Shown here: one piece after another, positions 1 to 64,000 of the stretch
Numbering within the stretch: position 1 is the stretch's first letter
Layout of the letters: every line of letters begins with the position of its first letter
Assembly (NCBI RefSeq): GCF_014851815.1
Contig: NZ_JACVAJ010000002.1
Span: 1-64,000, forward strand
Length of the DNA stretch: 64,000 nucleotides
Direction: 5' to 3'
DNA from: Pseudoxanthomonas sp. PXM01
GTDB taxonomy: Bacteria; Pseudomonadota; Gammaproteobacteria; Xanthomonadales; Xanthomonadaceae
Translations under genes and position numbers: made by a program
The notes under the pieces: model-generated
What the model was told of the DNA's origin: nothing
Databases searched by the model: none
The model's input: the letters and a program-made list of their open reading frames with translations, nothing else

Positions 1-63
1 ACCGTGCCGGGCTTAGGCACCTTAGTTGCCATGGCGCGTATAAGGCGCGAGCATGAGCCCTAA
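1..63 (+). CDS. 3' end of an integron cassette ORF (partial)
   Basis: One plus-strand frame is open from the window edge to a TAA at 61-63. That TAA lies inside the R'' box of the first attC, as the stops of most cassette genes here do. Only about 20 residues are visible (ending RIRREHEP), so no function can be suggested. It could be a chance open frame, but the position of its stop matches the pattern of its neighbours. Confidence 0.45.
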   Translation, partial: TVPGLGTLVAMARIRREHEP

Positions 64-126
64 CAATTCATTCAAGCCGAACTTGTCCGCTAGCGCGGCC
101 AAGTCGGCTAAATTCAGGCGTTAGGT
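58..126 (+). repeat. attC site 1
   Basis: R'' box CCCTAAC at 58-64 and R' box GTTAGGT at 120-126, 69 bp in total. The central loop is longer than in most sites (CTTGTCCGCTAGCGCGGCC) and resembles only site 9, so these two form a subfamily. The R' half belongs to the following cassette and is exactly complementary to that cassette's own R'' (ACCTAAC at 359-365). Confidence 0.9.
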
Positions 127-132
127 GGTGAG

Positions 133-312
133 ATGAGGCTTCTTCATTTTCTGGCAGTAGCGCTATTCATTTTTGCGTTTGTCTTGTACATATCTTCCTC
201 TGCAACAGGAGCCTGGATGCTTGGCGGATTTGCTGTTGGACTGGAGATTGCGGCATGGATCATTGCACTGACATTCAAGCCAGCAGCACCAAGCACCAAT
301 AAGACTCCTTAG
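133..312 (+). CDS. 59-aa membrane protein of integron cassette 1
   Basis: A short cassette gene from ATG at 133 to TAG at 312, only 7 bases after the attC R' box; a weak purine-rich stretch (GGTGGTGAG) precedes the start. The product is 59 residues with two hydrophobic spans, about residues 3-21 (LLHFLAVALFIFAFVLYI) and 27-48 (GAWMLGGFAVGLEIAAWIIA), then a short polar tail rich in Ala, Pro and Thr. It is predicted to be a small two-pass inner-membrane protein. I recognise no family. It is the only ORF of substance in its cassette, which supports it being the cargo gene. Confidence 0.7.
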   Translation: MRLLHFLAVALFIFAFVLYISSSATGAWMLGGFAVGLEIAAWIIALTFKPAAPSTNKTP

Positions 313-358
313 GCATGTTGTACCCATCACTGGTGGTCTTTCATCGCGACGGTTCACC

Positions 359-418
359 ACCTAACAATTCATTCAAGCCGAACCCGCTTCGCGGGTCGGC
401 TTAACTCAGGCGTTAGGC
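359..418 (+). repeat. attC site 2
   Basis: R'' ACCTAAC at 359-365, inner stem AAGCCGA/TCGGCTT around CCCGCTTCGCGGG, R' GTTAGGC at 412-418. Sixty bp with all four core boxes intact; should be recombination-competent. Confidence 0.93.
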
Positions 419-421
419 ACC

Positions 422-856
422 ATGAAAAGCATCATCGCGGCCTCAATCTTGCTTCTCAGCTCCACACATGGCCATGCTGCGGAACCTCCCGTATACATGC
501 CCTTCCCGGAAGCCCAGATCAGCCTTGCTCAGTGGGAGACCTATCGGCAGCAAGTGCATGAGGCGTACAGCGCTTCTCTTCGCCGGTTTCCGAACGAGCA
601 CCTCGAGGTTCTGCACAGTACGGATACAGTTATGCATTTCGCATTCACCACAGCTGGGCATCCTGCTCATCCGGCTTGGATTACTCGGTCAGCCCAAGAC
701 GGCACGGTTAACCAAATCGGCTACTTCGCAGGCAAAGAGGAGCCCTTTGCCAAACTGTTTCAGTCATATCTCGAACTAACCGAGCGCACCATTGACTCCG
801 TTCCTGATGAGTCACCCGAGAGCAGTTCACCCGTGGGCACAGAGCCTGGTGCCTAA
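422..856 (+). CDS. Secreted hypothetical protein of cassette 2
   Basis: A 144-residue protein whose ATG lies 3 bases after the attC R' box and whose TAA stop is part of the next attC R'' box. Residues 1-19 form a typical Sec signal peptide (MKSIIAASILLLSSTHGHA, cleavage likely after AHA or HAA), so the mature protein is expected in the periplasm. The body (about residues 20-120) looks like one small globular domain with an amphipathic helix near YRQQVHEAY and beta-rich segments after it. The C-terminal 25 residues are Ser/Pro/Glu-rich and probably disordered. No known family was recognised. The close spacing to attC on both sides is typical of integron cassettes. Confidence 0.75.
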   Translation: MKSIIAASILLLSSTHGHAAEPPVYMPFPEAQISLAQWETYRQQVHEAYSASLRRFPNEHLEVLHSTDTVMHFAFTTAGHPAHPAWITRSAQDGTVNQIGYFAGKEEPFAKLFQSYLELTERTIDSVPDESPESSSPVGTEPGA

Positions 857-910
857 CAATTCATTCAAGCCGAACCCGCTTCGCGGGTCGGCTTAATTCA
901 GGCGTTAGCG
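851..910 (+). repeat. attC site 3
   Basis: R'' GCCTAAC at 851-857 (supplying the TAA stop of the previous ORF), R' GTTAGCG at 904-910. The unusual last bases of R' (GCG instead of GGC) are matched by an unusual complementary R'' (CGCTAAC) at the end of the same cassette, as expected if that cassette was captured as a circle. Confidence 0.92.
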
Positions 911-925
911 CTCAAGGCAGCTTTC

Positions 926-1501
926 ATGCTCGTCAAGTATCTCACCGTCGGTTCGATTGGTGCCGCAATGGCCTTGGTGATGGGCGTATGTCTGCGCTGG
1001 TTACACCGCAGATACATGAGTCCTCTCGACTTTCCTAACAAGGAACTTGCGGGTAACGTTGAACAGACGAGGACTGTTCACATTGACTGTTCGCCGGATA
1101 AGGCGTTGTTAGCTGCACGCAGTGCACTTCTGGCCATTCCTACGATTAAGGGCGTAACTTCCACCGGCCGCAGCATCACAGCCAAGACACGCGTGACGTT
1201 TCGCACATTCGGTGAAGTTATGTCTATTACAGCAGTTCCATCTGACGCTGACAGCGCAGAACTAACTATCCAGAGCAAACCACGCTTCTGGGGAACGACC
1301 ATCGACTATGGAAAGAACTATGAGAACGTTGAGCGTGTCATTGCTAACCTTGCGAATCATCATGTTGTTAGGCAATTGAGCGCTAACAATTCATTCAAGC
1401 CGACGCGCTTCGCGGCACGGCTTAATTCAGGCGTTAGGTGCCATATCAGATGCTCAGCCAGTTTTGGGAATCATGGCAGTTCAACTTCTGGCTCGGCCTG
1501 A
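926..1501 (+). CDS. Membrane-anchored hypothetical protein of cassette 3, reading through its attC
   Basis: From ATG at 926 the frame runs 191 codons. One transmembrane helix is predicted at about residues 5-25 (YLTVGSIGAAMALVMGVCLRW), followed by a soluble domain (about 40-150) with alternating beta strands around VHIDC, ITAKTRVTF and ELTIQSKPRFWGTTIDYG. Residues after about 153 (NNSFKPTRFAARLNSG) are simply the translation of attC site 4, and the stop comes only inside the next cassette at 1499-1501. Most other cassette genes stop at the attC. Either the tail is tolerated or the gene lost its own stop. The fold suggests a DUF1499-like domain, but this is not certain. No function is assigned. 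Confidence 0.65.
   Translation: MLVKYLTVGSIGAAMALVMGVCLRWLHRRYMSPLDFPNKELAGNVEQTRTVHIDCSPDKALLAARSALLAIPTIKGVTSTGRSITAKTRVTFRTFGEVMSITAVPSDADSAELTIQSKPRFWGTTIDYGKNYENVERVIANLANHHVVRQLSANNSFKPTRFAARLNSGVRCHIRCSASFGNHGSSTSGSA
1381..1439 (+). repeat. attC site 4
   Basis: R'' CGCTAAC at 1381-1387 and R' GTTAGGT at 1433-1439, 59 bp. The loop is CGCGCTTCGCGGCACG, a different loop subtype from sites 2, 3 and 5. Confidence 0.92.
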
Positions 1502-1674
1502 TTAGCCTCGTCGCCGGTCTTGTCGTAGTGTCGCCCTGCCTGATCGTCCCATCTTGGCGTCGCAAGCTTCTTCAGTCGGACGCAGACATTGAGGGTGTCG
1601 GCCTCATCGCGCTGACGGTCGTGCTGGTTGCAGTAGATTGTTACAACTACTTCGGTGCTGGCAGTGGCACCTAA
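1450..1674 (+). CDS. Small two-pass membrane protein of cassette 4
   Basis: ATG at 1450 gives 74 residues; an in-frame GTG at 1438 would overlap the attC R' box and is less likely. Two hydrophobic spans are clear, about residues 14-33 (WLGLISLVAGLVVVSPCLIV) and 49-67 (IEGVGLIALTVVLVAVDCYN), joined by a basic loop WRRKLLQSD. The TAA stop at 1672-1674 is provided by the R'' box of the next attC. It is predicted to be an inner-membrane protein of unknown function. The cassette is only about 290 bp, so the ORF fills it almost completely. Confidence 0.68.
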   Translation: MLSQFWESWQFNFWLGLISLVAGLVVVSPCLIVPSWRRKLLQSDADIEGVGLIALTVVLVAVDCYNYFGAGSGT

Positions 1675-1728
1675 CAATTCATTCAAGCCGAACCCGCTTC
1701 GCGGGTCGGCTTAACTCAGGCGTTAGGC
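1669..1728 (+). repeat. attC site 5
   Basis: R'' ACCTAAC at 1669-1675 (complement of the GTTAGGT that opens this cassette), stem-loop identical to site 2, R' GTTAGGC at 1722-1728. All cores intact. Confidence 0.93.
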
Positions 1729-1738
1729 CTGCACAGAT

Positions 1739-2047
1739 ATGACAGAGCAATTTGAGAAATTTCTTTTAGAGCGAGTCTTGCACCGGATCGATCACGGCGA
1801 ACGTTCGCCCAGTTGGCCCGGCACACTCGTCCTATGGATTGCGGCTGGACTTGGCTCGTTCTTCTTGTTCTCCGGAGGCGGCGCTTCTCGCCCCTCGGTC
1901 GGCGCCATTGCAGTGGGTAGTTTTGTATTCGGCGCATTCGCGGCTCATGGCATAGCCAGAATCTGGCAGTCACTTTGGTGGCCCTTCGTCGTGCGCTACA
2001 TTGACTCAACAGCAATTCGCGCCCGGCTTGCCCAGTTGCAGGCCTGA
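1739..2047 (+). CDS. Membrane protein of cassette 5
   Basis: A 102-residue product from ATG 1739. An N-terminal cytoplasmic segment (MTEQFEKFLLERVLHRIDHG) precedes two hydrophobic spans, about residues 28-47 (GTLVLWIAAGLGSFFLFSGG) and 53-78 (VGAIAVGSFVFGAFAAHGIARIW), then an amphipathic tail ending ARLAQLQA. The stop is TGA at 2045-2047 within the next attC. That box reads GCCTGAC rather than GCCTAAC, so one A-to-G change altered both the attC core and the stop codon type. No family recognised; probably an inner-membrane protein. Confidence 0.68.
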   Translation: MTEQFEKFLLERVLHRIDHGERSPSWPGTLVLWIAAGLGSFFLFSGGGASRPSVGAIAVGSFVFGAFAAHGIARIWQSLWWPFVVRYIDSTAIRARLAQLQA

Positions 2048-2101
2048 CAATTCATTCAAGCCGAAGCCGCTTCGCGGGTCGGCTTAATTCAGGCGTTAGG
2101 C
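2042..2101 (+). repeat. attC site 6, R'' box mutated
   Basis: R'' reads GCCTGAC at 2042-2048, breaking the invariant AAC; R' GTTAGGC at 2095-2101 is intact. The inner stem also has AGCCGC against GCGGGT. Recombination here may be impaired. Confidence 0.9.
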
Positions 2102-2109
2102 ATCAAAGG

Positions 2110-2496
2110 ATGGAATCTCTCAGACGCCCGCCATCGAGAACCGAAGCGTACGTAGCGGCATTCTTGTCGCTGGTTGCTGCATCTCTCTTTGGCGCCGTCG
2201 CTTTCTTTCTATGGTTCGTAGCCTCGGATTCTCATCCGACATCGTTAGCCATCTTTACAGCACTCTCTCTGGCTAGCTTCTACCTACTTTATCGAGCAGC
2301 CTTTACCGCTAGGCGTGCGCTTTCGGCCAGGGAACTCAAAGGTGTTTCTTGGTTCCTCACCGTGTTCGGGATACTTGGGTCGGCGGCGGCTCTGCTGTTT
2401 ACGTCAGACTTCGGACGCGGTTCACTACTGGCAACCAGTCTTGCCTGCCTGGCTTTGGGGCTTGCAGCGTTGAGGCATCGCAGCAATGATGCCTAA
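2110..2496 (+). CDS. Four-helix membrane protein of cassette 6
   Basis: The 128-residue product has four hydrophobic spans at about residues 14-36, 44-62, 80-98 and 104-121, with a basic N-terminus (MESLRRPPSRTEAY) and basic tail (ALRHRSNDA), so both ends are probably cytoplasmic. ATG at 2110 is 8 bases after the attC R' box, preceded by AAAGGA as a plausible ribosome site. The TAA at 2494-2496 lies in the next R'' box. No family was identified. Small polytopic proteins of this type recur in this array. Confidence 0.7.
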   Translation: MESLRRPPSRTEAYVAAFLSLVAASLFGAVAFFLWFVASDSHPTSLAIFTALSLASFYLLYRAAFTARRALSARELKGVSWFLTVFGILGSAAALLFTSDFGRGSLLATSLACLALGLAALRHRSNDA

Positions 2497-2550
2497 CAAT
2501 TCATTCAAGCCGACGCCGCTTCGCGGCGCGGCTTAATTCAGGCGTTAGGC
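2491..2550 (+). repeat. attC site 7
   Basis: R'' GCCTAAC at 2491-2497, loop CGCCGCTTCGCGGCGCG, R' GTTAGGC at 2544-2550. Intact; the rightmost site with all core boxes consistent with consensus. Confidence 0.92.
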
Positions 2551-2569
2551 GCCTTAGCAGGTGAATCGC

Positions 2570-2935
2570 ATGCCAAGTCCAAAGTACTTGATTGCCCACG
2601 CCTGCTTTGAGTGCCGCAAGAGCTTCAAGGTTGCGCCCCGCCAAGACCTGTCGGCTGTCTGCCCCAGTTGCGGCGGGACAATCCACGAGATGGGCCGTTC
2701 GTTCAAAGCGCCTCCCGCTAAAGACTTGGCGCAATGGACAAAGGTGCAAGCCTTGTTCGCGGCGGGCTTCCGCTTCTTCAGCTATCGCAGCACTTCCGGA
2801 CCGCCGCTTCCGGACAAGTTGGCTGACGTCGGGGCTTTCATCCGTGACAATCCAGCGCATCCACTCCGGGTGGCGGCGCCTAACAATTCATTCAAGCCGA
2901 CGCCGCTTCGCGGCACGGCTTTATCCAGGCATTAG
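2570..2935 (+). CDS. Zinc-ribbon protein of cassette 7, reading through its attC
   Basis: ATG at 2570 is favoured over the in-frame GTG at 2561 because AGGTGA (2559-2564) sits at correct ribosome-binding distance. The 121-residue product opens with a two-pair cysteine ribbon: CFEC at about residues 11-14 and CPSC at about 33-36, a C4 zinc-binding pattern. A basic/aromatic middle (WTKVQALFAAGFRFFSYR) follows. The last 18 or so residues (PNNSFKPTPLRGTALSRH) are translated attC site 8, with the stop only in the R' box. A role in nucleic-acid or protein binding is possible but unproven. Confidence 0.68.
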   Translation: MPSPKYLIAHACFECRKSFKVAPRQDLSAVCPSCGGTIHEMGRSFKAPPAKDLAQWTKVQALFAAGFRFFSYRSTSGPPLPDKLADVGAFIRDNPAHPLRVAAPNNSFKPTPLRGTALSRH

Positions 2936-2937
2936 GC
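2878..2937 (+). repeat. attC site 8, R' box mutated at the crossover base
   Basis: R'' GCCTAAC at 2878-2884 is intact but R' reads ATTAGGC at 2931-2937, so the G at the recombination point is lost. L' has also drifted (GGCTTTATCC). This is the first site of the decayed right-hand group. Confidence 0.88.
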
Positions 2938-2941
2938 ATCT

Positions 2942-3412
2942 GTGACAGATAGTCGCGTCCACATAGCTGTTCCGGAGCCGCACTACACGCTCTTCAACAG
3001 CACTCGCAATGACCTGCCAGAGGTCATTGTGGTCAATGACGCATTGCTAGCCTTCCAGCACCATGAGATCTTTCCTTGGCACCTTGAGGTGAGTATCCAA
3101 GCCGAGGATTTGGCTGACAAGGGCATGCCAACCCCGGAGGAAAGTCAGCTTCTGTTTGAGATCGGCGACATGATTGAATCCGCCGTTGAAGGCAGGAACT
3201 CCCTGTTCCTCGCGCGCAGCACTTGGGATGGCCTTCGGCAGCTATCCTTTCGCGTACATGATCCTGAGCTGGCCAATGACACTTTGCAGTCACTATTAGC
3301 AGACAAGCCACATACTCGGTTCTGGGAGTACCGCATGCATCATGATCCGGAGTGGCAAGAGGCAGGCTATATCTTCAGGCTCTTCCCTTTAGCAAACGGG
3401 CCAGATGCCTAA
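2942..3412 (+). CDS. DUF695-like protein of cassette 8
   Basis: The frame opens with GTG at 2942 and gives 156 residues; the TAA lies in the next attC R''. The C-terminal half has features I associate with DUF695: a strand-rich stretch (RSTWDGLRQLSFRVHDPELAN) followed by a WEYRMHHDPEWQEA motif and a hydrophobic end (YIFRLFPLA). The N-terminal half (EIFPWHLEVSIQAEDLADKG) also resembles such proteins. There is no signal peptide or membrane span, so it should be cytosolic. DUF695 has no established biochemical function. The family call is from pattern memory and should be confirmed by a profile search. Confidence 0.7.
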   Translation: MTDSRVHIAVPEPHYTLFNSTRNDLPEVIVVNDALLAFQHHEIFPWHLEVSIQAEDLADKGMPTPEESQLLFEIGDMIESAVEGRNSLFLARSTWDGLRQLSFRVHDPELANDTLQSLLADKPHTRFWEYRMHHDPEWQEAGYIFRLFPLANGPDA

Positions 3413-3474
3413 CAATTCATTCGAGCCGAACTTGTCCGCTGCGCGGCCATGTCGGCTTAATTCAGGCCTTGGAG
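3407..3474 (+). repeat. attC site 9, degenerate R'
   Basis: R'' GCCTAAC at 3407-3413 with the long-loop variant shared with site 1 (CTTGTCCGCTGCGCGGCCAT). The R' position holds CTTGGAG (3468-3474) instead of GTTAGGC, so the site looks inactive as a target. Confidence 0.82.
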
Positions 3475-3477
3475 CAC

Positions 3478-3825
3478 ATGAAAGAGATCTTCTGTCCGGT
3501 GTGCCAGAAGCAGACTCCGACAAGGCCGTGGGACTTCGCACCGGGACTCAAACTAGCGCGCGAACTCTACTGGTGCCGTACCTGTCATGAGTGGTTTGCT
3601 TTCTCGGACAGATCCAGAAGGATCGCCTTGGCTGCCACTGTGGCTTCCATCTTTCTAGGGGTGTTCGCGCTGCGCATCTCTCTCGACTTCTCTGACGATC
3701 AACGCATGGCCGGATGGCCCGCTTTCGCATGCCTCATGCTGATTCTCGTGTTTGCCAATGTGGCCTCGGCTATTGCACTCAGATCCACAGCCGAACTAGT
3801 TGGGCCGATCGACCATGCGCCCTAA
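3478..3825 (+). CDS. Zinc-ribbon membrane protein of cassette 9
   Basis: ATG at 3478 (MKEIFCPVCQ) is chosen because upstream in-frame codons are translated attC. GGAG at 3471-3474 is a close ribosome-site candidate. The 115-residue product has an N-terminal C4 zinc ribbon, CPVC at residues 6-9 and CRTC at about 35-38, then two transmembrane helices at about 52-70 (IALAATVASIFLGVFAL) and 82-102 (WPAFACLMLILVFANVASAIA). The stop TAA is in the next R'' box. The layout of a cytoplasmic ribbon on a two-helix anchor is common in uncharacterised bacterial proteins. No specific function is proposed. Confidence 0.72.
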   Translation: MKEIFCPVCQKQTPTRPWDFAPGLKLARELYWCRTCHEWFAFSDRSRRIALAATVASIFLGVFALRISLDFSDDQRMAGWPAFACLMLILVFANVASAIALRSTAELVGPIDHAP

Positions 3826-3879
3826 CAATCCATTCAAGCCGACGCCGCTTCGCGGCACGAATTGACTCAGGTGCCAGAC
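3820..3879 (+). repeat. attC site 10, degenerate R'
   Basis: R'' CCCTAAC at 3820-3826; the loop CGCCGCTTCGCGGCACG is kept, but the L'/R' half has drifted to GCCAGAC at 3873-3879. Probably a fossil site. Confidence 0.78.
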
Positions 3880-3882
3880 CTC

Positions 3883-4113
3883 ATGAAGCCATCCTCCTAC
3901 CAGCACAACGAGTTCTTCGCGCACCGTCCACTGCCTGGCGTGACCTTCAAGCACAACGATGCCGTTGATATCGTTGGTGGAGACTATGCGGGCAACTCCG
4001 GATCTATCGTCGGCTTGGATGAGTTGGGTGAGGATCCGTGTTACCTCGTCGAGCTTGGCTCAGGCCAAGACGTGTTCATCAGCCAATCGTGCCTTTGCTT
4101 GGCCGAGGCCTAA
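3883..4113 (+). CDS. KOW/SH3-like small protein of cassette 10
   Basis: ATG at 3883 (MKPSSYQHNEF) gives 76 residues; the longer frame from TTG 3862 would be attC sequence. The core (about residues 28-68) reads FKHNDAVDIVGGDYAGNSG and continues SIVGLDELGEDPCYLVELGSG. It resembles a KOW-type SH3-like barrel: a hydrophobic-G-x-Y/F-x-G-xx-G turn followed by two strands. Such domains occur in ribosome- and polymerase-associated proteins, but the match here is only to the fold pattern. The TAA at 4111-4113 is in the next R'' box. Cytosolic, no membrane span. Confidence 0.7.
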   Translation: MKPSSYQHNEFFAHRPLPGVTFKHNDAVDIVGGDYAGNSGSIVGLDELGEDPCYLVELGSGQDVFISQSCLCLAEA

Positions 4114-4167
4114 CAATTCATTCAAACCGATACCGCATCGCGGGCGGGCTTCATCCAGGCATCAGGT
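4108..4167 (+). repeat. attC site 11, degenerate
   Basis: R'' GCCTAAC at 4108-4114; stem changed (AAACCGA, GGGCGGGCTT) and R' reads ATCAGGT at 4161-4167. Last recognisable attC; none follows the final ORF. Confidence 0.78.
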
Positions 4168-4169
4168 CA

Positions 4170-4691
4170 ATGCGAACTATTCTTGGCGTCCTCGTCATCT
4201 CTGCAAGCACCGCCGCGCTCGCATCAGGGTCGCTTGTGCCCACAAGCGACCCTGGTAGTGATTGCGTCGCAGCCGCCATTTATGCGGACTGGACCATGGG
4301 CAACCGCAAGTACGATGAGATCTATTGCTCCGTGAACGAGGATCCCGCCGCCTACGTTCGCTGCCTGTCGAACGCATCAGCGGACAAGGACAAATCCATC
4401 CCGTTCTTCACCGACAGGTGCAATGCCGAGGACGAGGGCGCCTATATCAGTTTCAATGGCCAAACACACCATGTCCGGCGGGAAGCCCAACAACCTCATC
4501 GCTACGTCAGGTACGCAGGAACCTATGAAGGCAACGGCGTGGTCGTCCGCATCCTGCCGACACGACTCATCAAGCGATACGTCGACGAGTCAGACCCTCA
4601 TGACGTGAGGGTCAGATATGCCGTTGATGTATTCATTCAGTACGGCAACGAAACCGCCAGGATCGCCGCCATCTACGACGATCAACGCTGA
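4170..4691 (+). CDS. Secreted hypothetical protein, last cassette
   Basis: ATG at 4170 immediately follows the degenerate R' box. Residues 1-18 form a Sec signal peptide (MRTILGVLVISASTAALA), giving a mature periplasmic protein of about 155 residues. Four cysteines lie in the first half of the mature chain (SDCVAAA, IYCSVNE, VRCLSNA, DRCNAED), and could form two disulfides after export. The C-terminal half is beta-rich, ending VDVFIQYGNETARIAAIYD. The gene has no attC behind it, so it is either a cassette whose distal site was lost or the sequence bordering the ancestral array end. No family recognised. Confidence 0.75.
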   Translation: MRTILGVLVISASTAALASGSLVPTSDPGSDCVAAAIYADWTMGNRKYDEIYCSVNEDPAAYVRCLSNASADKDKSIPFFTDRCNAEDEGAYISFNGQTHHVRREAQQPHRYVRYAGTYEGNGVVVRILPTRLIKRYVDESDPHDVRVRYAVDVFIQYGNETARIAAIYDDQR

Positions 4692-4717
4692 TGGCAGGTC
4701 GTGGCTCGACCTGCCAT
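4691..4717 (+). terminator. Hairpin at the end of the cassette array
   Basis: A perfect 11-bp inverted repeat, ATGGCAGGTCG at 4691-4701 and its complement at 4707-4717, with a 5-nt loop directly after the last cassette stop. It lacks a T-run, so intrinsic termination is uncertain. It could serve the convergent lolD transcript as well. The next 165 bp up to lolD hold nothing else I can identify. Confidence 0.45.
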
Positions 4718-4883
4718 TCAAACCGGGTCTGCCCACCGGCCCGGCCCAGGCGCCACGCTTCTCCAGACGATTGGGCCAGCAGAGCAGGACTGCGGCGACC
4801 AGCATCGAGGGACTGCGACACGCCTGCCTTCAGGCGCCAGCTTGCGGACGCGCCGGCCTGGGGTGAGATCGTGTCGCCGTGAC

Positions 4884-5583
<700 letters not shown>

Positions 5584-5591
<8 letters not shown>

Positions 5592-6831
5592 AGCGCAGCG
5601 CCTCCGCGGGCTGGGTGCGGGCAGCGCGCCACGCGGGATACAGGGTGGCCAGGAAACTCATCGTCAAGGCCACCGCCGCAATCGTGACCACTTCGCTGCC
5701 GCTCAGTTCGTAAGGCAGGCCGGTGATGTAATACACATCCGGCGGCAGCAGCGTCACCTTGAACACCGCTTCGATGGCCGCGAGGATGTATTCCAGGTTG
5801 ATCGTCAGCAGGATGCCGCCCACCACGCCCAGCACCGTACCCATCACGCCGATCAGCACGCCCTGCACCATGAACACCTGCATCACCCCGCGCGGCGTCA
5901 GGCCGAGCGTGCGCAGGATGGCGATGTCGGCCTGCTTGTCCGTCACCAGCATCACCTGCGAGTTCACCAGCGAGAAGGCGCCCATCAGGATGATGAAGGA
6001 CAGCAGGATGCCCATCACCGTCTTCTCCATCTTCAGCGAGTGGTAGAGGTTGGCGTTCTCGCTGGTCCAGTCGCTGATGCGGTACGGGCCCTGCAGCCGC
6101 AGCGCCAGATCGCGCGCGACGTCCCATGACTGGTACATGTCGTGCAGTTTCAGCCGCACGCCGGTGACGCCCTCGCCCATCCGCAGTACGCGCTGCAGGT
6201 CGCCCATGTGCACCAGTGCCAGATTGCGATCAACATCGTTGTGGCCGACCGAGAAGATGCCGCTGACGGTGAAGCGCTTGATCTTCGGCATCGCGCCCAT
6301 CGGCGTGCCCTGGAAATCGCCGGCGGTGACCACGACGCTGTCGCCGACACCGACGCGCAGCCACGCGGCCAGCTCCTGTCCGAGCAGGATGTGGAACTCG
6401 CCCGGCTGCAGCGAATCCAGCTTGCCCTGTTTCATCTTGTCGCCGATCACCGAGACCTTCGGCTCTTCGCCCGGCAGGATGCCGGTCACCAGTGCACCCT
6501 GCGGATCGGCGTTGCCGGTCAGCATGGCCTGTACGTTGATGAAAGGCGCTGCGCCGGAAACGCGCGGATCGTCCATGGCGATCCTGGTTGCATGCGGCCA
6601 GTCGTGCATCGCCTCGCCCGCCCCCATCACGGTGGCGTGCGCGGTGGCCTGCAGCAGGCGGTCGCGGATCTCGCGCTGGAAGCCGCTCATCACCGACAGC
6701 GTGGTGATCAGGATCATCACGCCCAGCGCGATGCCTACCACCGACGCCAGCGAGATGAAGGAGATGAAACCGTTGCGGCGCTTGGCGCGGAGATAGCGCA
6801 GGCCGATGGCGACAGGGATGGGTTTGAACAT
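5584..6831 (-). CDS. lolC: LolC/LolE-type permease of the lipoprotein-releasing complex
   Basis: The start [19 protein letters not shown] is chosen because it gives the usual family length (415 aa) and the conserved N-terminal [18 protein letters not shown] signature. Topology is the FtsX/LolC plan: one helix near residues 23-48, a large periplasmic domain (about 50-265), then three helices near 270-293, 315-345 and 376-398, ending in the conserved PAEALRYE. With LolD it forms the complex that releases outer-membrane lipoproteins. Only one permease gene is present, so the protein either homodimerises (as in LolF-type systems) or pairs with a second permease elsewhere. LolC and LolE cannot be told apart here. 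Confidence 0.92.
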
Positions 6832-6835
6832 GGGC

Positions 6836-7291
6836 CTATGGTGCCCGATCCCTCCGATGTCGCCCAGCATCCCGGTCGCCCGCAGCAAGCCGGAGTTCAC
6901 GCCGCTGCGCGGCCGGCAGCGTATCCGGCCACCAGGCCGCGCGCCGCCACCGTCCGCCCGCCTGATCGCGCCAGCGCAGGAAGGCCAGCGGGCCGCGCCA
7001 GTGCAGGCGTGCGTCGACCATCGGCCTGCCGTCGACCGTCGGCGGACGCCCATTGCCGGGAAACCAGAAAGCCTGCGGGTGTCGGCGCCCCTCGGTTCGC
7101 GCCCGCCACACGCCGTGGGCAAGGGCTGCGATGGCAGCCGGCCAGGCGAACAGGCGTGGCATCTCGCTGGTCAATACAGACGTGGCGGCCAACACACCCA
7201 GCAGGATCAACGACGCCTGCAGCAGGCGCGACGGCCGCCACTCAAGCCGGCAATTGACGGATCCGTTCGACCAGCGCGGCAAGTTCCGCAT
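6836..7291 (-). CDS. YgfX/CptA-like small membrane protein
   Basis: A 151-residue basic protein with a hydrophobic hairpin near residues 24-58 ([18 protein letters not shown] and [16 protein letters not shown]) and a Trp/Arg-rich C-terminal half including [12 protein letters not shown] and [19 protein letters not shown]. The latter motif and the position directly behind sdhE are hallmarks of the YgfX (CptA) family, linked in E. coli to the sdhE (ygfY) partner. The ATG at 7291 overlaps sdhE by 50 bases. No in-frame ATG, GTG or TTG lies close to the sdhE stop, so I keep this start. It ends 4 bases before lolC. Confidence 0.75.
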
Positions 7292-7490
7292 CGGGACACT
7301 GCTCGTAGCCCATGAACCAGCGCCAGAGCTTATCGTCCTCGCAATCCAGCAGGCGTAGGAAAACCACGCGCTGCGGCTCGGATTCGGTCGCCCAGCAGCG
7401 GTCGAGATAACGGCCGAACAGCTGGTCCAGTTCGCGCATGCCGCGGCGGCAGCGCCAACGGATGCGCTTGAGTTCGGGATCGTCGGTCAT
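7242..7490 (-). CDS. sdhE: SdhE, FAD assembly factor for succinate dehydrogenase
   Basis: The 82-residue product matches the SdhE/YgfY/SDHAF2 family, which promotes covalent flavinylation of SdhA. The conserved RGMRELD motif (about residues 16-22, the RGxxE signature contacting SdhA), YLDRCW and a helical C-terminal half ending [13 protein letters not shown] are all present. It overlaps the upstream MAPEG-family gene by 4 bases (ATGA) and lies in one run with sdhCDAB, so assembly factor and enzyme are probably co-transcribed. Confidence 0.93.
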
Positions 7491-7918
7491 GCGGCGGCCA
7501 GCGCCAGCGCGAGGCGGACCCAGAACGCGATCAGCACCAGCGTCGCCAGCGCATAGGCGACGAAGCGGGTCATGACATGGTTGTAGGTGCAGTGGACGCC
7601 GCTGTGCACCGCGCGCAGGCTGACGAAGGCCCAGGCCAGTGCGAGCGAGACGGTATCGGACACGCCGAGCTGCGCGGCCAGCAGCACGCCGACATAGAAC
7701 AGCACCGGCAGTTCGAACAGGTTGCGGAAGTTGTCCGACGCCCGCGTGTCGACCAGCAGGCGCACCGAGTCGGCGGCGCTAGCCAGGTCCTGCGCATCGA
7801 TGCGCTTGCGTGCCATTTCGCCGAGGCGCAGGTGGTACAGCCTGACCCACACCAGGAAGGTCAGGCCGGCCATCGCCACAGCCGGCCAGAGGATCGCGGT
7901 GGCGGCGGCGCCGGTCAT
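7487..7918 (-). CDS. MAPEG-family membrane protein
   Basis: The 143-residue product has four predicted helices (about residues 5-25, 68-88, 90-110, 120-142) and the [18 protein letters not shown] motif characteristic of MAPEG proteins (membrane-associated proteins in eicosanoid and glutathione metabolism). Bacterial members are mostly uncharacterised; some act as membrane glutathione transferases. It sits between sdhB (4-bp gap) and sdhE (4-bp overlap), so it belongs to the sdh transcript. A functional link to respiration is suggested only by this position. Confidence 0.86.
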
Positions 7919-7922
7919 GCGG

Positions 7923-8705
7923 TCAGGCGCGCCGCGCCATCATCAGCTTCTTGATCTCGGCGATCGCCAACGCCGGGTTCAGACCCTTCGGGCAGGTCCG
8001 TGCGCAGTTCATGATCGTGTGGCAGCGGTAGAGCTTGAACGGATCTTCCAGATCGTCCAGGCGGGACCCGGTGTCCTCGTCGCGCGAGTCGATGATCCAG
8101 CGGTAGGCCTGCAGCAGGATCGCCGGGCCCAGGTAACGCTCGCCGTTCCACCAGTAGCTCGGGCAGCTGGTCGAACAGCAGGCGCACAGGATGCATTCGT
8201 ACAGGCCGTCGAGCTTCTTGCGGTCATCCGGCGACTGCAGGCGCTCGCGGTCCGGCGGTGCCGGGGTCTGCGTGCGGATCCACGGCTTGATCGACGCGTA
8301 CTGCGCGTAGAAATGGGTCAGGTCCGGTACCAGGTCCTTCACCACGTCCATGTGCGGCAGCGGATAGATCGGAACTTCCGCCTTGGTGCAGTCGCCGATG
8401 GCCTTGGTGCAAGCCAGCGTGTTGGTGCCGTCGATGTTCATCGCGCACGAACCGCAGATGCCCTCGCGGCAGGAGCGACGGAACGTCAGCGTGGGATCGA
8501 TCTCGTTCTTGATCTTGATCAGCGCGTCCAGAACCATCGGACCGCACTTCTCGAGATCGATCTCGTAGGTGTCGGTGCGCGGATTGGCGCCATCGTCCGG
8601 GTTCCAGCGGTACACCTTGAAGGTGCGCACGTTCTTGGCGCCCTTCGCGGGGAAGTGCTTGCCCTTGGTGACGCGCGAGTTCTTCGGGAGCGAAAATTCG
8701 GCCAT
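7923..8705 (-). CDS. sdhB: Succinate dehydrogenase iron-sulfur subunit SdhB
   Basis: The 260-residue subunit carries electrons from the flavin of SdhA to quinone at SdhCD. The [2Fe-2S] ligands lie in CREGICGSC with a further Cys in LACTK (about residues 79-100). The [4Fe-4S] cluster motif is [12 protein letters not shown] (about 171-182) and the [3Fe-4S] motif [14 protein letters not shown] (about 228-241). Length and motif order match bacterial SdhB. It follows sdhA by 19 bases. Confidence 0.98.
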
Positions 8706-8724
8706 GTGTCAGGGTCTCCCGGGC

Positions 8725-10515
8725 TCAGTAAACGCGTGGCTTGGGCGGCACCACATCCACGTCCTTGCTGAGCGTGTACATGTGCACAGGGCGGAAATCG
8801 AAGCTGCACTTGCCGTCTTCGGCGACATTGACCAGCGTGTGCTTCTGCCAGTTGACGTCGTCGCGCTCGGGGAAATCCTCGTGCGCGTGCGCGCCGCGGC
8901 TCTCGTGGCGCTGCTCGGCCGAGTTGATCGTGGCGACCGCGCTCAGCAGCAGGTTGTGCAGCTCGTAGGTCTCGATCAGGTCCGAGTTCCAGATCAGCGA
9001 ACGGTCGCTGACCTTGACGTCCTGGAAGCTGGAGAAGATGTCGGCCATCTTGTCGCAGCCTTCCTTCAGCGTCTTGCTGGTGCGGAAGACGGCGGCGTCG
9101 GCCTGCATCGTGCGCTGCATGTTGTCGCGGATCACCGAGGTCGGCGTGTCGCCGTTGGCGTTGCGCAGCTTGTCCAGGTGCGACAGCGCCTTGTCGCAGG
9201 CATCGCCCGCCAGCGGCTTGTGCGATGCGCCGCTCTTGATCGTCTCGGCGCAACGGTTGGCCACCGCGCGGCCGAACACCACCAGGTCGAGCAGCGAGTT
9301 GGAGCCCAGGCGGTTGGCGCCATGCACCGACACGCAGGCGGCTTCGCCGATCGCGTACAGGCCGGGCACTACCGCGTCCGGGTTGTCGCCGACCTTGCGC
9401 ACGACTTCGCCGTGGTAGTTGGTCGGGATGCCGCCCATGTTGTAGTGCACGGTCGGGATGACCGGGATCGGCTGCTTGGTCACGTCCACGCCCGCGAAGA
9501 TGTGGGCGCTTTCGGCGATGCCGGGCAGCTTCTCGTTGATGACTTCCGGGCCGAGGTGGGTCAGGTCGAGCAGGATGTGGTCCTTGTGCTCGCCGACGCC
9601 GCGGCCTTCGCGGATCTCGATGGTCATCGAGCGGCTGACCACGTCGCGCGAGGCCAGATCCTTGTAGTGCGGTGCGTAGCGCTCCATGAAGCGCTCGCCG
9701 TTGCTGTTGCGCAGGATGCCGCCTTCGCCGCGGACACCTTCGGTGATCAGGCAGCCCGCACCGTAGATGCCGGTGGGATGGAACTGCACGAACTCCATGT
9801 CCTGCATCGGCAGGCCGGCGCGCATCACCATGCCGCCACCGTCGCCGGTGCAGGTATGGGCGGACGTCGCCGAGAAGTACGCACGGCCATAGCCGCCGGT
9901 GGCCAGCACCACGCCATGTGCGCGGAACAGGTGCAGCGTGCCCGTGGCCATGTCCAGCGCCAGCACGCCGCGGCAGGCGCCTTCCTCATCGAAGATCAGG
10001 TCCAGCGCGAAGTACTCGACCATGAAGCGCGCATCGTGCGCCAGCGACTGCTGGTACAGCGTGTGCAGCATCGCGTGGCCGGTGCGGTCGGCCGCGGCGC
10101 AGGTGCGCTGCGCCGGCGGGCCTTCGCCGTACTTGGTGGTCATGCCACCGAACGGGCGCTGGTAGATCTTGCCTTCCTCGGTGCGGGAGAACGGCACGCC
10201 GTAGTGCTCCAGCTCGATGATGGCGGGAATGGCCTCGCGGCACATGTACTCGATGGCGTCCTGGTCGCCCAGCCAGTCCGAGCCCTTGATGGTGTCGTAG
10301 AAGTGGTAGCGCCAGTCGTCCTCGCCCATGTTGCCCAGCGCGGCGGAGATGCCGCCCTGCGCCGCCACGGTGTGCGAGCGGGTCGGGAAGACCTTGGTCA
10401 GGCAGACGGTCTGCAGGCCCTTGGCGGCCAGGCCGAAGGTCGCGCGCAGGCCGGCGCCGCCGGCGCCCACCACGACCATGTCGTACTTGTGTTCGGTGAT
10501 CTTGTAAGCGGACAT
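8725..10515 (-). CDS. sdhA: Succinate dehydrogenase flavoprotein subunit SdhA
   Basis: The start [19 protein letters not shown] gives 596 residues, the normal size. The dinucleotide-binding motif [12 protein letters not shown] lies at about residues 14-25 and the covalent-FAD histidine in [11 protein letters not shown] at about 43-53. Substrate-site elements HPTGI, the catalytic Arg region and the [19 protein letters not shown] motif are all present. It oxidises succinate to fumarate on the cytoplasmic face of the complex. It follows sdhD with a 5-base gap. An open frame upstream of this start belongs to sdhD sequence and is not translated here. Confidence 0.98.
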
Positions 10516-10520
10516 GTGGC

Positions 10521-10904
10521 TCAATTCCCCAGCGCGATGCGGGCCACGGCGAAGACGCTCACGATGGCGCCCAGCACGGCGATGAACTTGACGGTGGTCT
10601 GCACCGCGAGGGCGAGCAGCGAGTTGTGTACGTAGTCTTCCAGTACGACCTGCAGGCCGAGCTGGGCATGCCAGAACATGGCGACCAGGAAGCCGACCAG
10701 CAGCATGGCGTTCCACGGCTTGGCGATGGCGGCAGTGGCGGTGACGTAGTCGGCGCCGGCCAGGCTCAGCACGAACACGAGGAACCAGATGGTCAGCGCG
10801 ACCAGCGCGGTGGCGGTCAGGCGCTGGTGCACGAAGTGCTCGGTGCCGGTCTTGGCCGAGCCGAGGCCACGCGCGTTCTTGATGGGGGTACGGAAGTTGC
10901 TCAT
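10521..10904 (-). CDS. sdhD: Succinate dehydrogenase membrane anchor SdhD
   Basis: From the ATG at 10904 ([18 protein letters not shown]) the product is 127 residues with three transmembrane helices (about 32-52, 60-85, 95-120). The N-terminal [18 protein letters not shown] motif and the later [16 protein letters not shown], which carries a haem/quinone-site histidine, identify SdhD. With SdhC it anchors SdhAB and forms the ubiquinone site and haem b pocket. The ATG overlaps the sdhC stop (ATGA, 10901-10904), indicating coupled translation. Confidence 0.95.
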
Positions 10905-11293
10905 GCGCCACCTCCCAGCAGTACGTAGCCCCAGATCAGGGCAGTGATGACCAGGCTGCCGATCACCGACATCCAGCTGGTGCGCACGAACGTGGCGATG
11001 CGGTAGCCGATGGCGAAGTCCTGCACGATGTGGCGGAGGCCGTTGCACAGGTGGTAGGCGAAGGCCCACGTCCAGCCGAACAGGAACAGCTGGCCGTACC
11101 AGGCGCCGGCGAGGCCGGTGACGCAGTTCCAGGCATCGGGACCGATCATCAGCGCCACCAGGCCCGCGGTGATCACCAGGGCGCCGCCGGCGAGGATGAT
11201 GCCCGTGGCGCGGTGCAGGATGGACGTCGCCATCTGGATCTGCCACCGGTAGACCTGGAGATGGGGGGAAAGCGGACGTTGTGGAGTCGCCAT
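10901..11293 (-). CDS. sdhC: Succinate dehydrogenase cytochrome b subunit SdhC
   Basis: The start [17 protein letters not shown] gives 130 residues. The conserved [25 protein letters not shown] segment holds the SdhC quinone-site Ser and Arg, and the haem-ligand His is in the [10 protein letters not shown] helix. Three transmembrane helices are predicted (about 30-52, 66-92, 108-128). First subunit gene of sdhCDAB. An SDHAF4-like gene lies 59 bases upstream on the same strand. Confidence 0.96.
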
Positions 11294-11352
11294 TCGTTGC
11301 GCTCGTTGTCTCGGCTGGGCGGTCGGACCGCGTTGGCTTTTGGGTGTACTGC

Positions 11353-11538
11353 TCAGAAATCGATGCAGCGCCCGTTCTTTTCCCAATCCCCGTAACGCGT
11401 GGGCTCGGGCCCGTCGCGGCCGCCGATCTCCTTCTGCACGGCCTTGGCTCCGACACCTTCGCCCGCGGTCGGCGGCGTGGTTTCGGACGGCTGTGTTCCG
11501 GGATCGGGGTCGGGAATCGGGGGAGTTTGACCTATCAT
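11353..11538 (-). CDS. SDHAF4/DUF1674-like succinate dehydrogenase assembly factor
   Basis: A 61-residue protein (ATG 11538, MIGQTPPIPDPD; a GTG 18 bases upstream is possible). The N-terminal two thirds are Pro/Thr-rich and look disordered. The C-terminus EIGGRDGPEPTRYGDWEKNG followed by RCIDF is the diagnostic DUF1674 motif (G-PEPTR-GDWE-KGR-DF). In eukaryotes SDHAF4 stabilises flavinylated SDHA before assembly. Its location directly upstream of sdhC, with sdhE downstream of sdhB, supports the same role here. Easily missed because it is so short. Confidence 0.88.
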   Translation of the reverse strand: MIGQTPPIPDPDPGTQPSETTPPTAGEGVGAKAVQKEIGGRDGPEPTRYGDWEKNGRCIDF

Positions 11539-11577
11539 GTCGGTCTCGCAACGCACAAAATTTTAATCCCCGCCCCC

Positions 11578-12441
11578 TTGGCTGACAACCTTTCCCGTAC
11601 CAGTCCACCGGTTTTCGCCCTGCCCGACCACGCCCTGGTGGTGCTGGAAGGCCCGGATGCCGTGGCGTTCGCCCAGGCGCAGTTTGCCAACGATGTCGTT
11701 TCGCTCGCGCCCGGTCATTGGCAGTGGAATGCGTGGTTGACGCCCAAAGGACGCGTGATTGCGGTGTTTGCGCTCGCCAGGCGGACGGACGACAGCCTGT
11801 GGCTGGTGTTGCCCGACCACCCCGCGGGTGATTTCGCGGAAGCACTGCGCCGGTTCGTGTTTAGACGAAAGTTGAAGATCGTCGTGCCGACCGACATCGC
11901 CGTCAGCGCGACGTTCGCCGAATCCGCCCGGGCGCGGGGCGCCGTGCTGGACGAGACGGGAGACGCCATCGAACTCGACGTCGGCGGCGAAGGTGGCCCG
12001 CGCACCTGGCGCATCGGTCCTGCCACAGCAGAAGATGCGACCTCGCAGGCCGCCTGGCAGGTCGCCGACCTGCGCCATGGCCTGCCCCGCCTGCCCGCTT
12101 CGCAGCGCGAACAATGGACGCCGCAACAGCTCGCGCTGGACCGGTTGGCCGCCTATAGCGTCAAGAAGGGCTGTTATCCGGGCCAGGAAATCGTGGCCCG
12201 TACGCACTTCCTCGGCAAGGCGAAGCGTTCGCTGCAGTGTTTCGTCTCCGATGACCCGGTTGCCGACGGCGTGGCGGTGCGCGAGAACGATCGCGACGTA
12301 GGCGAAGTCGTCTGCGCCGCGCCCGATGGCACGGGGAGCGTGATGCTGGCCGTGATGCCGCTGGAACATGCGGGTTACGATGTCGTTGCTGATGGCCACC
12401 TGCTGACACGGCAGCCCTTGCTGGACGGCCTGCGCCGCTGA
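11578..12441 (+). CDS. ygfZ: YgfZ-type folate-binding protein for Fe-S cluster maintenance
   Basis: The protein belongs to the YgfZ/IBA57 family, tetrahydrofolate-dependent proteins that help assemble or repair certain Fe-S enzymes. The decisive motif is KKGCYPGQEIVARTHFLGKA at about residues 196-215, containing the invariant Cys of KGCYxGQE. I place the start at TTG 11578 (MADNLSRTSPPVFALPD, 287 aa), which gives the usual family length. Upstream in-frame codons run into the divergent SDHAF4 gene. No clear Shine-Dalgarno is present, so the start is uncertain. It faces away from the sdh operon, which encodes a major Fe-S enzyme. Confidence 0.88.
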   Translation: MADNLSRTSPPVFALPDHALVVLEGPDAVAFAQAQFANDVVSLAPGHWQWNAWLTPKGRVIAVFALARRTDDSLWLVLPDHPAGDFAEALRRFVFRRKLKIVVPTDIAVSATFAESARARGAVLDETGDAIELDVGGEGGPRTWRIGPATAEDATSQAAWQVADLRHGLPRLPASQREQWTPQQLALDRLAAYSVKKGCYPGQEIVARTHFLGKAKRSLQCFVSDDPVADGVAVRENDRDVGEVVCAAPDGTGSVMLAVMPLEHAGYDVVADGHLLTRQPLLDGLRR

Positions 12442-12458
12442 GCCTTTCCGCGCGTCGA

Positions 12459-12472
12459 TTGATCCACGTCAA
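12459..12472. promoter_or_regulatory. FNR/ANR-type operator with class II spacing
   Basis: TTGATCCACGTCAA is a perfect TTGAT-N4-GTCAA site for CRP/FNR-family oxygen sensors. A -10-like TAGACT lies at 12494-12499, placing the box centre close to -41 from the inferred start point, as in class II activated promoters. The controlled gene would be the monooxygenase starting at 12529. Binding is inferred, not shown. Confidence 0.65.
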
Positions 12473-12528
12473 TGACGCGCGCGCGCGCAGACCTAGACTG
12501 CCCCGATACCCGAGCAGAAGGCATGCGC

Positions 12529-13758
12529 ATGCACCATGACGTCATCATCATCGGCGCCGGACCGGCCGGTCTTTGCCTGGCCAAGGCCCTGTGCGACCTC
12601 GAACTGAAGGTCGCCGTGGTGGAGCGCCAACCGCGCGCCGCGATCGCCGAGCCCGCTTTCGACGGCCGTGAGATCGCGCTGACCCATGCCTCGATGCGCT
12701 TGCTGCGCGACCTCGGCATCTGGCAGCACCTGCCGGACGATGCCTGCTCACCGTTGCGTGCGGCACGCGTGATGGAAGGCGACTGCCTGCACGACATGCG
12801 CATCGATGCCGGCCTCGCCGGCACGCCGGAGCTGGGCATGCTGGTGCCCAATCACCGCATCCGCGAAGCCGCATGGAACGCCGTGTGCGACCTGCCCGGC
12901 CTGGACCTGTTCGACAGCGCGCGCATCCACGCGGTCCGCACCACCGACGATCATGCCTGCGTGACGCTGGGCGATGGCCTGCGGCTGGAGGCGCCGCTGC
13001 TGGTCGCGGCCGACAGCCGCTTCTCCGAGACGCGTCGCGCGATGGGCATCGGCGCCGACCAGTACGATTTCGGCAAGAGCATGCTGGTCTGCCGCATGCA
13101 CCACGAACAACCGCACCAGGGCGTGGCATGGGAATGGTTCGGCCACGGCCAGACGCTCTCGCTGCTGCCGCTGCGGGAGCACCAGGCTTCCGTCGTGGTC
13201 ACCCTTCCCGACAGCGCCGCCAAGCGACTCGCCGCACTCGACGTGGATGCCTTCGCACGCGAGATGGAACAGCGCTACGGGCATCGTCTCGGCCATATGC
13301 GGCTGGAGAGCAGCCGGCACGTGTATCCACTGGTCGGCGTGTACGCACGCCGCTTCGTCGGCCGCCGCTTCGCCCTGGTGGGCGATGCGGCGGTGGGCAT
13401 GCACCCGGTGACGGCACATGGCTTCAACCTGGGGCTCGGCAGCGTGGAGCGGCTGGCCGACATGGCGCGTGAGGCGTTGCGCTGCGGTGGCGACCTGGGC
13501 TGCGTGGAAGGGCTGGCCCGCTACGAGCGGCGGCATCGCCGCGGCTCACGGCCGCTGTACCTCGCCACGCGTGCCATCGTCGAGCTCTACACCAATGATC
13601 ACGCGCCCGCGCGCATCGTGCGCGAAACCGTCCTGCGGGCCGGCCGGCGACTCACGCCATTCCGGCGCATGCTGGCGCGCACGCTGGCCGATGAGCGCCC
13701 ACTGGATCGGCATCCGCTGCAGCGCCTGCGCGATGGCCTGGCGCTGCTCCGACCGTAG
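12529..13758 (+). CDS. UbiH/UbiM-family FAD-dependent ubiquinone hydroxylase
   Basis: ATG 12529 (MHHDVIIIGAGPAG) is preferred because AGAAGG (12516-12521) is well spaced from it. The 409-residue protein is a class A flavoprotein monooxygenase: GxGxxG FAD motif at residues 8-13, the DG-type motif VAADSRFSETRRAMG near 160, and the second FAD motif FALVGDAAVGMHPVTAHGFN near 280. The GDAAVxxHPVTAxGFNLGL form is that of the ubiquinone hydroxylases (UbiF/UbiH/UbiI/UbiM). The opening GAGPAGLCLAKALCDLELKV and AFDGREIALTHAS look closest to UbiM. It would hydroxylate the quinone ring during ubiquinone synthesis. The ring position cannot be read from sequence. Confidence 0.82.
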   Translation: MHHDVIIIGAGPAGLCLAKALCDLELKVAVVERQPRAAIAEPAFDGREIALTHASMRLLRDLGIWQHLPDDACSPLRAARVMEGDCLHDMRIDAGLAGTPELGMLVPNHRIREAAWNAVCDLPGLDLFDSARIHAVRTTDDHACVTLGDGLRLEAPLLVAADSRFSETRRAMGIGADQYDFGKSMLVCRMHHEQPHQGVAWEWFGHGQTLSLLPLREHQASVVVTLPDSAAKRLAALDVDAFAREMEQRYGHRLGHMRLESSRHVYPLVGVYARRFVGRRFALVGDAAVGMHPVTAHGFNLGLGSVERLADMAREALRCGGDLGCVEGLARYERRHRRGSRPLYLATRAIVELYTNDHAPARIVRETVLRAGRRLTPFRRMLARTLADERPLDRHPLQRLRDGLALLRP

Positions 13759-13812
13759 CGCGCGCGGATCGGGACCCTGCGCGCTGCCCTGAGGTCGCGC
13801 GCGTGGCGCAGG

Positions 13813-14358
13813 CTACGCGCCGAGCCAGGCGTCGAAACGATCGAGGAACGACTGCAGTCGCCTGCGCAGCCGCTCGTCGGCGATGACGCCATCGGCGTCG
13901 ATCTGGCCTTCGCGGTACTGGATGGCGATCTCCGGCTGCGGCAGCACAGCGACATCCACCGCCGCCAGCACGTTGCGCAGGTGCTGCTGCGCCGACACCG
14001 TGCCGTGCGCGCCCGGCGATGTGCCGATCACGCCCGCGCGCTTGCCGGCGAAGGAATTGCTTCCGCCCGGTCGCGAACCGATGTCGATCGCGTTCTTCAG
14101 CACACCTGGAATCGACCGGTTGTACTCCGGGGTGACGAACAGCAACGCGTCGCAGGCTTCCACCTGCTGCTTGAAGCGCAGGCCCGCCGCAGGAAAATCC
14201 GCGTCGTCATCCTGGTCGTACAGCGGCAGGTCCGCGATGTCGATCTCGTCGAATACGAAGCGATCACCCGCCAACGCCTGCACGGCACCGGCCAGTTGGC
14301 GGTTGAACGAGCCGGCGCGCAGGCTGCCGACGATAAGGCCGATGCGGGGCGTGGACAT
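13813..14358 (-). CDS. NAD(P)H-dependent FMN reductase
   Basis: The 181-residue product is a flavodoxin-fold reductase of the NADPH-dependent FMN reductase family (ChrR/YieF-like). The phosphate-binding loop GSLRAGSFNRQLA is at residues 11-23 and the isoalloxazine-contact motif TPEYNRSIPGVLKNAIDIGSR near 75-95; GTSPGAHGT at about 111-119 is also conserved. Such enzymes reduce quinones, chromate or FMN using NAD(P)H and are usually soluble dimers or tetramers. It lies 29 bases downstream of the E1 dehydrogenase on the same strand and may share its transcript. Confidence 0.9.
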   Translation of the reverse strand: MSTPRIGLIVGSLRAGSFNRQLAGAVQALAGDRFVFDEIDIADLPLYDQDDDADFPAAGLRFKQQVEACDALLFVTPEYNRSIPGVLKNAIDIGSRPGGSNSFAGKRAGVIGTSPGAHGTVSAQQHLRNVLAAVDVAVLPQPEIAIQYREGQIDADGVIADERLRRRLQSFLDRFDAWLGA

Positions 14359-14387
14359 GTCCGTTCCTCAGCGGGTGGGGGCGGTCA

Positions 14388-16649
14388 TCATGCCAGTCGG
14401 TCGGCCGCTGCGACGATATCCTCATCCCCCGGCAGCACCAGGAAGGCCGCGCCGGCCAGCGGCGTGTACGTATCCGCACCCACTACGCGCTGGAACGGAC
14501 GCGCCCGGTAGCCCGCCTCCGCAATCGCCGTGATGACGCCCTCGCCTACGCCAGCCGCGTGCCGGCCCTCGTCGACCACCAGGATGCGCTTCGCGGTTTT
14601 CGCCTGTTCGGCGATGAAGGCGGCGTTGAGCGGCACCAGCCAGCGCAGATCGACCACGCGCACCTTCCAGCCGTGCTTCTTACCGATACTGCGCGCGGCG
14701 CGCAGGCTCATCGGCACGCCGTTGCCGTAGGTGAAGATGACCAGATCGTCCGCGTCCGCGTCGTAGACGCGCCCTTCGCCCAGCGGCATCGCCCCGTCCT
14801 GCGCGGGATACGGGAACAGCCACTGGCCATCGCCGGCCTCGTGCAGATCCTTGGTCATGTACAGCGCGATCGGCTCCAGGAACACGCTGACACGCCCATC
14901 GACCTTCGCCAGTGCCGCGAGCGTGCGCAGCATCGCGGCGGCATCATCGCCACGCGAGGGGCAACCCACGACGAGACCCGGGATGTCGCGCAGCGCCGTG
15001 ATCGAGTTGTCGTTGTGGAAGTGGCCACCGAATCCGCGCTGGTAACCCAGGCCGGCCATCCGCACCACCATCGGATTGCGGTACTGGTTGTTGCTGAAGA
15101 ACTGCAGGCTGGCAGCCTCGCCACGGATCTGGTCGCAGGCGTTGTGGAAGTAGGCCAGGTACTGGATCTCCGGGATCGGCAACATGCCCAGGTTCGCGTA
15201 ACCCTGCGCCAGGCCCAGGATCATGGTCTCGTCGAGCAGCGTGTTGAATACACGGGTGCCCTTGAACGCCTTCTGCAGGCCCTTGGTCACCGTGTAGACA
15301 CCGCCCTTCTGCGCCACGTCCTCACCGAACAGCAGGGTCTCCGGGTACTTGCAGAACAGGTCGTGCAGCGCATTGTTGATCTGGATGGCCAGGTGGCGCG
15401 GCGGCAGCTTCTCCGGCAGCTTGTCCTCGCTACCGAAGGCGGCCACCCGCTTCTCGTGAGGCGCGACACGCGCCGCCTCTGCTGCCACCGCATCGGGCGT
15501 GTAAGGAGCCAGCGGTGCCATCACGTGCGCGAGCGTGCCTATGCGCGGACGACTGTCCGCGTCCTCGGCGGCGGCGAAGCAGCGCTTGCGCGTGGCTTCG
15601 TACAGTGCCAGCAGCGCATCCTTCGACAGCAGGCCGGATTCCAGCGCGATCGCCGCCGAACGCAGCAACGGGTCGGTCGCCTCCACCGCGCACAGCTCCT
15701 CCAGCGGACGCCATTCGATCTCGAAGTCGGTACCGGCGTGCCCCATGATCCGCGTGGTGCGCAGGTGCAGGAAGGTGGGGCGGCGCGTGCGGCGGCAATG
15801 CTCGACCGCCGCCTGCACCTGGCCGTAGCCGGTGGCCAGGTCCAGGCCATCGGCGTGGAAGTAGTCGAGATCCTTGCGGTCGCGGAAGTTGCGGCCGATC
15901 CAGCCTTCCGGCGTCTTCACCGAAATGCCGATGCCGTTGTCCTCGCAGACGAACAGCACCGGTGCCGGCAGCTTCTGGTAGGCGGTCCACGCCGCCGCAT
16001 TGAATGCGGTCTGCGCAGTGGCGTGATTGCTCGAGGCGTCGCCGAACGAGCAGATCGCGATGCTGTCCTCGGGAATCGGCGATGCATGGCCGATGCGACG
16101 GGCCTGCTCGATGGCCACCGCCGTGCCCAGCGCCTTCGGCAGGTGCGATGCGATGGTGGACGTCTGCGGCAGCACCCACAACGGCTTGCTGCCCCAGACT
16201 TTGTGGCGGCCGCCCGACGCGGGATCCTCGGCGCTCGCCGCGAAGCTCAGCGCCGAATCCATCACCGGATCCATGCCCGGCAACTTGCGGAAGCGCTCGG
16301 CCATGAAGCCGCCGCTGCGGTAGTGCAGGAAGGCGGGGTCGGTATGCCGGGTCAGCCGCGCCACCATCGCATTGCCTTCGTGACCGGAACTGCCGATGGT
16401 GTAGAAGACCTTGTTCTGCACGCGCAGCACGCGTGCCATCAGGTCCAGGTGGCGCGAGATCAACTGGGATTCCAGCAGTTCGATGAAGCCGCCCGCATCC
16501 AGCGCGCTGCCGGGCAGGATGGCGTCGCCGGTCGCCGGCGTCGCGCCGACCCGTCCGTTCCACTCCTTCACGAACTCGATGAAGTTCTGGTCGCAGATCT
16601 CGGCACGGTTGAGGCCCTTCATGCGGGCCGGAATCGGGTTGGCGGTCAT
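14388..16649 (-). CDS. Fused alpha-beta E1 component of a 2-oxo acid dehydrogenase
   Basis: The 753-residue protein joins two halves that are separate subunits in most branched-chain or pyruvate dehydrogenases. The alpha-like half (about 1-400) has the thiamin diphosphate motif GDASSNHATAQTAFNAAAW ending in the CEDNGIGIS strand. The beta-like half (about 425-753) starts ALHDLFCKYPETLLFGEDVAQKGG and ends in the transketolase C-terminal domain (KRILVVDEGRHAAGVGEG). It would decarboxylate a 2-oxo acid and pass the acyl group to a lipoyl E2. No E2 or E3 gene is adjacent, so its partner and substrate are unknown. Homologues are often mislabelled as transporters. Confidence 0.87.
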   Translation of the reverse strand: MTANPIPARMKGLNRAEICDQNFIEFVKEWNGRVGATPATGDAILPGSALDAGGFIELLESQLISRHLDLMARVLRVQNKVFYTIGSSGHEGNAMVARLTRHTDPAFLHYRSGGFMAERFRKLPGMDPVMDSALSFAASAEDPASGGRHKVWGSKPLWVLPQTSTIASHLPKALGTAVAIEQARRIGHASPIPEDSIAICSFGDASSNHATAQTAFNAAAWTAYQKLPAPVLFVCEDNGIGISVKTPEGWIGRNFRDRKDLDYFHADGLDLATGYGQVQAAVEHCRRTRRPTFLHLRTTRIMGHAGTDFEIEWRPLEELCAVEATDPLLRSAAIALESGLLSKDALLALYEATRKRCFAAAEDADSRPRIGTLAHVMAPLAPYTPDAVAAEAARVAPHEKRVAAFGSEDKLPEKLPPRHLAIQINNALHDLFCKYPETLLFGEDVAQKGGVYTVTKGLQKAFKGTRVFNTLLDETMILGLAQGYANLGMLPIPEIQYLAYFHNACDQIRGEAASLQFFSNNQYRNPMVVRMAGLGYQRGFGGHFHNDNSITALRDIPGLVVGCPSRGDDAAAMLRTLAALAKVDGRVSVFLEPIALYMTKDLHEAGDGQWLFPYPAQDGAMPLGEGRVYDADADDLVIFTYGNGVPMSLRAARSIGKKHGWKVRVVDLRWLVPLNAAFIAEQAKTAKRILVVDEGRHAAGVGEGVITAIAEAGYRARPFQRVVGADTYTPLAGAAFLVLPGDEDIVAAADRLA

Positions 16650-16657
16650 GTGTTTGC

Positions 16658-17314
16658 TCAGGCTTGGGAAAACGCCAGACGTGCTGCGACGTCGTCGCTC
16701 ACAACAGGCATGGGAACGAAACCCGGCGTGGCGCGCACGCGCGCCAGCCAGTCGGTGATGCGGGGATAGACGGAAAGGTCGAAGCCGCCGTCGTCCGCAC
16801 AGTGCGTGTAGGCGAACAGCGCGATGTCGGCCACGCCGTACTCGGGGCCGGTGAACCAGCGGGCACCCTGCAGATGTTTTTCCATGACAGCCAATGCCTG
16901 GCCTCCCCGCTCGATCAGGCGCGGCAAGTCGGCACGGCGTGGCGAATCCGGCGCCGTCCAGCCGCGGATGAAGCGCGCAACCGCGATGTAGGGCTCGTGG
17001 CTGTACTGCTCGAAGAACAGCCAGCTAAGCGCCTGCGCGCGCTGCCACGCATCTGCGGGCAGGAAGGCGGTACCGTCGGCGAGCCAGCACAGGATGGCGT
17101 TCGACTCGACCAGGATGCCGCCGTCGGTACGCTCCAGCATCGGCACCTTGCCGTTGGGATTTTTCGCCAGGTACTCCGGCGTCCGCGTCGCACCGTTCGC
17201 ACTGTCGACCTCGATCCAGTCGAAACGACGTCCGAGTTGTTCAAGCAACAGGCGCACCTTGTGGCAGTTGCCCGACGTGGCCATGCCGTAGGCGGTAACG
17301 GACTCAGGCGACAT
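16658..17314 (-). CDS. Glutathione S-transferase family protein
   Basis: Start MSPESVTAYGMATSGNCHKV gives 218 residues. The N-terminal thioredoxin-like domain carries the SGNCHKVRLLLEQLG helix and the cis-Pro/Glu-Ser glutathione-binding segment KVPMLERTDGGILVESNAIL (about 52-71). The C-terminal domain is helical (about 85-210) with the conserved N-capping box GPEYGVADIALFAY. Its substrate is unknown. The start overlaps the end of the nucleotidyltransferase-like gene by 11 bases, so it is the last gene of a three-gene run. Confidence 0.88.
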   Translation of the reverse strand: MSPESVTAYGMATSGNCHKVRLLLEQLGRRFDWIEVDSANGATRTPEYLAKNPNGKVPMLERTDGGILVESNAILCWLADGTAFLPADAWQRAQALSWLFFEQYSHEPYIAVARFIRGWTAPDSPRRADLPRLIERGGQALAVMEKHLQGARWFTGPEYGVADIALFAYTHCADDGGFDLSVYPRITDWLARVRATPGFVPMPVVSDDVAARLAFSQA

Positions 17315-17792
17315 GGCTGTGCTCCAGGAAGGCGGCGATGCGGGCGGCCTTGGCCAGGTCCTTGGTGCGACCGAACAAAAGGAAGATGCGGTGCTGTTCG
17401 GCCAGCGTCGGTACGCGGCCGGCATGACCTTCGATCTCGAGGGCCATGTCGTCGAGCACGCGCAAGGGATGCCAACCGTCCGACGTCATCACTTCCAGTC
17501 CTCCCATCGCTTCGAGCGGCATCGGCAGATGCGTGAAGCGTGCGAAGGTGGACCGGAAGCGTGCCTCATCCTGCGGTCGGTACCACCGATCAATATGGGA
17601 CGCCCAGACGCCCTGCAGGCGCAGCGCATCCTCGCGACTGCAAAGCACATCGATATCGTGGGGCGCGATATCCGGTACACCCGCGAGTGCCATCGCGGCA
17701 CTGCCGATGATCCACCATGGGTCGCGGAAGGTCCGCGCCAGCTCAGGCAGGGCGTGTTGCAGGCCTGCGTGCAGCGCGGACGTCGAGGTCAC
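17304..17792 (-). CDS. Nucleotidyltransferase-like protein
   Basis: A 162-residue protein with an N-terminal core WWIIGSAAMALAGVPDIAPH and DIDVLCSREDA (about residues 24-52). This resembles the G-S/G-x(n)-D-x-D motif of minimal nucleotidyltransferases of the aminoglycoside-adenylyltransferase type; the DIDV pair would be the metal ligands. The GTG start at 17792 overlaps the TGA of the upstream GNAT gene (GTGA), indicating coupling. Family assignment is by motif only and activity is unknown. Confidence 0.68.
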   Translation of the reverse strand: MTSTSALHAGLQHALPELARTFRDPWWIIGSAAMALAGVPDIAPHDIDVLCSREDALRLQGVWASHIDRWYRPQDEARFRSTFARFTHLPMPLEAMGGLEVMTSDGWHPLRVLDDMALEIEGHAGRVPTLAEQHRIFLLFGRTKDLAKAARIAAFLEHSHVA

Positions 17793-18340
17793 GGATGCAC
17801 GGTCCTGCGTGCCTTCCACGCCGCACGGGTCTGGCCCCAGACCTCGACCGGCTTCTCGTGGTGCGGTTCGGGCAGGCGGTCCATCCGCAGGTACGTCGAA
17901 CCGAGTTTGACGGCAACGGCTTTCGAACTGGTGTTCTGCGGATCGATGGTGTGGATCACCTCGTCCCAGCCCAGGTGGTTGAACGCCCACTCGACGCAGG
18001 CCGCGGCGGCCTCGGGGGCGTAACCCTGCCCCCACGCGTTGCGCGCGATGCTCCAGCCGACTTCCGTGCCCGGCCAGCCTTCCGGCTGCCACGGCCCTAC
18101 CCGGCCGACCCACTGGCCGCTCGCCTTCTCGATCACCGAGAACATCCCGAATCCCTGCAGATGCCAGCTGCCCAGCGTCGCCGCCAGGCTTCTCCAGGCG
18201 GGTGAGCGCGCCATGACGCCGCCGATGTAGCGCGTCGCCTCTTCGTCGGCGCCGAACGCCGCCCAGGCCTCGTAATCCTCACGCCGCGGAAGGCGCAGCA
18301 GCAGGCGCGGGGTTTCAAGCTGGAGATTGGACAGGTCCAT
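17789..18340 (-). CDS. GNAT-family N-acetyltransferase (RimJ/RimL type)
   Basis: Start MDLSNLQLETPRLLLRLPRR gives 183 residues. The ETPRLLLR opening, the acyl-CoA-binding stretch VGWSIARNAWGQGYAPEAAAA (about 98-118) and the NTSSKAVAVKLG segment mark the RimJ/RimL branch of GNAT acetyltransferases. These acetylate protein N-termini or small molecules, and the acceptor here is unknown. First gene of the GNAT / nucleotidyltransferase / GST run. The 94 bases upstream to gcdH hold no gene. Confidence 0.88.
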   Translation of the reverse strand: MDLSNLQLETPRLLLRLPRREDYEAWAAFGADEEATRYIGGVMARSPAWRSLAATLGSWHLQGFGMFSVIEKASGQWVGRVGPWQPEGWPGTEVGWSIARNAWGQGYAPEAAAACVEWAFNHLGWDEVIHTIDPQNTSSKAVAVKLGSTYLRMDRLPEPHHEKPVEVWGQTRAAWKARRTVHP

Positions 18341-18434
18341 CAGTACCGCACCATCCCACCAGAAAAACCGGACATAGCCAGGGGCGATGCTCGACCTCCC
18401 CTGCACCCGTACTCCCGCGCCGGGAGTGACCCGT

Positions 18435-19598
<1,164 letters not shown>

Positions 19599-19677
19599 TG
19601 CGCTTCAACCGGCGGGAGTCATTGTTCCGCATTGTATGCGGTGGCCCTCGGAGCCGGTAAGCGCCACTCCGCAAAGC

Positions 19678-19702
19678 AAAGGCCGGCGAAACGCCGGCCT
19701 TT
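19678..19702 (-). terminator. Intrinsic terminator of the glycine-zipper gene
   Basis: AAAGGCCGGCG (19678-19688) pairs perfectly with 19692-19702 around an AAA loop (TTT on the minus strand), an 11-bp GC-rich stem closed by A-T pairs so that the minus-strand copy ends in T residues. It lies 44 bases after the stop of the minus-strand gene at 19747. Confidence 0.75.
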
Positions 19703-19746
19703 GCGGGGTGCCACGTTAAAACGCAGGCCCACGCGGGGCCTGTGCC

Positions 19747-20562
19747 TCAGCCCTTGCCGGGCGCGTCGATGCTGGCCGTCTGAGTCACTACCTGCCCATC
19801 GATCACGGGCAGGCGATCACCCGGCTTCTGGTCCAGGCGGATGGTCTTGTCCTGGCCATCGAAACGGTAGGTCACGTCGTAACCGATCACCTTGTCCGTC
19901 GTGCCCATCGCAATGCGGCTACCCGGCTTGCTGTCCATCCGCATGGTGCCGGTGGTGCCATCCGGATTGCGGTAGGTCACGTTGTAACCGGTGACCCGGG
20001 AGGACTCCGACGTGGCGTTCTCGGTGTGGCACTGACGCTCCGTGCGGTTGACCACCCGGCCACCCACGTGGCGCTTGTCCACCTGGTTGCCGATGGCGCC
20101 ACCGGCTACCGCACCGGCGACCGTCGCGGCTTTCTTGCCGTTGCCGCCGCCCACCTGGTTGCCCAGCAGGCCGCCGATCACGGCGCCCGCCACCGTACCG
20201 CCCACGTTGCCGTCGCGCTCGGGCAGTCGTTCCTGCACAACCACGTCTTGGCAGACCTCACGGGGGGTGCTGGTGCTCGTGGTCTCGCGCACCGCCTCGG
20301 TGCCGATGACCGTTGCGTAGAGCTTCTCGGAGCTGGTGATCGGATCGGCCTTCACGACCGTGGCGTACTGCAGCGTGCCTGTCGGGATCTCGTTGCCGGT
20401 GGCCGCCACGTCGTCCGCGACCAGCGTGCCGTCGGTCGCCGTGACCAACCCGCCCTGCTCCGCGGGGCCCTTGTCGCCCCCCTTGAGGAATGCGGCGGTG
20501 GCTACGCCACCCACCAGCAGCGCGCCTACGGCGACCAGAATCGTAGTGGTATTGCTCTTCAT
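19747..20562 (-). CDS. Glycine-zipper 2TM-domain envelope protein
   Basis: ATG 20562 (MKSNTTTILVAVGALLVGGV) is preceded by GGAGGCAGCG, a good ribosome site. The 271-residue protein has one N-terminal membrane anchor (about residues 7-27). A central glycine-zipper pair follows at about 122-160 (GGTVAGAVIGGLLGNQVGGG and VAGAVAGGAIGNQVDKRH), the pattern of SlyB and Rickettsia 17-kDa antigens. Two beta-rich repeats then end the chain, each containing a YxVTYR..DG or YDVTYRFDG motif (about 190-250). It is probably in the cell envelope, and its role is unknown. Confidence 0.82.
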   Translation of the reverse strand: MKSNTTTILVAVGALLVGGVATAAFLKGGDKGPAEQGGLVTATDGTLVADDVAATGNEIPTGTLQYATVVKADPITSSEKLYATVIGTEAVRETTSTSTPREVCQDVVVQERLPERDGNVGGTVAGAVIGGLLGNQVGGGNGKKAATVAGAVAGGAIGNQVDKRHVGGRVVNRTERQCHTENATSESSRVTGYNVTYRNPDGTTGTMRMDSKPGSRIAMGTTDKVIGYDVTYRFDGQDKTIRLDQKPGDRLPVIDGQVVTQTASIDAPGKG

Positions 20563-20736
20563 CGCTGCCTCCAAGTCGGGCGGTCCCCGATTCATCTTGG
20601 TCATCATTGCACCATTGCCAACCTGAACAAAGCACCTGCGAAGGCCCACGAAAACGAACAAAAAATGAACGCTTCAATGACGCGCCGATCATGCTAGCGT
20701 GGCGCGCGTTCCACCTCACAAGACAGAGATCCCGCC

Positions 20737-20955
20737 ATGCCCAACCCGCTGCTGCTGCCATTGCTTGAGTGGGCACGAAAGCTGCGCTACCCGACCTTGT
20801 TCAAGATCACGGCGGCGCTTTTCCTGGTCACCCTGTTCGTGCCCGATCCGTTCCCGCTCGTGGACGAGATCCTGTTCGGCCTCGGTACGCTGCTGCTGGC
20901 CAACTGGAAACGGCGCAAGGAACCGCCGTCGGCGATCGAACCCTCCCAGCACTGA
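20737..20955 (+). CDS. Small membrane protein
   Basis: A 72-residue protein with a hydrophobic N-terminus (MPNPLLLPLLEWARKLRYPTL) and one or two membrane spans, about residues 20-36 (LFKITAALFLVTLFVPD) and 41-55 (LVDEILFGLGTLLLANW), then a basic tail (KRRKEPP). The pattern fits a family of uncharacterised proteobacterial membrane proteins (DUF6116-like, from memory). It ends 3 bases before the tatD-like gene, so the two are likely co-transcribed. Confidence 0.75.
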   Translation: MPNPLLLPLLEWARKLRYPTLFKITAALFLVTLFVPDPFPLVDEILFGLGTLLLANWKRRKEPPSAIEPSQH

Positions 20956-20958
20956 CGC

Positions 20959-21726
20959 ATGCTGGTCGATAGCCACAGCCACTTCGACGCACCGGAGTTC
21001 GACGCAGACCGTCGTGAGGCGTTGGCGCGGGCGCGTGCGGCCGGGGTGACGCGGCAGGTGGTGCCCGCCATCACGGCCGCTTCCTGGCCGAAGCTGCGCG
21101 AGGTATGCACGAGCGATACGGGATTGTTCCCGGCCTACGGGTTGCATCCGATGTATCTCGCCGAACATCGTCCCGCGCATCTCGATGATCTGCGTATCTG
21201 GGTCGAGCGCGAGCGACCGGTGGCCATCGGCGAGTGCGGGCTGGACTTTTTCGTCGACGGTCTGGATGCCGACGAACAGCAGCGCTATTTCGACGGTCAA
21301 CTGCGGTTGGCGAGAGAATTCGACCTGCCGCTGATCGTGCATGCGCGGCGCGCGGTGGATGCGGTAATCGCGTCGGTCAAACGCATCGGCCGCCTGCGCG
21401 GCGTGGTACACAGCTTCTCCGGCAGCCCCGAGCAGGCGCGTCAGCTGTGGCAGGCGGGTTTCCTGATCGGCTTGGGCGGACCGGTCACGTACGAACGCGC
21501 AAACCGCCTGCGCACTCTCGCCCGCACCATGCCACTCGAATTCCTGCTGTTGGAAACCGACGCGCCCGACCAGCCCGACGCAGGCATCCGCGGGCAGCGC
21601 AACGAGCCAGGGCGGCTAACCGCGGTCCGTGACGTGATCGCGGAACTTCGCGCCCAGTCGCCTGACGAGATCGCCGCGGCGACGACGCGCAACGCCGAGC
21701 GTCTCTTCAGCCTGCCGTCGGACTGA
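20959..21726 (+). CDS. TatD-family metal-dependent hydrolase
   Basis: The 255-residue TIM-barrel hydrolase has the metal ligands in DSHSHFD (residues 4-10), the catalytic-region GECGLDFF (about 94-101), H in IVHARRA (about 130), HSFSGS (about 153) and ETDAPD (about 200-205). TatD enzymes are Mg-dependent 3'-5' DNA/RNA exonucleases or D-aminoacyl-tRNA-type hydrolases. Its last 20 bases overlap the 3' end of the convergent tcdA gene. Confidence 0.92.
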   Translation: MLVDSHSHFDAPEFDADRREALARARAAGVTRQVVPAITAASWPKLREVCTSDTGLFPAYGLHPMYLAEHRPAHLDDLRIWVERERPVAIGECGLDFFVDGLDADEQQRYFDGQLRLAREFDLPLIVHARRAVDAVIASVKRIGRLRGVVHSFSGSPEQARQLWQAGFLIGLGGPVTYERANRLRTLARTMPLEFLLLETDAPDQPDAGIRGQRNEPGRLTAVRDVIAELRAQSPDEIAAATTRNAERLFSLPSD

Positions 21727-22522
21727 CGGCCGGTTTCGACGGCTTGGCCAGCAATTCCAGCGCCTTGCCCACCATCACGAATGCGAACGCGCCGGTGATG
21801 TGGGTGGCCGCACCGAGGCCGACACCGCAATCCAGTTTCAGCGCAGCGTCCGCGCCCAGTTGCGGGCGCAGGCCACAGACGCTGCCATCGGCCTGCGGAT
21901 ACTTGACGTTCTCCAGCGAGTACACGGCTTGTACGCCGAAGTAGCGATCCTTGTTCTTCGGGAAGTTGAAGTCCGAGCGCAGCTTCTTGCGCACCAGTGC
22001 GAGCAGCGCATCGTGCTCGGTGCGCGAAAGATCCCGCAGGCGGATCTGGGTAGGGTCGGTGCGGCCACCAGCCGAGCCGGATACGACGATCGGCAGCTTG
22101 CGCCGGCGGCACCAGGCGATCATCTCCACCTTGACCCTGAAACTGTCGCAGGCGTCGAGTACCAGATCAAATCCGCGATCAAGCAGCTCGACCATGTTGC
22201 TCGAGGTGAGGAACTGCGGCACGACCTCGACCTCGATCAGCGGATTGATCGCCCGGCAACGCGCGGCCATCGCCTCAGCCTTGTTCTGCCCGTAGTGACC
22301 CTCCAGCGCGGGCAATTGGCGATTGGTGTTGGACACGCAGATGTCGTCGGCATCGATCAGCGTCAGGTGGCCGATGCCGGAGCGTGCCAGCGCCTCGACG
22401 ACCCACGAGCCCACGCCGCCCATGCCCACCACCGCTACACGCGCGGCCGCATGCCGCTCCACCGAGCCCACGCCGTACAGACGGTCGATACCGGCGAACC
22501 GGTCTCTCAGTTCTTTCTTCAT
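21707..22522 (-). CDS. tcdA: tRNA threonylcarbamoyladenosine dehydratase TcdA (CsdL)
   Basis: The 271-residue E1-like protein cyclises t6A37 to ct6A in ANN-decoding tRNAs. The ATP-binding loop VVGMGGVGSWVVEALARSG lies at about residues 31-49, the adenylation Arg/Asn in NTNRQLPAL (about 70-78) and the DACDSFRVK motif near 123. A conserved C-terminal cysteine segment (KLDCGVGLGAATHITGAF) follows, with the final hydrophobic helix helping membrane association. Converges on and overlaps the TatD gene by 20 bases. Confidence 0.93.
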   Translation of the reverse strand: MKKELRDRFAGIDRLYGVGSVERHAAARVAVVGMGGVGSWVVEALARSGIGHLTLIDADDICVSNTNRQLPALEGHYGQNKAEAMAARCRAINPLIEVEVVPQFLTSSNMVELLDRGFDLVLDACDSFRVKVEMIAWCRRRKLPIVVSGSAGGRTDPTQIRLRDLSRTEHDALLALVRKKLRSDFNFPKNKDRYFGVQAVYSLENVKYPQADGSVCGLRPQLGADAALKLDCGVGLGAATHITGAFAFVMVGKALELLAKPSKPAVSPTAG

Positions 22523-22598
22523 GTCACTAGTGTAAGCCGTGGCGCGAACCGTGACGGGCGTCGTACCATCGCGGCGTCACTCACAAGGAGCCCGCCGC

Positions 22599-23039
22599 AT
22601 GGCCAGCCAACCCGAGACCAAGAAACCCTCCGCCGCCTCGCGTTACCTGTTCCTGTTTCTCATCGGCCTGGTGGTGGGTGCCATCTGCACGGTGATGGCG
22701 CTACGCGCCATCCAGGCACGCCAGGATCCGTTCCCGGACAGCGTGATGAACGTGATGGCAAAGCACTCCGGCCAGTTGGCCGACAAGGTCAAGCAGAACC
22801 GCTGCGCCGCCACCGACACCATTCCCCACGTTCGTACGCTGCGCGCGATGGCGAACGATCTGGAGATGGCCTTCCCCGGCATCGCCGACGACCAGCGCTT
22901 CAAGACGCACACCAGCCAGTTCCGGGCCGACCTCGACGCCGCCCTGAGTACGCCGCCGACGGATTGCGCCGCCGCGGCAGCGCTGGCCGAAAAGCTGGGC
23001 GGAAGCTGCAAGGCCTGCCACCAGGATTTCCGTGGGTGA
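22599..23039 (+). CDS. Membrane-anchored cytochrome c'-like protein
   Basis: ATG 22599 follows AAGGAG with correct spacing. The 146-residue product has one N-terminal transmembrane anchor (about residues 17-38, YLFLFLIGLVVGAICTVMAL) and a helical soluble domain with a C-terminal haem attachment site CKACHQDF (about 137-144), where CxxCH plus a near-C-terminal location is the hallmark of class II cytochromes c (c'/c-556). Four helices fit the length. It would be exported and haem-loaded by the Ccm system encoded further right. Electron partner unknown. Confidence 0.86.
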   Translation: MASQPETKKPSAASRYLFLFLIGLVVGAICTVMALRAIQARQDPFPDSVMNVMAKHSGQLADKVKQNRCAATDTIPHVRTLRAMANDLEMAFPGIADDQRFKTHTSQFRADLDAALSTPPTDCAAAAALAEKLGGSCKACHQDFRG

Positions 23040-23066
23040 CGCGCGTTGCGCGACTGAATCGCTGCT

Positions 23067-23098
23067 GACAATCGGGCCGCGCAAGCGGCCCGATTGTC
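23067..23098 (+). terminator. Strong hairpin after the cytochrome gene
   Basis: A perfect 14-bp stem (GACAATCGGGCCGC at 23067-23080 and its complement at 23085-23098) closed by a GCAA tetraloop, 28 bases after the stop codon. There is no T-run, so it may act as a stabilising or weakly terminating hairpin. Confidence 0.6.
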
Positions 23099-23181
23099 GT
23101 CATGTTCACGCGGTGATGTAGAGCATGCGCCTCCAAGGGACCGCACGGCACGACGGTCCCATACATCCACAGGAGGCACCC

Positions 23182-23661
23182 ATGAACATGCGTCTGCTCG
23201 CCATCGGCCTGACCGCCACCGTCGCTCTCGCGGGTTGCGCCAGCACGTCTCCCGGCTACAGCAGCGGTGGCTACAACGGTGGCGGCTACAACAGCGCCCC
23301 GGCCAACCGTTACTGCGCCGACTGCGGCATCGTCGAGCGGATCGACGTGGTGCCATCCGGCCGCAGCGCGCCGTCGGCTACCGGTGCGGTGCTGGGCGGC
23401 ATCGTCGGCGCCGTTGCAGGCCGCCAGATCTCCGACCGTACCGGCGGCAGCGAGGGCAACAAGAACGTTTCCACCGTGGCCGGTGCAGTGGCGGGCGCAG
23501 CGGCCGGCAACGCGATCCAGAACCGCACGACCGGCGACACCTACAACGTCACCGTCCGCATGGACGACGGTCGCCGAGTGACGATCAACCAGCACGACCT
23601 GGCGGGCGTGCGGGAGAACACTTATGTCCGCATCCAGAACGGACGCGTCGTGATCCGCTGA
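23182..23661 (+). CDS. Glycine-zipper lipoprotein
   Basis: ATG 23182 sits behind AGGAGG (23171-23176). The 159-residue product has a lipoprotein signal peptide with lipobox LAGC (Cys at about residue 18). A Gly/Tyr/Ser repeat linker follows (YSSGGYNGGGYNS). Next come a cysteine pair YCADCG and a glycine zipper at about 68-115 (TGAVLGGIVGAVAGRQISD and AGAVAGAAAGNAIQNR). A C-terminal beta-rich domain (VTVRMDDGRRVTINQHD) closes the chain. It is predicted to be an outer-membrane lipoprotein of the SlyB/17-kDa-antigen kind and so a LolCD client. Confidence 0.85.
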   Translation: MNMRLLAIGLTATVALAGCASTSPGYSSGGYNGGGYNSAPANRYCADCGIVERIDVVPSGRSAPSATGAVLGGIVGAVAGRQISDRTGGSEGNKNVSTVAGAVAGAAAGNAIQNRTTGDTYNVTVRMDDGRRVTINQHDLAGVRENTYVRIQNGRVVIR

Positions 23662-23687
23662 TCCTTGCCCGTCCCGCTTCAAAGAAA

Positions 23688-23714
23688 AAGCCCGGCGTGA
23701 GCCGGGCTTTTTTT
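23688..23714. terminator. Bidirectional intrinsic terminator
   Basis: AAGCCCGGC (23688-23696), loop GTGA, GCCGGGCTT followed by TTTTT. A run of A's precedes the stem, so it can terminate both the lipoprotein transcript and the convergent cold-shock transcript. Confidence 0.92.
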
Positions 23715-23754
23715 GCGGAGCACGCGCCGTAGCGCGGTTCGGCGATTTCCGGGA

Positions 23755-23964
23755 TCAGACTGGCTGCACAGCGTCGGCCTGCAGGCCCTTCTGGCCCTGG
23801 ACGACGGTGAAGCTGACCTTCTGGCCTTCCTTCAGGCTCTTGAAGCCCTGGGTCTGGATGGCACGGAAATGCACGAACACGTCTTCACCATTCTCGCGGC
23901 TGATGAAGCCGAAGCCCTTGGCATCGTTGAACCATTTGACGGTTCCGGTTTCACGATCAGACAT
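23755..23964 (-). CDS. cspA: CspA-family cold-shock protein
   Basis: The 69-residue OB-fold protein has RNP1 KGFGFI (residues 16-21) and RNP2 VFVHF (about 29-33), with the usual N-terminal [12 protein letters not shown] and C-terminal [15 protein letters not shown]. It binds single-stranded RNA/DNA as a chaperone. A GGAG ribosome site lies just before the ATG. The long upstream gap (about 230 bp to the next gene) leaves room for a structured 5' leader of the kind that makes cspA-type genes cold-responsive, though that is not shown here. Confidence 0.96.
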
Positions 23965-24128
23965 CTACTTGCTCCTTGAAACGGGTGGTGGTTACGCCTG
24001 CTGGGCGGCTGGTTGCAAGGAGGAAGCGAGGTACAACGATGCAGCGGATCATGGATCTACCCCATCAGGCCACGATTCACGGTGACCTTGGCAACGGCAG
24101 CGGCCGCACAGTAACCCGGCATTTGGCA

Positions 24129-24157
24129 AAATGCAAACGCTTGAACGGAAAAGTCAA
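24129..24157 (-). promoter_or_regulatory. Candidate promoter of the cold-shock gene
   Basis: On the minus strand TTGACT (24157-24152) is followed after 17 bases by GCATTT (24134-24129). The -35 is good, the -10 weak. It would give a leader of about 155 nt before the cold-shock ATG, consistent with the long 5' UTRs of this family. A low-confidence match. Confidence 0.35.
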
Positions 24158-24193
24158 GCCCCCGGCAACCCTTTGATTCCCTAGGAGATTTGA

Positions 24194-24679
24194 TTGGACA
24201 TCCAGATGCTCTACTACGCCCTGGCCGTGCTGCTGATCCTGGTGGGTGTTGCAGGCGTGATCCTGCCTGCCCTGCCCGGCCTGCCGCTGGTCTTCGCCGG
24301 CATGCTGCTGGCGGCATGGGCCGGGGATTTCCAGCAGATCGGCTGGATCACGCTGGTGATACTGGGTCTGCTGACGGTGCTCTCTTTCGTCGCGGACTTC
24401 TTCTCAACCGCGGTCGGGGCGCAGCGTGTGGGGGCCAGCCGCAAGGCATTGTGGGGCACGGTGATCGGGACGTTCGCAGGCTTGTTCTTCATGCCCATCG
24501 GACTGCTGGCCGGCCCCTTCGTCGGTGCACTGGTGGGAGAACTTTGGCATGGCCGCGAACTGGGTCAGGCGGCCAAGGTCGGCCTCGGCACCTGGCTCGG
24601 CATCGTGCTGGGCATCGTGCTGAAGCTGGGCCTGACATTCGCGATGCTGGGCCTGTTCGTGTTCGCCTGGATCTTCTGA
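24194..24679 (+). CDS. DUF456-family membrane protein
   Basis: TTG 24194 is chosen because AGGAG (24183-24187) is 6 bases away; the first in-frame ATG (24206) would be too far. The 161-residue product is very hydrophobic with about four to five spans and the Gly/Pro-rich pattern GVAGVILPALPGLPLVFAGM (residues 18-37) and FFMPIGLLAGPFVGALVGEL that typify DUF456. The function of the family is unknown. A short gap of 67 bases follows before pldA. Confidence 0.82.
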   Translation: MDIQMLYYALAVLLILVGVAGVILPALPGLPLVFAGMLLAAWAGDFQQIGWITLVILGLLTVLSFVADFFSTAVGAQRVGASRKALWGTVIGTFAGLFFMPIGLLAGPFVGALVGELWHGRELGQAAKVGLGTWLGIVLGIVLKLGLTFAMLGLFVFAWIF

Positions 24680-24746
24680 AAGGCCACCGGCGCGCGGCGC
24701 CCCTCTCGACTGGCAGAATGTCGCCTCCCCCTGACCGAGCCCCTGC

Positions 24747-25934
24747 ATGACGCACCGCACCCGACTGCTGCCGCTGGCCATCGGCCTCTGCCTGTCGTTC
24801 TCCGGCCAGGCGCAAGAGAACCCGCCGGCCACGACACCCGCCGAAGCCTGCTTCCTGCTGGAGAACGATGCCGCCCGCCTGGCCTGCTACGACGACGCCC
24901 TCGGCCGTACCGCCGCCGACACCCGTCGTGCCGACGAGGATGCGATGGCAGCGAAGGAGGCCGAGGCTCAGGCCCGCGCCAAGGCACGGGCTCAGGCCCG
25001 CGCCGCCGCCGAGGCAGCCAAGGCGGCCGACCTGCCCTTGAGCGAACGCACCCGCCGCCGCATGGGCGCCTGGTTCCGCGTCGACGAAGCGGCCGAAGCC
25101 GACCTGATCGCCAATGCCGGCCGCGGCTCGCTGCTCGACAGCCGCTGGGAACTGGCCAAGGACTCCAAGCTGGGCGTGTTCCAGCTGCGTGCCTACAAAC
25201 CGATGTACCTGCTGCCGGCGTTCTGGACCAGTCAGGTCAACGAAACGCCATCGTCCCCCAACCCGGACAACACCGTCACCGAGCCTCAGGAGTTGCAGGA
25301 CATCGAGGCAAAGTTCCAGCTCAGCTTCAAGACCAAGTTCGCCGAGAACGTGTTCGGCGACAACGGCGACATCTGGGGCGCCTACACCCAGAGCTCGCGC
25401 TGGCAGGTCTACAACGGCGAGGAATCGCGGCCGTTCCGCGAGACCAACTACGAGCCGGAAGTGATGCTGGTGTTCCGCAACAACTACAGCCTCGCCGGCT
25501 GGAAGGGACGCATGGCCGGCATCGGTATCAACCACCAGTCCAACGGCCGCAGCGATCCGCTGTCGCGGAGCTGGAACCGCGTCATCGCCACCATCGGCCT
25601 CGACCGCGAGAACTGGGCCTTCGTGGTGCGGCCCTGGTATCGCGTGCCGGACGGCAACGACGATGACAATCCCGATATCGAGAACTACATCGGCCGCGGC
25701 GACGCGATGCTGACCTATGCGCGCAACGGCCATGTCTTTACCGTGCTCGGACGGCACTCGCTGCGCGGTGGCGACGAGTCGCACGGCGCGCTGCAGGTGG
25801 ACTACGGGTTCCCGATCAACCGCGCGTTCCGCGGCCATGTGCAGGTCTTCCATGGCTACGGCGAAAGCCTGATCGATTACAACCACAAGGCCACCTATGT
25901 CGGCCTCGGCATTTCCCTGCTGGACTGGTACTGA
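24747..25934 (+). CDS. pldA: Outer-membrane phospholipase A
   Basis: The 395-residue protein has a signal peptide (about residues 1-22, ending SGQAQ) and the OMPLA barrel in its C-terminal two thirds. The active-site block INHQSNGRSDPLSRSWNRV (about 256-274) holds the catalytic His and Ser, and the Ca-binding and barrel-closing LGISLLDWY end is typical. Between signal and barrel sits an extra segment of about 80 residues: a CFLLENDAARLACYDDALG motif (two Cys) and an Ala/Arg/Glu-rich helix. It hydrolyses outer-membrane phospholipids when dimerised. It ends with TGATG, overlapping arsC by one base. Confidence 0.93.
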   Translation: MTHRTRLLPLAIGLCLSFSGQAQENPPATTPAEACFLLENDAARLACYDDALGRTAADTRRADEDAMAAKEAEAQARAKARAQARAAAEAAKAADLPLSERTRRRMGAWFRVDEAAEADLIANAGRGSLLDSRWELAKDSKLGVFQLRAYKPMYLLPAFWTSQVNETPSSPNPDNTVTEPQELQDIEAKFQLSFKTKFAENVFGDNGDIWGAYTQSSRWQVYNGEESRPFRETNYEPEVMLVFRNNYSLAGWKGRMAGIGINHQSNGRSDPLSRSWNRVIATIGLDRENWAFVVRPWYRVPDGNDDDNPDIENYIGRGDAMLTYARNGHVFTVLGRHSLRGGDESHGALQVDYGFPINRAFRGHVQVFHGYGESLIDYNHKATYVGLGISLLDWY

Positions 25935-26353
25935 TGGACGACGTGACGATCTACCACAACCCCGCCTGCGGCACCTCGCGCAACACGCTGGGACTGATCC
26001 GCAATGCCGGCATCGAGCCGAACATCATCGAGTACCTGAAGACGCCACCGGACCGCACCACCCTGCTGTCGTTGGTCGAAGCGATGGCAGTCCCCGTGCG
26101 GGATGTCGTCCGCACCAAGGAAGCCCTCTACGGCGAACTCGGCCTCGCCGATGCCGACGACAAGGCCTTGATCGCTGCGATGCTGAGGCATCCGGTACTG
26201 ATCAACCGGCCGATCGTGGTCACGGCCCGTGGCACGAAACTGTGCCGCCCCTCGGAACACGTGCTGGACATCCTGCCGCAGCCGCAGCGCGGCGCCTTCA
26301 ACAAGGAAGACGGCGAACCGGTCGTCGACGCGGCCGGTAATCGCATCGCCTGA
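25934..26353 (+). CDS. arsC: Glutaredoxin-type arsenate reductase ArsC
   Basis: The 139-residue ArsC-fold protein has the catalytic Cys in HNPACGTSRNTL (Cys at about residue 12) and arsenate-binding Arg residues in RTKEALY (about 60), RHPVLINRPIVV (about 91-102) and KLCRPSE. It would reduce arsenate to arsenite using glutathione and glutaredoxin. No arsB, acr3 or arsR is nearby, so it is a stand-alone ArsC, translationally coupled to pldA by a one-base stop/start overlap. Confidence 0.92.
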   Translation: MDDVTIYHNPACGTSRNTLGLIRNAGIEPNIIEYLKTPPDRTTLLSLVEAMAVPVRDVVRTKEALYGELGLADADDKALIAAMLRHPVLINRPIVVTARGTKLCRPSEHVLDILPQPQRGAFNKEDGEPVVDAAGNRIA

Positions 26354-26399
26354 CGTAAGATCCCACGCAGGCACCTGCATCGCCTGCCAAGGAAGCTTC

Positions 26400-27509
26400 A
26401 TGTCACGTCAACGCCGCTCGTTCTTCGCCTATTCCTCCGCGCTGCTCGGGTTGCTCAGCCTGATGGCCGTGGCCTGCTTCCATTTCCCGGAACTGCTGAC
26501 GAGCAAGGAGTTCCGTGCGGCCTACAACGAACAGTTCGCCCGCCATCTGCTGCTCGTTGGCCTGGCGGCCGCCTTCGCGATGGGCACGTGGGCGATCCTG
26601 CGCGACCGCAACAAGCGCATCGCGATGATCGGCGTGGGCAGCGCCACGCTTGCCGTGCTGCTGGGCGGCACCAACGTGCAGTTCGATGAGATCGGCAAGA
26701 CCCCGTATTCGCTGGGACTGGACTGGTTCGTCATTTCGCTGTTCTTCTCGGCGCTGGTGTTCGTACCGATGGAACACTACCTGGGCAAGCGCCGGATTTC
26801 GCCGCTGCGCTCCGGTTGGCGTACCGACGTCACCTATTTTTTCATGAGCCACATGCTGGTGCAGTTCATCCTGATCCTGGTGACTGCGTCCACCTCGACG
26901 ATTGCCGGACTCGCTGCGTTCCCGGCATTGAAGAATGCGATCCAGTCGCTGCCAGTGTGGGCACAGTTCCTGATCGCGGTCTTCGTCGCCGACCTGGCGC
27001 AGGCGCTGCTGCACCGCGCGTACCACAACATCCCGTGGCTCTGGCGCTTCCACGCCGTGCACCACTCCAGCCGCGAGATGGACTGGTTGGCCGGGTCGCG
27101 CATCCATATCGTCGAGATCGTGCTCACCCGCAGCGCCGTGCTGCTGCCGCTGCTGGTGCTGGGTTTCTCCACACCGGCGGTGAATGCCTACGTGATCCTG
27201 GTCGGCCTGCAGGCCGTACTGGCGCACGCAAACCTCGGCATCCGCTTCGGCTGGCTGGAGTACCTGCTGGTGCTGCCGCGCTACCACCACTGGCATCACG
27301 CACGGCACAAGGACTACCTGGACGTGAATTACGCCATCCACCTGCCTTTGGTGGACATGCTGATGGGCACGTTCAAGCTGCCACCGAAGCAGGAGGACTG
27401 GCCGGAGGAGTACGGCGTGATGAAGCTGGAGACGGTGCCGCGCGGCATCCTGCGCCAGCACCTGATGCCGTTCCAGGGCGGGAAGAAGTTCGACGAGTAC
27501 GTGGATTGA
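26400..27509 (+). CDS. Sterol desaturase / fatty acid hydroxylase family protein
   Basis: ATG 26400 lies a few bases after AAGGAAG. The 369-residue integral membrane di-iron protein has about six hydrophobic spans, and three histidine clusters that bind the iron pair: HRAYH (about 205-209), HAVHHSS (about 218-224) and HHWHHARH (about 298-305). Members hydroxylate or desaturate lipids; the substrate is not predictable. A 20-bp-armed palindrome follows the stop codon. Confidence 0.88.
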   Translation: MSRQRRSFFAYSSALLGLLSLMAVACFHFPELLTSKEFRAAYNEQFARHLLLVGLAAAFAMGTWAILRDRNKRIAMIGVGSATLAVLLGGTNVQFDEIGKTPYSLGLDWFVISLFFSALVFVPMEHYLGKRRISPLRSGWRTDVTYFFMSHMLVQFILILVTASTSTIAGLAAFPALKNAIQSLPVWAQFLIAVFVADLAQALLHRAYHNIPWLWRFHAVHHSSREMDWLAGSRIHIVEIVLTRSAVLLPLLVLGFSTPAVNAYVILVGLQAVLAHANLGIRFGWLEYLLVLPRYHHWHHARHKDYLDVNYAIHLPLVDMLMGTFKLPPKQEDWPEEYGVMKLETVPRGILRQHLMPFQGGKKFDEYVD

Positions 27510-27528
27510 GTAGCGCGACGGTCGATGA

Positions 27529-27600
27529 GGGAGCGACGTAAGTCGCGAAGATGCGTCACCATGCGGACGACTGGAAAAGCTCGCGACTTACGTCGCTCCC
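27529..27600. repeat. Dispersed palindromic element, copy 1
   Basis: Perfect 20-bp inverted arms (27529-27548 and 27581-27600, core GAGCGACGTAAGTCGCGA) around a 32-bp spacer, between a plus-strand gene and a convergent one. A second copy occurs at 34488-34565. Copies of this kind are usually transcribed into long hairpins and can act as terminators. Confidence 0.88.
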
Positions 27601-27616
27601 ACAAGACACACCCCCG

Positions 27617-28255
27617 TTACGTCCAGTCCGTCAGTCCCTCGCGGGCGTAGACTTCCTTGAAGCTCGGCAGCGCCTTCATGCGTTGCGCGTAAGCCTGCAG
27701 CACCGGCCAGGTGTCGGTCGGCGCCGGCATGTTGCGCGACCAGCGCATCAGCATCGTCAGCAGGAAATCGGCCGCCGTGCGTTGCGTACCCAGAAGATAC
27801 GGGCCGTGCGCTTCGAGGTGGTCGGCGACCTGTCCCCAGGCCTTTTCCAGCTTCGCCCGCGCGTGGTCCTGCGTGGCCTGGATGTTGGCCTCGCCGGCAA
27901 TCTCGTCCGAATAGAACCAGGCCCGATACGCCGGCATCAGCGTGTTGGCGCAGAACAGCATCCAGCGGTAGTACTGCGCCCGTTGCGTGCTGGCCACCGC
28001 TGGCGCCAGTTCGGCGCGCGGGTGCGTGTCGGCCAGGTGCATCAGGATGGCGGCGGTCTCGGTGATCACCTGCCCATCCATCACCAGCGTGGGTACCACG
28101 CCGGCGGGGTTGAGCTTCAGGTAGGCGTCCGACTTCTGGGCGCACTTGTCGAAGTCCAGCTCATGCAGCTCGTGCGGAATGTCGAGTTCGATCAGCAGCC
28201 AGTGCACGACCAGGCTGGCGGTGCTGCGGGAATAGTAGAGCGTGGTGTTCGGCAT
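27617..28255 (-). CDS. Glutathione S-transferase family protein
   Basis: Start MPNTTLYYSRSTASLVVHW gives 212 residues. The thioredoxin-like domain has the SRSTASLVVHWLLIEL helix and the glutathione motif VPTLVMDGQVITETAAIL (about residues 53-70). The helical domain carries GTQRTAADFLLTMLMRW (about 155-171). No substrate is known, and it is not closely similar to the GST at 16658. It lies 17 bases downstream of a GNAT gene on the same strand, so they may be co-transcribed. Confidence 0.88.
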   Translation of the reverse strand: MPNTTLYYSRSTASLVVHWLLIELDIPHELHELDFDKCAQKSDAYLKLNPAGVVPTLVMDGQVITETAAILMHLADTHPRAELAPAVASTQRAQYYRWMLFCANTLMPAYRAWFYSDEIAGEANIQATQDHARAKLEKAWGQVADHLEAHGPYLLGTQRTAADFLLTMLMRWSRNMPAPTDTWPVLQAYAQRMKALPSFKEVYAREGLTDWT

Positions 28256-28272
28256 GACGGACTCCGGAACGA

Positions 28273-28725
28273 TCACAGATGGGGGGCAGGACGACGCTCG
28301 TGCAGGTGCAGCAGCGGGAAGGGGTTTCCACTGGCGTCCACGGGTGAACGTCCGCCCACCTCGAAACCATGGGCCTGGTAGAACGCCAGTGCGGAGGGAT
28401 TCTGCTCGTTGACGTCCACCGTCAACGCCCCCTTGCGGTGGCGCGCATGCGCCAGCAGGGCCTGGCCGCAGCCGCGTCGAAAGAACGCCGGATCGACGAA
28501 CAGCGCCTCGACGTGCGCATCGGTCAGCGCGACGAAAGCGACGATATCCTCTGGCAATTCCGCGAGCCACACTTCCAGTTGGGGCAGCGCCACATCGCGC
28601 ACGACGGGCAACAGCGACTGGATATCGGCCTCGGTCAGAAAACCATGCGTCGCGCGTACGGACGCCAGCCAGACCGCCAACAGACGTGGGTGGTCGAAGG
28701 CGGTGGCGGGCCTGATCGTGATCAC
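28273..28725 (-). CDS. GNAT-family N-acetyltransferase
   Basis: A 150-residue GNAT protein with opening MITIRPATAFDHPRLLAVW, the acyl-CoA region VEALFVDPAFFRRGCGQALL (about residues 73-92; RGCGQAL in place of the usual R-G-x-G-x-x-L) and the C-terminal VNEQNPSALAFYQAHGFEVG motif. It resembles YjaB-type acetyltransferases, whose substrates are unknown. Gap of 22 bases to the fumarase gene upstream. Confidence 0.9.
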   Translation of the reverse strand: MITIRPATAFDHPRLLAVWLASVRATHGFLTEADIQSLLPVVRDVALPQLEVWLAELPEDIVAFVALTDAHVEALFVDPAFFRRGCGQALLAHARHRKGALTVDVNEQNPSALAFYQAHGFEVGGRSPVDASGNPFPLLHLHERRPAPHL

Positions 28726-28747
28726 GGCGCCGTGTCGACGTTGCGGA

Positions 28748-30265
28748 TCAGGCGACCACCACCGGAATCTTCCCGATCCGCGCCTGCCATTCCTTCGGTC
28801 CCGTCTGGTGCACCGACGTGCCCTGCGAATCGACAGCGACGGTCACCGGCATGTCCTGCACGGTGAACTCGTAGATCGCTTCCATGCCCAGGTCGGCGAA
28901 ACCGACGACCTTCGCCGCCTTGATCGCCTTGGACACCAGGTAGGCTGCGCCGCCAACTGCCATCAGGTAGGCCGACTGGTGCTTGCGGATCGCTTCGATG
29001 GCGGCAGGACCACGCTCGGCCTTGCCGACCATGCCCAGCAGGCAGGTCTGCGCCAGTACCTGTTCGGTGAACTTGTCCATGCGGGTGGCCGTGGTCGGGC
29101 CGGCCGGGCCGACGACCTCGTCGCGCACCGGATCGACCGGGCCGACGTAGTAGATGAAGCGGCCCTTCAGATCGACAGGCAGTTCCTCGCCCTTGTTGAG
29201 CATGTCGACCATGCGCTTGTGCGCGGCGTCGCGGCCGGTCAGCAGCTTGCCGTTGAGCAGCAGGACTTCGCCCGGCTTCCAGCTGGCGACGTCTTCACGC
29301 GTCAGCGTGTCGAGATCGACGCGACGGCCCTTGGAGGCGTCGTAGGTCAGTTCCGGCCAGTCTTCCAGCGAGGGCGGGTCCAGCATCACCGGGCCGCTGC
29401 CGTCGAGGGTGAAGTGTGCGTGGCGGGTGGCGGCGCAGTTCGGGATCATCGCCACCGGCAGGTTGGCCGCATGGGTCGGGTAATCCTTCACCTTGATGTC
29501 GAGCACCGTGGTCAGGCCGCCGAGGCCCTGCGCACCGATGCCGAGCGCGTTGACCTTCTCGTACAGCTCCAGGCGCAGCTCCTCGGCACGATTGCTGGCG
29601 CCGCGGGCCTGCAGATCGGTGATGTCGATGGCCTCCATCAGCGATTCCTTGGCCAGCAGCATCGCCTTCTCGGCGGTGCCGCCGATACCGATGCCGAGCA
29701 TGCCCGGCGGGCACCAGCCGGCGCCCATCGTCGGCACGGTCTTCAGCACCCAGTCGACGATCGAGTCGGACGGATTGAGCATCGCGAACTTCGATTTCGC
29801 CTCCGAGCCGCCGCCCTTGGCGGCGACGATCACGTCGACGGTGTTGCCCGGCACGACCTTGACGTTGACCACGCCCGGCGTGTTGTCCTTGGTGTTGGTG
29901 CGCTTGCCGGCCGGATCGGCCAGCACGCTGGCGCGCAGCTTGTTGTCCGGATGGTTGTAGGCGCGGCGCACGCCCTCGTGGACCATGTCTTCGACACCCA
30001 TCGTGGCGTCGTCCCAGCGCACGTCCATGCCGATCTCGAGGAACACAGTGACGATGCCGGTGTCCTGACAGATCGGGCGGTGGCCTTCGGCGCACATGCG
30101 CGAATTGATCAGGATCTGGGCGATGGCGTCCTTCGCCGCCGGCGATTCCTCACGCTCGTACGCGGACGCAAGGCTCTTGATGTAGTCGACCGGGTGGTAG
30201 TAGCTGATGTACTGCAGGCCGTCGGCGATGGACTGGATGAGGTCTTCTTGCTTGATCGAGGTCAT
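28748..30265 (-). CDS. fumA: Class I (Fe-S) fumarate hydratase
   Basis: The 505-residue protein matches class I fumarases, which interconvert fumarate and malate using an oxygen-labile [4Fe-4S] cluster. The cluster cysteines are expected in GHRPICQDTGIV (about residue 66), PNCAATRHAHF and TCLLGMVGKAERGP; the GGGSEAKSKFAMLNPSD and GAQGLGGLTTVLDI stretches are family signatures. The C-terminal beta domain contains the MAVGGAAYLVSKAIK segment. As an Fe-S TCA enzyme it complements the succinate dehydrogenase operon in this window. Confidence 0.95.
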   Translation of the reverse strand: MTSIKQEDLIQSIADGLQYISYYHPVDYIKSLASAYEREESPAAKDAIAQILINSRMCAEGHRPICQDTGIVTVFLEIGMDVRWDDATMGVEDMVHEGVRRAYNHPDNKLRASVLADPAGKRTNTKDNTPGVVNVKVVPGNTVDVIVAAKGGGSEAKSKFAMLNPSDSIVDWVLKTVPTMGAGWCPPGMLGIGIGGTAEKAMLLAKESLMEAIDITDLQARGASNRAEELRLELYEKVNALGIGAQGLGGLTTVLDIKVKDYPTHAANLPVAMIPNCAATRHAHFTLDGSGPVMLDPPSLEDWPELTYDASKGRRVDLDTLTREDVASWKPGEVLLLNGKLLTGRDAAHKRMVDMLNKGEELPVDLKGRFIYYVGPVDPVRDEVVGPAGPTTATRMDKFTEQVLAQTCLLGMVGKAERGPAAIEAIRKHQSAYLMAVGGAAYLVSKAIKAAKVVGFADLGMEAIYEFTVQDMPVTVAVDSQGTSVHQTGPKEWQARIGKIPVVVA

Positions 30266-30343
30266 GGGACGTAAAGCCGGGGGCTGCCGGTGGGGTAGCG
30301 GGCGGAAGCGCCCATTTTAGGCCAAAGTGACTCCCCGCCCGCC

Positions 30344-30370
30344 TGTCACGCCACGCCGCCCTGCCCCGTC
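30344..30370 (+). promoter_or_regulatory. ECF41-type promoter of the sigma factor gene
   Basis: TGTCACG at 30344-30350, 16 bases, CGTC at 30367-30370. This matches the TGTCACA / CGTC consensus reported for ECF41 sigma factors. The gene start is only 10 bases on and no ribosome site is visible, so the mRNA may be nearly leaderless. It implies autoregulation. Confidence 0.7.
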
Positions 30371-30379
30371 TTTGGTCGC

Positions 30380-31267
30380 ATGAACGCCGAAACCACCTTC
30401 GAAACCCACCGTGCCCGCCTGTTCGGGCTCTCCTACCGCCTGCTCGGCAGCCGCAGCGATGCCGAGGATGTGGTCCAGGACACCTGGTTGCGCTGGCAGC
30501 AGACCGATCGCAGCGGCATCCGCGACGCGGAAGCCTGGCTGGTCACCGCGACCACGCGTCTCGGCATCGACCGGCTGCGCGCTGCTCGCCTCCAGCGCGA
30601 GCGCTACACCGGTCCTTGGCTGCCCGAACCTGCCGAGATCGACGAATCCCCCACGCCCGAGCACGCCGCCGACGTCGCCGAACAGGTGTCGCTGGCTTTC
30701 CTGGCGGTGCTGGAGCGGCTCGGCCCGGAAGAACGTGCCGCGTTCCTGCTGAAGGAAGCCTTCGACTACGACTACGCGCAGATTGCGCCCCTGCTGGGTC
30801 AGAGCGAGGCGAACTGCCGGCAGATGGTCCATCGCGCCCGCGAGCGCGTGCAGGCGGGGCGCCCCCGCTTCGACGTGCCGCCGGAGAACCATCGCCGCCT
30901 GCTGGAGCGTTTCATGCAGGCGGCACGCCGTGGCGACCAGCCCGCGATCGCCGCGCTGCTCCGCGAGGACGCGCAACTGGTCTCCGACGGCGGCGGCAAG
31001 GCACAGGCGGTCATCCGCCCGCTGCTGGGCGCGGTACGCATCGCGCGGCTGTTCTGGGCCGCCTATCGCCGGCAGGACCCGGCCATGGCCTGGCGCATGG
31101 GAACCGTCAACGGTGAACCGGCGATCCTGCGCTACCGCAACGGCGCGCTGGTCGCGGTAATGGTGGCGGTCAGCGATGGCGACCGCATCACCCAGCTGTA
31201 CACCGTCGCCAACCCGGACAAGTTGGGTGCATCTGTCACGGCGGGCGATGCTGGCGCGTCCTGGTAG
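30380..31267 (+). CDS. sigJ: ECF41-group sigma factor with fused SnoaL-like regulatory domain
   Basis: The 295-residue protein has sigma region 2 (about residues 8-75, ending AEDVVQDTWLRW and DAEAWLVTATTRLGIDRLR), region 4 (about 105-160, with the helix-turn-helix YAQIAPLLGQSEANCRQMVHRAR) and a C-terminal SnoaL/NTF2-like extension (about 170-285). ECF41 hallmarks are present: the WLPEP linker, DGGGK in the extension and NPDKL near the end. In this group the extension replaces an anti-sigma factor. The next gene encodes a carboxymuconolactone decarboxylase-like protein, the typical ECF41 target. Confidence 0.93.
   Translation: MNAETTFETHRARLFGLSYRLLGSRSDAEDVVQDTWLRWQQTDRSGIRDAEAWLVTATTRLGIDRLRAARLQRERYTGPWLPEPAEIDESPTPEHAADVAEQVSLAFLAVLERLGPEERAAFLLKEAFDYDYAQIAPLLGQSEANCRQMVHRARERVQAGRPRFDVPPENHRRLLERFMQAARRGDQPAIAALLREDAQLVSDGGGKAQAVIRPLLGAVRIARLFWAAYRRQDPAMAWRMGTVNGEPAILRYRNGALVAVMVAVSDGDRITQLYTVANPDKLGASVTAGDAGASW
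31234..31260 (+). promoter_or_regulatory. ECF41-type promoter of the decarboxylase-like gene
   Basis: TGTCACG at 31234-31240, 16 bases, CGTC at 31257-31260: identical -35, spacer length and -10 to the promoter of the sigma gene itself. It lies within the last codons of the sigma gene, 45 bases before the target ATG. Confidence 0.75.
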
Positions 31268-31305
31268 TGAAAGGTGGCCAGCGTGGCCGCCATTGAGGCA
31301 CTGAC

Positions 31306-31752
31306 ATGAGCATGAAGTTCCATCGCGTCGACTATCCCAAGCACGTCCCCGAGGCCTTCCGCAGCCTGTACGCCCTCAGCACCGCGCTCCACAACGGCGC
31401 GCTGGGCAAAGAGTTCCTCGAACTGGTCTTCCTGCGGGTTTCGCAGATCAACGGTTGCGCCTACTGCATGGACATGCACAGCACGGCGCTGCGCAAGGCC
31501 GGCGTGGAGACACGCAAGCTCGATACGCTCGCCGGCTGGCGCGACAGCCGTTTCTTCGATGCCCGCGAGGGCGCCGCGCTGGCCTGGGCCGAGCAACTGA
31601 CCACGCTGCCGTCGGGCGCACCGGCCGATGCCACCTACGAGGCACTGAAGGAACACTTCGACGAACACGGCATCGCCGAACTGACCATGGCCGTGGCGAC
31701 GATCAACGCCTGGAACCGCCTTGGCGTGGGCATGCAGCCGATCCTGCCCTGA
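31306..31752 (+). CDS. Carboxymuconolactone decarboxylase / AhpD-like protein
   Basis: The 148-residue helical protein has the AhpD-type redox motif CAYCMDMHS (about residues 47-55) preceded by the conserved LVFLRVSQING and followed by a second helical half with LTMAVATINAWNRLGV. Such proteins act as CxxC peroxidases or hydroperoxide-scavenging partners. Its place behind an ECF41 sigma factor and a matching promoter makes it the probable regulon target. Confidence 0.92.
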   Translation: MSMKFHRVDYPKHVPEAFRSLYALSTALHNGALGKEFLELVFLRVSQINGCAYCMDMHSTALRKAGVETRKLDTLAGWRDSRFFDAREGAALAWAEQLTTLPSGAPADATYEALKEHFDEHGIAELTMAVATINAWNRLGVGMQPILP

Positions 31753-31798
31753 CCGCCGAACGCTCGCGGGCCCGCCATGCCGGCGGCACAATGCCGGC

Positions 31799-32443
31799 AT
31801 GGATACCCTCGTCCTCATCCTCGACCTGGTCGGTACGTTCGTCTTCGCCCTCAGCGGCGCCACACTGGGCGTGCGCCGTCGCCTCGACCTCTTCGGCGTG
31901 CTGGTGCTGTCGTTCATCGCCGCCACCGCCGGCGGCATCACCCGCGACCTGCTGATCGGCGCCACGCCGCCAGCTGCACTCAGCGACTGGCGCTACCCGG
32001 TGACCTCGCTGGCGGCCGGCATCGTGACGTTCTTCTGGGCGCCGCTGATCGAGAAGCTCCACCACCCCGTACGCCTGTTCGATGCGATGGGGCTGGCGCT
32101 GTTCGCTGTGGCGGGCACGCAGAAAGCGCTGGAGTACGGCATCTCGCCACCGATGGCTGCCGCCATGGGCATGCTGACTGGCATCGGGGGCGGCATCGCC
32201 CGTGACGTCCTGCTGGCGCAGGTGCCGCTGGTGCTGCGTGCCGAGCTTTACGCGGTGGCTGCACTGGCGGGCGCGCTGGTCGTCGCCGCGGGTCACTGGT
32301 TGGCCCTGCCCGCCCTGCCCTGCGCCCTGGTCGGCGCCGGCCTCTGCTTCGGGCTGCGCATGATGGCCGTGACCTATGGCTGGCATCTGCCGATCGCCCT
32401 GCAGTCCGGCGGCGACGGCGAACCGCCCGGGCCACTGAAGTGA
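31799..32443 (+). CDS. TRIC-type (UPF0126) cation channel family protein
   Basis: ATG 31799 (MDTLVLILDLVGTFVFALSG) gives 214 residues with seven hydrophobic spans in two homologous halves. Each half has the UPF0126/TRIC signature: TFVFALSGATLGVRRRLDLF with AGGITRDLLIG (about 14-55), and LFDAMGLALFAVAGTQKALE with GIGGGIARDVLL (about 95-140). Prokaryotic relatives form trimeric potassium-permeable channels. Start chosen because upstream in-frame codons overlap the previous gene. Confidence 0.88.
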   Translation: MDTLVLILDLVGTFVFALSGATLGVRRRLDLFGVLVLSFIAATAGGITRDLLIGATPPAALSDWRYPVTSLAAGIVTFFWAPLIEKLHHPVRLFDAMGLALFAVAGTQKALEYGISPPMAAAMGMLTGIGGGIARDVLLAQVPLVLRAELYAVAALAGALVVAAGHWLALPALPCALVGAGLCFGLRMMAVTYGWHLPIALQSGGDGEPPGPLK

Positions 32444-32542
32444 CCTGCGGATGCGCCCAAGCGTGCCGGGCCGCCGACGAGTCGTGAGGGCACCCGGCGA
32501 TGGGGGCGGTAGCATGGCGCCACCTGCGTTCTGATCGACACC

Positions 32543-33628
32543 ATGGCCATCGCCACCTCCCATCCGCTGGCTCTGCCGCGCCAGCACGTCTTCTGGCTGT
32601 TGCACCTGACCGGCTGGGGCGCCTACGTCGCCCAGGGCTGCCTGTACGCGGTCGCCCACGGCAAGCCGTCCGGCTACTGGGTGGTGCCGGCCACCGCCGC
32701 GACCATGGGCGCGCTGGTTACGCTGGGCCTGCGCTACGTGCTGAAAAGCTGCTGGAGCCTGCCGCCGCGCCGGTTGCTGGCGCTGATGGTCCCGCTGATC
32801 CTGGCCAGTTCGGCCGTCATCGATTTCGTCACCCGCGAAGTGCTGGTCGACTTCTGCGAGACCTGCAAGCCGACCACGCAGCTCGAATTCATCGCCTACT
32901 CGCTGGGCTACATCTACGTGCTGCTGGCCTGGGTGGGCGCCTACATGGGCATCAAGTACTACCAGCAGCTACAGGACGAAACCGCGCGCGCGCTCGCCGC
33001 CCGCAGCATGGCGCACCAGGCGCAGCTGAAGATGCTGCGCTACCAGTTGAACCCGCACTTCCTGTTCAACACGCTCAACGCGATCTCCACGCTGATCCTG
33101 GACCGCGACAACGCCACCGCCAACCGCATGGTGCAGGGCCTGTCGTCGTTCCTGCGCCACTCGCTGGACAACGATCCGATGCAGCGCGTGACGCTGCGGC
33201 AGGAACTGGACGCGCTGACGCTCTACCTGGACATCGAGAAGATCCGCTTCGCCGAGCGCCTGCGCATCGAGACCGGCATCGACGAGGACTGCTGGCGCGC
33301 GTTGCTGCCCAGCCTGCTGCTGCAGCCGCTGGTGGAAAACGCCATCAAGTACGCGGTCGCCAAGCAGGTCGCCGGAGGACTGCTGCGGATCGAGGCCGAG
33401 CGCGATGGCGACCAGCTGGTGCTGCGCGTGATCGACGATGGTCCGGGCTGCAGCGCCCTGGCCGGCGACCAGCTGCCGCCCGGCAAGGGCGTGGGTCTGC
33501 GCAATACGCGCGAACGGCTGCATGTGCTGTACGGCGAGGACAGCGGCTTCTTCGTGCGCAATCTGGAGCGCGGCATCGAGGTGACGCTGCGCCTGCCGTT
33601 CGAAACCTCGCAGACGCTGGGAGACTGA
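32543..33628 (+). CDS. LytS/YehU-type sensor histidine kinase
   Basis: The 361-residue protein has four predicted membrane helices (about residues 15-140) without a large external domain, a short coiled segment, the phospho-acceptor motif QLNPHFLFNTLNAIST (about 169-184, His in NPHFLFN) and a GHKL ATPase domain with LLLQPLVENAIKYA (N box), DDGPGC (G1) and GKGVGLRNTRERL (G2). It is the HPK-8 class that pairs with LytTR regulators. The response regulator follows after 3 bases. The ligand is unknown. Confidence 0.92.
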   Translation: MAIATSHPLALPRQHVFWLLHLTGWGAYVAQGCLYAVAHGKPSGYWVVPATAATMGALVTLGLRYVLKSCWSLPPRRLLALMVPLILASSAVIDFVTREVLVDFCETCKPTTQLEFIAYSLGYIYVLLAWVGAYMGIKYYQQLQDETARALAARSMAHQAQLKMLRYQLNPHFLFNTLNAISTLILDRDNATANRMVQGLSSFLRHSLDNDPMQRVTLRQELDALTLYLDIEKIRFAERLRIETGIDEDCWRALLPSLLLQPLVENAIKYAVAKQVAGGLLRIEAERDGDQLVLRVIDDGPGCSALAGDQLPPGKGVGLRNTRERLHVLYGEDSGFFVRNLERGIEVTLRLPFETSQTLGD

Positions 33629-33631
33629 CGC

Positions 33632-34468
33632 ATGGAGGCCAGTGCCCACGCACCGCTGCGCGCCATCATCGTCGACGACGAGCCGCTGGCCCGTCGCGGC
33701 CTCGAGATCCGCCTGGCCGTCCATGCGGACGTCGAGATCGTCGGCCACTACGGCGATGGCGCCTCGGCCATCGAAGGCCTGCGCAAGCACCGGCCGGACC
33801 TGATGTTCCTCGACGTGCAGATGCCGGGCATGGATGGCTTCCAGACCCTGCGCACGATCCCCGCCAGCGAGATGCCGCTGGTCGTCTTCGTGACCGCCTA
33901 CGACCATTACGCCATCCGCGCCTTCGAGGCTTCCGCGACCGACTATCTGTTGAAGCCGGTGGAAGAATCGCGTCTGGCGCAGGCCCTGGTGCGCGTGCGC
34001 CAGGCTCGCGCGCAGCGCGAGGCCAGCGGCCACTGCGCCCACCTGCTCGGCCTGCTGGGCGAGCTCAGCGGCCGGCCGCCACTGGACCTCGATGAGGCCC
34101 TCAAGCCGGATGCCCTGGACCTGTTGCGACGCGAGGAAAAGCTGGCGGTACGCGACGGCGGCCGCACCGTGCGCGTGGACCTGCACAGCATCCGCTGGAT
34201 CGACGCGGCGGGCGACTACATGTGCATCCACACCGATGGCGACGCGCCCAACGGCAACACCCTGATCCTGCGCGCGACCATGCGTGAGCTGGAAAAGCAG
34301 CTCGACCCGCAACGTTTTCCGCGCATCCACCGCTCCACCATCGTCAATGCGCGCCGCGTCGTCGAGATGCGGCCGCACACCAACGGCGAAAGCTTCCTGC
34401 TGCTCGACTGCGGCCAGGAACTGAAGCTGTCGCGCAGCCATCGCGACAAGCTGGCGATGCTGCTGTAG
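33632..34468 (+). CDS. LytTR-family response regulator
   Basis: The 278-residue regulator has a receiver domain (about residues 9-125) with the acidic pair VDDEP, phospho-acceptor Asp in LMFLDVQMPGMDG (about residue 54) and the Lys of LLKPVEES. A LytTR DNA-binding domain follows (about 165-275; IDAAGDYMCIHTDG, FPRIHRSTIVNARRV and the terminal LKLSRSHRDKLAMLL). It is encoded together with its kinase. An RND efflux locus lies 260 bases downstream and is a possible target by proximity only. Confidence 0.93.
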   Translation: MEASAHAPLRAIIVDDEPLARRGLEIRLAVHADVEIVGHYGDGASAIEGLRKHRPDLMFLDVQMPGMDGFQTLRTIPASEMPLVVFVTAYDHYAIRAFEASATDYLLKPVEESRLAQALVRVRQARAQREASGHCAHLLGLLGELSGRPPLDLDEALKPDALDLLRREEKLAVRDGGRTVRVDLHSIRWIDAAGDYMCIHTDGDAPNGNTLILRATMRELEKQLDPQRFPRIHRSTIVNARRVVEMRPHTNGESFLLLDCGQELKLSRSHRDKLAMLL

Positions 34469-34487
34469 CGGACAGCGGCATTCCATA

Positions 34488-34565
34488 TTGTGGGAGCGAC
34501 GTAAGTCGCGAACCCGGGGACACCACATCGCCTGAAAGCGATCGCGACTCACGTCGCTCCCACAA
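34488..34565. repeat. Dispersed palindromic element, copy 2
   Basis: Arms at 34488-34511 and 34542-34565 (24 bp, one mismatch) with the same GAGCGACGT-AAGTCGCGA core as the copy at 27529, around a 30-bp unrelated spacer. It sits between the response regulator and the RND gene. Apart from it, the 258-bp gap holds nothing identifiable. Confidence 0.88.
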
Positions 34566-34726
34566 CAGACATTCCCTTCGCGTGTAACCCGGATTCTCGA
34601 TCCTCGGTTCGTCGTACCGCGTTCTCCGCTCGCCGCAATCCGCGGCAGCGCATGACTTCCGGGCCATAGCCGTACAAGAAGACGCGCGCATCGTGCGCAC
34701 CGCCGACCACCACGCGGACCCGCACG

Positions 34727-37700
34727 ATGAAACTCACCGACGCTTCCCTGCGCAATCCGGCCGCCGTCGCGGTCGTCGTGGCGATGGTCTGCGCATTCGG
34801 CCTGATGAGCCTGGGCAAGTTGCCGCTGCAGCTCTTTCCCGACATCGAACGTCCGCAGATGTCCATCCAGACATCCTGGCGCGCCGCCTCGCCGCAGGAA
34901 ATGGAGTCGGAGATCGTCGAACCCATCGAAGCCGTGATGCAGGGGTTGCCGGGGCTGGAAGAGATCGCCTCCAACGTCAACGCCGGCAACAGTTTCATCA
35001 ACCTGACCTTCGCGGTCGGCAGCGACATGGACGCGATGCTGGTGGAAGTGCTGTCGCGGATGAACCGCCTGCAGCCGCTGCCGCGCGATGCGACCCCACC
35101 CGTCGTGCAGGCCGGCGCCGACAACGCCAACAACTCGCTGACGTTCTTCTTCATCCAGAAACTGCCCGGCACGAGCGGCGACATCCTCGACTACCGGCAG
35201 CTGATCGAGGACCGCATCGTGCCGCGCCTGACCTCCGTCGACGGCGTGGCCGGCGTCGAGATCAACGGCGGCGCCGAGGACGAGCTGACCATCACCCTCG
35301 ACCTGGAGCGTGCCGCCGCGCTCGGCATCCAGGTCCCGGATGTCGCCGCCGTCGCCGCGCGCGCCACCGACGTCTCCGGCGGCGTGGTGGAAGCCGGCCG
35401 CCGCGAGTACGTGCTGCGTTTCGCGGGCCGCTATTCGCCAGACGCCATGGGCGACCTGATCCTGGCCTGGCGCGACGGACGTCCGGTGCGGCTGGGCGAC
35501 GTGGCCGCGGTCGAGGTGAAGCGTCCGGAGCAACGCTTCTTCGCCTACCAGAACGGCAACCCGGCGATCGGCCTGCGCATCCTGCGCGAGAGCGGCGCCA
35601 ACGTGCTGGATACGCTGGACGAAGTGAAGCGCGTGGTTGCCGACGTGCGCGAGGAGGAATTGAAGCCGCTCGGTCTCGACATCGCGCAAAGCTTCGATGC
35701 ATCCGTGTTCATCAACCGCGCGCTCGGACTGCTGTCGGGCAGCCTGACCGCCGGCGTACTGCTCGCCATCGGCTGCCTGTGGTGGTTCCTGCGCGATGTT
35801 CGGGCCACCGCGCTGATCGCCTGCGCGATTCCCATCTCGCTGCTCGCCACCTTCATCGTGCTGCAGCTGACCGGCCGCAGCCTCAATGTCATCTCGCTGG
35901 CCGGCCTGGCATTCGCCGTGGGCATGGTGATGGACGCGGCTGTCGTGGTGGCCGAGAACATCGTCCGCCTGCGCGAGGAAGGGATGCCAGCGACACGGGC
36001 GGCGCTGGAAGGCACCCGGCAGGTCGGCGGCGCACTTGTCGCATCCACGCTGACGACCGTCGCCGTGTTCCTGCCGGTGATCTTCATGGACGACGTGGAA
36101 GGCCAGCTCTTCGCCGATCTTGCGCTGACCATCTCCATCGCCGTGGGCATCTCGCTGCTGGTCGCGGTCACCGTACTACCGGCCGCCGCCGGCACCTGGC
36201 TGCGCACGCGGCCCGGCGACGCCGCGCAGCACCGTGTGTGGTCGCGCATCAGTGATTGGGCATTGCGCACCACGGAAGGTCGCAAGCGCCAATGGGCGTG
36301 GGTGGGCGGCCTGGTGCTGGCGCCGGCGCTGCTTGCCGCCCTGCTGATGCCGCAGATCGACTACCTGCCGCCGGTGAAGCGTGCCGCGGTCGATGCCTTC
36401 TTCAACTTCCCGCCCGGCATGAGCCCGGAACGCGTCAACCGCGAAATCGCGCCGGTCATCCTGGAACGCATGCGGCCCTACATGGACGGCGAGAAGGGCC
36501 CGCAGCTCAGCAACTGGTACCTCAACGTGTGGCCGGGCGGCGGCTCGCTGGGCGCGCGCGTGGTGGACCCGGACGACATCGGCGAGCTGGAGCGCATCGT
36601 TCGCGACGAGATCGTCGTCGGCTTCCCGGACACGCGCGCGTTCGCCAGCGAAGGCGAACTGTTCGGCAGCTTCGGAGGTTCGGCCCGCGCCATCGCCATC
36701 CATCTGCAGCATGGCGACGGCGACGCGCTGACGCGCGCGGCAGAGGCCGGACGCAAGCTGCTGTCCGAGCGGTTCGCCGGCGCCAACGTGCAGGCATGGC
36801 CGAATGCGGACGCGGGCACGCCCGAACTGCGCATCCGGCCCGACGACCGCCGGCTGGCCGAAGTCGGCTGGCGTCGTCCGGAACTCGGGACCGTCGTGCG
36901 CGTGCTCGGCGATGGCCAATGGCTGGGCGAGTACTTCGACGGCGACCGCCGCCTGGCCATCATCCTGCGCAGCAACCGCGGCGACGACGTGGAACGCCTC
37001 GGCGCCGCACCACTGGCGACGCCCCAGGGCGGCGTGCTGGGCCTGGCCTCGCTCGCGCAGGTGGACACCGTGCTGGCACCGAACCAGCTGCGCCGCATCG
37101 ACCGCCGCCGTACGGTGACGCTGACAGTCGACCCGCCCGCGGCGATGTCGCTGGAGGAGGCGCTGGACATCGTCAACGACGAAATCGTGCCGTCGCTGCG
37201 CGACGCCCTTCCGCCCGACGCTGCCATCCGCATCTCCGGCAGCGCGGACCGGCTGGGCGAAGTGGTGCGCAGCATGGGCATGAACTTCGCGCTGGCACTG
37301 GTCGTGCTGTTCATGCTGATGGCGGCCATGTTCAAGTCGCTGCGCGACAGCGCGTTCGTCATGGCCACGCTGCCGATGGCGGTGCTGGGCGGCGTCGCGG
37401 GCCTGCGCGTGCTCGATCTGGCCGCCGGGCAGACGCTGGACCTGCTGTCGATGATCGGCTTCATCATGCTGCTGGGCATGGTGATCAACAACGCCATCCT
37501 GCTGGTCGCGCAGGCGCGCGAAGCGCAGGCCGCCGGCGCCTCGCTGGACGAAGCATTGAAGCAGGCGCTCGACCAGCGTCTGCGGCCGATCCTGATCGCC
37601 GCCCTCACCGGCGTCCTCGGCGCGCTGCCGATGGCGATCAACCCCGGCCCGGGCGCGGTGATCTACCGCGGACTGGCCGCGGTGTCCGTCGGCGGCGTGG

Positions 37701-37816
37701 CGCTGAGCCTGCTGTTCACCGTCGTCCTGGTGCCTGCGCTGCTGCGCCTGGCCGGCGAGCGCACGCCACGCCCGGCACGCGATGCCGACGCCGCCCTTTC
37801 CCCTGCCGTGTCCTGA
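34727..37816 (+). CDS. RND-family efflux pump permease
   Basis: The 1029-residue inner-membrane antiporter has the RND plan: helix 1 near residues 11-30, a large periplasmic loop to about 335, a helix bundle (about 337-490), a second loop (about 540-840) and a final bundle (about 850-1010). In helix 4 the proton-relay motif reads GMVMDAAVVVAENIV, so the first Asp (about 403) is kept but the second position is Ala, as in metal-type and several other RND clades and unlike AcrB. With the downstream adaptor and an unlinked outer-membrane channel it would export toxic compounds. Gene order (pump before adaptor) is the reverse of the usual order. Confidence 0.93.
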   Translation: MKLTDASLRNPAAVAVVVAMVCAFGLMSLGKLPLQLFPDIERPQMSIQTSWRAASPQEMESEIVEPIEAVMQGLPGLEEIASNVNAGNSFINLTFAVGSDMDAMLVEVLSRMNRLQPLPRDATPPVVQAGADNANNSLTFFFIQKLPGTSGDILDYRQLIEDRIVPRLTSVDGVAGVEINGGAEDELTITLDLERAAALGIQVPDVAAVAARATDVSGGVVEAGRREYVLRFAGRYSPDAMGDLILAWRDGRPVRLGDVAAVEVKRPEQRFFAYQNGNPAIGLRILRESGANVLDTLDEVKRVVADVREEELKPLGLDIAQSFDASVFINRALGLLSGSLTAGVLLAIGCLWWFLRDVRATALIACAIPISLLATFIVLQLTGRSLNVISLAGLAFAVGMVMDAAVVVAENIVRLREEGMPATRAALEGTRQVGGALVASTLTTVAVFLPVIFMDDVEGQLFADLALTISIAVGISLLVAVTVLPAAAGTWLRTRPGDAAQHRVWSRISDWALRTTEGRKRQWAWVGGLVLAPALLAALLMPQIDYLPPVKRAAVDAFFNFPPGMSPERVNREIAPVILERMRPYMDGEKGPQLSNWYLNVWPGGGSLGARVVDPDDIGELERIVRDEIVVGFPDTRAFASEGELFGSFGGSARAIAIHLQHGDGDALTRAAEAGRKLLSERFAGANVQAWPNADAGTPELRIRPDDRRLAEVGWRRPELGTVVRVLGDGQWLGEYFDGDRRLAIILRSNRGDDVERLGAAPLATPQGGVLGLASLAQVDTVLAPNQLRRIDRRRTVTLTVDPPAAMSLEEALDIVNDEIVPSLRDALPPDAAIRISGSADRLGEVVRSMGMNFALALVVLFMLMAAMFKSLRDSAFVMATLPMAVLGGVAGLRVLDLAAGQTLDLLSMIGFIMLLGMVINNAILLVAQAREAQAAGASLDEALKQALDQRLRPILIAALTGVLGALPMAINPGPGAVIYRGLAAVSVGGVALSLLFTVVLVPALLRLAGERTPRPARDADAALSPAVS

Positions 37817-37836
37817 CCCCTGCTCTGGAGAACCCT

Positions 37837-38937
37837 ATGCGTACCCTGCCCAAACTGCTGATCGCCTCTGCGCTGGCCGGCGTCCTCGCCCTCCCCCTGG
37901 TGAAACTGGACGCCGATGCCAGCGCGCCTGCCGACAAGGCCGACGCCCCGCCTGCCATCGTCAGCGTCGCACCCGCCGTCAGTACCGCGTTCGCGCCGCG
38001 GCACTGGTCGCCGGGCAGTATCGTCAGCCGCCGCGATGCCCGCGTGGCCAGCGAACAGGAGGGTCGCGTCGTCGAGGTGGCCGAGGTCGGCCAGCGGGTG
38101 CGCAAGGGACAGGCGCTGGCGATGCTGGACGATACCGCCCTGCGCCTGCGCGAACAGGAAGGCCAGGCCGACCTCGCCCGCATCCAGGCCCAGTTGGCGC
38201 TGGCCAACCGGCAGGAGCAGCGCTACGCGCAACTCGCCGCGCAGCAGAACATCGCCCGCGCGCAGTACGAACAGTTGCGCGCCGACCGCGACGTGCTGGC
38301 GCAGGAGCGCGCGCGCGTGCTGGCGCAACTCGCGCAGACGCGCCACCAGCGCACGCAGATGGTCGTGCGCGCGCCCTTCGACGGCATCGTCGCCGAGCGC
38401 CACACGCAACTGGGCGAATACCTGATCACCGGCGGCTCGGTGGCACGGCTGGTGGACACCGGCGCACAGGAAGTGCGTGTGCGCGCACCGGTCGACCTCG
38501 CCCGTCATCTCGGCACCGGCACCGAAGTGCGCGTCCGCAGCGCGGGCGGAGAAGGCGCCTATCCCGTCAGCGCGCTGGTACCCGTGGGCGACGAAGCCTC
38601 GCGCCAGCTGGAGCTGCGGATCGCCGTGCAGGGCCTGGACATCCCGGTCGGCACCGCGGTGGACGTGGGCCTGCCCAGCGCGGAAACGCGCATGGTGGTC
38701 GCGGTGCCGCGCGATGCGGTGGTCCTGCGCCGCGAGGGCGACTTCGTCATGCGCGTGGACACCACCGGCAAGGCCGAGCGCGTGCCGGTGAAGACCGGAG
38801 CCGAACTGGATGGACTGATCGAAGTCAGCGGCGAAGTCGCCGCAGGCGACCGCCTGATCGTGCGTGGTGGCGAACGCATCGAGCCGGGACAATCGCTCGA
38901 CATCCAGCCGCTCGGCCCGACCGTGGCGATGCGCTGA
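37837..38937 (+). CDS. RND efflux periplasmic adaptor (membrane fusion protein)
   Basis: ATG 37837 follows CTGGAGAA. The 366-residue protein has an N-terminal membrane anchor or signal (about residues 1-18), a split lipoyl domain (about 60-90 and 175-205, with VVRAPFDGIVAERHTQLGEYL), an alpha-helical hairpin between them (about 95-170) and beta-barrel / membrane-proximal domains. It links the pump encoded 20 bases upstream to an outer-membrane factor. No outer-membrane channel gene is nearby. Confidence 0.92.
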   Translation: MRTLPKLLIASALAGVLALPLVKLDADASAPADKADAPPAIVSVAPAVSTAFAPRHWSPGSIVSRRDARVASEQEGRVVEVAEVGQRVRKGQALAMLDDTALRLREQEGQADLARIQAQLALANRQEQRYAQLAAQQNIARAQYEQLRADRDVLAQERARVLAQLAQTRHQRTQMVVRAPFDGIVAERHTQLGEYLITGGSVARLVDTGAQEVRVRAPVDLARHLGTGTEVRVRSAGGEGAYPVSALVPVGDEASRQLELRIAVQGLDIPVGTAVDVGLPSAETRMVVAVPRDAVVLRREGDFVMRVDTTGKAERVPVKTGAELDGLIEVSGEVAAGDRLIVRGGERIEPGQSLDIQPLGPTVAMR

Positions 38938-39014
38938 CGCGGCTGCGGCCAAGGCGCGGTCCGCAGCCCCGTGCCTTCACTGACGGCGACGCCGCAAACG
39001 GGCACAATCCGGAC

Positions 39015-40889
39015 ATGCCGTCGCCCTCCCCGCACGCCGCGCCCGCACGCAATCCCACGCCCAACCTGCGCGAGCGCTTCGATGCGATGCGCAACCTCGG
39101 TCCGTTCCTGCGCCAGATCTGGCAGACCAGCCGCCCGCTGACACTGGCCAGTCTCGGCCTGCGCCTGCTGCGGGCGTTCATGCCGGTGGTCACGCTGTAC
39201 ATCGCGAAGCTGATCATCGACGAGGCCATCCGCCTGGTCGGACTGGGCCTGGATTTCAGCTCGCTCGGCGATGCCTGGCGCAGCGGACAGCTCGACACGC
39301 TGGCGACGCTGCTGGCGCTGGAGTTCGCACTGGCCATCGGCTCGGACCTGCTTGGCCGGCTGGTGAGCTATGCCGATGCGCTGCTGTCGGAACTGTTCAC
39401 CAATGCGACCAGCGTGCGGCTGATGGAGCACGCCGCCACGCTCGACCTGGAGGATTTCGAAGACCCCGACCTGCAGGACAAGCTGGACCGCGCCCGCCGC
39501 CAGACGATGGGGCGGATGAACCTGATGAGCCAGCTGTTCGGCCAGGTACAGGACGCGATCACCGTGGTCGCCTTCGCTGCCGGCCTGCTGGTCTACGCCC
39601 CGTGGCTGATCGCGCTGCTGGCACTGGCGCTGATCCCGGCCTTCGTCGGCGAGGCGCATTTCAACGCGCTGGGCTATTCGCTCAATTTCCAGTGGACGCC
39701 CGAGCGTCGCCAGCTGGAGTACCTGCGCCAGATGGGCGCCAGCGTGGAAACGGCGAAAGAGGTGAAGATCTTCAACCTCCACCGCTTCCTGATCGAACGT
39801 TATCGCGGGCTGGCGGAAAAGTTCTTCCTCGCCAACCGCGCACTGGCGCGGCGACGGGCGCTGTGGGGCACGGTGCTCGCCGCATTGGGAACGCTGGGCT
39901 ACTACGTCGCCTACGGCTACATCGCCTGGCGCACCGTGCGCGGCGACTTCAGCATCGGCGACCTGACCTTCCTCGCCGGCAGCTTCCTGCGCCTGCGCCA
40001 ACTGCTGGAAGGCCTGCTGATCGGCTTCTCCCAGGTGGCCGGCCAGGCGCTGTACCTGGACGACCTGTTCTCGTTCTTCGAGATCGAGCCGGAGATCGCC
40101 TCGCCCGCCAACGCGGCGCCGATCCCGCGCCCGATCACGCACGGCTTCGTGTTCGAGAACGTCGGCTTCCGCTATCCCGATGCCGAACGCTGGGCGGTGC
40201 GCCACCTCGACTTCCAGTTGCAGGCCGGCGAAGTGCTGGCGCTGGTGGGCGAGAACGGCGCCGGCAAGACCACGCTGGTGAAGCTGCTCGCACGCCTGTA
40301 CGACCCGGACGAAGGCCGCATCCTGCTGGACGGGCGCGACCTGCGCGAATACGACATCGACGACCTGCGCGCCAACATCGGCGTGATCTTCCAGGACTTC
40401 GTGCGCTACCACCTCACCGCCGGCGAGAACATCGGCGTGGGCCGCATCGAGGCGATGCAGGACCAGGCGCGCATCCGCGCCGCCGCCGCGCGCGCGATGG
40501 CCGACGAGGTGATCGACGGCCTGCCGCGCGGTTACGACCAGATGGTGGGCCGCCGCTTCAAGAACAGCGTGGACCTCTCGGGCGGTCAATGGCAGAAGAT
40601 CGCCATCGCGCGCGCCTACATGCGCGATGCGCAGGTGATGATCCTGGATGAACCGACGGCTGCCCTCGACGCGCGTTCGGAGTTCGAGGTCTTCCAACGC
40701 TTCAAGGAATTGTCGGACAATCGGACCGCGGTGCTCATTTCGCACCGCTTCTCCAGCGTCCGCATGGCCGACCGCATCCTGGTCCTAGACCAGGGCCGCC
40801 TGGAAGCCAGCGGCACCCACGAACAACTCATGGCCGCCGGCGGCCGTTACGCCGAACTGTTCGAACTGCAGGCCGCGGGTTACCGCTGA
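39015..40889 (+). CDS. ABC exporter with fused permease and ATPase domains
   Basis: The start MPSPSPHAAPARNPTPNLRE (624 aa) is 77 bases after the adaptor gene. Six membrane helices occupy about residues 40-335. The ATPase domain follows with Walker A GENGAGKTTL (about 416-425), signature LSGGQWQK (about 522-529), Walker B VMILDEPTAALD (about 543-554) and switch His in ISHRF. It is a half-transporter that would dimerise. Family members export peptides, lipids or drugs. The substrate is not evident. Confidence 0.9.
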   Translation: MPSPSPHAAPARNPTPNLRERFDAMRNLGPFLRQIWQTSRPLTLASLGLRLLRAFMPVVTLYIAKLIIDEAIRLVGLGLDFSSLGDAWRSGQLDTLATLLALEFALAIGSDLLGRLVSYADALLSELFTNATSVRLMEHAATLDLEDFEDPDLQDKLDRARRQTMGRMNLMSQLFGQVQDAITVVAFAAGLLVYAPWLIALLALALIPAFVGEAHFNALGYSLNFQWTPERRQLEYLRQMGASVETAKEVKIFNLHRFLIERYRGLAEKFFLANRALARRRALWGTVLAALGTLGYYVAYGYIAWRTVRGDFSIGDLTFLAGSFLRLRQLLEGLLIGFSQVAGQALYLDDLFSFFEIEPEIASPANAAPIPRPITHGFVFENVGFRYPDAERWAVRHLDFQLQAGEVLALVGENGAGKTTLVKLLARLYDPDEGRILLDGRDLREYDIDDLRANIGVIFQDFVRYHLTAGENIGVGRIEAMQDQARIRAAAARAMADEVIDGLPRGYDQMVGRRFKNSVDLSGGQWQKIAIARAYMRDAQVMILDEPTAALDARSEFEVFQRFKELSDNRTAVLISHRFSSVRMADRILVLDQGRLEASGTHEQLMAAGGRYAELFELQAAGYR

Positions 40890-40913
40890 TTTTCCCCCAC
40901 AGGAGATACGACG

Positions 40914-42122
40914 TTGCGCCACGCCCACCACCGACTCGCCACCGCCCTCCTCCTCGCGCTGCCGTTGGCCGCCTGCGATTCCTCCGCCAGCGGCGACGCC
41001 GCCAAGGGCGCCACGCCCGCCGCCGCACAGGCCGCCCCCGCCAGCCAGCCGTCGCAGATGCTGGCCAGCGCCAAGGGCCAGATCCGCGTGACCCGCGTGG
41101 CGAGCGGCCTCGACCATCCGTGGAGCCTGGCGTTCCTGCCCGATGGCGCGCTGCTGGTCACCGAGCGCAGCGGCCAGTTGCGCCGCGTCGGTGCCGATGG
41201 CGCGGTGTCCGGTCCGATCAAGGGCGTGCCCGCGGTGTACGCCACCGGTCAGGGCGGACTGCTCGATGTCGTGCTCGCGCCCGACTTCGCCAGCAGCCAG
41301 CGCATCTACCTGAGCTACGCGGAGGCGGGGAGCGGCGGCACGGCGGGCACCGCCGTCGCTTACGGCACGCTGTCGGGCGACACGCTGGCGGACGTCAAGG
41401 TCATCTACCGCCAGGAACCCAAGCTCGAAGGTCCCAACCATTTCGGTTCGCGCCTCGTGTTCGACGACGCGGGCCATCTCTTCATCAGCCAGGGCGAGCG
41501 CAACCACCGTCCGACCGCACAGGAGCTGGACAAGCTGCAGGGCAAGCTGGTGCGCCTGAACTTGGACGGCAGCGTGCCGCAGGACAATCCCTTCGTCGGT
41601 CGCAAGGGCGTGCGCCCCGAGATCTACAGTTACGGCCACCGCAACATGCAGGGCATGGCGCGCGACCCCCGTACCGGCAAGCTGTGGCAGAACGAGCACG
41701 GCCCGCGCGGCGGCGACGAGATCAACCTGCCGGAAGCCGGCAAGAACTACGGCTGGCCCACCATCACCTACGGCATCAACTACTCGGGCCAGCCGATTCC
41801 CGAAGCCGAAGGCAAGGCGAAGGCCGGTATGGAACAGCCCTACCACCTGTGGGAGAAATCGCCGGGCGTTTCCGGCATGGCGTTCCTCGTGGGCAAGCCC
41901 GACAGTCCGTGGAACGACAGCCTGTTCGTCGGTGCGCTGGCCGAGCGCAATCTGATCCGCCTGACCCTGGACGGCGACAAGATCCTGGGCGAAGAACGCC
42001 TGCTCAACGAGATCGGCGAACGCGTACGCGATGTGCGCGTGGCGGCCGACGGCAGCGTCTACGTCGTCACCGACGAGGACGACGGCAAGGTCTGGCGCAT
42101 CGAAGCGCCGCAGGCGCCGTGA
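40914..42122 (+). CDS. PQQ-type sugar dehydrogenase lipoprotein (YliI/Asd family)
   Basis: TTG 40914 is supported by AGGAG at 40901-40905. The 402-residue product has a lipoprotein signal (lipobox LAAC, Cys near residue 21), an Ala/Pro-rich linker and a six-bladed beta-propeller of the soluble glucose/sorbosone dehydrogenase fold. Motifs include GLDHPWSLAFLPDGALLVTE (about 67-86), the catalytic-type His in NHFGSRLVF, SYGHRNMQGMA and GDEINLPEAGKNYGWP. It would oxidise aldoses using PQQ at the envelope. Its stop overlaps the next start (GTGA). Confidence 0.9.
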   Translation: MRHAHHRLATALLLALPLAACDSSASGDAAKGATPAAAQAAPASQPSQMLASAKGQIRVTRVASGLDHPWSLAFLPDGALLVTERSGQLRRVGADGAVSGPIKGVPAVYATGQGGLLDVVLAPDFASSQRIYLSYAEAGSGGTAGTAVAYGTLSGDTLADVKVIYRQEPKLEGPNHFGSRLVFDDAGHLFISQGERNHRPTAQELDKLQGKLVRLNLDGSVPQDNPFVGRKGVRPEIYSYGHRNMQGMARDPRTGKLWQNEHGPRGGDEINLPEAGKNYGWPTITYGINYSGQPIPEAEGKAKAGMEQPYHLWEKSPGVSGMAFLVGKPDSPWNDSLFVGALAERNLIRLTLDGDKILGEERLLNEIGERVRDVRVAADGSVYVVTDEDDGKVWRIEAPQAP

Positions 42123-42508
42123 GCACGGCGATGCGACGCCTCCTGTTCGCCAGCGCTGTGTGCTGCGCATCGCTGGCGCATGCGCAATCGCCCGCCGATT
42201 ACGCGGACGCCAAGGCCCGGGCCGACGCGGACGAGGCCTCGCTGCCCGCCACTGCCGCCAGCGCCATGCGCGACGCACAGGGCGCCGCGCTGGACGCCGC
42301 GATCACCGGCTGCGCCACACCCACGGCGGACACGTCGCCGTTCGTGGTGGTGGCGGAACTGGATGCCACCGGCAAGGTGGTGCGCACGTGGCGCGACGGC
42401 GCCACGCCGCTGGCGATCTGCGTGCAGAAGCAGATCGCCGGCAGCGCGCTGTCGGCGCCGCCGCGCGCACCGTTCTTCACCTCGTTCGAGCTGAGTTTTA
42501 CCCGATGA
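42119..42508 (+). CDS. Secreted hypothetical protein
   Basis: GTG 42119 overlaps the stop of the sugar dehydrogenase (GTGA) and gives 129 residues; ATG 42131 is an alternative. A signal peptide is clear (MRRLLFASAVCCASLAHAQ, cleavage after AHA). The mature part is about 105 residues, Ala-rich at first, then with a TonB-C-like or stand-alone alpha/beta segment VVVAELDATGKVVRTWRDG and a C-terminal FFTSFELSFTR. It overlaps the thioesterase start by 4 bases. Function unknown. Confidence 0.75.
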   Translation: MSTAMRRLLFASAVCCASLAHAQSPADYADAKARADADEASLPATAASAMRDAQGAALDAAITGCATPTADTSPFVVVAELDATGKVVRTWRDGATPLAICVQKQIAGSALSAPPRAPFFTSFELSFTR

Positions 42509-42954
42509 GCGACACGACCGCCGACATCAATGCGCTCCTGCGCGCCCGGCTCCCCGCCGGCGCGCCGCTGCAGATTCCGCCGCCCTGCCTGCTCGACATG
42601 CAGGGCGAACCGGTCGAGTACGTGGAAGGCCAGTCGCTGGCGATGCGGTTCCCGGTGCTGCCGCGTTACCAGAATCCGATCGGGCACATGCAGGGCGGTT
42701 TCATCGTGGCGGCGCTGGACAACACGCTGGGGCCGTTCTCGTACCTGATCGCGCCGCCGAGCGTCACCACGACGCTCAATACGCAGTACCTGCGGCCGGT
42801 CACGCCGGAGATGCCGCACATCATCTGCCATGCAAAGTTGGTGGAGCGCACGCGCAACCAGTTGTTCCTGGCCGGCGAAGCTCGCGACGACGCGGGGCGT
42901 GTGTTGGTGATGTGCCAGGCGGTGTGCCAGATCCTGCCGCAGAAGGCGGGCTGA
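42505..42954 (+). CDS. PaaI-type hotdog thioesterase
   Basis: The 149-residue hotdog-fold protein (ATG 42505 in an ATGA overlap with the previous stop) has the thioesterase motif NPIGHMQGGFIVAALDNTLG (about residues 53-72), where the HxxGG-like GHMQGG and the Asp are the active-site elements. The VTTTLNTQYLRPVTPE strand follows. It would hydrolyse acyl-CoA thioesters. Last gene of a three-gene overlapping run with the sugar dehydrogenase. Confidence 0.88.
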   Translation: MSDTTADINALLRARLPAGAPLQIPPPCLLDMQGEPVEYVEGQSLAMRFPVLPRYQNPIGHMQGGFIVAALDNTLGPFSYLIAPPSVTTTLNTQYLRPVTPEMPHIICHAKLVERTRNQLFLAGEARDDAGRVLVMCQAVCQILPQKAG

Positions 42955-42980
42955 GGCTACTTAAGCGGACCGGCACGCTA

Positions 42981-43020
42981 GAGCCCCTCTCCCATCGGGA
43001 GAGGGGTTGGGGTGAGGGGC
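42981..43020 (+). repeat. 40-bp palindromic repeat, left copy
   Basis: CCCCTCTCCC (42984-42993), loop ATC, GGGAGAGGGG, then a TTGGGGTGAGGGGC tail. It lies 26 bases after the thioesterase stop. The same 40-bp unit occurs inverted at 43721-43760. Confidence 0.85.
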
Positions 43021-43720
43021 AACGAAGTCGTACTTTTCCGACTACCGGAAATCCATCCACACCCGCGATTCACTCGAAACGTACACGCCTCGGGTGTGCC
43101 TTTCTGAAAGTTCGTCTTGAGCCACGCATGGTGTCGCTCGCCGCGGAGGCCTTACTTTTCTTTGCTTGTGCAAAGAAAAGTAAGCAAAAGAAACACACCC
43201 CGGCGGTCCGCCCGCCGCTACGCGGCGGGTGCGCAGTCCCGTCGGGAATCTTCGGACGGGGCATCCTGCCCCGGCGGAAAACGCCGCACATCCTTGTGCG
43301 GCGCCCCTGCGGGGTTTTACCCGCCGGGACTGCCGGACCTCAGGGGGCCCAGAAGCAGCACCAGAGAGGTCGACGCGAGCTTTTGCTTTTGCTGTTGGTG
43401 TTGCCTTCGGGCCCCCATGAGGCACGGCGAACGGGCCGGGCAAAACCCGAAGGGCGCCGTCATGGATGACGGCGTTTCCGTATGGCACATGGATGTGCCT
43501 TACGGAAATTCCCGACCCGCTCGCGGACCCGAAGCGAGGCGCAGGGCGTGCCGCCTGGGGCGTGTTTCTTTGGTTCCTTTCTTTGCACGAGCAAAGAAAG
43601 GGACGCCCCCGCGGCGAGCGGCGCCATGCCTGAAAAAGAAGACCCATCCCGCAAGGCCGTCAAACCAACGACATCGTGGATGTTGTGCCGGGCGGAGCAA
43701 CCCGAAGAAACGGGCTTCGT
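43021..43720. other. Gene-free convergent gap with multiple structured hairpins
   Basis: No convincing gene: the open frames are Arg/Pro/Lys-rich, frame-shifted against each other and lack ribosome sites. Structures seen: a perfect 14-bp palindrome CTTACTTTTCTTTG with 6-nt loop at 43151-43184; an 11-bp relative CCTTTCTTTGC with ACGA loop at 43576-43601; CCCGCCGC/GCGGCGGG at 43211-43229; GGGGCA-TCC-TGCCCC at 43258-43272; CGCCGCACA-TCCT-TGTGCGGCG at 43282-43303; CGCCGTCAT-GG-ATGACGGCG at 43455-43474; and a 13-bp hairpin at 43478-43505 with apex CATGGATG. Several apices carry GGA on one strand. It resembles a dispersed Xanthomonadaceae intergenic repeat often mis-annotated as hypothetical proteins. 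Confidence 0.7.
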
Positions 43721-43760
43721 CGCCCCTCACCCCAACCCCTCTCCCGCAGGGAGAGGGGCT
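43721..43760 (-). repeat. 40-bp palindromic repeat, right copy (inverted)
   Basis: The reverse complement of the unit at 42981-43020, differing mainly in the loop (TGC on the minus strand). It lies just after the stop of the minus-strand amidohydrolase, so the two copies each follow one of the converging genes and may serve as terminators. Confidence 0.85.
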
Positions 43761-43767
43761 CAACAGC

Positions 43768-44583
43768 TCAACGCCACTCGAACCGGTCCCCATCCAGCAT
43801 CGCCGGAAATCGCTCCCGATGCGCCGTCAGCGCCTCCGCCGAAATCGTCGTCGTCACCACGCCCTCGCCCGCCGGCAACTCCACGACAGGCTGCCCGAGC
43901 ATGTCGATCACCGCGCTGTCCCCGCTGTACTCGTGCCCGTTGCCATCGACGCCCGCGCGATTCACGGCCGCCACGTAGCACAGATTCTCGATCGCCCGTG
44001 CCCGCAGCAGCGTCTTCCACGGATACGCCCGTGGTGCCGGCCAGTTGGCGACGAAGAGCTGCAGATCGAAGTCGAGCTGTCCAGGCCGTTCGACGTCGTA
44101 GCGGTTGCGCGCGAATACCGGGAAGCGCAGGTCGTAGCAGACCAGCGGATTGATCCGCCAACCTTTCCATTCCACCGTCAGCCGGTCGCGACCGGCGGCA
44201 TAGCGCTTGTGCTCGTTGGCATAACGGAACAGATGGCGCTTGTCGTAATGCTTCAGCCCACCGTCCGGCGTCGCGAACAGCAGGCGGTTGAACACGCCCT
44301 CCGCCGTGCGCAGTTGCACGCTGCCGGTGACCGCGGCATCGAGTGTCGCGGCCTGCTCGCGGATCCACGTGATCGTCGGGCCGTCCATGCCTTCGGCCTG
44401 GTCGATGGCGTCGTTGCTGAAGCCGCTGGTGAACGTCTCCGGCAGGATCACCAGATCGGTCTGCCCGGCCAGCGGCGCGACCAGACCACCGTAGTAATCG
44501 CGGTTGCCCGCCGGATCGTGCCAGCGGGTTTCTCCCTGGACGAGGGAAATGCGGAGATTCTGCACCGGGCCGGACGTGCTCAT
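43768..44583 (-). CDS. Nitrilase-family omega-amidase (YafV-like)
   Basis: Start MSTSGPVQNLRISLVQGETR gives 271 residues. The Glu-Lys-Cys triad of the nitrilase superfamily is visible: LPETFTSG (about residue 49), YDKRHLFRYA (about 113) and VCYDLRFP (about 147). The closest family is YafV/NIT2-type omega-amidase, which hydrolyses 2-oxoglutaramate or 2-oxosuccinamate made by glutamine transaminases. Its start overlaps the stop of the upstream aminotransferase by one base, supporting a transaminase / omega-amidase pathway. Confidence 0.9.
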   Translation of the reverse strand: MSTSGPVQNLRISLVQGETRWHDPAGNRDYYGGLVAPLAGQTDLVILPETFTSGFSNDAIDQAEGMDGPTITWIREQAATLDAAVTGSVQLRTAEGVFNRLLFATPDGGLKHYDKRHLFRYANEHKRYAAGRDRLTVEWKGWRINPLVCYDLRFPVFARNRYDVERPGQLDFDLQLFVANWPAPRAYPWKTLLRARAIENLCYVAAVNRAGVDGNGHEYSGDSAVIDMLGQPVVELPAGEGVVTTTISAEALTAHRERFPAMLDGDRFEWR

Positions 44584-45734
44584 CACAGCGTCTTCAAGCG
44601 TTGGATGGCCGCATCCAGCGTCGCCTCGTTCTTGGCGAAGCACAGGCGCGCCAGGCGCTGGCCGGCCGGCGGAGTCTCGTAGAACGGCGACAGCGGAATG
44701 GCAGTGACGCCATGCTCGATGGTCAGCCACTTCACGAACTCGGCATCCGGCAGGTCGCTGACCGCCGAATAGTCGACCAGCTGGAAGTAACCGCCCGGCA
44801 CCGGCAGCGGTTTGAACTTCGTGCCCAGCAACTGCTCGCGGAAACGGTCGCGCTTTTCCTGGTAGAACGCACCCAGTTGCTCGTAGTGCTCGGGTTCGTC
44901 GCGGATCATCGCGGCGAACGCGTGCTGCGCCGGCGCGAACGTGCAGAACACGTTGTACTGGTGCACCTTGCGGAATTCCGCGCTCAGCGCCGGTGGCGCA
45001 ATCGCATAGCCGATCTTCCAGCCGGTGCAGTGGTAGGTCTTGCCGAAGCTGGACACCACGAAGGCGCGCGCGGCCAGTTCGGGGTAGCGCAGGATGGATT
45101 CGTGGCGGCGGCCGTCGAAGACGATGTGTTCGTACACCTCGTCCGAGATCAGGTAGATGCCGGTGCCTTCCAGCAGCGCGGACAGCGCGCGGATGTCGGA
45201 CGCGTCGAACATCGCGCCGGACGGGTTGTGCGGGCTGTTGACGATCAGCAGGCGCGTTTTCGGCGTGATCGCCGCACGCACGCGGTCCCAGTCCACCGCG
45301 AACGTCTGCGGGTCCAGCGGCACGTGCACGGCACGCGCGCCGGCCAGGTCGATGGCGGGCTCGTAGCTGTCGTAGGCCGGGTCCAGCACGATGACCTCTT
45401 CGCCCGGACGTACGACCGCATGGATCGCGTTGAACAGCGCCTCGGTGGCACCGCTGGTCACGGTGATCTCGGTGTCCGGGTTCACCTCGCGGCCGTAGCA
45501 GCGCAGCACCTTCTCGGCGATGGCCTGGCGCAGCGGCGCCACGCCCGTCATCGGTGCGTACTGGTTGTGCCCGGCGCGCATGGCGGCGTCCAGTTCGTCC
45601 ACCAGCCGCTGCGGCACCGCGAAATCGGGGAATCCCTGTCCCAGATTGACCGCGCCGTGCTCGGCGGCCAGTTGCGACATCACGGTGAAGATGGTCGTGC
45701 CCACCTTGGGCAGCTTGGTCTGGGGCTGGAACAT
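44583..45734 (-). CDS. PLP-dependent methionine / glutamine transaminase-like enzyme
   Basis: The 383-residue fold-type I aminotransferase opens with MFQPQTKLPKVGTTIFTVMS, carries the substrate-loop NLGQGFPDF (about 30-38), NSPHNPSGAMF (about 165-175), the Asp/Tyr pair ISDEVYEH, and the Schiff-base Lys in SSFGKTYHCTGWKIGYA (Lys about 232). These are the signatures of YbdL/KAT-type enzymes that transaminate methionine or aromatic 2-oxo acids with glutamine. Coupled to the omega-amidase gene, it fits methionine salvage, where glutamine is the amino donor. Confidence 0.92.
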   Translation of the reverse strand: MFQPQTKLPKVGTTIFTVMSQLAAEHGAVNLGQGFPDFAVPQRLVDELDAAMRAGHNQYAPMTGVAPLRQAIAEKVLRCYGREVNPDTEITVTSGATEALFNAIHAVVRPGEEVIVLDPAYDSYEPAIDLAGARAVHVPLDPQTFAVDWDRVRAAITPKTRLLIVNSPHNPSGAMFDASDIRALSALLEGTGIYLISDEVYEHIVFDGRRHESILRYPELAARAFVVSSFGKTYHCTGWKIGYAIAPPALSAEFRKVHQYNVFCTFAPAQHAFAAMIRDEPEHYEQLGAFYQEKRDRFREQLLGTKFKPLPVPGGYFQLVDYSAVSDLPDAEFVKWLTIEHGVTAIPLSPFYETPPAGQRLARLCFAKNEATLDAAIQRLKTL

Positions 45735-45804
45735 CCCGGTTCAGGTACTCGATGAGGGGGAGAACGGAGTGTACGCGCTCACCATTACGCGCGATGATGC
45801 GGCC

Positions 45805-46311
45805 ATGGCCGAACACAGTGTTCCCGCCAATGGCAACGGAACGGGGGATGTGCCCGACGCGGAACGTGCGCGGCTGGCCACCGCCTGGGCGGCCGCGCAT
45901 TACTTCGTCACCGTCGGGCGCCAGGAATGGCTGTTCCGCACCGGCACGACCGCCGAGGACGTCGAGCGGCAGGTCATGGCCAGCCGCTATCTGTTCATCA
46001 CCGCATGGAATCCGCCGCCCGGCGACACGCCGCGGCACCTCAACGACGACGCGCAGGAGCGCCTGCATGCCCGCCTGCACACGCTGGGGCTGGCGTTCCA
46101 CCCCGCGCTGGGCTGCAACAACCAGGGCGGCATGGTCGAACACGGCTGCCTGGTCCTGGACGCCACGCTGGAGCAGGCCGATAGCCTGGCGCGCGAATTC
46201 GGCCAGGGTGGCACGCTGTTCTGGCACGCCGACGCACCCGTGCGGCTGCGGATGATGTGGCCGCGGCCGCCGCAGGCCGATGGCGACCCGCACACCGACT
46301 GGGTGGGCTAG
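45805..46311 (+). CDS. DUF3293-containing protein
   Basis: ATG 45805 (MAEHSVPANGNGTG, 168 aa) is chosen; an upstream GTG near 45769 is possible. The body matches the DUF3293 pattern: ASRYLFITAWNPPPGDTPRH (about residues 57-76), RLHARLHTLGLAFHPALG, and DSLAREFGQGGTLFWHADA near the end. These are small cytosolic proteins of unknown function. It is divergent from the aminotransferase (70-bp gap) and lies 118 bases upstream of the ccm operon. Confidence 0.82.
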   Translation: MAEHSVPANGNGTGDVPDAERARLATAWAAAHYFVTVGRQEWLFRTGTTAEDVERQVMASRYLFITAWNPPPGDTPRHLNDDAQERLHARLHTLGLAFHPALGCNNQGGMVEHGCLVLDATLEQADSLAREFGQGGTLFWHADAPVRLRMMWPRPPQADGDPHTDWVG

Positions 46312-46429
46312 GACCGCAGATTCCCGGCCGCGACCGTATGTCGCAGGCAGCCGGACCGGCGCCTCCGTTTAGAATGGGCGGCTGAGCCTCCAGGACACCC
46401 CAGCCTCCCTTGCGGGAACGCCCGATCCG

Positions 46430-47074
46430 ATGACCGACGCCGCTCCCCGCCACCCGCCGTTGCTGGCCGCCCGCGCTCTGGCGTTCTCGCGCAATGACGA
46501 GCCGGTGTTCGGGCCGCTGGATTTCGCCGTGGACGCCGGTGAGGCGCTGCTGGTGCAGGGCGGCAACGGCGTCGGCAAGACCACCCTGTTGCGGGTACTG
46601 GCCGGGCTGCTGAGGGCCGATGCGGGCCAGATCGACATCGATGGCCAGCCCGCCGGTCCTTCGCGTCGGGCGCATGCGATGGCCTACCTGGGCCACCTGC
46701 CGGCGCTGAAGGCAGACCTGAACACCCTCGAGAACCTCAACTTCCTCTGCGGCCTGCATGGTCGTCGCGCGCGCCAGATGCCGGGCAACGCGCTGGCGAT
46801 GGTCGGCCTGGCCGGCTACGAGGACGCCCTTGCCCGCCAGCTCTCCGCCGGCCAGAAGAAACGCCTGTCGCTGGCGCGCCTGTGGCTCTCGCCCTCGCCG
46901 TTGTGGCTGCTGGACGAGCCCTACGCCAACCTCGATCTGGACGGCATCACCCTGGTGAACCGGATGATCTCCGCGCACCTGCGCGAAGGCGGCGCCGCGC
47001 TGGTCACGACGCACGGCGCCTATGCCGCGCCGCCGGTGCAGACGCGCATGCTGGTGATGGAGCGTCCCGCATGA
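46430..47074 (+). CDS. ccmA: CcmA, ATPase of the cytochrome c maturation ABC complex
   Basis: The 214-residue ATPase has Walker [14 protein letters not shown] (about residues 43-55), signature [15 protein letters not shown] (about 137-151) and Walker [13 protein letters not shown]. The AGLL and SAGQKKRL forms are typical of CcmA. With CcmB it powers release of haem-loaded CcmE from CcmC. It is the first gene of a nine-gene run ccmABCDEFGHI on this strand and overlaps ccmB by 4 bases. Confidence 0.96.
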
Positions 47075-47757
47075 ACACCGCGCCATCCCTCTTCCAGACC
47101 GCCCGCGCCCTGGTAGCGCGCGACGTGCAGCTGCTGTGGCGTCGCCGTGGCGATGCGCTGCAACCGGCGCTGTTCGCGCTGCTGGTGGTCGTGCTGTTCG
47201 CGCTCGGCCTGGGTACCGCGCCGCTGGTGCTGTCGAAGGTGGCGCCGGCCGTGGTGTGGGTGGCGGTGCTGCTGGCCGGCCTGCTGTCGCTGGACACGCT
47301 GTTCCGTGGCGATGCCGAGGACGGTTCGCTCGAACAGTGGATCCTCGCGCCAGTGCCGCTGGCCTGGCTGGTGCTGGTGCGCGTGCTGACGCACTGGGCC
47401 ACCACCGCACTGCCGCTGGTGCTGGCCGCACCGCTGCTCGGCGAGATGCTGCACCTGCCGCGCAGCGAACTGCCGATGCTGCTGGCCACGCTCGCACTGG
47501 GCACGCCGCTGTTGAGCCTGCTGGGTGCGGTGGTCGCGGCGCTGACGGTCGGCATGAGGCGCTCTGGTATCCTTGTGGCCCTGCTGGCGCTGCCGCTGTA
47601 CGTGCCCGTGCTGGTGTTCGGCGCGGGTGCCGTCGCCGCCAGCGCACAAGGGCTGGATGCCTCCGGCGCCCTCCTCTGGCTGGCCGCCGGCCTGTTGCTC
47701 TCGCTGCTGCTGGCGCCGCTGGCCGCCGCGGCGGCGATCCGCATCGCCCTGACCTGA
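47071..47757 (+). CDS. ccmB: CcmB, membrane subunit of the cytochrome c maturation ABC complex
   Basis: The 228-residue protein has six hydrophobic spans. Its N-terminal [20 protein letters not shown] and [20 protein letters not shown] (about residues 70-89) are CcmB signatures, as is the long [20 protein letters not shown] segment. The ATG overlaps the ccmA stop (ATGA). It partners CcmA and CcmC at the inner membrane. Confidence 0.95.
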
Positions 47758-47770
47758 AGACCGCCGCCGC

Positions 47771-48529
47771 ATGAATCCTCTCGTCCGCTGGTTCCACCAA
47801 CTCGGTTCACCGCCCTACTTCGACCGCTTCGCGGCGCGCTGGACGCCGTGGTGCTACCTGGCCGCGGTCGTGCTGCTCGGGCTTGGCCTGTGGCAGGCGC
47901 TGTTCGTGGTGCCGGCCGACTATCAGCAGGGCGACAGCTTCCGCATCCTCTACATCCACGTGCCCAGCGCGTGGATGAGCATGTTCGTGTTCGGCCTGAT
48001 GGCGTTCTACGCGGCCATCGCGCTGGTCTGGCGCATCAAGCTGTGCGAGATCCTCGCGATGGCGTGCGCACCCACCGGCGCCGCGTTCACCGTCATCACC
48101 CTGGCCACCGGCAGCATCTGGGGCAAGCCGATGTGGGGCACGTGGTGGGACTGGGATCCGCGCCTGACCACCGAGCTGATCCTGCTGTTCCTCTACCTGG
48201 GCGTGATGGGCCTGTACGGCGCCATCGACGACCGCCGCAACGCCGCGCGCGCGGCCGGGTTGCTGGCCATCGTCGGCGTGGCGATCCTGCCGGTGATCCG
48301 CTACTCGGTGGTGTGGTGGAACTCGCTGCACCAGGGCCAGACGATCCGCGTGTTCGGCGAATCCAGCATGGACGACAGCATGATCCTGCCGCTGGTGCTG
48401 ATGGTGGTCGCCACCAAGTTCTGGTTCGCCGGTTCGCTGCTGGCGCGTGCGCGCGCCGACAACCTGCGCCGCGAATCCGGCAAGGACTGGGTGGCGAAGC
48501 TCGCCGCCGCGAAGGAGGCCACGCCGTGA
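47771..48529 (+). CDS. ccmC: CcmC, haem-handling protein
   Basis: The 252-residue protein has six transmembrane helices and the tryptophan-rich periplasmic WWD motif WGKPMWGTWWDWDPRLTTEL (about residues 117-136), flanked by His residues (YIHVPSAWM, NSLHQGQT) that ligate haem. It loads haem onto CcmE. Ends with GTGA shared with the ccmD start. Confidence 0.96.
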   Translation: MNPLVRWFHQLGSPPYFDRFAARWTPWCYLAAVVLLGLGLWQALFVVPADYQQGDSFRILYIHVPSAWMSMFVFGLMAFYAAIALVWRIKLCEILAMACAPTGAAFTVITLATGSIWGKPMWGTWWDWDPRLTTELILLFLYLGVMGLYGAIDDRRNAARAAGLLAIVGVAILPVIRYSVVWWNSLHQGQTIRVFGESSMDDSMILPLVLMVVATKFWFAGSLLARARADNLRRESGKDWVAKLAAAKEATP

Positions 48530-48693
48530 GCTACCTCGAATACGTCATCGGCGCCTACGCCGTATTCGCCGTCGTGCTGGGCTGGGACTTCCTGGCTCCG
48601 CGCCTGCAGGTGCGCCGCGAACTGCGCGCCGTCCGCCAGCGCGTGGCGCGCGACGCGCGACGCAACGCCGCCCCCGTCGACCTGGAACGCTGA
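48526..48693 (+). CDS. ccmD: CcmD, small haem exporter subunit
   Basis: A 55-residue protein from GTG 48526, overlapping ccmC by 4 bases. It has one transmembrane helix (YLEYVIGAYAVFAVVLGWDF, about residues 3-22) followed by a strongly basic cytoplasmic tail (RRELRAVRQRVARDARR), the standard CcmD architecture. CcmD is needed for release of holo-CcmE from the CcmABC complex. Its shortness makes it easy to miss. Confidence 0.92.
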   Translation: MSYLEYVIGAYAVFAVVLGWDFLAPRLQVRRELRAVRQRVARDARRNAAPVDLER

Positions 48694-48696
48694 CCG

Positions 48697-49158
48697 ATGA
48701 ATCCCGTGCGCCGCCGCCGCCTGCTGTTCGTGCTGCTCGCCGTCGTGGTGGCCGGCATCGCCACCACGCTGATCGCGATGGCGCTGCAGCGCAACGTGGC
48801 CTACCTGTACACCCCGGCCGAAGTGCTGCGTGGCGAAGCCGGCGAATCCCGTTTCCGCCTCGGCGGCATGGTGGAAAAAGGCTCGTTCAAGCGCGAACCC
48901 GGCTCGCTGGTCTCGCAGTTCGGCGTGACCGACGGCGATGCGCAGCTGACCGTGCGCTACGACAAGATCCTGCCCGACCTGTTCCGCGAAGGGCAGGCCG
49001 TGGTCGCCACCGGCTCGATGCAGGACGGCGTGTTCGTCGCCACCGACGTGCTGGCCAAGCACGACGAGGCCTACATGCCGAAGGAAGTCGCCGACAAGAT
49101 GGGCAAGGCGCACCAGAAGCACGACGTGCCGGCCGCGCCTGCGGAGTCGGCGTATTGA
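48697..49158 (+). CDS. ccmE: CcmE, periplasmic haem chaperone
   Basis: The 153-residue protein has an N-terminal anchor (about residues 8-30), an OB-fold beta barrel ([40 protein letters not shown]) and the haem-binding [13 protein letters not shown] motif (about 127-139), with the covalently binding His in KHDEAYMP. It carries haem from CcmC to CcmF. It starts 3 bases after ccmD. About 100 bases follow before ccmF. Confidence 0.96.
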
Positions 49159-49260
49159 TCGTCGCGCCTGTCCCGCGCCTGCGCCTGGGCACCGGCCACG
49201 CTGCTCGCCCGATCTGCGTTTTCACCCACTCCCGCTCCGGGACGAGGCAATGGACTTCTG

Positions 49261-51201
49261 ATGCTCCCTGAAATCGGACAAATCGCGCTGATCCTGGCGC
49301 TGCTCGTCGCCATCCTGCAGTCGGTGTTGCCGCTGGCCGGCGCACACCGCAACAAGGCCGCCTGGATGGAGGTGGCGCGCCCCGCCGCCTACGCGCAAGT
49401 ATGGTTGTTGACGTTGGCCTTCATCGCGCTGACCGCGGCCTTCGTGCAGCAGGACTTCTCGGTCAAGTACGTGGCCAGCAACTCCAATTCCCTGCTGCCC
49501 ATGGTCTACCGCTACACCGCGGTGTGGGGGTCGCACGAAGGCTCGCTGCTGCTGTGGGCGCTGGTGCTGGCGCTGTGGACCGGTGCGGTGGCGCTGTTCT
49601 CGCGCAGCCTGCCCGAGGTGGTGATGGCGCGCGTGCTCGGCGTGATGGGCGTGGTCGCCATCGGCTTCCTCGCCTTCCTGATCTTCACCTCCAACCCGTT
49701 CGTCCGCCTGCTGCCCTCGCCCGGCGAAGGCCGCGACCTCAACCCGCTGCTGCAGGACCCGGGGATGATCATCCATCCGCCGCTGCTGTACGTGGGCTAC
49801 GTAGGCTTCGTGGTGCCGTTCGCGTTCGCCATCGCGGCGCTGCTGGATGGCCACGTGGATGCGCGCTGGCTGCGCTGGACGCGGCCGTGGACGAACGTGG
49901 CCTGGGGCTTCCTGACCCTGGGCATCGCGCTGGGCAGCTGGTGGGCGTACTACGAACTGGGCTGGGGCGGCTGGTGGTTCTGGGATCCGGTCGAGAACGC
50001 CAGCTTCATGCCATGGCTGGTCGGTGCCGCGCTGATCCATTCGCAGGCGGTCACCGAGAAGCGCGGCGTGTTCCGCGGCTGGACCCTGCTGCTGGCCATC
50101 GCCGCGTTCTCGCTGTCGCTGCTCGGCACGTTCCTGGTGCGCTCGGGCGTGATCACCAGCGTGCACGCCTTCGCCGCCGATCCCACCCGCGGTGTGTTCA
50201 TCCTGATCTTCCTCGGCATCGTCATCGGCAGCTCGCTCCTGCTGTACGCGCTGCGCGCACCGCAACTGGCCGATGCCGACGGCGAGAAGCGCTACTTCTC
50301 CGCCAGCTCGCGCGAGACGCTGCTGCTGGCCAACAACCTGCTGCTGACCGCGGCCTGCGCGATGGTGCTGCTGGGCACGCTGTACCCGCTGATCGCCGAT
50401 GCACTGGACCTGGGCAAGATCTCGGTCGGCCCGCCGTACTTCAGCCTGCTCTTCATCGTGCTGATGGCGCCGCTGGTGGCGCTGGTGCCGTTCGGGCCCA
50501 TCACCAAGTGGCAGCGCGACACGCCCGGCAAGCTGATGGCAATGCTGCTGCCATGGGCCGGCCTTGCGCTCGTGCTCGCCGCGATTGCGTACTTCATGGC
50601 GCCGCAGGGCAAGCTGAAGGCCGCCGCCGGCATCCTGGGCGCGGCCTGGGTCGGGCTGGGCACGCTGCGCTTCATCTGGCAGCGCCTGCGCGCCAACGGC
50701 CGCTTCACCCCGGAAATGCTCGGCATGACGCTGGCGCATACCGGCATCGCGGTGTTCCTGGTCGGCGCACTGCTGGTGGAGGCGCTGAACGTGCAGCGCG
50801 AACTGGCGGTGAAGCCCGGCCAGACCGTCGAGGTCGGCCGCTGGGGCTTCCACTTCCAGGGCGTCGATGAAACGCAGGGCCCCAACTACCTGTCCGACCG
50901 CGGCCACGTGCAGGTGCTGCGCGATGGCAAGCCGGTAGTTCTGCTGCACCCGGAGAAGCGTGCCTACGCCAGCGGCGGCCAGGTGATGACCGAGGCCGGC
51001 ATCAAACCGGGGCTGCTGGGCGATGTGTTCGTCGCCATCGGCGAGCCGCTCGGCAACGGGGCCTGGGCGCTGCGCGTCCACATCAAACCCTTCATCCGCT
51101 GGATCTGGCTCGGTGCCGCGCTGATGGCGCTGGGCGGCTTCGTCACCGCCGCCGACCGCCGGTTCCGGAACCACAAGAAAGCCGAGGCGCGTCCCGCATG
51201 A
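49261..51201 (+). CDS. ccmF: CcmF, haem lyase subunit
   Basis: The 646-residue protein has about 14 hydrophobic spans and the CcmF WWD motif WGGWWFWDPVENASFMPW (about residues 238-255), with further conserved VWGSHEGSLLLW and IHPPLLYVGYVG stretches whose histidines ligate haem b. It ligates haem from CcmE to apocytochrome c with CcmH/CcmI. It overlaps ccmG by 4 bases. Confidence 0.96.
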   Translation: MLPEIGQIALILALLVAILQSVLPLAGAHRNKAAWMEVARPAAYAQVWLLTLAFIALTAAFVQQDFSVKYVASNSNSLLPMVYRYTAVWGSHEGSLLLWALVLALWTGAVALFSRSLPEVVMARVLGVMGVVAIGFLAFLIFTSNPFVRLLPSPGEGRDLNPLLQDPGMIIHPPLLYVGYVGFVVPFAFAIAALLDGHVDARWLRWTRPWTNVAWGFLTLGIALGSWWAYYELGWGGWWFWDPVENASFMPWLVGAALIHSQAVTEKRGVFRGWTLLLAIAAFSLSLLGTFLVRSGVITSVHAFAADPTRGVFILIFLGIVIGSSLLLYALRAPQLADADGEKRYFSASSRETLLLANNLLLTAACAMVLLGTLYPLIADALDLGKISVGPPYFSLLFIVLMAPLVALVPFGPITKWQRDTPGKLMAMLLPWAGLALVLAAIAYFMAPQGKLKAAAGILGAAWVGLGTLRFIWQRLRANGRFTPEMLGMTLAHTGIAVFLVGALLVEALNVQRELAVKPGQTVEVGRWGFHFQGVDETQGPNYLSDRGHVQVLRDGKPVVLLHPEKRAYASGGQVMTEAGIKPGLLGDVFVAIGEPLGNGAWALRVHIKPFIRWIWLGAALMALGGFVTAADRRFRNHKKAEARPA

Positions 51202-51794
51202 ACAACGCTTCCGAACTCCCACCCTCGCCGCCGCGCTCGCGTGGCGCACTGACATTCGCGCTGGTCATCATCGGCCTGTTCTTCGTCGGCCTGATGGGCC
51301 TGCTGTACTACGGCGTGTCGCAGTCCGACCGCGCCGGTCGCGATGCGCTGCCGTCGCCGCTGATCGGCAAGCCCGCACCCGCGTTCGACCTGCCGCTGCT
51401 GCACGACCCCGCCAAACGCGTCACCAACGCCGACCTCGCCGGCCAGCCCTACGTGATGAACGTGTGGGGCAGCTGGTGCCCGGAGTGCCGCGTCGAGCAC
51501 CCCATCCTCACGCAGTTCGCGCTGACCAAGCGCGTGCGCTTCATCGGCTACAACCTCAAGGACGAACGCGAGGACGCGCTGCGCTGGCTGGACCAGTTCG
51601 GCAATCCCTACATGATGGTGGTTGCCGACCTCGAGGGCCGCACCGCGATCGACTGGGGCATCTACGGTGCGCCGGAAACCTTCCTCGTCGACGGCAACGG
51701 CGTGATCCGCTGGAAGCACGTCGGCGCGATCGACCAGGCCATCATCGACCACCAGCTGATCCCGGCGCTGGACAAGATCGAAGCCGGCCAATGA
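51198..51794 (+). CDS. ccmG: CcmG/DsbE, thiol oxidoreductase for apocytochrome c
   Basis: The 198-residue membrane-anchored thioredoxin-like protein has a helix near residues 15-38 and the active site WGSWCPECRVEHP (about 91-103). The acidic residue in the WCPxC environment is typical of reducing DsbE proteins, and GAPETFLVDGNGVIRWKHVG is the cis-Pro region. It keeps the CxxCH cysteines of apocytochrome c reduced. Its stop overlaps the start of ccmH. Confidence 0.95.
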   Translation: MNNASELPPSPPRSRGALTFALVIIGLFFVGLMGLLYYGVSQSDRAGRDALPSPLIGKPAPAFDLPLLHDPAKRVTNADLAGQPYVMNVWGSWCPECRVEHPILTQFALTKRVRFIGYNLKDEREDALRWLDQFGNPYMMVVADLEGRTAIDWGIYGAPETFLVDGNGVIRWKHVGAIDQAIIDHQLIPALDKIEAGQ

Positions 51795-52321
51795 GCGCAT
51801 TCCCGACATCAGTGCTCCACCGTAGAGCCGCCGAGCTTGCTCGGCTACGCGATGCCGGAACGAAGAACAGCCGAGCAAGCTCGGCTCTACGGTGGTTGCT
51901 CGCGTTATGCCTGGCTGCCTGTAGCTTCGCTGCGTTCGCGCAGGCCAGCGACCCCACCCCGCTGCAGTTCACCGACGCGGCGGAGGAAGCACGCTTCCAC
52001 CGGCTCACCGCGGAACTGCGCTGCGTGATGTGCCAGAACCAATCGCTGGCCGACTCCAACGCGCAGATCGCGCACGACCTGCGCCGCGAAGTGCTGGACC
52101 TGATGCGCCAGGGCAAGGACGACGCGCAGGTGAAGCAGTTCCTGGTCGACCGCTACGGCGAATTCGTGCTGTACAAGCCCGACGTCGCACCCGGCACCTA
52201 CATCCTCTGGTTCGGCCCGCTGTTCCTGCTGCTGGCAGGCGGCGTGTGGGTCGGCCGCATCGTGGCCAAGCGCGCGCGACAGCCCGCACCCGCCACCGAC
52301 GACACCGACCAGGAGTGGTGA
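51791..52321 (+). CDS. ccmH: CcmH, apocytochrome c thiol reductase with a REP element in its 5' end
   Basis: The frame from ATG 51791 (ATGA overlap with ccmG) gives 176 residues; TTG 51896 would give 141, closer to the family norm. A signal peptide (WLLALCLAACSFAAFAQ) precedes the CcmH domain with the redox motif LRCVMCQNQSLADSNAQIA (about residues 77-95 of the long form) and ends in a transmembrane helix YILWFGPLFLLLAGGVWVG. The first 35 codons contain a 79-bp REP-like palindrome (51817-51895), so either a long pre-signal leader is translated or initiation moved to the TTG after the insertion. It reduces apocytochrome c with CcmG. Confidence 0.93.
   Translation: MSAFPTSVLHRRAAELARLRDAGTKNSRASSALRWLLALCLAACSFAAFAQASDPTPLQFTDAAEEARFHRLTAELRCVMCQNQSLADSNAQIAHDLRREVLDLMRQGKDDAQVKQFLVDRYGEFVLYKPDVAPGTYILWFGPLFLLLAGGVWVGRIVAKRARQPAPATDDTDQEW
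51817..51895. repeat. REP-like palindrome inside ccmH
   Basis: Outer arms CCACCGTAGAGCCG (51817-51830) and its complement at 51882-51895, each containing an internal hairpin CCGAGC-TT/AA-GCTCGG. The GTAG-plus-CGGCTC style resembles GTAG-type REP elements of Stenotrophomonas. It lies in coding sequence and keeps the frame open (PTSVLHRRAAELARLRD...). Confidence 0.85.
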
Positions 52322-53346
52322 TGACCCCCTTCGTGATCCTCGCCATCGTGCTGTCCCTGGCCGTGCTGCTGGCCGTGCTGTGGCCGTTGTGGCGCGAGGC
52401 GCGTGGCCTGGTGATCGCCGGCGTGGCGACGCTCGGCATCGCCACGTTCGCGCTGTACCGCGTGGTCGGCACGCCCGCCGCGCTGGAGCCGCAAGCCACG
52501 ACCGCCGGCATGCCCGCCACGCTGGACGAAGCCGTCGCGCAGCTGGAAGCCGAACTCAAGAAACAGCCGAACGAACCCGAAGGCTGGCGCCTGCTCGGCA
52601 AGTCGTACGCCGCGCTGCAGCGCTACGGCGATGCGCAGAAGGCGTTCGAACGCGCGGTGCAGCTGCTGCCCACCGATGCCGACCTGCTGGTCGAAGCCGC
52701 ACAGGCCCGGCTGTTCGCCAATCCCGAGCGCAAGCTCGATGCCGAGGCGATCGCCCTGCTGGACAAGGCCATCGCGATCAATCCCGACCACCAGCGCGCG
52801 CTGTGGTTCGTCGGCCTGGCGCAACGTCAGGAAGGCAAGCACGCCGACGCCGCGAAGACCTGGGAGCCGCTGCTGGCCAAGGTCGATCCCAACACCGCCG
52901 CGACTCTGCGCACGCAGATCAACGAAGCCCGCGCCGAGGCCGGCCTGCCGCCGCTGGCGGAGACGGCACCCACACCCGCACCCGCCGCGGATGCCGCGCC
53001 TGCGCTGCTCACGGTGACCGTGGACCTGGCGCCCGCGCTGAAGAGCAAGTTGGCGCCCGACGACACGCTGTTCGTGTTCGCCCGCCAGATGGGCGGCCCG
53101 CCGATGCCGGTCGCCGCCAAGCGCCTGCCGGTGTCCGCCTTCCCCGTGACCGTGCCGCTCAGCGATGGCGACAGCCCGATGCCGACGCTGAAGCTGTCGC
53201 AGCTGCCGCAGGTGCAGCTGGTCGCCCGCGTCGCCAAGGGCAGCGGTCCGGCCGCGCAGTCCGGCGACCTGGAAGCCGACGCCGTCACCGCCGACGTCAA
53301 CGCCGGCAAGACTTACACGCTGACGATCGATCGCGTGGTGCCGTAA
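52321..53346 (+). CDS. ccmI: CcmI-like TPR protein of cytochrome c biogenesis
   Basis: ATG 52321 shares one base with the ccmH stop. The 341-residue product has two N-terminal membrane helices (about residues 3-20 and 30-45) and TPR-like helical repeats (about 68-200; EGWRLLGKSYAALQRYGDAQ and NPDHQRALWFVGLAQRQEGK). An Ala/Pro linker leads to a C-terminal beta domain (about 225-340; LAPDDTLFVFARQMGGPPMP) as in CycH. It holds apocytochrome c C-termini for delivery to CcmF/H. Last gene of the ccm operon proper. Confidence 0.93.
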   Translation: MTPFVILAIVLSLAVLLAVLWPLWREARGLVIAGVATLGIATFALYRVVGTPAALEPQATTAGMPATLDEAVAQLEAELKKQPNEPEGWRLLGKSYAALQRYGDAQKAFERAVQLLPTDADLLVEAAQARLFANPERKLDAEAIALLDKAIAINPDHQRALWFVGLAQRQEGKHADAAKTWEPLLAKVDPNTAATLRTQINEARAEAGLPPLAETAPTPAPAADAAPALLTVTVDLAPALKSKLAPDDTLFVFARQMGGPPMPVAAKRLPVSAFPVTVPLSDGDSPMPTLKLSQLPQVQLVARVAKGSGPAAQSGDLEADAVTADVNAGKTYTLTIDRVVP

Positions 53347-53349
53347 GGC

Positions 53350-54282
53350 ATGAGCCGGGCACGCGGCGTGTCCCGGCTCATCCCCTGGATTGCCTTGCCG
53401 GCGCTCCTCGGTTTGTTGCTGCCCCTGCAACGTGCATGGATGCCCGGCCAAGGATCCGTCGCCTGGGCACTGGACCTGTTCGTGCACTGGCAGCCGCTGT
53501 ACGCCCTTGCCTGGCTGCTCGCGTGCCTGCTCGGCGCGCTGCGCGACAGGCGATGGCTGCTGGGCCTGACGCTGCTCGCCTTGCCCTGGTTCACCGCCAG
53601 TCCCGTCGCACCGCAGTCGGACGAACCGCCGGATCTTGTTGTCACCGTCGCCAACGTCAACATCCGCCAGCGCGATCCCACCACGCTACTGGACTGGCTT
53701 GATCGTCAGCCCGCCAACATCGTCGTGCTGACCGAACTGTCGCCGGATTACGCTGCCGAATTGGCGGCGAGGAACTACGGCGACTTCGCCCACCACGCAT
53801 TGCATCCGCTCGCATCGCCACCCGGCCTCGGCGTGCTGTCCGACCGCCCCTTGCGCAACGTGCGCGTGCTGCCCGACGGCCTCGGGGCGCTGCGGATGGA
53901 AGCCGAGCTCGATATCCACGGCCGCAGCATCCGCTTCATCGCGGCGCATCCGAAGCCGCCCATGGCCACGCGCAAGTACCTCGCGCGCGACCGTCTGCTG
54001 CGCGACCTCGCCATGGCCGCTGGCAGGCAGCCGATGATCGTCGCGGGCGATCTCAATGCCACTCCGTGGTCCAGCGCGTTGCTGGGCGCCGACCTGCAGC
54101 CGCTCAAGCGCGCCACCGGCTGGGCGCCGACCTATCCGAGCGAGGGCAAGGGTGTGTTCGGCATCGGCATCGATCACGTGCTGGTCTCGTCCGGGTTCGC
54201 GCAGACGGGCGCGGAACGCGGGCCCGACATCGGCTCGGACCACCTGCCCGTACGTGCCGGCCTCCGCTGGCGGGGCGAATAG
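53350..54282 (+). CDS. Membrane-anchored endonuclease/exonuclease/phosphatase family protein
   Basis: The 310-residue product has two or three N-terminal hydrophobic spans (about residues 9-80) and an EEP-fold domain (about 95-305): N in VANVNIRQRDP, E in VVLTELSPDYA, H in AAHPKPP, DLNATPW (about 236-242) and the C-terminal GSDHLPVRA. Family members are Mg-dependent phosphodiesterases acting on nucleic acids or lipids; membrane-linked ones are uncharacterised. It starts 3 bases after ccmI, so it probably rides on the ccm transcript. Confidence 0.88.
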   Translation: MSRARGVSRLIPWIALPALLGLLLPLQRAWMPGQGSVAWALDLFVHWQPLYALAWLLACLLGALRDRRWLLGLTLLALPWFTASPVAPQSDEPPDLVVTVANVNIRQRDPTTLLDWLDRQPANIVVLTELSPDYAAELAARNYGDFAHHALHPLASPPGLGVLSDRPLRNVRVLPDGLGALRMEAELDIHGRSIRFIAAHPKPPMATRKYLARDRLLRDLAMAAGRQPMIVAGDLNATPWSSALLGADLQPLKRATGWAPTYPSEGKGVFGIGIDHVLVSSGFAQTGAERGPDIGSDHLPVRAGLRWRGE

Positions 54283-54309
54283 CGCCGCCCGGGTCGCTAC
54301 ACTTGGCGG

Positions 54310-55437
54310 ATGACAGAATTCATCCCCCCCGGCACCCGCTTCCATCCCCTGCCCTCGCCGTTCCGCATGAAGCGCGGCGGTGCGCTGCATGGGGCGCGGA
54401 TGGCGTACGAGACCTGGGGCACGTTGAACGAACGCCGCGACAATGCGGTGCTGATCGTCACCGGGCTGTCGCCGGATGCGCATGCCGCACGCAACGCCGG
54501 CAACGAGGCCGAGGGCTGGTGGGAAGCGATGCTCGGTCCCGGCAAGCCGATCGACACCGACCGCTGGTTCGTGGTTTGCGTGAACTCGCTGGGCAGTTGC
54601 AAGGGCTCGACCGGCCCCGCCTCGATCAACCCGGACACCGGTGCGTTGTACCGCCTGGACTTCCCCGAGCTGTCGGTGGAAGACGGCGCGCATGCGGCGT
54701 TCGACGTTGTGCGCGGGCTGGGCATCGAACAGCTGGCCTGCATCATCGGCAACTCGATGGGCGGGATGACGGCACTGGCCTACCTGCTGCTGCACCCTGG
54801 CGCGGCGCGCACGCACATCAACATCTCCGGCAGTGCGCAGGCGCTGCCGTTCTCCATCGCCATCCGTTCGTTGCAGCGCGAGGCGATCCGGCTGGACCCG
54901 AACTGGAACCACGGCCAGTACGACGACGAGACGTATCCGGAATCCGGCATGCGCATGGCGCGCAAGCTGGGCGTGATCACCTACCGCTCGGCGCTGGAAT
55001 GGGATGGCCGTTTCGGTCGCGTGCGCCTGGAATCGGACCGCCCGGACGAGGAGCCGTTCGGCCTGGAGTTCCAGGTGGAAAGCTATCTTGAAGGCCATGC
55101 GCGCCGCTTCGTGCGCCGCTTCGATCCGAACTGCTATCTGTACCTCAGCCGGTCGATGGACTGGTTCGATCTCGCCGACTATGCCGGTGAAGAGCGGGCG
55201 GACGGCGACGTGGTGAAGGGGCTGGCCAAGCTCCGCGTGCAGCGGGCGCTGGCGATCGGCGCCACCACCGACATCCTGTTCCCGCTGCAGCAGCAACAAC
55301 AGATCGCCGAGGGGCTGGCGGCCGGCGGGGCGCAGGCGGAGTTCCTGCCGCTGGAGTCGCCGCAGGGGCACGACGCCTTCCTGGTGGATTTCGAGCGGTT
55401 CGGGCCGGCGGTGGCGGATTTCCTGGGCAGCCTCTGA
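54310..55437 (+). CDS. metX: MetX-family O-acyltransferase (homoserine or serine O-succinyltransferase)
   Basis: The 375-residue alpha/beta hydrolase has the nucleophile elbow GNSMGGMTALAYL (Ser about residue 146), the aspartate in ATTDILFPLQQQQQIAEG and the His in SPQGHDAFLVDFERFG near the end. MetX enzymes transfer acetyl or succinyl from CoA to homoserine. In Xanthomonadaceae members with SCKGSTGPASINP (here about 98-110) have been described as serine O-succinyltransferases feeding cysteine synthesis. The CKGST form suggests that variant, but substrate must be tested. A cysteine dioxygenase gene follows. Confidence 0.88.
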   Translation: MTEFIPPGTRFHPLPSPFRMKRGGALHGARMAYETWGTLNERRDNAVLIVTGLSPDAHAARNAGNEAEGWWEAMLGPGKPIDTDRWFVVCVNSLGSCKGSTGPASINPDTGALYRLDFPELSVEDGAHAAFDVVRGLGIEQLACIIGNSMGGMTALAYLLLHPGAARTHINISGSAQALPFSIAIRSLQREAIRLDPNWNHGQYDDETYPESGMRMARKLGVITYRSALEWDGRFGRVRLESDRPDEEPFGLEFQVESYLEGHARRFVRRFDPNCYLYLSRSMDWFDLADYAGEERADGDVVKGLAKLRVQRALAIGATTDILFPLQQQQQIAEGLAAGGAQAEFLPLESPQGHDAFLVDFERFGPAVADFLGSL

Positions 55438-55451
55438 CGCCTGTACTTCCC

Positions 55452-55590
55452 TTCGCCCCGCGTGCGGGGAGAAGGTGCCCGGAGGGCGGATGAGGGGCAA
55501 GCGCGGTACTTGCCCATGCGCCGAAGCGCTCCCACTCCGTTCGCCCCTCACCCGCCTTCGGCACCCTCTCCCCGCACGCGGGGCGAGGGG
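55452..55590. repeat. Large imperfect inverted repeat
   Basis: About 50-bp arms (near 55452-55500 and 55540-55590), each with an internal CCCCGCGTGCGGGG hairpin and the AGGGTGCC / GGATGAGGGGC boxes, around a 40-bp spacer. It belongs to the same family style as the 42981 repeat (GTGAGGGGC tail). It lies between metX and the dioxygenase gene; no gene is seen in this gap. Confidence 0.75.
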
Positions 55591-55673
55591 AAAAGCCGAC
55601 CATCCCGCACCGCACGACGCCCTCTCCGCCCCGGCCGGCTAAAATGGCCCCACATTCTCAAGCGGGCCGTGCC

Positions 55674-56261
55674 ATGACCCTCGATTTCCCCGGCGCCGAC
55701 AAGCTGGTCGCCTCGCTGGACGCCGCCGTGACCCTGGGCGACGACCGCGCCGTCACCGATGCGTTGCGCAAGTCGCTGTGCGAACTGATCTGCGACGAGG
55801 AGGTCAGCCTGCCGGCCTGTGTGCTGGAGCCGATCTCCGACCATTACGCGCGGCGTGAGCTGTACACCAGTCCGGAGCATGGCTACAGCGTCATCGCGAT
55901 GACGTGGGGGCCGGGCCAGGGCACCAAGATCCACGACCATTCGGGCATGTGGTGCGTAGAAGGCGTGTGGCGCGGGCGGCTGGAGATCACGCAGTATGAG
56001 CTGGCCGAGCACGACGATGTGCGGTACCGCTTCGTGCCGGCGGGCACGATCGAGGCCGGTACGGGGTCGGCGGGCAGTCTGATTCCGCCGCACGAGTACC
56101 ACACCATCCGCAATCCGAGCGACAAGGCGATCGCGGTGAGTCTGCATGTGTACCAGCGCACGATGGTCCGCTGCGGGATCTTCACGCCGGAGGAAGAGGC
56201 CGGCGCCGAGGGCTGGCAGCGCCGCGGCGAGCGGCTGCTGGGCACCGATCAGGTCAACTGA
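55674..56261 (+). CDS. Cysteine dioxygenase family protein
   Basis: Start MTLDFPGADKLVASLDAAVT gives 195 residues. The cupin core has the iron ligands in IHDHSGMWCVEGVWRGRLE (about residues 84-102; H-x-H and the Cys that forms the Cys-Tyr cofactor in eukaryotic enzymes) and the third His in PPHEYHTIRNPSD (about 139-151). It would oxidise cysteine or a related thiol to its sulfinate. Thiol dioxygenases differ in substrate (cysteine versus 3-mercaptopropionate), and this cannot be decided here. Confidence 0.88.
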   Translation: MTLDFPGADKLVASLDAAVTLGDDRAVTDALRKSLCELICDEEVSLPACVLEPISDHYARRELYTSPEHGYSVIAMTWGPGQGTKIHDHSGMWCVEGVWRGRLEITQYELAEHDDVRYRFVPAGTIEAGTGSAGSLIPPHEYHTIRNPSDKAIAVSLHVYQRTMVRCGIFTPEEEAGAEGWQRRGERLLGTDQVN

Positions 56262-56319
56262 GGCCGTAGGTCCGGCCCCTGTCGGCGGGGAGCCGGGCTC
56301 GGCTATACTTCGCGTCCGC

Positions 56320-56405
56320 GCCGGAGTGGCGGAATGGTAGACGCAGCGGACTCAAAATCCGCCGCCCTTAAAAGCGTGTGGGTTCGAGTCCCACCTCCGG
56401 CACCA
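56320..56405 (+). tRNA. tRNA-Leu (anticodon CAA)
   Basis: An 86-nt class II tRNA: acceptor GCCGGAG pairs with CTCCGGC, anticodon stem GCGGA/TCCGC holds loop CTCAAAA with anticodon CAA (reads UUG), a long variable arm follows (CGCCCTTAAAAGCGTG), the T arm contains GGTTCGAGTCC, and the 3' CCA is encoded. It abuts the lower-GC defence module and is a plausible integration landmark. Confidence 0.96.
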
Positions 56406-56410
56406 AGATC

Positions 56411-56435
56411 AAACCCTGGACCTCCAGGGTTTTTT
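56411..56435 (+). terminator. Intrinsic terminator of tRNA-Leu
   Basis: AAACCCTGG, loop ACCT, CCAGGGTTT followed by TTT; a compact stem with a U-tract five bases after the tRNA CCA end. Confidence 0.92.
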
Positions 56436-56790
56436 CGTTTGTGGGGCTGCGCGTTTCATAGGGGATTGCAAAGGGGCTCTCAACGGGGCAGGTCCTGAAG
56501 ATCAATCCTCCCTTGGTCGCGAAGATGTCGGTCGAGTACATGCGCAGCAATCAGGAGACCATGTCGGATATCAGGCGCAGCTGACCGCGCAGCATGTCCA
56601 GCTGACTCCATGAGCGACTCGATGAATGGCCTGAGTACCAAAAGACGCGCCCGGGCTCCCGTTCTCGCATGATAACTACCGGACCGTGCGTTAGCCCCCC
56701 CGAATGTGCTAGATATTCGGACTTAGGGGAGCCTTCCGCTGGTTTGCGGACTGGCTTAGTGCTTTGAGCGAGCGCATTCGGAAGCGCAGC
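56436..56790. other. Gap between tRNA-Leu and the defence operon
   Basis: No complete gene. One plus frame is open at 56462-56584 without a good start (ending EYMRSNQETMSDIRRS) and may be a gene remnant. A small inverted repeat CCGAAT-N9-ATTCGG lies at 56700-56720 within a larger CCCC...GGGG arrangement about 70-90 bases before the nuclease start and could be an operator or promoter-proximal hairpin. No direct repeat of the tRNA 3' end was found. Confidence 0.5.
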
Positions 56791-57954
56791 ATGAACGGAA
56801 CACCCAGCACGGCGAACGAAGCCGAGATACTTCTATCAGTGGACGACACTTGTCCCGATGAAGCGGGTGGGCCTGTTGCCCGCTCCGGCTTCAATTATCA
56901 GGACGAAGTGGCTGTGGCCTTCCTGCTTCAAATGCTCGAAGACGCGTCACTTCTGAGAGTTCACTGCGAAACCCACGACGACCTAGTTCTTGTCTGGGAC
57001 GTGGGAGCCTATCGCACAGCAGAGTACGTTCAAGTGAAAGGCAGCGAACCAGGGAAGCTCTGGTCCGTAGCCGACCTCTGCAAAAAGGATTCTCCGAGCG
57101 GGTCAATTTACTCAAAGTCCCTTTCAAAGGATTGCCACAAGGAGCAGTCACTGTTTCGCATTGTGACGCTACAGGGAACAAACGAAGAGCTCAAGCACCT
57201 TACTTACGATCGAAATTCGCCCGGCCGTGCGTTGATCGCCGCCGAGCTAGAAGCACTCTCCGACGATATCGACACACGCAGTACGAAATACCGATCAAAG
57301 AAGAAAAACGGGGCGGCATTCTGGGTCGGGAATTGCGTATGGGACGTTCGCCACGACCAAGAGGACATCGCAGCAGATAACCTGAACAACCTGATCCGTA
57401 TCGCCCACTCGGAGAAGCGCCTTATCAGCTATGAGCAGGCAGCGGACATCCTCAACGACCTTCGCAAGATGGCAAAGGACGCTGGGAGCGCAAAGTACGT
57501 TCCCGACAAAGACAAGAAAATCATTTCTCGACTCAATCTCCGAGAGTGGTGGGGCAAGCGCATCACCTCCATCCTTGACGGGTCGCAGCCTGCAGGAGGG
57601 AAGTTGCGGGACAAACTCAAGGATGCGGGGGCGACCGACGACGTTATCCAGTCAGCAGTCGAACAGCGCCTTCGCTATGCGACCTTGAGCCGAGCATCGA
57701 AGTACATGAATGACGATGATGCTGCGGACCTACAGTCCTCAGTTCGCGCGGCCATGCTGACTGCCCGGCTTGAATACCTGTCGCAGGAGCCAGTCGTTGC
57801 TCCATTGGATTTCTTGGCATCGTGCCTAAAGGAAGCGAAGGAAATCGCTGAGGCCAGCCCTTGCGACATATCTGGCAGGAAGGAGTTTGCCTTCGGGTGC
57901 GTATTCGATATTGCAGACCGTTGCCTCCTCAGATTCACGAGGCCTTCGACATGA
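56791..57954 (+). CDS. DUF4297/Cap4-type nuclease, effector of an ABC-3C / Lamassu-like system
   Basis: ATG 56791 (MNGTPSTANEAEILLSVDD, 387 aa) is preferred over TTG 56764. The N-terminal domain reads SGFNYQDEVAVAFLLQMLED (about residues 32-51) then CETHDDLVLVWDVG and AEYVQVKGSE (about 58-84). This is the E...D...QxK layout of the PD-(D/E)xK nuclease fold as in DUF4297/Cap4. The rest is helical (about 100-380) and may be the regulatory or partner-binding part. In related defence systems the nuclease degrades DNA once released by the ATPase. It shares ATGA with the next gene, and base composition is lower in GC than the host genes. Confidence 0.83.
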   Translation: MNGTPSTANEAEILLSVDDTCPDEAGGPVARSGFNYQDEVAVAFLLQMLEDASLLRVHCETHDDLVLVWDVGAYRTAEYVQVKGSEPGKLWSVADLCKKDSPSGSIYSKSLSKDCHKEQSLFRIVTLQGTNEELKHLTYDRNSPGRALIAAELEALSDDIDTRSTKYRSKKKNGAAFWVGNCVWDVRHDQEDIAADNLNNLIRIAHSEKRLISYEQAADILNDLRKMAKDAGSAKYVPDKDKKIISRLNLREWWGKRITSILDGSQPAGGKLRDKLKDAGATDDVIQSAVEQRLRYATLSRASKYMNDDDAADLQSSVRAAMLTARLEYLSQEPVVAPLDFLASCLKEAKEIAEASPCDISGRKEFAFGCVFDIADRCLLRFTRPST

Positions 57955-58499
57955 TGTCGATCAACCGTGCTTCCGCCCGATCGTTTGGCCTACCACTTTC
58001 AGCAGATGACATTGTGGAGTTTCACGCCGCGCGCCTCCTGCTTCTAATTGAAATTTGCGGCACAGCAGGACGAATCGATGGTCTAACGAAGATGGCAAAG
58101 CTCGACTTTTTCGCCCGCTATCCTGACTTCTTTGACGCAGCCGCTGGAAAGACCGAAGGACGATCAAAGAAGGACGCTGTAGAGTCCGCGATGGTCCGGC
58201 ACCACTATGGTCCGTGGGATAAGCGCTACTACCACGTCCTATCCCACCTCGAAGCAAAGGGATTGATATCTGTCACTAAAGACAAGAACACCTTCAGGTT
58301 AGCGCTAACGCCTGAGGGAAAAGAGAAGGCGCGAAGGCTAAGAGAGTTGCCTAGCTTTCAGCAGCTGACTGATCGCATGAAGGAAATCAAGACGCAGTTC
58401 GGCTCCCGAACTGGAAGCTCACTTAAAGACATGATCTATCGTACGTTTGATACCGAAATCGGCAAACGCCGAATGGGGGAGTTCATCTCAAATGATTAA
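57951..58499 (+). CDS. Middle component (winged-helix) of the ABC-3C / Lamassu-like system
   Basis: ATG 57951 overlaps the nuclease stop by 4 bases and gives 182 residues. A winged-helix-like domain is visible at about residues 18-120: LLLLIEICGTAGRIDGLTKM, AKLDFFARYPDFF, YGPWDKRYYHVLSHLEAKGL and a beta wing ISVTKDKNTFRLALTPEGKE. A helical C-terminus follows (about 130-182). This matches middle components of ABC three-component systems (LmuC/DdmB type) that bridge effector and ATPase. It overlaps the ATPase gene by 8 bases. Confidence 0.8.
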   Translation: MMSINRASARSFGLPLSADDIVEFHAARLLLLIEICGTAGRIDGLTKMAKLDFFARYPDFFDAAAGKTEGRSKKDAVESAMVRHHYGPWDKRYYHVLSHLEAKGLISVTKDKNTFRLALTPEGKEKARRLRELPSFQQLTDRMKEIKTQFGSRTGSSLKDMIYRTFDTEIGKRRMGEFISND

Positions 58500-60399
58500 C
58501 AAGTACCTTTCGGTTATTGCCATTGAGCGCACGCTGGATGGCGGTGAGGTAGAGGTTTTGCCGCTAAAGCCGGGAGTGAATCTTCTAGTTGGCGCCCCGA
58601 ACACCGGTAAAACCAAGTGGCTCCAGATGCTGGACCATCTATTGGGCGATCAGGATTCATTCGATCAAGTCTTCCTTGAAGACCTTGTAAGAAAATATGA
58701 GAGCACTGCAGCGATCCTCCAAGTAGGAGACGACGAAATCCGTGTCGAGCGTCGCTGGAAGACTCCCGGCTCTAAGACGAAGGTCTACGTCGATGATGTA
58801 GAAATGAGCGCTAAGGATTTCCAGCACTACCTTATGGAGCTTCTGGAAATACCCCTCCTTCATTTTCCAAAAGGAAACCCAATGTCCGGCCAGACTTGGC
58901 CCGAATTGAGTTTTCGGATGCTCTTGCGGCACATGCACCATCAGCAGCGCTTTTGGAGCGGCTTGGTTGACCAGCAACCAGAGGGGGAGCAACTTGCCTG
59001 CCTGATGCAGTTCCTAGGTTTGGCGGAGAACGTTTACAACGACTCCTACGGCAAGTTAGTCCAGCTAAAGCTAGATTTGGAAAAGCTCAAGGCTCGGCGG
59101 GAGCAGTTCGGCCGAACTCTTCTACAGCTTTCAAAGGGTGCCGTATCGACTTCAGACGAGGCAACATCGCTGACCATCGAAGCTGTCGAGAGGGCTGAGC
59201 AAAGTTTGGAAGAACAACAGCAGGCACTATTGGCCAGACGTGCTCAAGCGATTACAGATGCCAGCAGCAAAGCGTTCGCCTTGGACAACCATAAGATTGT
59301 CACCCGGCTGACTGAAGCGCGCGCCGCTCTCGTTCGCCTGAGGACAGACCTTGCACTGAAGAGAGAGCTCAACGCGGGGCGCATCTCAGATATAGAACAG
59401 TATCGGAATGACTTGGTTACCGAACTGGAGCGCCTGGATAGGACGCTGGCTGCTGGCTCCGTACTGGCAGACCTAAAGATTACGCACTGTCCAGCTTGCG
59501 ACAGGGCTGTAGAGCCCGTCATTGGTGACGACGAATCCTGTCACTTGTGCCACCGGCTTCTACCAGATGAGCCACCAGAGGAAACCCAGGGAGTCCTTAG
59601 GATCGAGTTCGAGCAAACACGGTTAAAAGCGGAGGTCAAGGAGGCAGACCAGCTTCTTAATTCTCTGCATGCGGAGCAAAAAGAGATTATTTCAGAGTGG
59701 GACGCATCAACCGAGCAGATAGCAACGGCTGATACCAAACTCAAACCAGCACGCGAGGCGGTTGCGGGCTTGGTGAGTGAAGAGGTGAGTTCGATCGATG
59801 TCGCTATGGGGTCGCTTAACGAGAAGCAGAGTCAACTTTCCCGGGTCCGCGGTGCCGTCGAGTTGTCACAGCAGTTGTCGCAAGAGATCGCGGAGAAGGA
59901 GAACGATCTCGCCCCTCTTCAAAGCTCGGTAGATCAGTTAGCGGCAAAGGCCGACTTTGACCTTGCCGAAGAGCGCTTGGAGTCTGGCCTCGGAGAATAC
60001 TTGCGGAGGATTTCTGAGCTAAAGCCGGAATCGTGGCGGCATAGTCTGCCAAGAGTAAGTCTGACGCGCTCCAGTTTCAGCATTAAAATTGGACAGAAGA
60101 AGTGGAGCGCGGCGCTGGGAGCGACAGACACCCTCTTCCTCATTATGAGCTACCACTATGGACTTCTTACGCTAAGCCCCTACTCCGACTGCCACTATCC
60201 CGGGTTCGCCATCATCGATCTGCCTGGAGACTTTCTCGGCGATGACATCGAGGACAAGGAGAATTTCATCGTCCAACCCTTCATCGAACTGCTTAGAACC
60301 GAAGAGTTCCAAGGCGCCCAGGTGATCTTCACTGGAGCCTCCTTCAAGGGTCTGGAAGGAGCGCATCGCATTCAACTTGAAACCCCCTACGTGGAGTGA
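58492..60399 (+). CDS. SMC/Rad50-like ATPase of the ABC-3C / Lamassu-like system
   Basis: The 635-residue protein starts MINKYLSVIAIERTLDGGEV. Walker A is GAPNTGKTKW at about residues 34-43. Two coiled-coil arms (about 190-320 and 365-500) flank a cysteine module CPACDRAVEP...CHLCHR (about 329-355) at the expected hinge position, a zinc hook or knuckle. The C-terminal ATPase half carries SAALGATDTLFLIMSY in place of the ABC signature and FAIIDLPGDFL at Walker B, where the usual catalytic Glu is Leu. Such ATPases sense foreign DNA and gate the nuclease. Confidence 0.84.
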   Translation: MINKYLSVIAIERTLDGGEVEVLPLKPGVNLLVGAPNTGKTKWLQMLDHLLGDQDSFDQVFLEDLVRKYESTAAILQVGDDEIRVERRWKTPGSKTKVYVDDVEMSAKDFQHYLMELLEIPLLHFPKGNPMSGQTWPELSFRMLLRHMHHQQRFWSGLVDQQPEGEQLACLMQFLGLAENVYNDSYGKLVQLKLDLEKLKARREQFGRTLLQLSKGAVSTSDEATSLTIEAVERAEQSLEEQQQALLARRAQAITDASSKAFALDNHKIVTRLTEARAALVRLRTDLALKRELNAGRISDIEQYRNDLVTELERLDRTLAAGSVLADLKITHCPACDRAVEPVIGDDESCHLCHRLLPDEPPEETQGVLRIEFEQTRLKAEVKEADQLLNSLHAEQKEIISEWDASTEQIATADTKLKPAREAVAGLVSEEVSSIDVAMGSLNEKQSQLSRVRGAVELSQQLSQEIAEKENDLAPLQSSVDQLAAKADFDLAEERLESGLGEYLRRISELKPESWRHSLPRVSLTRSSFSIKIGQKKWSAALGATDTLFLIMSYHYGLLTLSPYSDCHYPGFAIIDLPGDFLGDDIEDKENFIVQPFIELLRTEEFQGAQVIFTGASFKGLEGAHRIQLETPYVE

Positions 60400-60583
60400 G
60401 CAACACCAGCGGCTCAGTCTACTTGTGCCGCTTGGAGACGCACCTGATCGTCACTGCGTTCTCAACAGTGCGGACGAATTCATCCACTTCAGTTTCGTAG
60501 GTGACCTAGGCCATCGCCGCCATGACTACCTTATCGGATGTATAGAATAGGGTGTCGCGCGCAAGCCGATGACGACACAAAAA
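60400..60583. other. Gap after the defence operon
   Basis: No gene. On the minus strand one frame is open over 60505-60419 (reading VTYETEVDEFVRTVENAVTI), with stops just upstream, and looks like the 3' remnant of a lost gene. No copy of the tRNA-Leu 3' end is present here. Confidence 0.45.
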
Positions 60584-60604
60584 ATGGGGCCTGTCGGCCC
60601 CATC
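60584..60604 (-). terminator. Terminator of the hypothetical gene at 60642
   Basis: On the minus strand ATGGGGCC, loop GACA, GGCCCCAT is followed by TTTTT. It lies about 38 bases after the stop of the minus-strand gene. Confidence 0.88.
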
Positions 60605-60641
60605 CATTTACAACGTTTCACTTCATGCGCAGGCGCCCCAC

Positions 60642-61139
60642 TCAATCCTGCCCCGCCGTCGCCTCCTTGTCGTCCGGCTCATCGCTCTCCTCCTTCGACC
60701 GCTTGCTCTTGAACCGCGCCGCCAGTTGCTTGCGCAACCCATCCAGTCCCGCGCTCTTGCCGGCCACCTTCAGGAACTGATAGCCCTCCACCGAGTTCGA
60801 CATCATGTCGCTGCCCAGGGCCATCTCCGTGTCCAGCATCCGCTGGTACAAACGCATCACCTGCACCGTCCGCATCCGCAGCGCGTCCAGCGCCGCCACG
60901 TCCCGCTGCAGCGCCGCCAGGTCGAAGTTCGCCGGCAGGATCTGCGGATTGGCCGTCAACACATCGACCGCCAACCGGCAGAACGCCTCCGACTTGTCGC
61001 CCATCTTGTGCAACCTGCGCCGCTTCACCGGATCCAGTGCCACCAGCCCGGAGAACCGCCCGTCCAGTGTCGCTAACGCCCCATCGATATCCGTCAATGC
61101 CGCCTCATCGAAGATGATGTCCACGATGTTCTGACTCAT
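60642..61139 (-). CDS. Hypothetical helical protein
   Basis: ATG 61139 (MSQNIVDIIFDEAALTDIDG) is preceded by AAGGAGG at ideal spacing. The 165-residue product is almost wholly helical: LTDIDGALATLDGRFSGLVA, RRRLHKMGDKSEAFCRLAVD, DLAALQRDVAALDALRMRTV and QVMRLYQRMLDTEMALG. A charged, disordered C-terminal tail rich in Lys/Glu/Asp ends the chain (about 140-165). No signal or membrane span. No family recognised. It has its own terminator. Its 5' side faces the 22-bp repeat array, so the array lies upstream of it. Confidence 0.82.
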   Translation of the reverse strand: MSQNIVDIIFDEAALTDIDGALATLDGRFSGLVALDPVKRRRLHKMGDKSEAFCRLAVDVLTANPQILPANFDLAALQRDVAALDALRMRTVQVMRLYQRMLDTEMALGSDMMSNSVEGYQFLKVAGKSAGLDGLRKQLAARFKSKRSKEESDEPDDKEATAGQD

Positions 61140-61274
61140 GCTGCCTCCTTGGTTCCTTGTCAGTGGGATGCCCACCCTCCGGCAGGCACCGCCACTCTAG
61201 GACGCGGCACACGGCAAAACCTCTAACATTTCATTCGCACACAGCGCGCACCCCATCACGCCGAACCGCGTTCG

Positions 61275-61648
61275 ATACACCGCATCATCCCGCGACATGA
61301 GCGCGGTCGTGGACCGCCATACCAACCGGCATCAACGTCGATACCAGTTGGCATCGTTCGCCATATCACGGGAACCCGTGCGCCATACGCCAGATACTGT
61401 CTCGTGATGCGCACGGACATCCCGCGCCATAGGCATGCAAGTGACCGTCGATACGCCGACCCATGCGCGTTGATACCGACCGGTATCGATCCGCATATCG
61501 ACGCGTATCCCCCGCCATATGTCGACGTATGTCGCACGACCCGACGCGATATGTCGCGCCACCTGCCGTGGTATCGACCGCCATGCCGCCGACCATCATC
61601 GGTCATGTCCATCGCGGTACCCCGCGACAGGACGCCAGGTCGAACACG
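61275..61648. repeat. Degenerate tandem array with exact 22-bp period
   Basis: Seventeen consecutive 22-bp units, counting a weak last one, are counted without a single indel: unit starts at 61275, 61297, 61319 and every 22 bp to 61627. Position 1 is A in every unit, position 2 is T in 14 of the first 16, T holds position 14 in 15 of 16, and most units end CGCC, GTCG or similar. Most units contain a dyad close to ATACC-N4-GGTAT (best at 61473, 61341 and 61319), giving AT steps alternately 12 and 10 bp apart. Twenty-two is not a multiple of three and all frames are poor, so the array is non-coding. It lies between the genes at 60642 and 61911. Confidence 0.85.
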
Positions 61649-61910
61649 CAACCGCGCGACAGACCACAGTGATCCTGCCAGCCCCAGGACCATGGCCACG
61701 GGGTTGTCACGACACGACGCTTCAGTCCCTCCACGCTGCCCTGCGCCACACGCCACCGGGAGCGTGGCGCAGGGGAAGGCGTCAGGCGGGCAGGAACAGC
61801 ATCCTGGTCTTGAAGGAAACGTCGTGAAAGGTGCGCGCGCCGTGCGCGGCTACCTTCGAGTGCCATGCGGTCGTAGCGGCATGCGCACGCCCAGGCGGGC
61901 GTTGCGCTGT

Positions 61911-62720
61911 TTACCGGCGGGCGGACCGTGCGCGCTTTCCACCGCCGCCTTTCGCAGCGGCACGGCTCTGTTCGAATTCCGGGAAGGTCTCCGCCATCGA
62001 ATCCTTCTCCGGCAGGATGTAGAAAACCCCGCCCTTTTCCAACGTCGGACGGACGATCTGCTCGTAGAACCCGGGCGCCACATTGATGCAGCCGTGGGTC
62101 ACGCGGTTGTCGTCCGGTGAAGCCGATGCGAGGCGCTCGGCGCGCCGTTCGCCCGGGACCGTCGCGGTGGGATGCATGGAGACGGCGGAATCGTAGTCCA
62201 CCCACAGCACGCGTCCGGCGTCGATCGACGGACCGTAACCGCCCACATAGCGACCCGCGGGCGTGGTGCGATCCCGGCCCGGGATCTCGCGAAGCGCGAG
62301 TCCGGCGATGCCGGGTGCGGTGTGATCGCCGACCGCCGAACCGAAGAGCCCGGGCGCTGCGCCGCGAAGCCGGCCGTCGCCACCGAACACCAGGATCTGT
62401 GCAGCGGTCTTGTCCATGATCACGAACGGATAACCCTGGTTGTCCTTGCTGGCGACAACCCAGCCCGCGAGCGCGATCACCGTGTCGGACACGTCCTGGC
62501 CTTGCGGAAGCTGGTCGGCGCCGGTGTCCACGTGTGCAGTGGCTTTCTCGGCATCGGTTTTCTCGGCGGCAACCTTCCCGCTCGTGGCTTTCTCGGCGCT
62601 GGCCGCACTGAAGCTGGTGAACGCAAGCGCGAGTACCAGCGCGCCACCAAAGGTCCGGATCGCAGGGTGCGTATACGTGCGGATGGGACAGCTCCTCGGA
62701 ACGGGGATCGGATCAAACAA
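61911..62720 (-). CDS. L,D-transpeptidase (YkuD family), exported
   Basis: The exported protein has a signal-like helix (FGGALVLALAFTSFSAASA) and a Lys/Glu/Ala linker. A YkuD catalytic domain follows (about residues 90-250 of this form) with the conserved His and active-site Cys in SMHPT...VTHGCINVAPGFYEQ. L,D-transpeptidases make 3-3 crosslinks in peptidoglycan or attach Lpp-type lipoproteins to it. The start is unclear: TTG 62720 is the nearest conventional codon, but it sits at the edge of a terminator hairpin. A good GAGGAGC ribosome site (62697-62691) instead precedes an ATC at 62684. It is downstream of the Lpp-like gene. Confidence 0.85.
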   Translation of the reverse strand: MFDPIPVPRSCPIRTYTHPAIRTFGGALVLALAFTSFSAASAEKATSGKVAAEKTDAEKATAHVDTGADQLPQGQDVSDTVIALAGWVVASKDNQGYPFVIMDKTAAQILVFGGDGRLRGAAPGLFGSAVGDHTAPGIAGLALREIPGRDRTTPAGRYVGGYGPSIDAGRVLWVDYDSAVSMHPTATVPGERRAERLASASPDDNRVTHGCINVAPGFYEQIVRPTLEKGGVFYILPEKDSMAETFPEFEQSRAAAKGGGGKRARSARR

Positions 62721-62721
62721 G

Positions 62722-62754
62722 GAGACCGGTGGCCCTGCAGGGCCACCTGGTCTC
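62722..62754 (-). terminator. Terminator of the Lpp-like gene
   Basis: GAGACC and GGTGGCCC pair with GGGCCACC and GGTCTC around TGCA, with one bulged base: a 14-bp stem. On the minus strand it is followed by CTTGTTT. It lies 38 bases after the lipoprotein stop and would limit read-through into the transpeptidase. Confidence 0.8.
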
Positions 62755-62791
62755 GGGTTCACACGGTGTATCGCAGATCGTGCAAGCGCGA

Positions 62792-63061
62792 TCAGCCGCG
62801 CGGCACGCGGCGCGGCGCGGTTTCAAGACGCTGCACGCGGCCTTCGATCTGATCCAGGCGCTGGTTGGCCTGCTGTGCGGACTGGTTGGCGGATTCCGCG
62901 CTCTGGGCTGCGCCCTGCACCTTCGTGTCGAGCTGGTCGAGGCGCGAGTTGATGCCTGCGAACTCATCGTCGTAGGTGGCGCATGCGGAAAGACTCAGGG
63001 CGGCCACGAGCGCCACGCCGAGCGTACGCGCCATCGTCAGGTGTTGTTGGTTCTTGAACAT
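62792..63061 (-). CDS. Lpp-like small outer-membrane lipoprotein
   Basis: The 89-residue product has a lipoprotein signal with lipobox LSAC (Cys about residue 27; MARTLGVALVAALSLSAC gives a later possible start at the second Met). The rest is one long heptad coiled coil (FAGINSRLDQLDTKVQGAAQ and NQSAQQANQRLDQIEGRVQR) as in Lpp/OprI. Unlike Lpp the chain ends RRVPRG, without the C-terminal Lys used for peptidoglycan attachment. A strong terminator follows. Likely abundant and a Lol-pathway client. Confidence 0.88.
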   Translation of the reverse strand: MFKNQQHLTMARTLGVALVAALSLSACATYDDEFAGINSRLDQLDTKVQGAAQSAESANQSAQQANQRLDQIEGRVQRLETAPRRVPRG

Positions 63062-63090
63062 TCGAATCCTCCTTCGGCTGGGGAGTCGAA

Positions 63091-63125
63091 ATATAACGGC
63101 CTTTTTGACGGAGTTTTGACCGTCA
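63091..63125 (-). promoter_or_regulatory. Candidate promoter/operator of the Lpp-like gene
   Basis: On the minus strand TTATAT (63096-63091) fits a -10 box; a weak TCAAAA (63119-63114) sits 17 bases upstream. An inverted repeat TGACGG-N8-CCGTCA (63106-63125) covers the -35 region and may be a regulator site. Based on motif appearance only. Confidence 0.35.
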
Positions 63126-63450
63126 TGAACCGCCTTTACCTGTCATTGGCGTACGTCGATAACGCGTGAAGAAACTCGGTTTTATGCATATTTTCGGCAT
63201 TACGGAGGGCTCGATATTCATCCAACGCTGTTGGCCTTGACCGCAATCACAGATGTGAACACGCGGACTTGATAATCGCGCCATCCTTACTGACGGATCT
63301 CCGCTGACGCGTTGCCTCTTTCATCGGTAAGGCGCACTACACACGCGCCTGGATGCGTCCAGATTGTCGCGACATCGTCGCGTTCCGCGCCACGCCCGCA
63401 GCGCACATGCGACATCCAATGCTGATCGTTCCGGGCCGACGTGGAAGGAC
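63126..63450. other. Intergenic region
   Basis: AT-richer than its surroundings (for example TTTTATGCATATTTTCGGC near 63180-63198). No ORF with a ribosome site and no strong terminator was seen; it separates the GMC oxidoreductase 3' end from the Lpp-like gene's upstream region. Confidence 0.5.
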
Positions 63451-64000
63451 TTACAGCAGGACGTGCAGATGCTCCGCCAGCCGCAGGCTCATGGCCACGA
63501 TGGTGAACGTGGGGAAAGCCCATCCGCCCGTGGGAAAGACCGAGCTGCCTGCCACATGCAGGTTGGCGACCCCATGCACCCGTGCATCGAGATCGACCAC
63601 GCCTTCGCGCGCAGACGACGCCATGCGCGTGGTGCCCATGTGGTGTGCCGTGCCGTGGATCGGCGCGTCGGAACGTGCATCGTCCGCCAGCCATGCGTCC
63701 GGCGTGAAGCGTCCTGCGCTGGCCTTCGCCAGTTCCGAACCGAAGATGGTCGCGGACATCCGATACGTGTGCCAGTCGAGATCGGTCAGCCGCCAGTCGA
63801 CGACCACCTTGCGCTGCCCCAGTGCATCCCGTTCGTCTCCCAGGCGGATGCGGCTGTCCGGGTTCGGCGCCTGCTCGAAGTAGCCGACCACATCCACCCG
63901 CTCCGCGGCGACCGGCAGTTTTCCATGACGCTTGCGATACCACGCCCGCGCCACCTGTCCCGAATGCAGGCCCGCCGTGGCCACCGCCTTGCCCAGCGCG
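63451..64000 (-). CDS. GMC-family oxidoreductase, C-terminal part (truncated by window edge)
   Basis: The frame is open to the right edge, so only the last 183 or so codons are seen. The C-terminal GMC domain (GMC_oxred_C) is clear: VVVDWRLTDLDWHTYRM, then the active-site region IHGTAHHMGTTRMASSAREG (catalytic His pair region), VDLDARVHGVANLHVAGSSV and FPTGGWAFPTFTIVAMSLRL at the end, which forms part of the FAD site. GMC enzymes oxidise alcohols such as choline, glucose or sorbose. The substrate cannot be told from this part. Confidence 0.9.
   Translation of the reverse strand, partial: ALGKAVATAGLHSGQVARAWYRKRHGKLPVAAERVDVVGYFEQAPNPDSRIRLGDERDALGQRKVVVDWRLTDLDWHTYRMSATIFGSELAKASAGRFTPDAWLADDARSDAPIHGTAHHMGTTRMASSAREGVVDLDARVHGVANLHVAGSSVFPTGGWAFPTFTIVAMSLRLAEHLHVLL

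Follow-up and report, generated by a model that had tools for sequence, protein, structure and literature searches.

What keeps a tandem array in step when its units are only about half identical, and what could such an array do? This question is raised by a gap between genes in the 64,000-nucleotide stretch of DNA from Pseudoxanthomonas sp. PXM01 that was analysed here (the window). A sequence-only reading of the window had picked out the following element.

61275..61648, no strand assigned: degenerate array of 16-17 units of 22 bp with dyads of the ATACC-N4-GGTAT type (lag-22 identity, column counts, homologous arrays)

The basic description holds. Positions 61275-61626 divide into 16 units of 22 bp, with A at position 1 in all 16, T at position 2 in 14 and T at position 14 in 15, and the units are indeed about half identical (mean pairwise identity of 0.447); a 17th unit, ending at 61648, fits more poorly than the first 16. 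The autocorrelation peak predicted at 22 bp is present: base identity at lag 22 across 61275-61648 is 0.477 (z 8.5 against 2,000 dinucleotide shuffles), and the highest value at any lag from 2 to 79 in any of these shuffles was 0.381. Lags 44 and 66 are likewise raised, and when the whole window was scanned in 352-base pieces, the five top lag-22 starts all fell within 61210-61245. The further peak predicted at 11 bp was found for A/T content only (z 4.1) and not for base identity (0.245, z -1.0). Tandem Repeats Finder, which had also been expected to detect the array, did not report it even at a score of 30, because its units are only about half identical. Rfam gave no match in window positions 60400-62000, and phage records contained no match to the window's array.

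A DNA search with the array region yielded matches in 7 of 61 genomes, the PXM01 genome included. Matches in three congeners (G021, G027 and G029) cover 309-344 of 411 bases, and shorter ones of about 45-65 bases were found in G020, G035 and G040; the match in G020 is a 22-bp array without the gene described below. The sequence-only reading had named the loss of any conserved period in close relatives as evidence against it; instead, the three congeners have a 22-bp array in the same place, also upstream of the same gene. This gene and its immediate surroundings are as follows.

60642..61139, minus strand: partner gene for a 165-residue protein, predicted to be all-helical, of an unnamed family (MSQN..., KMGDKSEAF motif; adjacent-array family, AlphaFold2)
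61140..61274, minus strand: spacer between array and partner gene, presumed promoter and leader (ortholog divergence)
60582..60605, minus strand: terminator-like hairpin directly 3' of the partner gene (pattern scan)

The array thus lies upstream of the minus-strand partner gene at 60642-61139. In all nine upstream-array ortholog pairs, divergence is lower in the 105 bases preceding the gene than in the array, and a scan of the 61140-61274 spacer found no sigma-70-like site. The hairpin is the single hit of a terminator pattern scan of 60400-61950, against 0.7 expected from shuffles.

Is the pairing of array and gene a peculiarity of this locus? The partner gene was found in 21 of 38 Pseudoxanthomonas genomes, with up to five matches in each, some of them fragments, and it is rare outside the genus (3 of 274 genomes in a class sample and 2 of 398 in a phylum sample, own genome included). 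A scan of named genomes, from which the best 80 of 200 confirmed loci were kept, returned members from Pseudoxanthomonas, Lysobacter, Luteimonas, Rhodanobacter, Ralstonia, Aquabacterium, Zoogloea, and others. An array with a period of 21, 22 or 42 bp was detected within 700 bp of the gene at 66 of these 80 loci at z of at least 4 and at 69 at z of at least 3; the 80 loci include close relatives and are not 80 independent cases. The 14 loci without an array at the stricter threshold include two at a contig end. An identity of 0.55 at the array lags was reached in 46 of 154 near flanks, compared with 2 of 297 flanks 1.4-2.9 kb away, and 11 other lags reached this value in none. The PXM01 genome itself has two further copies of the family, one with an upstream 42/21-bp array (0.57) and the other (copy 2) with no clear array.

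Several individual loci depart from the common layout. At L095 (3001-3165), the partner gene is broken after about 55 codons, and the 42-bp array is still highly regular (0.86 at lag 42). Probable remnants were seen at L028 (genome G014), where a piece of the gene lies some 2 kb from the tRNA-Leu region, and at L027 and L004 (genome G020), as a gene fragment and a separate array with no gene. L026 has a separate GC-rich 27-bp tandem repeat (lag-27 identity of 0.94) about 550 bp 3' of the gene, past its 42-bp array. In an Accumulibacter copy, what look by eye like CRISPR-like repeats (L100, about 3830-4010) directly follow the downstream array. In two Pseudoxanthomonas genomes (L054 and L097, 3479-4872), two reading frames, with the same lengths in both genomes, begin 14 bp after the partner gene; those of L054 matched no PDB sequence.

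An array can also stand alone. A second array in the PXM01 genome, at about C4:850040-850380 (L145 7040-7380), consists of 22-bp units with the window's motif, and no significant match to the protein family was found in the surrounding 14.5 kb. What appears by eye to be a TonB-receptor gene begins downstream of it. The other 37 genomes of the genus sample have no counterpart, only a 30-base match to the array of G029. This orphan array may be a remnant or a putative second binding site.

The history of the pairing can be read from a protein tree of 60 rows, which left out loci with no detected array, one locus with arrays on both sides and one broken gene; the orientation table also omits L012, L027 and L028, which failed the motif filter. 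The array is upstream of the gene in 38 rows and downstream in 22, and its side changes only once on the tree (support 96/91), compared with a mean of 18 changes in shuffled assignments, none of which (0 of 500) was as low. Therefore, the array and the gene are inherited together, and we conclude that they are two parts of one inherited unit.

What is conserved in the array is mainly its spacing. A fit to the 28 strongest arrays, out of 63, puts the period at 21.1 +- 0.2 bp, or two turns of B-DNA, and A/T power peaks at 21 bp, with harmonics at 10.5 (the next in power), 7 and 5.25 bp. Purine/pyrimidine power peaks at 7.0 bp and exceeds 8 in 43 of the 63 arrays, where the control of one shuffle per array had a maximum of 8.9 and a median of 3.2. 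This 7-bp purine signal is absent from the 22-bp arrays of the window and P. japonensis, which show an A/T period of 11; the array of L038 likewise lacks the 7.0-bp purine period. As to the phased bend that the sequence-only reading had offered as an alternative, A-tracts by eye recur every 21 bp in the arrays of some relatives, and other arrays are GC-rich. Detected arrays extend to about 190-630 bp. Imperfect dyads are also common, with a complementarity of at least 0.42 at the best phase in 43 of 63 arrays and array-wide means of 0.18-0.31, scores that are inflated because each is the best of many phases with no shuffle control.

The letters, on the other hand, turn over quickly. Of 10 ortholog pairs, 7 diverge more in the array than at third codon positions and 3 diverge less; for the window's ortholog pair, the values are 0.26 and 0.15. 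Individual positions of the unit are only weakly conserved, with an uncorrected p<0.05 in 3 of 14 pairs. The mean motif correlation falls from 0.66 among 17 close ortholog pairs to 0.31 among 12 paralog pairs from the same genome, against a background of about 0.21, the exceptions being two of the 12 paralog pairs with similar motifs (0.70 and 0.59). Indels are few: 6 of 14 ortholog pairs have none, and the others have indels of 1-2 bp or of 10, 21, 44 or 195 bp. The claim that spacing is constrained is thus strongly supported, with the period kept across distant copies while the letters turn over.

A neutral satellite, grown by slippage and palindrome-templated copying and devoid of function, would also show fast letter turnover, and it could account for the orphan array with no gene and for the 4 of 14 ortholog pairs whose arrays differ in length by 21, 44 or 195 bp. 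However, a satellite would have no reason to be tied to one gene family across several genera with a single change of side on the tree, its period would not be expected to stay near 21.1 bp while its letters do not, and it should contain more than a few indels. We regard a functionless array as very improbable.

Could the array be a coding repeat or act as RNA? A codon-position pattern of substitutions is absent in all 10 ortholog pairs (p 0.12-0.96), and a period of 22 does not fit codons; a coding repeat was rejected on these grounds. Fully open frames are commoner in arrays than in shuffles (1.49 versus 0.39), and a stop-free repeated unit yields such an excess without coding. More is to be said for a transcribed array acting as RNA, a chain of hairpins of about 21 nt held by the helical protein, as in a type III toxin-antitoxin system or a guide array. 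A gene with an adjacent repeat array in a defence neighborhood resembles ToxIN, the array letters evolve fast, and folding energy beats that of column shuffles (z<0 in 52 of 63 arrays and below -2 in 26). Yet 32 arrays have the lower minimum free energy on the sense strand and 31 on the antisense strand, so that neither is favored; array stems show no preference for G:U over A:C; and orthologs show no clear compensatory excess (8.9% of changed pairs versus 7.1% in control pairs). The negative Rfam result for the window counts the same way, and RNA hairpins have no need of an exact two-turn spacing. With the strand, wobble and compensation tests, all of them indirect, negative, we consider an RNA role of any such kind unlikely. 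Since there is no strand, wobble, compensation or codon signal, the array looks like a DNA element. A terminator between the gene and a downstream array was dropped as proof of separate transcripts, because terminator-like sites occur in 9 of 22 downstream-array loci and in 23 of 38 upstream-array loci alike.

If the array is a DNA element, the adjacent gene is a candidate source of its binding protein, and a platform for a dimeric DNA-binding protein, as proposed by the sequence-only reading, fits what the sequences show. The window's partner protein matched nothing above Pfam or NCBIfam cut-offs and none of the PADLOC families, and its matches to PHROGs were weak (best E 0.042). Among 68 members of the family, 7 PADLOC families were matched, each by at most two members (best E 4e-5), and we judged these matches spurious. 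The AlphaFold2 model (mean pLDDT of 86.8) is mostly confident and all-helical, with one helix of 52 residues and a tail (residues 151-165) with pLDDT under 50. Fold searches against the PDB and viral models gave no match at E<=0.001, and a second structure comparison reached only Z<=5.5, values that common helical arrangements also give. Neither sequence nor fold searches found a DNA-binding domain, and the family is mildly acidic (median pI of 5.7 and net charge of -1 for 79 members). A ribbon-helix-helix fold received no support from profile searches of PDB sequences and stays a mere possibility: residues 4-57 resemble it by eye only, and the single-chain model is all-helical, the ribbon being one that would form only in a dimer. 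Structure searches with the all-helical model list no ToxN, from which exclusion of the ToxN fold does not follow.

The surroundings of the unit suggest where it might act. The window holds the following genes on one side of it.

56320..56405, plus strand: tRNA-Leu(CAA) gene, the conserved boundary of the variable region in which the unit lies (ARAGORN, Rfam)
56764..57954, plus strand: Cap4-type nuclease, LmuA-like, with the best PADLOC score to the HamA model (Pfam E 7e-20, PADLOC)
57861..58499, plus strand: LmuC-like defence gene (PADLOC E 3.6e-13)
58447..60399, plus strand: LmuB-like ATPase defence gene (PADLOC E 6.5e-32)

Together, positions 56764-60399 form a Lamassu-like module between the tRNA-Leu gene and the gene-array unit. 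The tRNA-Leu region was matched in all 38 genomes of the genus, in some only over the tRNA segment of about 105 bp. Four species have different genes between the tRNA-Leu gene and the conserved unit, three sets of them clearly defence genes: beside the window's module, the slot contains an AbiJ-like gene in G021, a type VI retron reverse transcriptase with an HTH partner in G027 and, in G029, a gene just above the SieB cut-off. Homology among these loci stops at about 60573-60653 and about 61614-61634. The window's flank on the other side has no homology in three 20-kb stretches from G021, G027 and G029, and in G021 it reappears about 10.6 kb past the array, still on the same contig.

Defence genes also stand near the unit elsewhere. 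Eight of 20 large neighbor proteins match PADLOC models at E<=1e-15 (REase_II, DpdB, PifA, REase_I, PDC-S73, MTase_III, MTase_I and SoFic), compared with none of 10 control proteins located 2.4-20 kb from the gene. The control set was drawn from the window and the 20-kb surroundings of four Pseudoxanthomonas copies; because both sets were hand-picked by size and the controls represent one genus, the enrichment is suggestive only. Such neighbors suggest that the unit may hold or control acquired DNA, or may itself take part in immunity.

General integration at tRNA genes was rejected, as only L038 (tRNA-Leu) and L079 (tRNA-Ala) of the 80 named loci have a tRNA gene in the stretch examined, up to 3 kb on each side. 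A phage element was rejected, with no relatives of the partner gene in phage records or viral contigs, as was a plasmid element, with no plasmid matches to the window and Ralstonia proteins as queries. The Aquabacterium protein as a query returned one distant homolog (34.5% identity) on a Thiodictyon plasmid (L148 4001-4468), located between metabolic genes and with no clear array: its lag-21 value of 0.50 falls inside a pyruvate kinase gene. The array-linked clade may have arisen from a wider family to which this homolog belongs.

Several copies in Ralstonia share a block of about 1.65 kb that includes a C4 antisense RNA and a small reading frame. L055, L077, L053 and L095 adjoin C4 antisense RNA genes and the small reading frame, with three such genes in L055. 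L053 and L063 have a further gene, HNH-like by eye, between the halves of the block. The C4 antisense RNA is a neighbor separate from the array.

Might the array instead be a landing site that draws insertion or recombination, which would explain the variable defence cargo alongside? The different genes at the tRNA-Leu site of four species, the homology limits at about 60573-60653 and 61614-61634, and the split Ralstonia block of L053 and L063 all agree with this idea. However, the hotspot in the window is already explained by its tRNA gene, and only two of the 80 named loci have a tRNA gene within the up to 3 kb examined on each side. Moreover, the conserved unit includes no recombinase, and the arrays of 14 ortholog pairs contain no gene-sized insertion. 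We see only a slim chance that the array is a landing site.

How, then, would the unit work? We give about even chances to a phased nucleoprotein complex that the partner protein would form on its own array, every two helical turns, and that would act on the DNA around it. This protein, probably dimeric or oligomeric, would bind its own array with one complex per two helical turns, all on one face of the DNA, and a phased complex would build up as ParR does on parC or a repressor on an operator array. Less certainly, this complex would act on the surrounding DNA and not only on its own promoter, because the array lies before or after the gene and the units are often found among defence genes; such action might consist in holding, silencing or stabilising a horizontally acquired segment. 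A general nucleoid protein, the other binder put forward by the sequence-only reading, is less probable, as the copies within a genome usually differ in array motif. The acidic protein, the lack of any DNA-binding domain found and the occasional 1-2-bp indels count against the binding proposal, and the array outdiverging third codon positions and the weak conservation within units count against strict sequence-specific sites. Given the acidic charge and the fast turnover of letters, strict sequence recognition is disfavored, and the protein would more plausibly recognise shape and spacing, with weak half-sites.

The binding step is shared with a narrower alternative, an operator array on which the protein or another regulator acts solely to control the partner gene or neighboring defence genes. 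Tandem dyads on one face suit cooperative repression, the neighbors are often defence genes, and 38 of 60 tree rows have the array on the upstream side. On the other side stand the 22 rows of the other clade, in which the array is downstream, and array lengths of about 190-630 bp, which are long for an operator; furthermore, the next gene is on the same strand in only 37 of 78 loci (simple ORF calling), and therefore there is no fixed target. A purely regulatory array is, in our estimate, a minority possibility that still deserves some weight. Returning to the phased complex, we tentatively place the unit, at somewhat under even chances, in an undescribed class: a helical protein with a private, fast-diversifying array conserved mainly in spacing, the complex of which would organise or silence DNA or form part of anti-phage immunity. 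As we picture this class, it would have two-turn spacing, mostly with a 7-bp purine/pyrimidine sub-period, and one or several usually distinct copies per genome, concentrated in defence islands.

The inheritance of a protein family with a non-coding DNA element that is conserved in spacing more than in letters is an unusual coupling. It opens a direct test of whether single proteins in bacteria dock on private, helically phased arrays, nominates for functional study an unnamed gene family that is often multi-copy and often near anti-phage systems, and shows a way to find elements of this kind that a standard repeat finder misses.

The titles and abstract openings of the literature searched contained no description of the gene family or of the gene-array pair. 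Several known systems resemble it in part. As far as the available parts of the sources go, the type III toxin-antitoxin systems ToxIN, CptIN and TenpIN share a small gene, an adjoining tandem-repeat array and links to phage defence. The antitoxins of known type III systems have RNA repeats of greater length, about 34 nt or more, whereas the arrays described here have 21-22-bp units, no stranded RNA signal and no Rfam match, and are also found downstream of the gene. CRISPR arrays share a fixed unit length, variable letters and a place beside a gene in defence surroundings; however, the present array has no invariant repeat, no alternation of spacer and repeat (unit identity of 0.447) and no match in phage records, and no Cas gene was found among the six window proteins scanned. 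The heptad arrays bound by the Omega repressor of the delta-omega partition system consist of contiguous 7-bp units, which recalls the purine/pyrimidine period of 7.0 bp in 43 of 63 arrays; in this comparison, which concerns the arrays alone, the differences are that the window's 22-bp array has no 7-bp signal and that the base period is 21, not 7.

The closest likeness of working is to ParR-parC, in which, according to the available part of the source, a small protein likewise adjoins an array of short direct repeats of its own. According to that part, parC repeats are of 10, 11, 17 or 20 bp and the DNA wraps into a solenoid; a species may have several ParR/parC families, and ParR was reported not to bind the noncognate parC of another family (PMC9426499). 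A unit spacing of about one or two helical turns is seen here as well: it is 22 bp in the window, and the 28 strongest arrays, out of 63, give 21.1 +- 0.2 bp. In contrast to ParR-parC, the unit has no actin-like ATPase alongside and no recognisable ribbon-helix-helix domain, is chromosomal (apart from one distant plasmid homolog), and has an array that reaches about 630 bp and may lie on either side of the gene. A ParM-like ATPase was found neither in six window proteins nor among the matches listed for 97 neighbor proteins (25 of 73 Pfam families); a single neighbor of the 97 has a match to a ParA-like PHROG. Membership in ParR-parC is therefore not supported, and the likeness would be one of working only. 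The gene-array pair fits no family tested here, while its way of working may prove to be of a known kind.
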